Shown: positions 1 through 32,869 of the stretch, piece after piece
How positions within the stretch are numbered: the first letter of the stretch is position 1
Layout: each line of letters begins with the position of its first letter
Assembly: GCA_028291405.1 (NCBI GenBank)
Contig: JAQGID010000134.1
Location: 1 to 32,869 of the forward strand
Reading direction: 5' to 3'
DNA: 32,869 nucleotides
DNA from: Rhodospirillales bacterium
GTDB taxonomy: Bacteria; Pseudomonadota; Alphaproteobacteria; ATCC43930; CGMCC-115725
Program-made: the position numbers and the translations under genes
The notes under the pieces: generated by a model
The model's input: the letters and a program-made list of their open reading frames with translations, nothing else
Databases searched by the model: none
What the model was told of the DNA's origin: nothing

Positions 1-39
1 GACGCCCTCCTCAAGGAGCTCGACCGCGCGGCGGCGTAA
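1..39 (+). CDS. 3' end of an unidentified gene
   Basis: Frame 1 is open from the window edge and reads DALLKELDRAAA before a TAA at 37-39. Only twelve residues are visible, so no family can be named. It would converge on the Mpo1-like gene, whose stop is 1 bp away. A C-terminus rich in Ala, Leu and charged residues is compatible with a real protein, but the frame could be fortuitous. Confidence 0.4.
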   Translation, partial: DALLKELDRAAA

Positions 40-40
40 C

Positions 41-367
41 CTACGCCAGGCGCGCGAGCTCCGGCGCGAGACGCCCGCTCAGCCACAGCGCGTACATCTT
101 GAAGTCGCCGCAGGCCGACCAGAACGGGTGGCCGCCGAAGGTGGCCGGCCGGTTGCCCTCGAAGAGGTAGTGACTGGGGATCGCGAAACCGTAGCCGGCG
201 GCGAAGGCCGCCGGTAGCCACCACCATTCGCCGCGCGCGACCGCCAGCGCGACGCAGGCGATCGCGATGGTCAGGCCGAGGTAGTGCATCGCCCGCGTCC
301 GCGGATCGCGATGCGCCGCGAGGTAGTGCGGCCAGAACTCGGCGAAGCTGGTGACGCCGTCCGCCAT
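41..367 (-). CDS. Mpo1-like (DUF962) small membrane protein
   Basis: Predicted 108-residue integral membrane protein of the DUF962/Mpo1-like family. Yeast Mpo1 is a 2-hydroxy fatty-acid dioxygenase; the bacterial members are mostly uncharacterised. The family pattern is visible: an N-terminal FAEFWPHYLAAHRDPRTRAM stretch with the HYL and H-x-x-P parts, then two hydrophobic segments, then IPSHYLFEGNRPATF with its conserved His and Asn-Arg-Pro. The start at 367 is chosen because GGGAGG lies 5 bases upstream. An in-frame ATG 13 codons earlier has no such site. The gene is monocistronic and divergent from the small gene at 469. The family call is firm, the enzymatic role is inference. Confidence 0.8.
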   Translation of the reverse strand: MADGVTSFAEFWPHYLAAHRDPRTRAMHYLGLTIAIACVALAVARGEWWWLPAAFAAGYGFAIPSHYLFEGNRPATFGGHPFWSACGDFKMYALWLSGRLAPELARLA

Positions 368-468
368 GGCGACCTCCCTAGATGCCTTGCGCATAGCGTG
401 ACTCAAAGCGGCCGCGGCCGCAACCGCCCGGGCTTGACCGCGGCAGGGCGCGCTTTCATCCTGCCGCG

Positions 469-630
469 ATGACCGAGAAACCGACCCAGCAGCCCGGGCT
501 CAGCGTCCACGGCAAGGCAGAAGCGGCAAGGCGCGAGCAGCGTCTCGCGGCCGCGTTGCGCGAGAACCTGCGCAAACGCAAGGAGCAGGCCAAGGCGAAA
601 GACGCCAAGGACGAGAAGCCGGACGGCTGA
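469..630 (+). CDS. small basic conserved-type protein, 53 aa
   Basis: A 53-codon frame begins with MTEKPTQQPGLSVHGKAEAA and continues into an Arg/Lys/Ala-rich helix (RREQRLAAALRENLRKRKEQ), ending in a charged KDAKDEKPDG tail. The composition is very hydrophilic with no membrane segment, and one long amphipathic or coiled helix is expected. Short proteins with the same RREQRLAAALRxNLRxRKxQ pattern recur in alphaproteobacteria as unnamed hypothetical proteins (recollection, not searched). The Shine-Dalgarno site is weak. A TTGACC at 434-439 is the only promoter-like motif upstream. Function unknown. A nucleic-acid or ribosome-associated role would fit the charge but is speculation. Confidence 0.6.
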   Translation: MTEKPTQQPGLSVHGKAEAARREQRLAAALRENLRKRKEQAKAKDAKDEKPDG

Positions 631-690
631 CGAAACCCGAGCTCTCTTTCTCCCTGCAATCCACGCCCGCTTCCCTCATCCCCAATTCCA

Positions 691-775
691 TCGTCATCCT
701 CGCGGAAAGCGGGGATCCATCCGTCCGGCAACTCGCTATCGGAATAAGGATCCCCGCTTTCCGCGAGGATGACGA
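691..775. repeat. 28-bp perfect inverted repeat, intergenic
   Basis: Positions 691-718 and 748-775 are perfect reverse complements (28 of 28), separated by a 29-base loop. The arm contains GTCATCCTCGCGGAAAGCGG. No T-run follows, so it is not a standard terminator. It lies between the small protein gene and the MBL-fold gene. Sequences of this style (GTCATyCyCGCGrAAGCGGG) are scattered as paired inverted copies in many proteobacterial genomes, so a dispersed REP- or MITE-like element is the best reading. Confidence 0.85.
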
Positions 776-846
776 ATGTGGTTGGTTGAGCGAGATTAAA
801 GGAGTCGACGCCGGATGGTTTGACGGGCGCACGGGGAGGGTTGTTG

Positions 847-1836
847 ATGAACGGGATAGTCTCATGGCCACGGACGGTGTTGCTCTGTCTCGCCCTCGCG
901 ACGCTGGCGCAACCGGGACAGGCGCAGACCGCCGCGACGCCGGCGTCCGGCACGATTGTCGTCACGTTGGGCACGCGCGGCGGGCCGCTGCCGACCGGCG
1001 ACCGCGCGCAATCCTCCAATCTGCTGGTCGTCAACGGCACGCTCTACCTGATCGACGCCGGCGACGGCGCGACGCGGCGGATCGTCGAGGCCGGCTACGA
1101 CTTCAAGAAAATCGGCAAGATCTTCATCACCCATCCGCACAGCGACCACACGAACGGCCTCGCGACGCAGCTCGCCTCCGAGTGGGAGTATCAGCGGCGC
1201 GACCCGGTCGACATCTACGGCGGCGGCGTCGAGCGGCTCGTCGCCGGGGCGATCGACTATCTGACGGCGAATGCCGAGATCCGCTGGGCGGAGGGCAAGC
1301 AGGTGCCGATGGCGGAGATCTTCCACGGCCACGACATCGCCGCCGGCCGCGTCTACCACGACGAGAACGTCACGGTGACTGCCGTCGAGAACACGCATTT
1401 CCACTTCCCGACGGGCAGCCCGCCCTTCGGCAAGTACCATTCCTTCGCCTACCGCTTCGACACGCCGGGCCGCAGCGTCGTCTTCACCGGCGACACCGGC
1501 CCCTCCACGGCCGTGACCGAGCTGGCGAAAGGCGCCGATCTCCTCGTGACCGAGGTCGGGAATCCCGACGACGTCGTCGAGCTCTACAAGCGCAACGGCA
1601 TCTGGCAGACCAAGACCCCGGCCGAGCAGGAGGGGTTCGTGAGGCACATGAAGGAGGAGCATGTGACGCCCGAGGACGTCGGCCGCATGGCGGCGACGGC
1701 GGGCGTCAAGACCGTCGTGATGACCCATCTCGGCCCGACGTTCGACCCCAAGGACGACTACCAGCGCTATGTCGACGAGGCGAAGAAATATTTCTCGGGC
1801 ACGATCGTCCTCGCCAAGGATCTGATGCGATTCTGA
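847..1836 (+). CDS. exported MBL-fold metallo-hydrolase
   Basis: Predicted 329-residue secreted or periplasmic metallo-beta-lactamase-fold hydrolase. An N-terminal signal peptide is visible: VSWPRT, then a hydrophobic VLLCLALATLA core, then an AQA-type cleavage site near residue 25. The dinuclear-metal motif THPHSDH gives H96, H98, D100 and H101. Further candidate ligands are the His in ENTHFHF, the Asp in FTGDTG and the His in MTHLGP near the end. The layout resembles the arylsulfatase/RNase Z-like branch of the superfamily, so a phosphodiester, sulfate ester or lactone substrate is possible; the sequence does not decide. The start at 847 follows GGGGAGGG with normal spacing. It appears monocistronic. 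Confidence 0.8.
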   Translation: MNGIVSWPRTVLLCLALATLAQPGQAQTAATPASGTIVVTLGTRGGPLPTGDRAQSSNLLVVNGTLYLIDAGDGATRRIVEAGYDFKKIGKIFITHPHSDHTNGLATQLASEWEYQRRDPVDIYGGGVERLVAGAIDYLTANAEIRWAEGKQVPMAEIFHGHDIAAGRVYHDENVTVTAVENTHFHFPTGSPPFGKYHSFAYRFDTPGRSVVFTGDTGPSTAVTELAKGADLLVTEVGNPDDVVELYKRNGIWQTKTPAEQEGFVRHMKEEHVTPEDVGRMAATAGVKTVVMTHLGPTFDPKDDYQRYVDEAKKYFSGTIVLAKDLMRF

Positions 1837-2085
1837 CGGGAAATTCACTCGCCCGGAGTGCCGGAACTCTTCGAGCCCGATGGGACGCCGACCTTTCCGC
1901 TGGACTGGCCTTCCTGATCCGCTAACCGGCTTCGGATTGGATCTCCGATAAAAAGGGCGACGGGCTACGGTGAGGCATCAATCCGCCGCCGAAGGCTTGG
2001 ACGACGATGGCGGACCGGCGCCCGCCGCCAAGTCTCCATCGAATGCCGAAGTCACGCGCATAGCTGGCGAGCAAGCGAAGCGCGA

Positions 2086-2367
2086 TTATCGAACGAGTTT
2101 TTCTGCTTTCATCTTGGCGCGGATCAGAGTCGCGTGCCGCGTCGCCTCGGAGCCGAGTTCGCTCGGGTCCAAGTCCTCTCGTGTAAGGGCCTCGGTGAAC
2201 AACAGCCAAATCTGGCGATAGACGGCGGTCTGATCGACCCCTGCGCGTCGCGCTTCGTGGAGGACGATATCCAACGTCGCGTCAAAGATGCCGTCAGCGA
2301 CCAAGATGGCAGTTCTGGAATTTTGTTTGGTAATTTGGGCGTGCGTGTTCCTTTCCGCTAACTGCAT
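2086..2367 (-). CDS. hypothetical protein, 93 aa
   Basis: Unrecognised 93-residue soluble protein. It reads as mostly helical, with a C-terminal ASxR..LIRAKMKAEKLVR-like charged helix and no signal peptide or membrane segment. The start ATG at 2367 is preceded by AAGGAC about 9 bases upstream. The base composition is visibly more AT-rich than the housekeeping genes around it, suggesting later acquisition. Its upstream region carries a separated inverted repeat (CTTACGAAGT and ACTTCGTAAG), which could serve autoregulation. There is no recognisable partner gene, so a toxin-antitoxin assignment is not supported. Confidence 0.5.
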   Translation of the reverse strand: MQLAERNTHAQITKQNSRTAILVADGIFDATLDIVLHEARRAGVDQTAVYRQIWLLFTEALTREDLDPSELGSEATRHATLIRAKMKAEKLVR

Positions 2368-2441
2368 CTTACGAAGTCCTTATCTGGCGCCAAGTCGGCG
2401 CGGGATCATCCAAGCTGAAATGGGTTTGTCTACTTCGTAAG
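2368..2441 (-). promoter_or_regulatory. separated inverted repeat upstream of the 93-aa gene
   Basis: CTTACGAAGT at 2368-2377, directly abutting the start codon of the leftward gene, is perfectly complementary to ACTTCGTAAG at 2432-2441. Two opposed 10-bp sites around a promoter region are a layout often seen for looping or autoregulatory operators. No clear -35/-10 pair is visible between them, so this stays tentative. Confidence 0.3.
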
Positions 2442-3091
2442 CAAAACGCGAAATCGCAGCCTTATCCGTTAGTATCGACTTTGTTGGCCCTTTGATTGGG
2501 TCATTCGGATCGCCGTTTTTTTAGAATTCCTTTCGCATCATTTCAGGGGGTAAGGGGTTAGGCATTTAGCCTGCGCCCGCTCTGGGCGGGAGAGCGAGGC
2601 GCCCGCGGCGCAGCGGTCGGAGGGTGAGGGTGCAAGCCCATGAGCTCCGTTGCGCCATACCCGACACCCACCGCCGCGTCCTTCCCTGCAAGCTCAGGTC
2701 GAGGAGGAGCAACTCTTGCAACTTGCGACGATATGGTTGATCGGCTAGATTGTTCTGCGTTCGTTCTTTGACATCGTCAAGCCGTTCTCTGCCCCGCGCA
2801 GACGCGTGCTTTAGAAAACCGCTAAGGCAGGGGTTGGAGCCTGCAGATCACCTGCATCCATACGCGGGCCCTACAATGTCTAGGCGGCCGCCCGCGGGCC
2901 GACGTGGCGAGCCAGCTTCGGCTGACCGGGCGCAATCGTCCCCACAAGATCTAGCTCCGCTCACCTGCATTTACCCAGAAACGGAGCCCACTTCCTACTA
3001 TATCTAGTCAGCCCCTGCGGCGCCCCTTGAGCCGCGCCGCGCGATCCGCTAAAACCGCTTATCGCAGCCTTATCCTTGGGTCATCCCGATC
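2442..3091. other. gene-poor AT-richer interval with a 15-bp direct repeat
   Basis: No convincing gene is seen in these 650 bases. The sequence ATCGCAGCCTTATCC occurs at 2453-2467 and again at 3061-3075, just ahead of dcd, bracketing about 0.6 kb. The first 120 bases are AT-rich with a T-run at 2517-2521. A GC-rich patch near 2571-2640 resembles common alphaproteobacterial extragenic repeats. The frame at 2750-3007 has no ribosome-binding site and no protein-like pattern. The interval could be an insertion scar, an untranslated leader or an unrecognised small RNA. Confidence 0.5.
2723..2751 (+). promoter_or_regulatory. sigma-70-like promoter upstream of dcd
   Basis: TTGCGA (2723-2728), a 17-base spacer and TAGATT (2746-2751) form a fair housekeeping promoter. 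A transcript would begin near 2758 and run some 330 bases before dcd, giving a long leader or a separate small RNA. Motif-only evidence. Confidence 0.35.
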
Positions 3092-3646
3092 ATGTCGATT
3101 CTGCCGGACACGTGGATCCGCCAAATGTCGCTCGACCACGGCATGATCGAGCCGTTCGTCGAGAAACAGACCCGCGACGGGGTGATCTCCTACGGGCTGT
3201 CGTCCTACGGCTACGACGCGCGGGTCAGCCGCGAGTTCAAGATCTTCACCAACGTCGACAGCGCGATCGTCGACCCCAAGGACTTCTCGGCGGCGAGCTT
3301 CGTCGACCGGGAGACCGACGTCTGCGTCGTGCCGCCGAACAGCTTCGCGCTGGCCTCGACGATGGAGTATTTCCGCGTGCCGCGCGACGTGCTCGTCATC
3401 TGCCTCGGCAAGTCGACCTACGCGCGCTGCGGCATCATCGTCAACGTGACGCCGCTCGAGCCCGAGTGGGAGGGCCACGTCACGATCGAGATCTCGAACA
3501 CGACGCCGCTTCCCGCCAAGATCTACGCCGGCGAGGGGATCTGCCAGTTCCTCTTCTTCCGCGGCGAGGGGCCGTGCGAGACGTCCTATGCCGACCGCGC
3601 AGGGAAATACATGGGCCAGCGCGGCGTGACATTGCCGAAGCTGTAA
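3092..3646 (+). CDS. dcd: dCTP deaminase
   Basis: Converts dCTP to dUTP plus ammonia, feeding dUTPase and thymidylate synthesis in the cytosol. The 184-residue length fits the monofunctional homotrimeric family. Conserved blocks are present: the SYGYDARVS segment, GKSTYAR (nucleotide-binding Ser and Arg), and [18 protein letters not shown] with the general acid/base Glu at residue 133 (Glu138 in the E. coli enzyme). The C-terminal [12 protein letters not shown] tail closes the active site in the family. The start [12 protein letters not shown] is the canonical N-terminus. It stands alone, about 145 bases before murA. Confidence 0.96.
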
Positions 3647-3792
3647 CGCCCACGTCACCATGTCCCATCAAGCCCGGGCAGCACGAGTCACCGGCAAAGT
3701 GGCCGAAGAGGCGGGTAATTTCGCCATAATCGTGCCCTAGTCACTCAGGTCTTACTTATTCCTTCCTGCCGCCCCTGGGGGTATCCTTCGCC

Positions 3793-5088
3793 ATGGACAA
3801 GATCCGCATCCGCGGCAACCGGCCGCTCTCCGGCAAGATCGCGATCGGCGGGGCAAAGAACGCGGCGCTGCCGCTGATGATGGCGAGCCTGCTGACCGAC
3901 GCGACGCTGACTCTCGCCAATATTCCTTATCTCGCCGACATAACGACCTCCGCCAACCTCTTGATCCAGCACGGAGTCTCGGTCAAGTGGCGGGGCTTCC
4001 GGGCGAAGGCCGGGCCGGAGGGCCGCTCGGTCGAGCTCACCGCCGACACGATCTCCTCGACCGAGGCGCCCTACGACCTCGTCCGCAAGATGCGCGCCTC
4101 GGTACTGGTCCTAGGCCCGCTGCTGGCGCGCTGCCGCGAGGCGCGGGTGTCGCTGCCGGGCGGCTGTGCCATCGGGACACGGCCGGTCGATCTTCACATC
4201 AAGGGGCTGGAGCGATTGGGCGCCGAGATCGATCTCGCCGGCGGCTATATCCAGGCGCGGGCGCCGCACGGGCTCAAGGGCGCCGAGATCGTCTTCCCGC
4301 AGGTCTCGGTCGGCGCCACCGAGAACCTCCTGATGGCCGCCAGCCTCGCCGAGGGCGAGACCGTGCTGGTCAATGCGGCGCGCGAGCCCGAGGTCGTCGA
4401 CCTCGCCAATTGCCTCGTCGCCATGGGGGCGCAGATCGAGGGGATCGGCAGCGACCGCGTCAAGATCACCGGCGTCGAGCGGCTGCACGGGGCTAATCAC
4501 AGCATTATCCCCGATCGTATCGAGACCGGAACGTATCTGATGGCGGCGGCGATCACCGGCGGCGACGTCGAGTTGCTGAACACGCTCTACGAGCCGATCG
4601 CCGCGGTGGCGCGGATCCTCGAGGGCGCCGGCGTCGAGGTCACGACGACCGAGACCGGCATCCGGGTGCGGCGCGAGAACGGGCGCCTGCTCGGCGTCGA
4701 CGTCATGACCGAGCCCTTCCCCGGCTTCCCGACCGACCTACAGGCCCAGATGATGGCGCTGATGGCGACCGCCGAGGGCGCCGCGATGATCACCGAGACG
4801 ATCTTCGAGAACCGCTTCATGCACGTTCCCGAGCTTTGCCGCATGGGCGCCAACATCAACGTCCACGGCGCCTCGGCGATGGTCCGCGGCGTCGGCCAGC
4901 TGACCGGCGCGCCGGTGATGGCGACCGACCTGCGCGCCTCGGTATCGCTGGTCCTCGCGGGCCTCGCCGCCAAGGGCGAGACGATCATCAACCGCGTCTA
5001 CCATCTCGACCGCGGTTACGAGCGGCTGGAAGACAAGCTCTCCGCCTGCGGCGCCGAGATCGAGCGGCTGGGCGACGGCAGCGAATAG
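3793..5088 (+). CDS. murA: UDP-N-acetylglucosamine 1-carboxyvinyltransferase
   Basis: First committed step of peptidoglycan synthesis: transfer of enolpyruvate from PEP to UDP-GlcNAc in the cytoplasm. The 431-residue length is typical. The N-terminal [10 protein letters not shown] carries the active-site Lys-Asn pair. The PEP-binding and fosfomycin-target cysteine lies in [13 protein letters not shown] at residue 125, equivalent to Cys115 of E. coli, so fosfomycin sensitivity at this residue is expected. A further conserved block is the [16 protein letters not shown] segment. It heads the alphaproteobacterial block murA, DUF2948, hisG, hisD. Confidence 0.97.
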
Positions 5089-5167
5089 CGGCTTTCCGTT
5101 TTCGTTATGGCATGACGGCGATCGGAGGCCATTTGTCAGAGCCTGGGTGACGAGAGAGGGCAAGGCG

Positions 5168-5614
5168 ATGGCTGAGCGGTTGAAGCTGCGGGGCGAGGAC
5201 GAGGAGGATCTCGCGGTCATCTCGACGATCCTCCAGGACGCGCTCGTACCGATCGGCGACATGGCCTTCCTTGCCGAGGAGCGGCGCTTCGTCCTCGTCG
5301 CCAACCGCTTCTGCTGGGAATGCGCCGCCCAGGCGGAGGCGGCGGGTATCATGGGGGAAGGGTTCGAGCGGGTCCTGACCGGCGTCACCTTCGACGGCGT
5401 CGCCGGGGTCAAGGTCCGCGGCTTCGCGCCGTCGGAGCGCGAACGCATCCTTCAGATCCTGGCGATCGTGCCCGAGCCGGGAGCGATCTGCATCGACTTT
5501 TCGGGGGACGATTGCGTCCGACTGGAAGTCGACGGGATCGTATGCCATCTAGAGGACCTCGGAGAGCCTTGGCCGACCCCGTGGCGGCCGAAGCACCCCG
5601 TCGCCGAGGCGTGA
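5168..5614 (+). CDS. DUF2948 family protein
   Basis: 148-residue soluble protein of DUF2948, an alphaproteobacterial family of unknown function that recurrently sits between murA and hisD. A family-like [21 protein letters not shown] start is visible, followed by the LVANRFCWE block and the late [25 protein letters not shown]-type region. ATG 5168 is preferred because GAGAGGG lies 7 bases upstream; a GTG seven codons earlier lacks this. It is 79 bases downstream of murA and 7 bases upstream of hisG, so co-transcription with hisG-hisD is likely. No catalytic motif can be pointed to. Confidence 0.85.
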
Positions 5615-5621
5615 GCTTCTT

Positions 5622-6296
5622 GTGGAGATCAGGTTGCAGAATAACGAGAAGCTCGTCCTCGCGCTGCCGAAAGGGCGTATACTCGACGAGGTGATGCCGG
5701 TCGTCGGCCGCGCCGGCATCGAGGTCGAGCCGGAGTTCGCCAACGAGAACTCGCGCCAGCTGCGTTTTTCGACCAATCATCCCGGGCTCGACGTCATCCG
5801 CGTCCGCAATTTCGATGTCGCGACCTTCGTCGCCTTCGGCGCGGCGCATCTCGGCGTCGCCGGCAACGACGTGCTGATGGAATTCGACTATCCCGAGATC
5901 TACGCGCCGCTCGACCTCGACATCGGCCACTGCCGCCTCGCCGTCGCGGCGCCCGTCGACGGCGCCGCGAAGGAGGATCCGTCGCGCTGGAGCCACGTCC
6001 GGGTGGCGACGAAATACCCCGAGATCACCCGCCGCCATTTCGCCGCCCGCGGCGTCCAGGCCGAGTGCATCAAGCTCAACGGCGCGATGGAGTTGGCGCC
6101 CAGCATCGGCCTCTGCCGCTACATCGTCGACCTCGTGCAGACGGGCTCGACGCTGAAGGCCAACGGCCTCGTCGAGATCGAGCGCATCGCCGACATCAGC
6201 TCGCGCCTCATCCTCAACCGCGCCGCCCTCAAGACGCGTCCCGACGAGGTCGGCGGCTGGCTCCAGCGCTTCCGCGAGGCGGCCGATGCCGCTTAG
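5622..6296 (+). CDS. hisG: ATP phosphoribosyltransferase, short form
   Basis: First enzyme of histidine biosynthesis: condenses ATP with PRPP. At 224 residues this is the short HisG form, lacking the C-terminal ACT-like regulatory domain. In known systems such enzymes need the HisRS-like subunit HisZ, which is not encoded in the window. Recognisable segments are [16 protein letters not shown] at the N-terminus, a [20 protein letters not shown] block, and the PRPP-binding [14 protein letters not shown] loop. The GTG at 5622 is used here. A TTG at 5634, preceded by GGAG at 6-base spacing, is an equally good start. It overlaps hisD by 11 bases, implying coupled translation. Confidence 0.95.
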
Positions 6297-7587
6297 GCTC
6301 GACAGCCAGTCGCTGAGCTTCGATTCCGAATTCGCGGCCCTCGTCTCCGGCAAGCGCGAGACGGCGGCGGACGTCGATGCCGACGTCGGCCTCATCATCT
6401 CGGACGTGGCCTCGCGGGGCGACGCCGCTCTCGTCGAGCTGACGCGCAAGTTCGACCGGCTCGAGCTCGAGCCCGACACCCTGCGCATCCCGGCCGAAGA
6501 GATAGCCGCTGCTGCCGGGTCCTGCGACCTCGCGACGCTGTCGGCGCTGCGCCTCGCCGCCGACCGCATCGAATCCTACCACCGGCGCCAGATGCCGGAG
6601 GACATGGACTACATCGACGAGCAGGGGATCCGGCTCGGCTCGCGCTGGACACCGCTCGCCGCGGTCGGGCTCTACGTTCCCGGCGGCACGGCGTCCTATC
6701 CGTCGTCGGTGCTGATGAACGCGATCCCAGCCAAGGTCGCCGGCGTCGACCGCGTCGTCATGACCGTGCCGACGCCGGACGGCATCCTCAACCCGCTGGT
6801 CCTCGCCGCCGCCCACTTGGCTGGCGTCGACGAGATCTATCGCATCGGCGGCGCGCAAGCGATCGCGGCGCTGGCCTACGGCACCGGCACGATCGCCCCG
6901 GTCGACAAGATCGTCGGTCCCGGCAACGCCTATGTCGCCGCCGCGAAGCGCCGTGTCTTCGGCATCGTCGGCATCGACATGATCGCCGGGCCCTCGGAGA
7001 TCCTGGTCGTCGCCGACCGCCACAACGACCCCGCCTGGGTCGCCGCGGACCTGCTGTCGCAGGCCGAGCACGACACCGCGGCGCAGGCGATCCTCATCAC
7101 GGATGACTCCGACTTCGCTGACGAGGTCGCGAACGCCGTCGACCGCCACCTCGAGACGCTGCCGCGCAAGGCGATCGCCGACGCCAGCTGGAGTTCCCAT
7201 GGCGCGATCATCACGGTGCGCGACTGGGATGAAGCGGTGCCGCTGATCGACCGCGTCGCGCCCGAGCATCTCGAGCTGATGATCGAGGAAGCCGACGAAT
7301 ACGCCATGCGTATCCGCAACGCCGGCGCGATCTTCCTCGGCCGCTACACGCCGGAGGCGATCGGCGATTACGTCGCCGGCACCAACCACGTGCTGCCGAC
7401 GGCGCGCAGCGCGCGGTTCTCTTCCGGCCTCGGCGTCCTCGACTTCATGAAGCGGACCTCGCTGGTGCGCTGCCACGAAGAAGGCCTCGCCGCGATCGGC
7501 CCGGCGGCGGAGCTGCTCGCCCACGCCGAGGGGCTCGAGGCCCACGCGCTCTCCCTCGCGATCCGGCTGAACCGCAAGCGTTTCTGA
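6286..7587 (+). CDS. hisD: histidinol dehydrogenase
   Basis: Catalyses the last two steps of histidine synthesis, L-histidinol to L-histidine, with two NAD and a Zn ion. 433 residues, full length. Diagnostic segments are [15 protein letters not shown], the [17 protein letters not shown]-binding region, [20 protein letters not shown] with the metal-binding Gln and His, and PEHLEL with the catalytic Glu327-His328 pair (Glu326-His327 in E. coli). The C-terminal [13 protein letters not shown] helix provides another conserved His. It begins inside hisG and is followed after 11 bases by the UPF0262 gene. Confidence 0.97.
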
Positions 7588-7598
7588 ACGGGTGATCG

Positions 7599-8072
7599 AT
7601 GCCGAAGCAGCAGCGCATCGCCCAGATCACCCTCGATGAGAAATCGGTCGTGCGGCGCAGCGCCGAGATCGAGCACGAGCGCTCGACCGCGATCGCCGAT
7701 CTGCTGCACGACAATCGCTTCGCCCCGGTCGCCGGCTTCGACGGGCCGTTCCACGTGCACCTCGGCCTCGAGGACAATCGCCTCGCGCTCGACATCCGGA
7801 CGCTGAAGCAGAAATCCCTGGAGCGCGTCCTGCTGCCGCTCGCGCCCTTCCGCGGCATCGTCAAGGACTACTTCCTGATCTGCGAGAGCTATTACAACGC
7901 GGTCAAACGCTCCAGCCCGGCCCAGATCGAGGCGATCGACATGGGCCGCCGTGGCCTCCACGACGAGGGTTCCGAGCTGCTGCGCGAGCGGCTTGCCGAG
8001 AAGGTCGCGCTCGACGCCGACACCGCCCGCCGTCTCTTCACCCTCTTGTGCGTCCTGCATATTCGAGCCTAG
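7599..8072 (+). CDS. UPF0262 family protein
   Basis: 157-residue soluble protein of UPF0262, an alphaproteobacterial family with no assigned function. Family-like stretches are ITLDEKSVVRRSAEIEHERS near the N-terminus, GPFHVHLGLEDNRL in the middle, and LAPFRGIVKDYFLICESYY. The last part, DMGRRGLHDEGSELL, is also typical. It lies between hisD and the LMW phosphatase, the standard genomic position, with 11 and 4 bases of spacing, so it is probably part of one transcript. Recurrent linkage to hisD hints at a housekeeping link, but nothing in the sequence shows a reaction. Confidence 0.88.
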   Translation: MPKQQRIAQITLDEKSVVRRSAEIEHERSTAIADLLHDNRFAPVAGFDGPFHVHLGLEDNRLALDIRTLKQKSLERVLLPLAPFRGIVKDYFLICESYYNAVKRSSPAQIEAIDMGRRGLHDEGSELLRERLAEKVALDADTARRLFTLLCVLHIRA

Positions 8073-8076
8073 ATCC

Positions 8077-8544
8077 GTGACCCTGCCCGGTGACAAGCCC
8101 GCGCGTCCGCCCTCCAGCGTGCTGTTCTGCTGCAGCTGGAACTCGATTCGCTCGCCGATGGCGGCGGCGATCTTGCGGCGCGATAACGGCGCCCGGCTTT
8201 ATGTCGATTCCGTCGGGGTGCGCGCCCAGGAGGTCGACGGCTTCGCGGTCGCCGTCATGGCCGAGATCGGGCTCGACATCACCCGCCACGAGCCGAAGAC
8301 CTTCGAAGATCTCGAGGATACGTCCTTCGACCTCGTCATCTCGCTGTCGCCGGAGGCGCAGCATAGCGCCGTCGAGCTGACCCGGACGGTCGATTGCGTC
8401 GTCGAATATTGGCCGATGCTCGATGCGACGGCGGTCGAGGGCAGCCGCGAGGAACGGCTCGCCGCCTATCGCACGGTGCGAGATCACCTAGTGCGACGCA
8501 TCCGCGAGCGGTTTCCGCCAAGCGCGCGCAACAAAAGTTCTTGA
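8077..8544 (+). CDS. low-molecular-weight phosphatase / ArsC-like protein
   Basis: 155-residue protein of the LMW protein-tyrosine phosphatase superfamily. The P-loop CSWNSIRS (Cys19-x5-Arg25-Ser) follows a hydrophobic strand at the N-terminus, as expected. Later, [15 protein letters not shown] stands where thioredoxin-type arsenate reductases have their W-x-x-D-P segment, so either phosphatase or arsenate reductase chemistry is possible. The conserved housekeeping location favours a phosphatase-like role over arsenic resistance. The GTG at 8077 is chosen because it starts 4 bases after the UPF0262 stop and places the P-loop at the usual distance; upstream in-frame ATGs lie inside the previous gene. 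Confidence 0.85.
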
Positions 8545-8570
8545 CCGATCGCGATGCGCCGCCGATTTAT
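8541..8570 (+). promoter_or_regulatory. possible infA promoter
   Basis: TTGACC at 8541-8546 is followed after 18 bases by ATTTAT (8565-8570). It lies in the 71-base gap before infA and could give this gene its own transcript start in addition to read-through. The -10 element is weak. Confidence 0.3.
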
Positions 8571-8615
8571 GGGCAATCTGTCGATCAATCATTGCGGGAA
8601 CCGCACAGGAGCCGA

Positions 8616-8834
8616 ATGGCTAAGGAAGATCTTATCGAATTCTCCGGGACGGTCAGCGAGTTGCTGCCCAACGCGATGTTCCGGGTCAAGCTCGACAACG
8701 AGCACGAGGTGCTGGCCCATACTTCGGGCAAGATGCGCAAGAACCGCATCCGCGTGCTTGCCGGCGACCGCGTCAACGTCGAAATGACCCCCTACGACCT
8801 GAGCAAGGGCCGTATCACCTTCCGCTTCAAGTAG
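8616..8834 (+). CDS. infA: translation initiation factor IF-1
   Basis: 72-residue single S1/OB-fold protein that occupies the ribosomal A site during initiation. The sequence is near canonical: [13 protein letters not shown] start, then [36 protein letters not shown] and ending in [14 protein letters not shown] lies upstream of the ATG at good spacing. Position between the LMW phosphatase and maf is the usual alphaproteobacterial order. Confidence 0.98.
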
Positions 8835-8847
8835 AAGCCGTCGCGGC

Positions 8848-9456
8848 ATGTCACTGCCGCCGAGCCAAGGCGAGACTTTGCATCGTTTGATCCTCGCCTC
8901 GGCATCGCCGCGGCGACTCGACCTGCTGCGTCAGGTCGCGCTCCTCCCCGATGCCGTCGACCCCGCCGACCTCGACGAGACGCCCCTCAAGGACGAGCTG
9001 CCGGCGCAGCACGCCCTGCGCCTGGCGGTCGCCAAGGCGCAGGCGGTGGCGCCACGCCACCCCGGCGCCTTCGTGCTCGCTGCCGATACGGTCGTGGCCT
9101 GCGGCCGGCGGATCCTTCCGAAGGCGGAGGATGCGGCAACGGCACGGCGTTGCCTGGCGCTGCTCTCCGGCCGCCGTCACCGCGTCCACGGCGGCATCGC
9201 CGTCGTGACGCCCGCCGGCAAGCTGGCCTCGCGCCAGGTCCAGACCGTCGTCATCTTCAAGCGCCTGAGCGAGGCGGAGATCGCGGATTATGTCGCCTCC
9301 GAGGAATGGCGCGGCAAGGCCGGCGGCTACGCCGTCCAGGGCCTCGCCGCCCTCTTCGTGCGGCAGATCGGCGGCTCCTACTCGAACGTCGTCGGCCTGC
9401 CGCTCTACGAGACGGCGGCGCTGCTCGGCGGCCAGGGCTTCCGCCCGTCGCGGTGA
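8848..9456 (+). CDS. maf: Maf-family nucleotide pyrophosphatase
   Basis: 202-residue Maf protein, a house-cleaning nucleoside triphosphate pyrophosphatase (dTTP/UTP or m7GTP class). The N-terminal LILASASPRRLDLL holds the signature S-x-S-P-R-R. DLDETP and FVLAADTVV carry the conserved acidic residues, and EWRGKAGGYAVQGLAALFV the late conserved block including the Gly-Gly-Tyr and Gln-Gly pair. The segment between LDET and ADTVV shows normal family spacing. It is 13 bases after infA and 25 bases before the RNase E/G gene. Which Maf substrate class applies cannot be read with certainty. Confidence 0.93.
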   Translation: MSLPPSQGETLHRLILASASPRRLDLLRQVALLPDAVDPADLDETPLKDELPAQHALRLAVAKAQAVAPRHPGAFVLAADTVVACGRRILPKAEDAATARRCLALLSGRRHRVHGGIAVVTPAGKLASRQVQTVVIFKRLSEAEIADYVASEEWRGKAGGYAVQGLAALFVRQIGGSYSNVVGLPLYETAALLGGQGFRPSR

Positions 9457-9481
9457 GCCGCGACCATTCATCGGAGCCGCG

Positions 9482-10906
9482 GTGAGCCGCGAGCTTCTCA
9501 TTTCTGTCGCGCCCGGGGAGACCCGCGCGGTTCTCGCCGAGAATGGCGGCGCCGTCGAGCTGCATGTCGCGCGGCTGGGCGAGGGCAGCCGGATCGGCGA
9601 GATCCATCTCGGCCGCGTCGTCCGCCTGCTGCCGGATCTGCCCGCGGCGCTGATCGACATCGGCGCCGAGCGTCCGGCCTTCCTCAGCGGCGAAGATGCG
9701 GTCGATGCTGCGCCGCCGGACAAGCGCGCGGCCGGCATCGCCGCCTGGCTCAGCGAAGGCCAGGCGGTGCTCGTCCAGATCACCCGCGATGCACAGGGCG
9801 ACAAGGCTATCGGCGTCAGCCTGCGGCTGCGCCTCGCCGGCCGCCTCCTCACCCTCACGCCGACGCGGAGCAAGCACGTGCTGCCGCCCGGCAGCGATGC
9901 CGATCAGCGGGCGCGGCTGAACTCCCTGCTGCCGGCGGGCGAGGGCGCGATCCTGCTTCCCGCTGCGCTCGCCGCCGAGCGCGAGACGCTGCACGACGAG
10001 ATCGCGGCGCTGCAGGCGCGCTGGGTCGGCATTCGCGAGCGTGCCCGCCCCGCGAAGCCGCCCTGTCTCGTCGAGGCCGTGGAGGCGCCGGTCGTCCGTT
10101 TGCTCGCCGGAATCGTTGACGCGGCGCCCGAGCGCATCCTGATCGACGACCGCGCCGCTTTCGCCGCCTGCCGGCGCTGGCTGCTGCAGCACCGGCCAGA
10201 GCTCGTCTCGCGGCTCGCCCACGATAGCGGCTCCGACGACATTTTCGAGCGTCACGGCGTCGCCGGCGATCTCGACGCGGCGATGAGCCGCCGGGTGGCC
10301 TTGCCGCCGGGCGGCTCGCTGATCATCGACACCGTCGCGGCGATGAGCGTCATCGACGTCGACAGCGGCGCGGCGGTCGGCGGCCGCCAGGGAGCGCCGC
10401 GGGCCGCTCTCGCCGTCAACCTTGCAGCGGCCCGCGTCGCGGCGCGCCAGATCCGGCTGCGCAACCTCGCAGGCGCGATCGTCATCGACTTCATCTCGAT
10501 GCGCTCGGCGGCGGACCGGACGCAGGTGCTGGCGGCGCTGGCAGCGGCGCTGGCGGGCGATCCGGCCGAGCCGCAGATCCTCGGCTGGACGCGCCTCGGC
10601 CACGTCGAGCTGACGCGCCGCCGCACGTCGCGGCCGCTCGCCGAGATCCTGTTCGACGCCTCGGCCGGCGAAATGGTCAAGAGCAGCCGGACGATCGCCC
10701 TCGAGGCATTGCGCGCCGCAGCGCGCCAGGCGGCGGCACAGCCCGGCCGGACGCCGACCGTGATCGTCCATCCCGAGATCGCCGCGACGCTCGCCGGCGC
10801 GGCCGCGGGCGCGCTGCGTGAACTCGGCGAACGTCTCGCGCTCGAGGTCCCGGTGACCGTCGATCCGGGAAGATCGCGCGAGGCCTTCGACATTCGTCTC
10901 GACTGA
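9482..10906 (+). CDS. RNase E/G-family endoribonuclease, no Zn-link
   Basis: 474-residue member of the RNase E/G family, close in length to RNase G. The N-terminal S1-like part (IGEIHLGRVVRLLPDLPAAL) is followed by the RNase H-like and DNase I-like catalytic regions. D292 in MSVIDVDSG and D336 in GAIVIDFISM align with the Mg-binding Asp303 and Asp346 of E. coli RNase E. The Cys-Pro-x-Cys Zn-link that dimerises RNase E is absent: its place holds LFDASAGEMVKSS. The GTG at 9482 with GGAG upstream is the start; earlier in-frame codons overlap maf. It lies 15 bases before yacG. Likely roles are rRNA maturation or RNA turnover. Confidence 0.88.
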   Translation: MSRELLISVAPGETRAVLAENGGAVELHVARLGEGSRIGEIHLGRVVRLLPDLPAALIDIGAERPAFLSGEDAVDAAPPDKRAAGIAAWLSEGQAVLVQITRDAQGDKAIGVSLRLRLAGRLLTLTPTRSKHVLPPGSDADQRARLNSLLPAGEGAILLPAALAAERETLHDEIAALQARWVGIRERARPAKPPCLVEAVEAPVVRLLAGIVDAAPERILIDDRAAFAACRRWLLQHRPELVSRLAHDSGSDDIFERHGVAGDLDAAMSRRVALPPGGSLIIDTVAAMSVIDVDSGAAVGGRQGAPRAALAVNLAAARVAARQIRLRNLAGAIVIDFISMRSAADRTQVLAALAAALAGDPAEPQILGWTRLGHVELTRRRTSRPLAEILFDASAGEMVKSSRTIALEALRAAARQAAAQPGRTPTVIVHPEIAATLAGAAAGALRELGERLALEVPVTVDPGRSREAFDIRLD

Positions 10907-10921
10907 CCCTATCTAAGGCGC

Positions 10922-11128
10922 ATGGACCACCGCGAGAACCACCCCGACCCCGTACCGGCGGCGCCGTGCCCGATCTGCGGCAAGCCGGCAACCGGCAGCC
11001 GCCGGCCTTTCTGCTCGCCGCGCTGCGCCGACATCGATCTCGGCCGCTGGCTGAAGGGCGTCTATACGATCCCGACCGAAGAATCGCCGGAGGACGCCGA
11101 CGGCGAGGGGCAAACGCGATCGGAATAG
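10922..11128 (+). CDS. yacG: YacG-type zinc-finger gyrase inhibitor
   Basis: 68-residue small zinc protein. C16-P-I-C19 and C31-S-P-R-C35 give the family C-x2-C-x11-C-x3-C finger, with the SRRPFCSPRCADIDLGRWL signature. The C-terminal acidic tail (EESPEDADGEG) is also typical. E. coli YacG binds GyrB and blocks DNA binding. The gene follows the RNase E/G gene by 15 bases and is probably co-transcribed, a common alphaproteobacterial pair. Confidence 0.95.
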   Translation: MDHRENHPDPVPAAPCPICGKPATGSRRPFCSPRCADIDLGRWLKGVYTIPTEESPEDADGEGQTRSE

Positions 11129-11225
11129 GGCCGGCGAGGAGGCCGGCGTTGACAAGCCGGGAGGCGATGCGTAAACCGTCGCTTCCCGACGCGATCCCCT
11201 TGTGATCCCGTCGATCGCGCACGGC

Positions 11226-11301
<76 letters not shown>

Positions 11302-11427
11302 TCGCCCTCCGATGCCTCACGAATGCGGACGCCGGAGCGGCGTAGATGCGGTTGCGTGCAGCGGAGCGGGGACCGGGCTCGACCGCGATCGGTCTCTACG
11401 CAACACCTGCGGCTTGCCGCCCCTCGA

Positions 11428-11628
11428 TCATTGCAGCTGGCGCATGCTTCGGACGATCTGCTCGAGGTCGGCAAGGCGGCCTTCGAGGGCGGCGACACGC
11501 TCGGCGACCGACTGCAGGGCGCCGAGCATCGCATCGCGTTCCTCGAGATCGCGAGCCAGCCGTTCTCCGATCGCGGTAATGCCGCGCATGGCCGTGGCGA
11601 GCGCGGTTTCGATCTCGTCTTCGGTCAT
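11428..11628 (-). CDS. small coiled-coil protein, 66 aa
   Basis: A 66-residue frame made almost wholly of heptad-like helix, with segments AIGERLARDLEERDAMLGAL and VAERVAALEGRLADLEQIV. No membrane span or signal is present. Its ATG overlaps the TGA of the short methionine-synthase-like remnant (ATGA), so translation could be coupled to that leader. A GGAAG about 10 bases upstream is a weak ribosome-binding site of its own. The resemblance to UbiK/BMFP-type small coiled-coil proteins is only in general character. It may be a real small protein or a frame left after rearrangement. Confidence 0.5.
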   Translation of the reverse strand: MTEDEIETALATAMRGITAIGERLARDLEERDAMLGALQSVAERVAALEGRLADLEQIVRSMRQLQ

Positions 11629-11684
11629 CGCAGCAGGCTTCCGACGTGTTCGGCGCGGAAGGGCGGCTGCAGTCGTTCGGTCAT
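11625..11684 (-). pseudogene. 5' remnant of a MetE-C-like gene
   Basis: Reading leftward from 11684 the frame gives MTERLQPPFRAEHVGSLLR and then stops. The intact methionine synthase-like protein at 24947 begins MTGRLGPPFRADHVGSLLR, identical at 16 of 19 residues, and the DNA matches at 45 of 57 bases with most differences silent. An upstream GAGGA ribosome-binding site is retained. The rest of the roughly 370-codon gene is missing; the sequence passes directly into the 66-codon coiled-coil frame. It is therefore a truncated paralogue or a short leader peptide derived from one. Confidence 0.75.
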
Positions 11685-11953
11685 GGGGCGATCCTCAACA
11701 TCGTGCGGCGTTCTGCGACGGCCTGCGCCAACCGGATCTGGTGGCCGTGACGAAAATACAGGTCCGAAGCAGGTCCTGGCTACCACATCCGGCCGGATCG
11801 TATAGCGGCAAAGCCGAGTGCCGTGGCCTAACCAGGGCTGCGCGTTGGCGGACTGATAAGCCGGGACAACACAACTCAAGCGTGATTTAAACAATCATCA
11901 ATTTTAATGTTACGATGTCGATCGCGGGTTCCGCTGGTCGGCGAGCAACGCCA

Positions 11954-11992
11954 TTGACATACGGTATCTGGTATACAACAATTCCTCTGCTG
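11954..11992 (+). promoter_or_regulatory. oxlT promoter with candidate GntR operator
   Basis: TTGACA at 11954-11959 is a perfect -35 hexamer; AACAAT at 11977-11982 is a weaker -10 at 17-base spacing. Between and over them lies GGTATCTGGTATACAA (11963-11978) followed by CAATTC and CTGCTG. About 24 of 30 positions recur upstream of the ThDP gene at 13449-13477. The TGGTATACAA core is the kind of dyad bound by FCD-type GntR regulators. The rest of the 11685-12062 gap shows nothing else definite. Confidence 0.6.
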
Positions 11993-12062
11993 CGACGCTT
12001 CCGAGGTCAGCGAACGTGGCCGATGCAAGCGATCGTATAAGATCCGGGAGGAAGAATTGGCT

Positions 12063-13370
12063 ATGGACTCGAAATCCGGCAAAGCACCGACCAATCGCTG
12101 GCTGCAATTGGTCATCGGCATCATCTGCATGGCGATGATCGCCAACCTCCAATACGGATGGACGCTCTTCGTCAATCCGATCAGCGCGGCGCGCGGCTGG
12201 GATCTGAAGAGCATTCAATGGGCCTTCACGATCTTCGTCCTGCTCGAGACGTGGCTCGTCCCGATCGAGGGCTGGTTCGTCGACAAGTTCGGCCCGAGCC
12301 TAGTCGTCGTCTTCGGCGGCGCGCTCTGCGGCATCGCGTGGGTGATCAATGCCTACGCCGATACCCTCAGCCTGCTTTATCTCGGTGCCGCGATCGGCGG
12401 CATCGGCGCCGGCGCGGTCTACGGCACGGCCGTCGGCAACTCGCTGAAATGGTTCCCCGATCGTCGCGGCCTCGCGGCCGGCCTGACCGCGGCGGGGTTC
12501 GGCGCCGGCTCGGCGTTGACCGTCGTCCCGATTGCCGCCGTGATCAAATCGAGCGGCTACCAGTCGGCGTTCCTGTGGTTTGGGATCGGCCAAGGCCTGA
12601 TCTGCGTCGTGCTCGGCTTCTTCCTCAGCCAGCCGCGCAAGGGCGACGTTCCGGAGCCGACGAAAATCCTCGTCGCGCGGCACCAGTATACACCCGGCGA
12701 GATGCTGAAGACGCCAACCTTCTACGTCATGTATGCGATGTTCGTGATGATGGCGGCCGGCGGCCTGATGGCGACGGCGCAGCTCGGCCCGATCGCCAAG
12801 GACTTCAAGATCGCCGACGTGCCGGTCTCGATGCTCGGCATCACCCTTCCGGCGCTCACCTTCGCGCTCTCGATCGACCGCGTCCTCAACGGTGTCACGC
12901 GACCGTTCTTCGGCTGGGTCTCCGACCATATCGGCCGCGAGAATACGATGTTCATCGCCTTCGGCCTCGAGGCGATCGGTATCTGGATGATGAGCCTTTA
13001 TGGTCATAACCCGGTCGCCTTCGTGATATTGACCGGCCTGGTCTTCTTCGCCTGGGGTGAGATCTACAGCCTCTTTCCGGCTACCTGCGGCGATACCTTC
13101 GGGTCGAAATTCGCGACCACCAATGCTGGGCTGCTCTATACGGCAAAGGGGACGGCATCGCTTCTCGTCCCGTTCGCCAACGTGCTGACGGAATGGACCG
13201 GCAGTTGGCATGCGGTTTTCATCACCGCGAGCCTGCTCAACGTCGTCGCGGCGTTGCTCGCGCTCTTCGTATTGAAGCCGATGCGCGTCGCCCAGACGCA
13301 GCGGTCGTTCTCGGCGGAAGAGGGCGCGGCGATGGCGGGCGGCGCCTCGGCTCTGCCTGGTGGACACTGA
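12063..13370 (+). CDS. oxlT: OxlT-like oxalate/formate antiporter (MFS)
   Basis: 435-residue, twelve-span major facilitator resembling Oxalobacter formigenes OxlT, which exchanges oxalate for formate. Shared features are the N-terminal NLQYGWTLFVNP span, FVDKFGPSL in the first loop, the NSLKWFPDRRGLAAGLTAAG segment, and a GEMLKTPTFYVMY segment after the central loop. The two substrate-binding basic residues are kept: Arg280 in NGVTRPFFGW and Lys362 in LLYTAKGTAS, matching OxlT Arg272 and Lys355. ATG 12063 is used; a TTG two codons upstream sits closer to the GGAGG site and is possible. It is transcribed separately, ahead of the ThDP-frc operon. Other 2-oxo or dicarboxylate substrates cannot be excluded. 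Confidence 0.87.
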   Translation: MDSKSGKAPTNRWLQLVIGIICMAMIANLQYGWTLFVNPISAARGWDLKSIQWAFTIFVLLETWLVPIEGWFVDKFGPSLVVVFGGALCGIAWVINAYADTLSLLYLGAAIGGIGAGAVYGTAVGNSLKWFPDRRGLAAGLTAAGFGAGSALTVVPIAAVIKSSGYQSAFLWFGIGQGLICVVLGFFLSQPRKGDVPEPTKILVARHQYTPGEMLKTPTFYVMYAMFVMMAAGGLMATAQLGPIAKDFKIADVPVSMLGITLPALTFALSIDRVLNGVTRPFFGWVSDHIGRENTMFIAFGLEAIGIWMMSLYGHNPVAFVILTGLVFFAWGEIYSLFPATCGDTFGSKFATTNAGLLYTAKGTASLLVPFANVLTEWTGSWHAVFITASLLNVVAALLALFVLKPMRVAQTQRSFSAEEGAAMAGGASALPGGH

Positions 13371-13434
13371 GCTTCGGAACACCACGGGCTGGGCGGCTGT
13401 GTCGTCCAGTCCGTAACGATCCCCGCGGAGCGTC

Positions 13435-13477
13435 TTGCAGGGCGTTCTGGTATACGATATACAAAATTCAACTGCTG
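13435..13477 (+). promoter_or_regulatory. promoter and candidate operator of the ThDP-frc operon
   Basis: TTGCAG (13435-13440), a 17-base spacer and TATACA (13458-13463) form a good sigma-70 promoter. Covering the spacer and -10 is GGTATACGATATACAA (13449-13464), an imperfect dyad of GTATAC and ATATAC, followed by AATTC and CTGCTG. This matches the element upstream of oxlT. Its overlap with the -10 box suggests repression by a bound regulator, most simply the GntR protein encoded at the end of this cluster. Confidence 0.62.
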
Positions 13478-13640
13478 AGGCGGCCGTGATGATGGGGAGG
13501 GCGGATTGGCGATTTACCGAACCTCTCGGCCGCCCCGTCCGAGAGTCACAGACGCCATCGGCGTCCGGCACAGGATCAATCAATAGCGTCGCCCGAGGTC
13601 GATGGGATCGAACGCTGAGCGCAGAGCGAGGAGCGGCATC

Positions 13641-15401
13641 ATGACGACGACAACGACAGCCAGGAATCCCGAGTCGACCACGACGACCGCCGACGACACG
13701 CTGAAGCAGAAGAGCCGCGACGCCTCCGTCATCTCCGGCGGCCATCTCGTCGCCAAGGCCCTGAAGGCCGAGGGCGTCGATACGATCTTCACGCTTTGTG
13801 GCGGCCATATCATCGACATTTACGACGGCTGCGTCGACGAGGGTATCCGGATCATCGACGTGCGGCACGAGCAGGTCGCGGCGCATGCCGCCGACGGCTA
13901 CGCGCGCCAGACCGGCAAGCTCGGCTGCGTCGTGACGACCGCCGGTCCCGGCTTCACCAATGCGATGACCGGCGTCGCGACGGCATTCCGCTCCGAGAGC
14001 CCGGTGCTCCACATCGGCGGCCAAGGCGCGTTGACGCAGCACATGATGGGCTCGCTGCAGGACCTGCCGCACGTCGACATCGCCAAGCCGATCACCAAGT
14101 TCTCGGCCAGCGTCCGCTCGACCGAGCGCGTCGCCGACATGATTGCGATGGCGGCCCGCGAATGCTTCGCCGGCGCGCCCGGCCCGGCCTATCTCGAGAT
14201 CCCGCGCGACATCCTCGACCGCGAGATCGACGTCGCCAAGGCGGTGCTGCCGCAGCCCGGCCACTACCGTTCCTCGACCAAGCAGCTCGGCGACCCCGCC
14301 GACATCGAGAAGCTCGCCGACATCCTCGTCAATGCCGAGCGGCCGGCGATCCTTTTCGGCCAGCAAGTGTGGACGGCACGCGGCCACGAGGAGGCGATCG
14401 CGCTGCTCCGCGGCCTCGACATTCCCGGCTATTTCAATGGCGCCGCCCGCGGCCTGCTGCCGCCCGGCGACAAGCATCATTTCGATCGCACGCGCAGCCA
14501 GGCCTTTGCCAAGGCCGACGTCATCGTCATCGTCGGGACGCCGTTCGATTTCCGCATGGGCTACGGCAAGCGCATCAGCGTGCCGACGCTCGTGCAGATC
14601 GATCTCGACTACCGCACGGTCGGAAAGAACCGCGACATCTCGCTCGGCCTCGTCGGCGACCCCGGCATGATCCTCGGCGCCGTGCTGCAGGCGGCGTCCG
14701 GCCGTCTCAAGAGCGACAAGCGCCAGGCGCGGCAGGATTGGATGAAGCAGCTCAGCGCTGCCGAGGCGGCGGCGACCGAGAAGCTCATGCCGCTCTTCAC
14801 CTCGAACGCCTCGCCGATCCACCCCTATCGCGTCGCCTGGGAGATCAACGAGTTCCTCACTGACGACACGATCTATATCGGCGACGGCGGCGACGTCGTG
14901 ACGATCTCGGCGCAGGCGGTGCGGCCGCGCTCGCCGGGCCATTGGATGGATCCCGGCGCGCTCGGCAGCCTCGGGGTCGGCACCGGCTTTGCGATCGCGG
15001 CGAAGCTCGCCCATCCCAAGAAGGAGGTGCTCTGCTATTACGGCGACGGTTCCTTCGGCATGACGGCCTTCGACATGGAGACGGCGAACCGCTTCAACGC
15101 GCCTTACCTCGCGGTCATCGGCAACAATTCGGCGATGAACCAGATCCGCTACGGCCAGCTTGCGAAATACGGCGAGCAGCGCGGCAATGTCGGCAATCTG
15201 CTGGGCGACGTGGAGTTCGGCAAATTCGCCGAGATGCTCGGCGGCTACGGCGAGGAGGTGCGCGACGCCGCGCAGATCGCGCCGGCGCTGCGCCGCGCTC
15301 GCGAGGAGATCCGGAAGAGCGGCCGCTCGGCGGTCGTCAACATCTGGGTCGATCCCCGCGAATACGCGCCGGGCACCAAAGCCCAGACGATGTACAAGTA
15401 A
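13641..15401 (+). CDS. ThDP-dependent oxalyl-CoA decarboxylase / 2-hydroxyacyl-CoA lyase
   Basis: 586-residue enzyme with the three domains of the acetolactate synthase/oxalyl-CoA decarboxylase group. Glu77 in [17 protein letters not shown] is the cofactor-activating Glu. [18 protein letters not shown] (from residue 468) to GNNSAM is the ThDP-Mg motif. Context (oxlT, frc, formate dehydrogenase) predicts oxalyl-CoA to formyl-CoA plus CO2. However, [16 protein letters not shown] gives Leu139-Gln140 where O. formigenes Oxc has Tyr120-Glu121. That block instead resembles MGAFQEFPQVEACR of human HACL1, which splits 2-hydroxyacyl-CoA into formyl-CoA and an aldehyde. The Oxc C-terminal Ser-x-Arg is also not seen; the tail is [12 protein letters not shown]. 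The start at 13641 has GAGGAG 7 bases upstream. frc follows by 13 bases. Confidence 0.8.
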
Positions 15402-15414
15402 GGAGGGGATGAAG

Positions 15415-16689
15415 ATGAGCAAAGCATTGGACGGCGTCCGCATCCTCGACTTCACGCATGTGCAGTCGGGGCCCACCTGTACTCAGCTTCTCGCCTGGTT
15501 CGGGGCCGATGTCATCAAGGTCGAGCGGCCCGGCGTCGGCGACATCACGCGCGGCCAGCTGCGCGACATCCCCGGTGTCGACAGCCTCTATTTCACGATG
15601 CTGAACCACAACAAGCGGTCGATCACGATCGACAGCAAGCATACCAAGGGCAAGGAGCTGCTCGAGGAGTTGATCCGTACCTGCGACGTGCTGGTCGAGA
15701 ATTTCGCACCGGGCGCGCTCGATCGCATGGGCTTCACCTGGGAACGCGTGCAGCAGCTCAATCCGCGCATGATCATGGCGTCCGTCAAGGGCTTCGGCCC
15801 CGGCCCCTATGAGGAGTGCAAGGTCTACGAAAACGTCGCGCAATGCGCCGGCGGCGCCGCCTCGACGACCGGCTTCGACGACGGCCCGCCACTGGTGACC
15901 GGCGCGCAGATCGGCGACAGCGGCACCGGGCTGCATCTCGCCCTCGGCATCGTCGCCGCACTCTATCAGCGCAACGCCACCGGCCGGGGCCAGCGCGTCC
16001 TCGCGGCGATGCAGGACGGCGTCCTCAACCTCTGCCGCGTCAAGCTGCGCGACCAGCAGCGCTTGGCGCACGGGCCGCTCAAGGAGTACCCGCAATATCC
16101 CTTCGGGGAGTTCGGCGAGTCCGTGCCGCGCGCCGGCAACGCCTCGGGTGGTGGCCAGCCGGGCTCGATTCTGAAGTGCAAGGGCTGGGAGAGCGATCCC
16201 AACGCCTACATCTACTTCATCACCCAGGCGCCGGTCTGGGACAAGATCTGCAAGGTCATCGGCAAGGAAGAGTGGATCACCGATCCGGAATACGCCAAGC
16301 CTGAGGCACGGCTGCCGCATCTCGTCGAGATCTTCGCCACGATCGAGGCCTGGACGATGACCAAGGGCAAGCTCGAGGCGATGGCGATCCTCAACGAGTA
16401 CGACATCCCCTGCGGGCCGATCCTCTCGATGAAGGAGATCGCGGAGGAGCAGTCGCTGCGCGATACCGGCACCGTCGTCGAGATCGATCATCCGACGCGC
16501 GGCAAGTACCTCTCGGTCGGCAACCCGATCAAGATGTCGGACAGCATCACCGAGGTGACGCGCTCGCCGCTGCTCGGCGAGCATACCGACGAGATCCTGC
16601 GCGACGTGCTGAAGTTCGACGAGGCGAAGATCGCCGAGTTCAAGAACTCGGGCGCGATGACGCCGCCGACGCGCGTCGCCGCGGAATAG
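15415..16689 (+). CDS. frc: formyl-CoA:oxalate CoA-transferase
   Basis: Moves CoA from formyl-CoA to oxalate, giving formate and oxalyl-CoA; class III CoA-transferase, cytosolic homodimer. 424 residues against 428 in O. formigenes. The match is close throughout: [14 protein letters not shown] (with the conserved Gln), [34 protein letters not shown], the nucleophile Asp168 in IGDSGTGLH (Asp169 in the reference), [10 protein letters not shown], the flexible glycine loop SGGGQPG and [10 protein letters not shown]-like [17 protein letters not shown] at 15401-15406 favours the second ATG (15415) over 15409. It is the clearest functional anchor of the cluster, sharing an operon with the preceding ThDP enzyme and probably the acyl-CoA synthetase. 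Confidence 0.96.
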
Positions 16690-16694
16690 AAACC

Positions 16695-16725
16695 CGCTCC
16701 CTCTCCCGCGAGCGGAGAGGGAGCG
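16695..16725. repeat. 12-bp hairpin between frc and the acyl-CoA synthetase gene
   Basis: CGCTCCCTCTCC (16695-16706) and GGAGAGGGAGCG (16714-16725) are perfect complements around a 7-base loop. No T-run follows, so it is not a classical terminator. The CCCTCTCC/GGAGAGGG pattern is a common alphaproteobacterial extragenic palindrome. It may trim or stabilise the mRNA and lower expression of the downstream genes relative to frc. Confidence 0.75.
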
Positions 16726-16764
16726 ATCGCATGACGATGAACGCAGAAATCTCGGGAGCTCTCG

Positions 16765-18906
16765 ATGGCTGACGCAGCGATGGACAAGGGTGCGGTTCGC
16801 AGGATTCTCGATAGCGCCAAGGCGGCCGGGCGAAGCTCGCTGACGGCGCCCGAAGGCAAGGAGATCTGTGACGCCTACGGCATCGCCGTGCCGCAGGAAG
16901 CGGTCGCGAGATCAGCCAGCGAGGCGGCGTCGCTCGCGACGAAGATGGGCTTCCCGGTTGTCCTCAAAATCGTTTCGCCCGACATCCTGCACAAGACCGA
17001 GGCCGGCGGCGTGCTCGTCGGACTCGCCAGCGACGACGAGGTCGCGCAGGGCTACGCGACGATCCTGGCGAATGCCAAAAAGTACAAGGCGGATGCCAAG
17101 ATCGACGGCGTCCAGGTGCAGCAGATGCTGAACGGCGGCCAGGAGGTCATCGTCGGCGCCGTCACCGACGGCAGCTTCGGCAAGCTCATCGCCTTCGGCA
17201 TGGGCGGCGTTCTCGTCGAGGTGCTGAAGGACATCACCTTCCGCCTCGCGCCGGCGACCAAGGACGACGCTCTCTCGATGCTCGACGGCATTCAGGCGGC
17301 CGAGATGCTGAAGGGCGTGCGCGGCAGCGAGCCGGTCAGCCGCGACGCCTTGGCGAATCTCATCGTCCGTGTCTCGCAGCTGATCAGCGATTTTCCCGAG
17401 ATCTCCGAGATGGATCTCAACCCGGTCTTCGCGACGGCGAAGGGCGCGGTCGCCGCCGACGTCCGCATCGTCATGGATTTCAACCCGGCGCCGCAGCGCC
17501 ATCGGCCGAGCCAGGAAGAGATCCTCGCGTCGATGAATCGCATCATGCGTCCCGATGCGGTGGCGGTGATCGGCGCTTCGGCCGAGGACGGCAAGATCGG
17601 CAACTCGGTAATGAAGAACCTGATCAACGGCGGCTACCAGGGCAAGATCTATCCGATCCATCCCAAGGCCGAGGAGATCATGGGCCTCAAAGCCTATAAA
17701 TCGGTCAAGGACGTGATCGGCGAGATCGACGTCGCGGTCTTCGCGATCCCCGCCAAGTTCGTCGCCGCCGCGCTGATCGAGTGTGGCGAGAAGAAGATTC
17801 CCGGCGCCGTGCTGATCCCATCGGGCTTCGCCGAGACCGGCAACGTCGAGGGCCAGGACGAGATCCAGGCGATCGGCCGCAAGTACAACGTCCGGCTGAT
17901 GGGGCCGAACATTTACGGCTTCTACTACACTTGGAAGAATCTCTGCGCGACCTTCTGCACCGCCTATGACGTGCGCGGTCACGCGGCGCTCTCCTCGCAA
18001 TCGGGTGGCATCGGCATGGCGATCATCGGCTTCTCGCGCTCGGCCAAGATGGGCGTCTCGGCTATCGTCGGGCTCGGCAACAAATCGGATCTCGACGAGG
18101 ACGATCTCCTGACCTTCTTCGAGCAGGACGAGAACACCCATATCATCGCCCAGCATTGCGAGGATCTGAAGGACGGTCGTTCCTTCGCCGAGATCGCCAA
18201 GCGCGTCACGAAGAAAAAGCCGGTCGTCATGCTCAAGGCCGGCCGCACCTCGGCCGGCGCCAGGGCGGCGAGCTCGCACACCGGCGCCCTCGCCGGCAAC
18301 GACAAGATCTACGAGGACGTGCTGAAGCAGTGCGGCGTCATTCGCGCCCGCAGCTTGCGCGACATGCTCGATTTCGCGCGCGGCATACCCAAGCTGCCGA
18401 CGCCGAAGGGCGAGAATGTCGTCATCATCACCGGCGCGGGCGGCTCCGGGGTGCTGCTATCGGATGCCTGCGTCGACAACGACGTCCGGCTGATGGCGAT
18501 GCCGCCCGATCTCGACGCCGCCTTCCGCAAGTTCATCCCGCCGTTCGGCGCCGCCGGTAACCCGGTCGACATCACCGGCGGCGAGCCGCCGGCGACCTAC
18601 AAGAACACGGTGAAGCTTGGACTCGAGGACGAGCGTATCCATTCTCTCATTCTCGGCTACTGGCACACGATCGTGACGCCGCCGATGGTCTTCGCGCATC
18701 TCATCGTCGACGTCGTCGAGGAGATGAAGGCCAAGGGTATCCATAAGCCTATCGTCGCCTCGCTCGCCGGCGACGTTCAGGTCGAGGAGGCCGCGGAGTT
18801 CCTTTACGACCACGGCATCCCGTCCTATGCATATTCGACGGAGATCCCGGTCGCGGTGCTGGGAGCGAAATACAAATGGGCGCGCGGCGCCGGCCTATTG
18901 GGGTAG
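16765..18906 (+). CDS. NDP-forming acyl-CoA synthetase family protein
   Basis: 713-residue fused acyl-CoA synthetase of the ADP-forming acetyl-CoA synthetase superfamily. An ATP-grasp domain is N-terminal (about 1-235, with VVLKIVSPDILHKTEAGGV and SEMDLNPVF). A CoA-binding Rossmann domain follows (about 255-360, RPDAVAVIGASAEDGKIGNS), then succinyl-CoA synthetase-like domains (about 365-700). The phospho-His loop is SSHTGALAGN with His505; SSQSGGIGMAI is another family signature. Domain order is permuted relative to the common CoA-binding-first proteins. The substrate is not readable. In this cluster it could charge oxalate, formate or a 2-hydroxyacid with CoA, priming the Frc cycle. It lies 35 bases before fdhB. 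Confidence 0.85.
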   Translation: MADAAMDKGAVRRILDSAKAAGRSSLTAPEGKEICDAYGIAVPQEAVARSASEAASLATKMGFPVVLKIVSPDILHKTEAGGVLVGLASDDEVAQGYATILANAKKYKADAKIDGVQVQQMLNGGQEVIVGAVTDGSFGKLIAFGMGGVLVEVLKDITFRLAPATKDDALSMLDGIQAAEMLKGVRGSEPVSRDALANLIVRVSQLISDFPEISEMDLNPVFATAKGAVAADVRIVMDFNPAPQRHRPSQEEILASMNRIMRPDAVAVIGASAEDGKIGNSVMKNLINGGYQGKIYPIHPKAEEIMGLKAYKSVKDVIGEIDVAVFAIPAKFVAAALIECGEKKIPGAVLIPSGFAETGNVEGQDEIQAIGRKYNVRLMGPNIYGFYYTWKNLCATFCTAYDVRGHAALSSQSGGIGMAIIGFSRSAKMGVSAIVGLGNKSDLDEDDLLTFFEQDENTHIIAQHCEDLKDGRSFAEIAKRVTKKKPVVMLKAGRTSAGARAASSHTGALAGNDKIYEDVLKQCGVIRARSLRDMLDFARGIPKLPTPKGENVVIITGAGGSGVLLSDACVDNDVRLMAMPPDLDAAFRKFIPPFGAAGNPVDITGGEPPATYKNTVKLGLEDERIHSLILGYWHTIVTPPMVFAHLIVDVVEEMKAKGIHKPIVASLAGDVQVEEAAEFLYDHGIPSYAYSTEIPVAVLGAKYKWARGAGLLG

Positions 18907-18941
18907 GCCGCGCCGGGACGCTGGATCCGAACGGAGCCACG

Positions 18942-20690
18942 ATGACGGTACATGACGGCGCGACGGCTGATCCGCACAAGGCAATCCATCCCGGCGCCGG
19001 GCGGCGTCGCGGCCGCAACATGCCGAAGGGAAGACAGGTCGATCTCGGGGCACTCTTCGAGGTCCGCGCCTTGCTCGGGACGCGATCGCGCCAGCGCGAT
19101 CTGCTGATCGAGCATCTGCATCTGATCCAGGACGAGTACGGCCATCTCTCGGCGGCGCATCTCGCGGCGCTCGCCGAGGAGATGAACCTCTCGCTCGTCG
19201 AGGTCTTCGAGGTCGCCTCGTTCTACGCGCATTTCGATATCGTCCTCGACGGCGAGACGCCGCCCCCGCCATTGACGGTTCGCGTCTGCGACAGCCTGAC
19301 CTGCGCCCTGAGCGGCGCGCAGGCGCTTCTCGACGCGCTACCTGCCCGGCTCGGCTCCGGCGTCCGCGTCGTCCGCGCGCCATGCATGGGCGGCTGCCAC
19401 AACGCGCCGGTCACGGCAATCGGCCACGCTCTGCACGAGCACGCCACGATCGACAGCGTCGTCGCCGCCGCCACCGCCGGCGAGACGCATCCGCATGTCC
19501 CCGACACTATCGACTTCGCAGCCTATCGCGCCGCCGGCGGCTACCGCGTGCTGGAGGACTGCCTCGCCGGCAAGCGCGACGTCGAGAGCATGCTCAAGCT
19601 GCTGGAGGATTCGCAGCTCCGCGGCCTCGGCGGCGCCGGCTTTCCGACCGGGCGGAAATGGCGCCTCGTCGGAGCGCAGCCGGCGCCTCGGTTGATGGCG
19701 GTCAATGCCGACGAGGGCGAGCCCGGCACCTTCAAGGACCGCTACTACCTCGAGAACGATCCGCATCGTTTCCTCGAAGGCATGCTGATCGGTGCCTGGG
19801 CCGTCGGCGTCACCGAGATCTACATCTACCTGCGCGACGAATACCCGCAATGCCGCGAGCTCCTCGAGCAGGAGATCGCCAAGGTCGAGGCCGCTGGTCT
19901 GACGCGCGGGCTGCCGATCCACATGCGGCGCGGGGCCGGCGCCTATATCTGCGGCGAGGAATCCGCCATGCTCGAGAGCATTGAGGGCAAGCGCGGCCTG
20001 CCGCGCCACAAGCCGCCCTATCCGGCGGAGGTCGGTCTGTTTGGTCGGCCGACGCTGATCAACAACGTCGAGACGCTGTTCTGGATCCGCGACATCGTCG
20101 AGCAGGGGCCCGCGGTCTTCGCCAAGGACGGGCGGCATGGCCGCAAGGGAATGCGCAGCTTCTCGGTCTCGGGCCGCGTCAAGTCGCCCGGGGTCAAGCT
20201 GGCGCCGGCCGGCATCACCGCCAACGAGCTGATCGCGGAATATTGCGGCGGCATGCTTGATGGCCACGTCTTCAAGGCCTATCTGCCAGGGGGCGCCTCG
20301 GGTGGCGTGCTGCCGGCCAGCATGGCCGACGTGCCGCTGGATTTCGGCACGCTCGAGCCGCTCGGTTGCCTGATCGGCTCGGCGGCCGTCGTCATCCTCT
20401 CGGACAAAGACAGCATGCGCGAGGTCGCGCTAAACCTGCTGCGCTTCTTCGAGGACGAGAGCTGCGGTCAGTGCACGCCCTGCCGTGCCGGCACCGAGAA
20501 GGCGGTCAAGCTGATGGAGCGGCAGCGCTGGGACGAGGGGTTGCTCGACGATCTGACGCGGGTGATGATGGATGCGTCGATCTGCGGCCTCGGCCAGGCC
20601 GCGATGAACCCGGTACGCTCGGTGCTGACGCATTTCCGCGAGGAGCTCGGCCTGGGCGAGCGGCCGGCTAGCGATAGGAATGGGACATGA
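18942..20690 (+). CDS. NAD-dependent formate dehydrogenase, fused NuoE-NuoF-like beta subunit
   Basis: 582-residue diaphorase subunit passing electrons from the formate dehydrogenase alpha subunit to NAD. The N-terminal third is NuoE-like with a 2Fe-2S site (C116, C121, C148, C152, in CDSLTC and CMGGC). The rest is NuoF-like: FMN-binding LGGAGFPTGRKW, NAD-binding NADEGEPGTFKDRYYLEND, GAGAYICGEESAMLES and a 4Fe-4S site in SCGQCTPCRAGT plus a later ICGLGQ cysteine. The fused form and the PKGRQVDLGALFE start resemble Fdh1B of Methylorubrum. ATG 18942 has GGAG 5 bases upstream; an in-frame ATG at 18876 lies within the preceding gene. Its stop overlaps the alpha subunit start by 4 bases. Confidence 0.93.
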   Translation: MTVHDGATADPHKAIHPGAGRRRGRNMPKGRQVDLGALFEVRALLGTRSRQRDLLIEHLHLIQDEYGHLSAAHLAALAEEMNLSLVEVFEVASFYAHFDIVLDGETPPPPLTVRVCDSLTCALSGAQALLDALPARLGSGVRVVRAPCMGGCHNAPVTAIGHALHEHATIDSVVAAATAGETHPHVPDTIDFAAYRAAGGYRVLEDCLAGKRDVESMLKLLEDSQLRGLGGAGFPTGRKWRLVGAQPAPRLMAVNADEGEPGTFKDRYYLENDPHRFLEGMLIGAWAVGVTEIYIYLRDEYPQCRELLEQEIAKVEAAGLTRGLPIHMRRGAGAYICGEESAMLESIEGKRGLPRHKPPYPAEVGLFGRPTLINNVETLFWIRDIVEQGPAVFAKDGRHGRKGMRSFSVSGRVKSPGVKLAPAGITANELIAEYCGGMLDGHVFKAYLPGGASGGVLPASMADVPLDFGTLEPLGCLIGSAAVVILSDKDSMREVALNLLRFFEDESCGQCTPCRAGTEKAVKLMERQRWDEGLLDDLTRVMMDASICGLGQAAMNPVRSVLTHFREELGLGERPASDRNGT

Positions 20691-23449
20691 GCGAGCCGAT
20701 CAAGTTCCTGCTCGACGGCACCGAGGTCGAGGCGTTGCCGGGCGAGAGCATCTGGCAGGTTGCAAACCGGCTCGGCACCGAGATTCCGCATCTCTGCTAC
20801 AGCACGGCCAAGGGGTATCGCGCGGACGGCAATTGTCGCGCCTGCATGGTCGAGGTCGAGGGCGAGCGCGTCCTTGCCGCCTCGTGCATCCGCAAGCCGA
20901 CACCAGGAATGAAGGTCAAGAGCGCCAGCGAGCGTGCCGTCGCCTCCCGCAAGCTGGTCTTCGAGCTGCTCGTCGCCGATCAACCCGATCGCGCGATCGC
21001 GCACGACCCCGATTCGAGCTTCTGGCGCTGGGCCGACCGCGTCGAGGTCGGCGACAGCCGCTTCCCGCACGATGCGCGGCCCGTCCCCGATCGGTCGCAC
21101 CCTGCGATGGCGGTGCACCTCGACGCCTGCATCCAATGCAATCTGTGTGTCCGTGCCTGCCGCGAGGTCCAGGTCAACGACGTGATCGGCATGGCGGCGC
21201 GCGGCCATCACGAGAAGATCGTCTTCGACTTCGACGATCCGATGGGCGACAGCACCTGCGTCGCCTGCGGCGAATGCGTCCAGGCCTGCCCGACCGGCGC
21301 GCTGATGCCGGCGACGCAGGTCGATGCCGACGGCGTGTTCATGAACGCGCCCGATCGCAAGGTCGACAGCGTCTGCCCCTATTGCGGCGTCGGCTGCCAG
21401 CTTACCTACGAGATCAAGGATGACCGCCTCATCGCGGTCGAGGGCCGCGACGGGCCCGCGAACCAGGGGCGGCTCTGCGTCAAGGGCCGCTTCGGCTTCG
21501 ACTACGTCAACCATCCGGAGCGGCTGACCGTGCCGCTGATCCGCAAGGCGGGCGTACCGAAGGATGATGTCGCGATCGACCCGGCCAATCCGCTGACGCA
21601 TTTCCGCGAGGCGACGTGGGAAGAGGCGCTGCAGGTCGCCGCCGGCGGACTGAAGCGAATCCGCGACCGTGACGGCGGCAAGGCGCTCGCCGGCTTCGGC
21701 TCAGCCAAGGGCTCGAACGAGGAGGCCTATCTCTTCCAGAAGCTTGTGCGCATCGGCTTCGGCACGAACAACGTCGACCATTGCACCCGGCTCTGCCACG
21801 CCTCGTCCGTGGCGGCGCTGATGGAAGGGATCGGCTCGGCGGCGGTGACGGCGCCCTTCATGTCGGCGAAGGATGCCGATGTCATCATCGTGATCGGCGC
21901 CAATCCGACGCAGAACCATCCGGTCGCCGCGACTTTCTTCAAGAACGCGGCGAAGCGCGGCGCCAAGCTGATCGTCATGGATCCGCGCGGCCAGGCCCTG
22001 TCGCGTTATGCGACGCACATGCTGCAGTTCAAGCCGGGGCGCGACGTCGCGATGCTGAACGCGATGCTCAACACGATCATCGAGGAAGGCCTTTACGACA
22101 AGCAATATGTCCAGGCCCATGCCGACGAGTTCGAGGGGCTGAAAGCGCATATCGTCGACTACACGCCTGAGGCGATGGCCGACATCTGCGGCATCGACGC
22201 GTCGACGTTGCGCGAGGTGGCGCGGCTCTATGCCCGTGCCGAGGGCGCCATCATCTTCTGGGGCATGGGCATCTCGCAGCATGTCCACGGCACCGATAAC
22301 GCCCGCTGCCTGATCGCCTTGGCGATCGTCACCGGCCAGGTCGGGCGGCCGGGCACCGGGCTGCATCCGCTGCGCGGCCAGAACAACGTCCAGGGCGCAT
22401 CGGACGCAGGGCTGATCCCGATGTTCTTCCCCGACTACCGCAGCGTCGAGGACCCGGAATTTCACAAGTTCTACGAGGAGCTGTGGGGCGGCACGATCCC
22501 GCCGAAGCGCGGCCTGACCGTCGTCGAGATCATGGACGCGGTCCACGAGGACGTCATCAAGGGCATGTACATCATGGGCGAGAACCCGGCAATGTCGGAT
22601 CCCGACGTCAGCCACGCCAGGGCTGCCCTCGCCAAGCTCGAGCATCTCGTCGTCCAGGACATCTTCCTGACCGAGACGGCGCGCTACGCCGACGTCGTCC
22701 TGCCGGCCTCGGCCTGGCCGGAGAAGGACGGCACGGTGACGAACACCAACCGGCAGGTGCAGATGGGCCGCAAGGCGCTGCCGATGCCGGGCAATGCCCG
22801 CGAGGATTGGGTGGTGATCCAGGAGATCGCCCAGCGTCTCGGCCTTAACTGGAACTACAGCCATCCCAGCGAGATCTTCGCCGAGATGACCGAGGCGATG
22901 CCGTCTCTCGCCAACATCACATGGGACCGCCTCGAGCGCGAGAGCTCGGTCACATATCCCTGCGCCGCGCCCGACCAGCCCGGCGACGACATCGTCTTCG
23001 GCGACGGCTTCCCGACCGAGAACGGCCGCGCCAAGCTGGTCCCGGCTGCGATCATCAACCCAGCCGAGGAGCCGGACGACGCTTATCCGATGGTGCTCTC
23101 CACCGGCCGCCAGCTCGAGCATTGGCATACCGGCGCGATGACCCGGCGCTCGTTCGTGCTCGACGATCTCGAGCCCGAGGCGGTCGCCTCGCTCGCGCCG
23201 TCGGACATCCGCAGCATGGGCATCGCCCCCGGCGCGATGGTCCGCGTCGCGACGCGGCGCGGCGAGATCGAGCTGAAGGCGCGCTCCGACAGCGCCGTGC
23301 CGCCGGGCATGATCTTCATCCCGTTCTGCTATGCCGAGGCGGCGGCCAACATCCTGACTAACCCGCAGCTCGATCCCTTCGGCAAGATCCCGGAGTTCAA
23401 GTATTGTGCTGCCAAGGTCGAGCCCGTGATCGCCGATGGAGCGGAGTAG
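20687..23449 (+). CDS. NAD-dependent formate dehydrogenase alpha subunit (Mo/W-bis-MGD)
   Basis: 920-residue catalytic subunit oxidising formate to CO2. Domains in order: a ferredoxin-like 2Fe-2S domain (C37, C50, C53, C67), a region with two 4Fe-4S motifs (DACIQCNLCVRAC and CVACGECVQACP), a proximal 4Fe-4S site beginning SVCPYCGVGCQL with the last Cys in GRLCVKGRFG, then the molybdopterin oxidoreductase body and a C-terminal dinucleotide-binding domain (STGRQLEHWHTGAMTRR). Cys370 in DHCTRLCHASSV occupies the Sec/Cys metal-ligand position, followed by the catalytic His, so this is a cysteine-type enzyme. Mo or W cannot be told apart. No fdhD or small delta subunit is nearby. The GntR gene starts on the base after its stop. 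Confidence 0.95.
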   Translation: MSEPIKFLLDGTEVEALPGESIWQVANRLGTEIPHLCYSTAKGYRADGNCRACMVEVEGERVLAASCIRKPTPGMKVKSASERAVASRKLVFELLVADQPDRAIAHDPDSSFWRWADRVEVGDSRFPHDARPVPDRSHPAMAVHLDACIQCNLCVRACREVQVNDVIGMAARGHHEKIVFDFDDPMGDSTCVACGECVQACPTGALMPATQVDADGVFMNAPDRKVDSVCPYCGVGCQLTYEIKDDRLIAVEGRDGPANQGRLCVKGRFGFDYVNHPERLTVPLIRKAGVPKDDVAIDPANPLTHFREATWEEALQVAAGGLKRIRDRDGGKALAGFGSAKGSNEEAYLFQKLVRIGFGTNNVDHCTRLCHASSVAALMEGIGSAAVTAPFMSAKDADVIIVIGANPTQNHPVAATFFKNAAKRGAKLIVMDPRGQALSRYATHMLQFKPGRDVAMLNAMLNTIIEEGLYDKQYVQAHADEFEGLKAHIVDYTPEAMADICGIDASTLREVARLYARAEGAIIFWGMGISQHVHGTDNARCLIALAIVTGQVGRPGTGLHPLRGQNNVQGASDAGLIPMFFPDYRSVEDPEFHKFYEELWGGTIPPKRGLTVVEIMDAVHEDVIKGMYIMGENPAMSDPDVSHARAALAKLEHLVVQDIFLTETARYADVVLPASAWPEKDGTVTNTNRQVQMGRKALPMPGNAREDWVVIQEIAQRLGLNWNYSHPSEIFAEMTEAMPSLANITWDRLERESSVTYPCAAPDQPGDDIVFGDGFPTENGRAKLVPAAIINPAEEPDDAYPMVLSTGRQLEHWHTGAMTRRSFVLDDLEPEAVASLAPSDIRSMGIAPGAMVRVATRRGEIELKARSDSAVPPGMIFIPFCYAEAAANILTNPQLDPFGKIPEFKYCAAKVEPVIADGAE

Positions 23450-24184
23450 ATGTCAGGCGCGACCGTCAAAATTCGGGAGCTGCCGCCGTTGAACGATGCC
23501 ATGCCGCCCCTCGTCGTCCAGCCGCTCGAGCCCTCGCTCAGCTTTCGCGACCGCGCCTATGCTGCACTGAAGCAGGCGATCATGGACGCCGACATCTACG
23601 GGCAGAAGCGCGAGATCCGCCTCGACGAGCGCCAGCTGTCGGCGGCGCTCGGCGTCTCGCGCACGCCGGTGCGCGAGGCGATGACGCTGCTGGAGCAGGA
23701 GGGTTTCCTGCGCTCGGAGCCGCGCCGGGGCGTCTTCATCATCCGCAAGACCAAGCGTGAGATCCTCGAGATGATTGAGGTCTCGGCGGGGCTCGAGAGC
23801 ATGGCGGCGCGGCTCGCGGCGACCCGCGCGACGCCCGAAGAGATCGCCAATCTGCGCCGCATGTTCGACGATTTCGTCAACGAAAACCCGGAAGAGCACA
23901 TCGACGAATATTCCGATGCGAATCTGGAGTTCCACCAGGCGATCGTGCGGATGGGCCGCTCAGAGCTGATCGCGCGGATGATCGACAATCTCTTCGTGCA
24001 TGTCCGCGCCATCCGCCGCGTCACGATCGGCCAGGCGCATCGCGCCGAGCGCTCGATCGTCGATCACATGAACATCATCGAGGCGCTCGCCGCGGGCGAC
24101 GCCGACCGCGCCGGGCAGCTCGTGCTCGACCACGCGCTGGGCCTCGCCGCCCATGTCGAGGAGCACTGCACCTTCCTGGAGTGA
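23450..24184 (+). CDS. GntR-family regulator, FCD subfamily
   Basis: 244-residue transcription factor. The winged helix-turn-helix occupies about residues 28-95, with RLDERQLSAALGVSRTPVRE and the wing segment GFLRSEPRRGVFI. The C-terminal all-helical FCD ligand domain carries the expected metal-binding acidic and His residues in DANLEFHQAIV, VDHMNIIEAL and DHALGLAAHVEEH. Such proteins sense small organic acids or acyl-CoAs. It follows fdhA with no gap, so it is made with the enzymes it probably controls; the paired TGGTATAC elements before oxlT and the ThDP gene are the likely targets. The inducer might be oxalate, oxalyl-CoA or formate, which is inference. Confidence 0.92.
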   Translation: MSGATVKIRELPPLNDAMPPLVVQPLEPSLSFRDRAYAALKQAIMDADIYGQKREIRLDERQLSAALGVSRTPVREAMTLLEQEGFLRSEPRRGVFIIRKTKREILEMIEVSAGLESMAARLAATRATPEEIANLRRMFDDFVNENPEEHIDEYSDANLEFHQAIVRMGRSELIARMIDNLFVHVRAIRRVTIGQAHRAERSIVDHMNIIEALAAGDADRAGQLVLDHALGLAAHVEEHCTFLE

Positions 24185-24187
24185 GCG

Positions 24188-24928
24188 ATGCGGCGACCTC
24201 GTGTTGTCTTCGCCAGTGCCGTGCTCTTCATGCTTGCGGCGCAGGCGGGGACGGCGAGGGAGGTCGATCTCCAGCTGGTCCTCGCGGTCGATGCGTCGGG
24301 CAGCGTCGACAACGACCGCTTCGAGCTCCAGAAGCGTGGTTACTCCGCCGCCTTCCGCAATCCGCGCGTGCTGCAGGCGATCCGCGCCGGCCCGTCGCAG
24401 GCGATTGCCGTCACCATGACGCAATGGACCGGGCCGACGCTGCACGCCCAGGTCGTCGACTGGACGATGATCGGCGATCCTGCGTCGGCTGCCGCGTTCG
24501 CCGCCGCGATCGACGCCGCGCCGCGCGCCCTCTTCGGCGGCGGCACCTCGATCAGCGGCGCAATCGACAATGCCACGCTCCTGCTGGCGAAGAGCCCGTT
24601 CCCGGCGACGCGGCGGGTCATCGACATCTCCGGCGACGGCTCGAACAATCGCGGCCGACCGGTGGGCGCGGCGCGCGACGCGGCGCTGCGCGAGGGCGTC
24701 GCGATCAACGGCCTGCCGATCCTGACGATCGAGCCGGATCTCGACGTCTACTACGAAGCCAACGTCATCGGTGGGCCGGGCGCCTTCGTCATCGCCGCTG
24801 CCGGCTACGACGATTTCGCCGCGGCGATCCTCAACAAGCTCGTCGCCGAGATTGCCGGCATTGCGCCGTCGCCGCGATTGCGCCGCCTGGCAAAGGCTTG
24901 CGATAATCGCGATTGCGGGTTGCAATGA
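24188..24928 (+). CDS. DUF1194 exported protein with VWA-like fold
   Basis: 246-residue protein of the DUF1194 family. A signal peptide is visible (basic MRRPR, hydrophobic VVFASAVLFMLAA, AQAGTA cleavage region). The mature N-terminus VDLQLVLAVDASGSVDNDRF contains a D-x-S-x-S MIDAS-type motif, with a further Thr in GGGTSISGAI and Asp in DISGDGSNN completing a von Willebrand A-like metal site. Function is unknown; a periplasmic or extracellular binding role is likely. It begins 3 bases after the GntR stop and could ride on the same transcript, although nothing links it to oxalate use. Confidence 0.85.
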   Translation: MRRPRVVFASAVLFMLAAQAGTAREVDLQLVLAVDASGSVDNDRFELQKRGYSAAFRNPRVLQAIRAGPSQAIAVTMTQWTGPTLHAQVVDWTMIGDPASAAAFAAAIDAAPRALFGGGTSISGAIDNATLLLAKSPFPATRRVIDISGDGSNNRGRPVGAARDAALREGVAINGLPILTIEPDLDVYYEANVIGGPGAFVIAAAGYDDFAAAILNKLVAEIAGIAPSPRLRRLAKACDNRDCGLQ

Positions 24929-24946
24929 TCCGTTAGGGAGATCGTC

Positions 24947-26068
24947 ATGACGGGACGCCTCGGCCCACCCTTCCGCGCCGACCACGTCGGCAGCCTGCTT
25001 CGCCCCGAGACGGTGCGGCGCGCCCGAGGCGACCGGAAATCCGGCACCATCACGCAGGCGGAGCTTCGGGCGATCGAGGATGCAGCGATCCGCGAGGTGG
25101 TCCGCCGTCAGGAGGCAATCGGCCTACGGCTCGTCACCGATGGCGAAATCCGCCGGGAATCCTGGCACATGGATTTCTACGAGCAGATTGGTGGCGTCGT
25201 GCAGACCGGCGGCAAGGGCGTCGTGCCGTTCCGCAACGAGGGTGGCGAGGTGCCGTTCGAGGTCGACGGCGTGCGCATTACCGCGCCGCTGACGCTCAAG
25301 AAGACCATCTTCGGGGAGGATTTCGCATTCCTGAAATCGGTCGCGCATGCGACGCCCAAGCTGACGATCCCGGCGCCGAGCGTCCTCCATCGCCGCGGTG
25401 GCCCCGCGCTGGTCGACCCCGAGGTCTATCCCGACATCGAGCAGGTCTGGCACGATCTTACCGCGGTCTATGCCGATGAGGTCGCCGCGCTCGGCGCGCT
25501 CGGCTGTAGCTACCTGCAGCTCGACGATACGAGTTTTGCAACGCTCTGCGACCCGGCGCATCGCGCCGCGATGAAGCAGCTCGGCGCCGACGGCAGCCGC
25601 ATCCACGAGACCTATATTCGCCTGTTCAACGAGAGCCTCGCGAAGAAGCCCGCGACGATGGCGGTCTGCACCCATACCTGCCGCGGCAACTTCCGCTCGG
25701 CGTGGTTCGCCGAGGGCGGTTACGACTACATCGCCGAGGCGCTGTTCAACGAGCTGAAGGTTGATGGGTTCTTCCTCGAATACGACGACGAGCGCTCCGG
25801 CGGCTTCGAGCCGCTGCGCTTCGTCCCCAAGGGGAAGATGGTGGTGCTCGGCCTTGTCACGACGAAGCGGCGCGCGCTCGAGGCCAAGGACGAGCTCAAG
25901 CGGCGCATCAAGGAGGCGGCGCGCTATGTGCCGCTCGACCAGATTTGCCTGTCGCCGCAATGCGGCTTCTCCTCGACCGTGGCGGGAAACGACATTTCGG
26001 AGGAGGAGCAATTCGCCAAGCTGCGCCTCGTCGTCGAGACGGCGCGCGAAATCTGGGGCGAGGCGTGA
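24947..26068 (+). CDS. MetE C-domain-like (cobalamin-independent methionine synthase II) protein
   Basis: 373-residue single-domain relative of the MetE catalytic C-terminal half, like the YxjG/YxjH group often annotated as 5-methyltetrahydropteroyltriglutamate-homocysteine methyltransferase. The signature RADHVGSLLRP is at the N-terminus. Candidate zinc ligands are His243 and Cys245 in CTHTCRGNF and Cys339 in LSPQCGF; YLQLDDTSF is the conserved acidic block in the middle. The methyl donor and acceptor for this group are mostly untested, so methionine synthesis is not assured. GGGAG precedes the ATG. Its stop overlaps the AhpD-like gene start (GTGA). A truncated copy of its first 19 codons lies at 11684. 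Confidence 0.85.
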   Translation: MTGRLGPPFRADHVGSLLRPETVRRARGDRKSGTITQAELRAIEDAAIREVVRRQEAIGLRLVTDGEIRRESWHMDFYEQIGGVVQTGGKGVVPFRNEGGEVPFEVDGVRITAPLTLKKTIFGEDFAFLKSVAHATPKLTIPAPSVLHRRGGPALVDPEVYPDIEQVWHDLTAVYADEVAALGALGCSYLQLDDTSFATLCDPAHRAAMKQLGADGSRIHETYIRLFNESLAKKPATMAVCTHTCRGNFRSAWFAEGGYDYIAEALFNELKVDGFFLEYDDERSGGFEPLRFVPKGKMVVLGLVTTKRRALEAKDELKRRIKEAARYVPLDQICLSPQCGFSSTVAGNDISEEEQFAKLRLVVETAREIWGEA

Positions 26069-26643
26069 CGGGAATGGGCGCGGCGCCGATCAGCCGCTTC
26101 CCCGTGCCGGCGCTGGCCGATCTGCCGGAAGACATCCGCGCCCGCATCCTCGCCGTCCAGGAGAAATCGGGGTTCATCCCGAACGTCTTCCTGGCGCTCG
26201 CCTGGCGGCCCGACGAGTTCGGCGCCTTTTTCGCCTATCACGACGCGCTGATGGACAAGCCGGGCGGGCTCAGCAAGGCCGAGCGCGAGATGATCGTCGT
26301 CGCGACGAGCAGCGCCAACCAGTGCCAATACTGCGTCGTCGCGCATGGCGCGATCCTGCGCATCCGCGCCAAGGATCCGCTAATTGCCGATCAAATCGCG
26401 GCGAACTATCGCAAGGCCGATTTGACCCCGCGCCAGCGCGCGATGCTCGATTTCGCCCTCGCCGTCGCGCTCAACTCCGCCGAGGTCGACGAGAGCGCCT
26501 GCGCTGCCTTGCGCGAGCACGGATTTTCCGAGGACGACATCTGGGACATCGCGGCGATCGCCGCATTCTTCGGGATGTCGAACCGCATCGCCAACGTCAT
26601 GAACCTGCGGCCGAACGCCGAGTTCTATACGCTGGGGCGGTAA
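26065..26643 (+). CDS. AhpD-like peroxidase-related protein (CMD family)
   Basis: 192-residue all-helical protein of the carboxymuconolactone decarboxylase/AhpD superfamily. The redox motif is C87-Q-Y-C90 followed by H94 in CQYCVVAHGA, as in AhpD-type peroxidase-related enzymes. It opens with ISRFPVPALADLPEDIRAR and GFIPNVFLALAWRPDEF, typical of this subfamily, and ends near FFGMSNRIANVMNLRP. The start is GTG 26065, overlapping the upstream TGA by translational coupling; ATG 26074 is the alternative. A role in peroxide or electrophile handling is inferred from the family, not shown here. Confidence 0.87.
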   Translation: MTGMGAAPISRFPVPALADLPEDIRARILAVQEKSGFIPNVFLALAWRPDEFGAFFAYHDALMDKPGGLSKAEREMIVVATSSANQCQYCVVAHGAILRIRAKDPLIADQIAANYRKADLTPRQRAMLDFALAVALNSAEVDESACAALREHGFSEDDIWDIAAIAAFFGMSNRIANVMNLRPNAEFYTLGR

Positions 26644-26743
26644 GCCGGCGCAAACCCCTCTCGACGACTGCCGTGGTATAAGCGGCCGATCTGCCGCGCC
26701 GGGGGAGCGTGCGGTTGCGAGACAAGTGCGAGAGCGTTCGTCG

Positions 26744-28615
<1,872 letters not shown>

Positions 28616-28646
28616 CCGACGCGAAACTCGCGCCGGCGGATCGTGT

Positions 28647-29078
28647 TCAGCCCTTGGCGACGATGCGCTCGATCTCGGACTCGGGGACACCGTAGAAAGC
28701 GGCGACCTCGGCCAGCGTCATGCCGTAGCTCGCGAGCGCCTGGATCCGCCCGTATTGCGCCTGCGGAATTTTCGGTACGCGTTTCTTGGCGGGGGCTTTC
28801 GTCTTCGCCTCGCGGGAAGCGACGGATTCGGGCGGTGACGCAGGCTCCTCGGCGATGTAGTCGCCCATCGGGACGATTGCCGGGATTGCAATGATCCGCG
28901 GCTTGCGCGGCGCCGAGGACTCGGTCGTCGCGGCGTTTTCTCCCGATGGCGCAGCATCGGTCGAGGTCTTCACCGGCGCGGCGCGCTCGGTCGGCTGTTT
29001 CGGTCGGAAGAGATCCTCTGCGGCGCGGCGCGCCTTGTTGATCTGGTCGCGGTCGGCTGTCTGCCAATCGTTGGGCAA
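28647..29078 (-). CDS. hypothetical protein with C-terminal HTH-like segment, 143 aa
   Basis: The N-terminus PNDWQTADRDQINKARRAAE is followed by a low-complexity Pro/Ala/Thr/Ser-rich linker (about residues 30-105) and a compact C-terminal segment, GRIQALASYGMTLAEVAAFY then GVPESEIERIV. That segment has the Ala/Gly spacing of a resolvase-type helix-turn-helix. The TTG at 29078 is chosen because TTGGAG lies 6 bases upstream; earlier in-frame ATGs lack a site. It converges on the ABC transporter gene with a 31-base gap. It may bind DNA, but no family was recognised. The 186 bases between it and the groEL terminator hold its presumed promoter and nothing else clear. Confidence 0.7.
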   Translation of the reverse strand: MPNDWQTADRDQINKARRAAEDLFRPKQPTERAAPVKTSTDAAPSGENAATTESSAPRKPRIIAIPAIVPMGDYIAEEPASPPESVASREAKTKAPAKKRVPKIPQAQYGRIQALASYGMTLAEVAAFYGVPESEIERIVAKG

Positions 29079-29264
29079 GACTAACTCCAAGGTGGGTGAG
29101 TGCGAGCGGTATTGAAATACGATTCGAATAAATCGCCAAGCGTAACTTGGGGACAACCCGCTGTGGAGGCAAGGTTTTTGTTCTTGGCAGCCTGCGTTCT
29201 AACCGCCGACATCTGGAGAATATCGTTAACGGTGCCTAAAACGATGGCAATGAGAACTTTTGGG

Positions 29265-29306
29265 AAAAAAACATCCCGCCCCAGATATGGCGGGGGCGGG
29301 ATGTTT
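29265..29306 (-). terminator. Rho-independent terminator of groEL
   Basis: Read leftward: AAACATCCCGCCCC (29306 to 29293) pairs perfectly over 14 bp with GGGGCGGGATGTTT (29282 to 29269) around a 10-base loop, followed by a T-run (A-tract 29265-29268 on the + strand). It stands 26 bases after the groEL stop. Confidence 0.95.
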
Positions 29307-29332
29307 CACAAGTCAAACGCCTGGTGCGGAGA

Positions 29333-31009
<1,677 letters not shown>

Positions 31010-31324
31010 TTAGGCCGCCTTCTTCTTCGCCACAGTCGTCGTGAGGACGCCGAGAATGTCGGATTCCTTCATGATGATGAGGTCCTCGCCGTCGAGCTTG
31101 ATCTCGGTGCCCGACCACTTGCCGAACAGCACGCGGTCGCCCGGCTTGACGTCGAGCGGGTGGATCTTGCCATCCTCGGAACGGGCGCCCGGGCCGGCGG
31201 CGACGATCTCGCCTTCCATCGGCTTCTCCTGGGCGGTGTCGGGGATGATGATCCCGCCGGCAGTCTTGGCTTCCGCCGTCACGCGGCGGATGAGGACGCG
31301 GTCTTGCAGAGGACGAAATTTCAT
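31010..31324 (-). CDS. groES: co-chaperonin GroES (Hsp10)
   Basis: 104-residue co-chaperonin lid. The N-terminus [14 protein letters not shown], the mobile loop [18 protein letters not shown] with the Gly-Gly-Ile-Ile-Ile GroEL-contact segment, the roof region, and [19 protein letters not shown] are all present. The C-terminus has a short Lys/Ala tail. AGGAGA precedes the ATG. It is the first gene of the CIRCE-controlled groES-groEL operon. Confidence 0.99.
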
Positions 31325-31360
31325 GGGGGTTCTCCTGAAGTCGAATTCGACGCGTGGTGT

Positions 31361-31387
31361 TTAGCACTCTTGCGGCGAGAGTGCTAA
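31361..31387 (-). promoter_or_regulatory. CIRCE element (HrcA operator)
   Basis: TTAGCACTC, nine bases, GAGTGCTAA: a perfect match to the CIRCE consensus, 37 bases ahead of groES. HrcA repressor binding here would give heat-shock induction of the operon. The hrcA gene is not in the window. Confidence 0.98.
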
Positions 31388-31420
31388 GACTTTAACGAAA
31401 CGAAACGCCGGCCGACGCAC

Positions 31421-32389
31421 TCAGGTGATCAGCACGATCTTGCCGAAATGGGCATTGGCGCGCATATGCGCCTGCGCCGCCACCGCCTCGTCGAGAGGGA
31501 AGCTGCGATCGATCGGCAGATGCAGCTTGCCGTCCTCGAGTGCCGACCAGAGGTCCGCGCGCATGCGGCGGACGATCTCGCGCACCTCGGCGGGCGAGCG
31601 CGTCCGGAAGGTGACGCCGATATAGTCGATGCGCCGCATCGCATGCAGGTCGAAGTCGAACTCGCCCTTCATGCCCGCGAGGCGCCCGACGTTGACGATG
31701 CGGCCGAGGATCTTCGTCGCCAGCAGGTTCTGTCGCGCGACCGGGCCGGAAAGCATGTCGACGATGACGTCAACACCCTTGCCGTCGGTGGCGGCGAGCG
31801 CGGCCTCGTGCCATGCCGGATCCTTGGAATCGAGCGCGAGATCGGCGCCGAACTCCTTCAGCCGGGCGCGGCGTTCCGGATTGGTCGAGGTCCCGATCAC
31901 CGTTGCCGCGCCCATCAGCTTGGCGATCTGCAGCCCCATCAGCCCGACACCGGAGCTCGCGCCCTGGATGAGGACGGACTCGCCCGGCTTCAACCTGCCG
32001 TTGGTGACGACCGCGTCGTGCATCGTCTGCAGCGCCGTCGGCAGGACCGCCGCCTGCGGAAAGCTCATGTTGTTGGCCGGGATCTTCGAGGCGCGGGCGG
32101 CGTCGCACACGGCATATTCGGCATAGCCGCCGCTGCCGCTCGCCATCACGCGGTCGCCCGCCTTGAAACCGCTGACTTCGGCGCCGACCTCGGCGACCTC
32201 GCCCGCGAACTCGAGGCCGACGACCGTGCCGGGACCGCTGCCGTGACCGGGGCTGCCCATCACCGCGAGGAGATCGGCGCGGTTCAGCCCGGCCGCACGG
32301 ACTCGAACGAGGAGCTCGTGCGGTTTCGGCTGCGGCGTGGCGATCTCGCGGACGGAGAGTCCTTGCTCGGTGACGACGGCAGCTTTCAT
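31421..32389 (-). CDS. quinone oxidoreductase-type MDR dehydrogenase/reductase
   Basis: 322-residue zinc-free medium-chain reductase resembling NADPH:quinone oxidoreductase. The N-terminal GroES-like substrate domain opens MKAAVVTEQGLSVREI and has GLNRADLLAVMGSPG and GLEFAGEVAEVG in place of the catalytic-zinc Cys/His set. The Rossmann domain carries LIQGASSGVGLMGLQIAK, with Ser-Ser-Gly typical of NADPH users. The closing AHMRANAHFGKIVLIT is standard for this family. GGGAGGAAG about 8 bases upstream supports the start at 32389; the longer frame to 32542 has no such site. It reads toward groES but ends before the CIRCE, so groES keeps its own promoter. Confidence 0.9.
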   Translation of the reverse strand: MKAAVVTEQGLSVREIATPQPKPHELLVRVRAAGLNRADLLAVMGSPGHGSGPGTVVGLEFAGEVAEVGAEVSGFKAGDRVMASGSGGYAEYAVCDAARASKIPANNMSFPQAAVLPTALQTMHDAVVTNGRLKPGESVLIQGASSGVGLMGLQIAKLMGAATVIGTSTNPERRARLKEFGADLALDSKDPAWHEAALAATDGKGVDVIVDMLSGPVARQNLLATKILGRIVNVGRLAGMKGEFDFDLHAMRRIDYIGVTFRTRSPAEVREIVRRMRADLWSALEDGKLHLPIDRSFPLDEAVAAQAHMRANAHFGKIVLIT

Positions 32390-32544
32390 GGCAGTCTTCC
32401 TCCCTGTACGGCCGGGCACGATCGATCCAACCGCCGAGGACGTCAAGCGCGAGACGTGAGACGCGCAGCCGATCGTGATAAACTCGCCGAATGGTGTGGT
32501 GGCGGCGCGGTTGCCGTTCGTGCCGGTCGTCCGTGAGGTCATGA

Positions 32545-32869
32545 ATGCGTTGGTTGGGATTCCTTGTCTTGGCGCTCGTCTCGAGTCTAGTGGTGGGGGC
32601 GCCTCCGGCGGTTGCCGCGGAATCGGGACTTGACCGGTTCTTCGGCAATTATACGGGGCGCTCGATCCAGTCTTCGTCCGATCAGGGGCTCGAGCCGCGC
32701 GATCTCGACGTCAAGATCAGCGCGCGCGGCAAGGGTTTCGTTATCAGCTGGACGACGGTCATCTACCGGGCCAAGCAGCCGACGCGCAAAACCTATTCGG
32801 TCGAGTTCGGCCGGACCGAGCGCGACGGGATATTCTCCTCGGCGATGCAGCGCGACGTCTTCGGTCACG
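32545..32869 (+). CDS. exported protein of unknown function, 5' part
   Basis: Open to the window edge; 108 codons are visible. A signal peptide is clear: MRWLGFLVLALVSSLVVGAP and an AVAAE cleavage region. The mature part starts GLDRFFGNYTGRSIQSSSDQ and has alternating polar/hydrophobic strands (DVKISARGKGFVISWTTVI, KTYSVEFGRTERDGIFSSA), suggesting a beta-rich periplasmic domain. GAGG lies 7 bases upstream of the ATG at 32545; an overlapping ATG at 32541 is in another frame. It is divergent from the MDR gene. No family was recognised. Confidence 0.7.
   Translation, partial: MRWLGFLVLALVSSLVVGAPPAVAAESGLDRFFGNYTGRSIQSSSDQGLEPRDLDVKISARGKGFVISWTTVIYRAKQPTRKTYSVEFGRTERDGIFSSAMQRDVFGH

Follow-up and report, generated by a model that had tools for sequence, protein, structure and literature searches.

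What does a 19-codon fragment of a methyltransferase gene represent when it lies on one side of an oxalate locus and an intact gene of the same family lies on the other? The window, the whole stretch of 32,869 nucleotides analysed here, contains on its minus strand (11684-11625) an ATG followed by 18 sense codons and TGA, which together read MTERLQPPFRAEHVGSLLR. On the plus strand, at 24947-26068, a gene starting MTGRLGPPFRADHVGSLLRPETV encodes a methyltransferase of 373 residues that passes NCBIfam NF005085 (PRK06520, '5-methyltetrahydropteroyltriglutamate--homocysteine S-methyltransferase') with 435.8 bits against a cut-off of 313, and Pfam PF01717 (Meth_synt_2) with 72.9 bits against a cut-off of 21. 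Both belong to the YxjG-type family. The initial annotation saw the short frame as the truncated start of a MetE-like gene, and it gave strand, coordinates and the match to the gene at 24947 (16 of 19 residues, 45 of 57 bases) exactly. The differences are mostly silent, as it also stated, with seven codons differing silently and three by residue. As set out below, the short frame, hereafter the stub, is most likely a real but ordinary gene remnant.

The likeness of the stub to the family is not due to chance, as indicated by its profile score and by the tblastn E values. Against a profile built from 32 family proteins it attains 22.5 bits (E = 1.8e-8, seven frames tested) over profile positions 2-24, and tblastn with the intact protein recovers it at E of about 5e-6 over 56 loci and 8.4e-4 over the whole genome. 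The stub shares with the YxjG-type / PRK06520 paralogues the start PPFRA(D/E)HVGSLLR, correctly spaced from the ATG. Of its 13 core residues, 12 are as in most members; the exception is a D to E replacement, and none of the changes is damaging. Such an undamaged core fits a recent event and selection equally well. GAGG, a possible ribosome-binding site, is located 8 bases upstream of the ATG. The stub has the family-specific N-terminus recognized by NF005085 / PF01717 but not the complete catalytic domain: it differs from its paralogues in ending after 19 codons, and nothing is matched beyond profile position 24. Because the catalytic domain is absent, the stub cannot be an enzyme. Its description as a truncated gene start stands, given the family-specific beginning, the possible ribosome-binding site and the missing remainder of the gene.

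Whether the stub and the gene at 24947 are related through a single local event is a separate matter. The locus was said to lie between inverted related sequences next to tRNA-Phe, and this geometry is true, the two sequences having opposite orientation at the two sides, as would be expected if the 13-kb oxalate segment between them had been inverted or duplicated in inverted form. However, the arrangement is not specific to the pair. The organism's own genome (6.48 Mb, 461 contigs) holds nine near-full-length family matches at E <= 1e-60, the gene at 24947 included, and at least one family member occurs in 28 of 39 family-level genomes. Compared with 34 distinct family starts, the stub shares between 11 and 16 of 19 residues (mean 13.4). 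Among the members themselves, 76 of 561 pairs reach 16 of 19 or better; the starts were drawn from 37 loci, of which four (L026, L029, L081, L082) failed the motif filter and one (L078) gave two, and the filter is itself biased toward conserved starts. By residue the stub is closest to the gene at 24947, whereas by base a copy on another contig (C177) comes first, with 48 of 57 identities. The stub has at most 14 consecutive bases in common with the gene at 24947, and upstream of the two the DNA shows no similarity. Furthermore, a DNA search of the genome with positions 11302-12056 returned, besides the query itself, only three family genes, each at the conserved start, with C177 ranked first. 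The stub thus resembles the gene at 24947 because the members all start near-identically over this near-invariant stretch. Given the closer C177 copy, the 14-base run and the family-wide start, a duplication or inversion specific to the pair is unsupported. In the relatives examined, no family gene adjoins the oxalate genes, and the inverted segment for which the initial annotation proposed to look was not seen. We consider an inverted duplication or inversion of the segment extremely improbable. The family is strongly expanded in this organism, with nine matches (E of 1e-60 or better) versus none in the other genome of the genus.

The oxalate locus (12057-23449, plus strand) comprises oxlT, a TPP-dependent decarboxylase, a CoA-transferase, a CoA-ligase and a two-gene formate-dehydrogenase-like set. 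Its first gene, oxlT (12057-13370, plus strand), reads away from the stub. One relative, G010, has oxlT, oxc, frc and a CoA-ligase gene together, with no family methyltransferase in the stretches read. The 19 oxlT loci of other genomes (L038-L056, up to 1.5 kb on each side) contain no family gene, and tblastn over the 56 loci places the family gene only in loci of the organism's own genome. In a second relative, G007, dehydrogenase genes adjoin oxlT in the opposite orientation. A near-palindrome, TGGTATACAA, lies upstream of oxlT at 11969-11978 (plus strand) between TTGACA and AACAAT hexamers, with an expectation of 0 in 100 shuffles; it resembles an operator for the GntR/FCD regulator whose gene lies at 23450-24184. 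The sequence CTGGTATACA near oxlT is also found in 2 of 16 loci of relatives (L045 and L046). A literature search on oxalate genes returned no papers.

If the stub is the beginning of a gene, the rest must be accounted for. The distance from the stub ATG to the end of tRNA-Phe is 383 bases, and the intact gene is 1122 bases long. Among the frames tested from 11302-11684, the family profile detects only positions 2-24, plus a single plus-strand score below zero. A full gene at this place might have gained the TGA after codon 19 and decayed thereafter. Past the TGA the stub frame reads PKT, as in some members (P-K-E in C177, whose codons there are CGA-CCG-AAG), and the profile continues to match as far as position 24; both would suit such decay. 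Nothing alike follows beyond PKT, though, and a codon model built from 16 genes of the window gives the stub frame past the TGA -62 bits, versus +27 bits for the overlapping frame described below. Even then, the loss of at least 740 bases would remain to be explained, and decay in place appears very unlikely.

Gene order points to a breakpoint. The tRNA-Phe(GAA) gene (11226-11301, plus strand) closes a conserved hisD-UPF0262-infA-maf-rng-tRNA-Phe block. Its hisD, UPF0262, maf, rng and tRNA-Phe genes keep the same order in G001, G010 and G007, and the IF-1 frame (infA) is matched in G001 and G010. To the right of tRNA-Phe the sequence varies among relatives. The contig of G001, which the family search included as the sole other representative of the genus, breaks off 9 bases after tRNA-Phe. 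G010 has a Phage_integrase gene starting 29 bases beyond the tRNA gene (L089:8776-10110, minus strand), and G007 has a luciferase-like gene immediately beyond it. The position of the G010 integrase gene suggests that elements integrate at tRNA-Phe in this family. In all three genomes the best oxlT match is on a different contig from the tRNA-Phe block, which places a breakpoint between tRNA-Phe and oxlT.

A wider set of 80 named loci around maf, 62 of which carry tRNA-Phe, was searched by tblastn with the family protein, the stub, the overlapping frame P0001, OxlT and the G010 integrase; none gave a match at E 1e-3, and two weak matches appeared at E 1. The best named maf match is from Stella sp. 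ATCC 35155 (75%), which makes an alphaproteobacterial origin of the window probable. In the relatives examined, no family methyltransferase lies beside tRNA-Phe or oxlT. The initial annotation had suggested comparing the interval from tRNA-Phe to oxlT in relatives for an intact paralogue. None was seen, but oxlT is beside tRNA-Phe in none of those examined, which leaves this check without a proper comparison. A motif scan covering 54 named loci whose sequence extends 1 kb or more beyond tRNA-Phe flagged three, one of them (L168) a candidate integrase-like sequence, and a general integrase hotspot beside tRNA-Phe was rejected.

Truncated gene remnants occur at rearrangement breakpoints next to tRNA genes. 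The stub is like them in being a short 5' end with the remainder gone, in its setting of variable gene order and in the G010 integrase gene at the corresponding place. The window differs in the parts tested, as the subset of its frames scanned against Pfam includes no integrase gene and the tRNA 3' end is present in the window in one copy only (21-mer with up to three mismatches, 16-mer with up to two), although a matching border may lie beyond the contig. The junction could also be chimeric. The assembly is a 461-contig draft, and the junction was found in no second assembly among those searched. Yet the stub is identical to none of the family starts compared, the best being the 48 of 57 bases given above, which makes a misjoin inside a shared repeat unlikely, and we regard an assembly artefact as highly improbable.

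The stub does not end in isolation. Its TGA (11627-11625) overlaps the ATG (11628-11626) of P0001, a coiled-coil-like frame of 66 residues at 11628-11428 on the minus strand, in the form ATGA; this overlap was missed in the initial annotation. The +27 bits of P0001 on the codon model amount to 0.41 per codon. Only 11 of 2935 off-frame windows score as high (10 of 1203 when windows with stops are left out) in leave-one-gene-out controls, and for this reason P0001 is probably coding, as judged from its codon use. Of 39 family genomes, a single one contains P0001, the organism's own. Searches for its relatives gave 593 pattern matches in genome contigs, of which none was confirmed, 25 in viral contigs, again with none confirmed, and none in plasmids. 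Against Pfam and NCBIfam it yields sub-threshold matches only, mostly to coiled-coil models. We considered whether P0001 could be the C-terminal end of the methyltransferase joined by an internal deletion, for which the family profile gives no match. A phage origin was also rejected: P0001 matches PHROGs phrog_5211 at E 6.5e-4, and of nine heptad-preserving shuffles one reached 4.9e-4 and two 1.5e-3. As shuffled versions score like P0001 itself, this match reflects coiled-coil background.

Leader peptides and upstream frames can couple to the next gene through an ATGA overlap, which raises the question of whether the stub has been kept as a translated frame, with stop and restart at the ATGA initiating synthesis of the orphan coiled-coil protein P0001. 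Like ATGA-coupled leaders, the stub is a short frame with its own ribosome site and a stop overlapping the next start. That ribosome site (GAGG, -5.6 kcal/mol) is stronger than the one of P0001 (-3.5 kcal/mol), and the latter, GGAAG, sits within the stub, where it is made by the Gly codon GGA. This codon is rare, accounting for 25 of 680 Gly codons in the 16 window genes, and occurs in 1 of 34 family starts. The coding-like codon use of P0001 favors the same reading. Unlike such leaders, the stub is not conserved, lacks any attenuator-like structure and derives from the start of an enzyme gene. The cut-off frame was found in 1 of 43 genomes of the order, the organism's own, and in 3 of 385 genomes of a class sample, where the two others carry the HVG-x-L-x-R-stop pattern outside any family context and were dismissed as chance. 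The absence of the short frame from relatives argues against an old, conserved leader, which the initial annotation had offered as its alternative. Furthermore, the predicted RNA fold around the stub is no better than that of shuffled sequences (z 1.44; 192 of 200 shuffles equally or more stable), a terminator scan found 0 terminator-like sites, and tRNA is the only match to Rfam. A term search in PMC7857596, a paper from the literature on this methionine synthase family, gave no use of YxjG or leader peptide. Co-option of the stub as a leader seems unlikely, even though the tidy ATGA overlap hints somewhat at a function and counts against a plain remnant.

The reading that we favor, and hold to be likely, is that the stub is the 5' remnant of a methyltransferase paralogue that was truncated by a deletion or rearrangement between tRNA-Phe and oxlT and fused to P0001. 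A YxjG-type paralogue located in the variable stretch between these two genes would have lost about 95% of its length by deletion or rearrangement. Codon 19 would thereby have been fused to the beginning of P0001, a small frame unrelated to the gene, and the ATG of P0001 would supply the TGA. Donors abound, since the genome contains nine near-full-length members. No relative was found with a full gene at the place of the stub, which counts against this reading. The stub, the missing remainder, the conserved family start, the ATGA overlap and the differing gene order are direct observations, from which we infer the deletion event and its timing. The remnant can probably still be read as a peptide of 19 residues preceding P0001.

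For the family, these results carry a caution. Where starts are near-invariant over 19 codons and nine paralogues share a genome, a short pairwise match is no evidence of local duplication or inversion. If the stub does drive P0001, the locus would illustrate on a small scale how the start of a dead gene can provide an expression signal, and should the stub act as a leader, that signal would have been borrowed from an abundant paralogue family.

Follow-up and report, generated by a model that had tools for sequence, protein, structure and literature searches.

A conserved dyad at the oxlT and ThDP-frc promoters, the predicted operator of an FCD/GntR regulator of oxalate genes

How is the oxalate gene cluster of this Rhodospirillales bacterium switched on? 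The window, which is the whole stretch of 32,869 nucleotides analysed here, contains two similar elements, one in front of oxlT and the other in front of the ThDP-frc operon. A preliminary description had predicted from them a small oxalate regulon with a defined operator. Comparison with other genomes bears this out, except that the unit is 17 bp and the regulon is probably wider. We consider it highly probable that the FCD/GntR regulator encoded at 23450–24184 uses both elements as operators, and that it would repress until oxalate enters and is bound, as such or as its CoA ester.

The genes are all read on the plus strand. The oxlT gene (12063–13370) encodes an oxalate/formate MFS antiporter (TIGR04259, 658.7 bits, cut-off 335), and its start is read as the ATG at 12063, preceded by GGGAGGAAG. 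A ThDP-dependent enzyme with three TPP domains is encoded at 13641–15401, in the oxalyl-CoA decarboxylase position; its start is read as the ATG at 13641, preceded by AGGAG. Then follow frc, for formyl-CoA:oxalate CoA-transferase (15412–16689; TIGR03253, 717 bits, cut-off 504), and the gene of an ADP-forming acyl-CoA ligase-like protein (16765–18906; ATP-grasp_5, Succ_CoA_lig and Ligase_CoA_2). This protein is 77–87% conserved and adjoins frc in many loci, and it may provide a route of activation from oxalate to oxalyl-CoA that does not need Frc. The NuoE/NuoF-like subunit of an NAD-dependent formate dehydrogenase (18876–20690; 2Fe-2S_thioredx, Complex1_51K) and the formate dehydrogenase alpha subunit (20687–23449; TIGR01591, 762 bits, cut-off 666) are encoded next. 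The last gene of the operon, at 23450–24184, is the regulator gene gntR; a GntR gene had been placed at the cluster end before, and the Pfam GntR and FCD domains confirm it. No separate dyad accompanies gntR, which directly follows the alpha subunit gene; its transcription therefore presumably starts at the operator 2 promoter, and it is presumably autoregulated through operator 2.

Site 1 is CGGTATCTGGTATACAA at 11962–11978, and site 2 is TGGTATACGATATACAA at 13448–13464. Both are forms of a 17-bp dyad, TGGTATA-N3-TATACCA, and they are its top two matches within the window. The agreement at 13 of 16 positions reported previously (11963–11978 against 13449–13464) was reproduced in positions and count. 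The longer match of about 24 of 30 positions was obtained with one single-base gap, and fell to 15 of 30 ungapped. The functional unit is the 17-bp dyad rather than a 30-bp element, and each dyad begins one base before the start given earlier. The 30-bp unit was rejected because the tail AATTC-N2-CTGCTG is absent after the dyads in relatives. In operator 1, the 10-bp core TGGTATACAA at 11969–11978 is joined by an upstream half-site. In operator 2, the core at 13448–13457 is followed by a third half-site, TATACAA, overlapping the −10.

The window contains the pattern TNGTATACNA twice, whereas 0.03 occurrences would be expected by shuffling. A weight matrix was built from 16 sites that precede gntR orthologs in other genomes of the same order, with the window sites held out. 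With this matrix, operator 2 ranked first in the window at 24.5 bits and operator 1 second at 21.5 bits (on the minus strand), and the next distinct place scored 13.5 bits. About 0.2 sites of at least 21.5 bits are expected by chance per 6.48 Mb. The genome-wide scans were done by pattern matching. In them operator 2, with 13 of 14 dyad positions, is the best dyad match of the entire genome. TNGTATACNA is found at only six places in 6.48 Mb, and it is not over-represented genome-wide (six places against 17 for the reversed control); neither is the 17-bp dyad with three mismatches, which has 17 places where its reversed pattern has 36. The case for the operators rests on position and conservation.

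Both sites overlap predicted sigma-70-type promoters, those of oxlT and of the ThDP-frc-fdh-gntR operon. The oxlT promoter (11954–11982, plus strand; TTGACA-N17-AACAAT) matches the consensus at 10 of 12 positions, and is the sole promoter-like site on its strand in the scanned region, where shuffles average 0.3. Operator 1 (listed on the plus strand) lies in the spacer of this promoter and extends into the first bases of the −10. The operon promoter (13435–13463, plus strand) reads TTGCAG-N17-TATACA, a geometry also seen in relatives; the core of operator 2 (plus strand) lies in its spacer, and the half-site TATACAA lies on its −10. The predicted promoters agree with the original placement of the first element between −35 and −10, and of the second over the spacer and −10. 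The operator 2 dyad begins 13 nt after the −35 start, with a spacer of 17. The same geometry is found at frc and gntR of L183 and at gntR of L174, L177 and L179, whereas operator 1 has a different one. Over all loci, a TTG/−10 promoter overlaps 64 of 110 dyads, against 17 of 110 random positions. The gntR mRNA may be leaderless in loci such as L177, L179 and L183, where only a few bases separate the predicted −10 from the gntR start codon.

Within the window, the tail AATTC-N2-CTGCTG is confined to 11980–11992 and 13465–13477, near the expected transcription starts. Nowhere else in the 6.48-Mb genome does it follow TATACAA. The shared tail could originate from a promoter duplication or be a start-region element; no relative was found that carries the dyad and is close enough to date the tail.

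Is the dyad conserved at orthologous loci? Loci encoding close relatives of the ThDP enzyme were collected, 80 in all, with 10 kb per side where available, and in most of them a GntR ortholog (47–64% identical) is linked to the ThDP/frc genes. The proposed search for the motif in orthologous oxlT and frc loci was positive. Upstream of gntR, ThDP or oxlT, 100 matches of at least 11/14 were found, against 19 for the reversed pattern; at 12/14 or better there were 52 matches and none for the control, which never exceeded 11. Perfect 14/14 dyads stand upstream of gntR in four loci (L069, L075, L079 and L086). Betaproteobacterial loci carry mainly the variant TGGTATGTGATATATCA, and gammaproteobacterial loci carry GATATATCANATATGG between TTGACA and the −10. 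In Alpha-, Beta- and Gammaproteobacteria that retain the FCD/GntR gene, the dyad is found at the same kinds of promoter. Counting of 10-mers without a template also yields TGATATATCA and TGGTATACCA. The dyad is therefore conserved in front of orthologous targets and of the regulator gene, as is characteristic of FadR-subfamily operators. Some regulator-bearing loci have a weak dyad or none at ThDP or oxlT, and several of these have one at gntR instead.

Among 42 other genomes of the same order, 21 encode a GntR ortholog. For 19 of these 21, fetched with flanks, the dyad mostly matches at 12–13 of 14 positions and stands at the gntR start in most, usually beside frc. In the family of the window genome, TGGTATCTGGTATACCA or TGGTATACCATATACCT is located directly at gntR, adjoining frc, and in L183 a site near-identical to operator 2, TGGTATACGATATACCT, is located in front of frc. 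In several same-family loci the neighbour is a true oxalyl-CoA decarboxylase (880–990 bits against TIGR03254). These loci indicate that the regulator accompanies oxalate breakdown whichever decarboxylase is present. The ThDP enzyme of the window scores 238 bits against TIGR03254, below the cut-off of 739.4, and is not recognised by that model. True Oxc alternates with it beside the same regulator in relatives. Its context beside frc, under the same regulator, suggests a decarboxylase role, and true Oxc in its place in relatives suggests that it is a second, unrecognised type of oxalyl-CoA decarboxylase.

Genomes without the regulator serve as natural controls. Thirteen ThDP loci belong to genomes that lack a GntR ortholog, and nine of them have enough upstream sequence. 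None of the nine carries a dyad at ThDP or oxlT, compared with 38 of 68 loci with the regulator (Fisher p 0.002, which is indicative only, as the genomes are related). Among the 30 dyad-negative loci that bear the regulator, some have a dyad before gntR, which there precedes ThDP. The clearest case is L141, where OxlT, ThDP enzyme and Frc are 70, 82 and 89% identical to those of the window, with neither regulator nor dyad. Genes kept without the motif had been named as the observation that would speak against an operator. In all nine such loci the genome lacks the regulator gene as well, which fits the operator interpretation.

The regulator protein has the FadR-subfamily architecture, a GntR winged helix plus an FCD domain, with both Pfam models above cut-off (PF00392, 50 bits; PF07729, 95 bits). 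At least 99% of 80 orthologs retain H162, H206 and H228, the metal-ligand histidines of the FCD domain. Their spacing of 44/22 is that of HypR (H142/H186/H208) and Ps5454 (PMC6608401, PMC7674646); four positions before H162 stands Asn in place of Asp. Orthologs beside oxalate genes are 47–65% identical, and the recognition-helix region is nearly invariant among orthologs. The genome also encodes seven more distant GntR-type paralogs (25–38% identity). From its domains, its orthologs beside oxalate genes and its recognition-helix region, the protein is predicted to bind operators 1 and 2.

The FadR-subfamily operator consensus is a TKGT/ACMA palindrome, often with an extra half-site 7–12 nt away (PMC4494728). 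Site 1 fits TKGT-N2/3-ACMA exactly (TGGT-AT-ACAA). Site 2 (TGGT-AT-ACGA) is one base off and has in addition the half-site TATACAA. The dyads had been likened to those of FCD-type GntR regulators, and both sites do show the FadR-subfamily palindrome. Two bases between GT and AC, an A/T-rich centre, a weaker extra half-site, carboxylic-acid metabolism and an FCD regulator are all shared with that subfamily (PMC4494728); unlike in its operators, the extra half-site of operator 2 is also the −10. The pair thus belongs to an already known operator class. That review (PMC4494728) makes no mention of this ortholog group or its oxalate targets.

Escherichia coli NanR, with its (GGTATA)3 operator (PMC8012715), shares the GGTATA half-site, the FCD family and promoter repression, which is inferred here. 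Site 1 resembles the NanR operator in that GGTATC-T-GGTATA stands in direct order. However, the form conserved here is a dyad, in which one half-site is inverted and the spacing is 7 bp. A triple direct repeat of the NanR type was rejected; at most two half-sites are direct, the third is inverted, and relatives show the dyad. Against the NanR model NF003011, the protein scores 59 bits (cut-off 260). Its best NCBIfam match is the Burkholderia PhnR-type model TIGR03338 (117 bits), far under the cut-off of 271.5, and no phosphonate genes are among the named families of the cluster. With E. coli DgoR, HypR and CitO, the regulators of galactonate, hydroxyproline and citrate genes, it would share a metal-dependent FCD carboxylate pocket, predicted here, and the control of local sugar-acid or carboxylate operons; with HypR it also shares the three-histidine spacing of 44/22. 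The ligands and operators differ from those of all three, and CitO is an activator.

According to the mechanism that we propose, each operator would consist of a 10-bp FadR-subfamily palindrome, TGGTATACNA, and a third half-site seven bases away. In the absence of inducer, a regulator dimer on the spacer and −10 of both promoters would exclude RNA polymerase. Oxalate or its CoA ester would bind the FCD domain, probably via a metal held by the three conserved histidines. The ligand-bound regulator would then leave the DNA, and the importer and the catabolic operon would turn on together; the regulator would in turn reset its own gene, the last of the operon. That it binds directly, that it represses and does not activate, and which ligand induces are what we infer from the evidence above. 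Oxalate is a strong chelator. In DgoR, a divalent metal mediates the binding of the carboxylate effector (PMC7674646). Both points make oxalate a natural candidate for the inducer, with the CoA ester as the alternative.

As the sites lie within the spacer and −10, steric repression is the simplest reading. The regulator might instead be an oxalate-dependent activator at the dyads, as CitO is with citrate. CitO, also an FCD protein, activates when ligand-bound (PMC4746285; discussed in PMC6608401). Both sites, however, are inside the −35/−10 region, where a bound dimer blocks the polymerase, and not upstream of −35, so we regard activation as unlikely. It is also conceivable that the gntR linkage is incidental and that the binder is a different protein, either an FCD paralog or the IclR/BhcR-like protein encoded on contig C250. 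Paralogs in the FadR subfamily have similar cores, seven further GntR-type matches are found in the genome, and the IclR/BhcR-like gene adjoins one further site on C250. But the dyad follows this ortholog group across genomes and is absent where the group is absent, and in several genomes the only copy of the dyad core stands at this gntR (the single TGGTATACMA of G019, G024 and G014). A different binder is thus very unlikely.

Finally, the likeness of the two sites might reflect a duplicated promoter segment, or chance resemblance of two AT-rich −10 regions, without any operator. An equally good local alignment arises in 0.4% of shuffles, and the tail beyond the dyad, present only here, could mark a recent duplication. 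An origin without an operator is nevertheless extremely improbable, because the dyad is found again before gntR, frc and oxc in other genera, and this holds also for its bases that lie outside any −10. Repression by the FCD/GntR protein through both operators is therefore the reading that we retain.

Outside the window, TGGTATACMA is found at three places in the genome. The site at C391:7080–7096 (L138, 22.4 bits) lies before a hydroxypyruvate isomerase-family gene. The site at C250:3468 (L137, 13.6 bits) is flanked by the gene of a second oxalate/formate antiporter (TIGR04259, 622 bits) and by the IclR/BhcR-like gene; after the latter come genes for glyoxylate carboligase (TIGR01504, 955 bits) and for a hydroxypyruvate isomerase-like protein. 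The third, C31:16800 (L139, 16.0 bits), precedes a GlcD-like oxidase gene, whose likely start is about 120 bp away. The isomerase and the GlcD-like protein score below their curated cut-offs. By score alone the C250 and C31 sites could be chance matches, and their interest comes from the genes that they front. Since all other genomic copies of TGGTATACMA front such genes, the regulon probably extends to glyoxylate and glycolate genes. More tentatively, and at somewhat under even chances, the regulator may be a broad C2-acid switch, acting through one dyad in which the third half-site is the −10 box; it would cover oxalate import, two distinct forms of oxalyl-CoA decarboxylation, formate oxidation and, elsewhere in the genome, glyoxylate carboligase, hydroxypyruvate isomerase and the glycolate-oxidase-like gene. 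The site TCGTATACGA at C432 was excluded from the regulon, since its score is negative and it falls within a coding frame.

Among the papers searched, we found no account of a GntR regulator or operator for the catabolism of oxalate in bacteria. The pair, conserved across three proteobacterial classes, offers a testable rule for when oxalate use is switched on in soil and plant-associated bacteria. The dyad can also serve as a marker for oxalate genes missed by current models, such as that of the ThDP enzyme unrecognised by TIGR03254.

Several further sites were seen in relatives. In L265 and L266, TGGTATACCA is located near the gene of a distant Frc-like CoA-transferase (29–30% identity) and a GntR gene of 25–26% identity, which indicates that other FCD regulators can use the same core. 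Several other TGGTATACCA sites were not counted because the nearby genes are unnamed by family models. At L252:1770 (G003), TGGTATACAA stands just before a formyltransferase-domain gene, so that formyl-group metabolism is possibly tied to the regulon. Two related genomes have tandem operators, TGGTATACCACTGGTATACCA and TGGTATACCACTGGTATGCCA, at a site with no named target gene (L257:3681–3701 and L261:3638).
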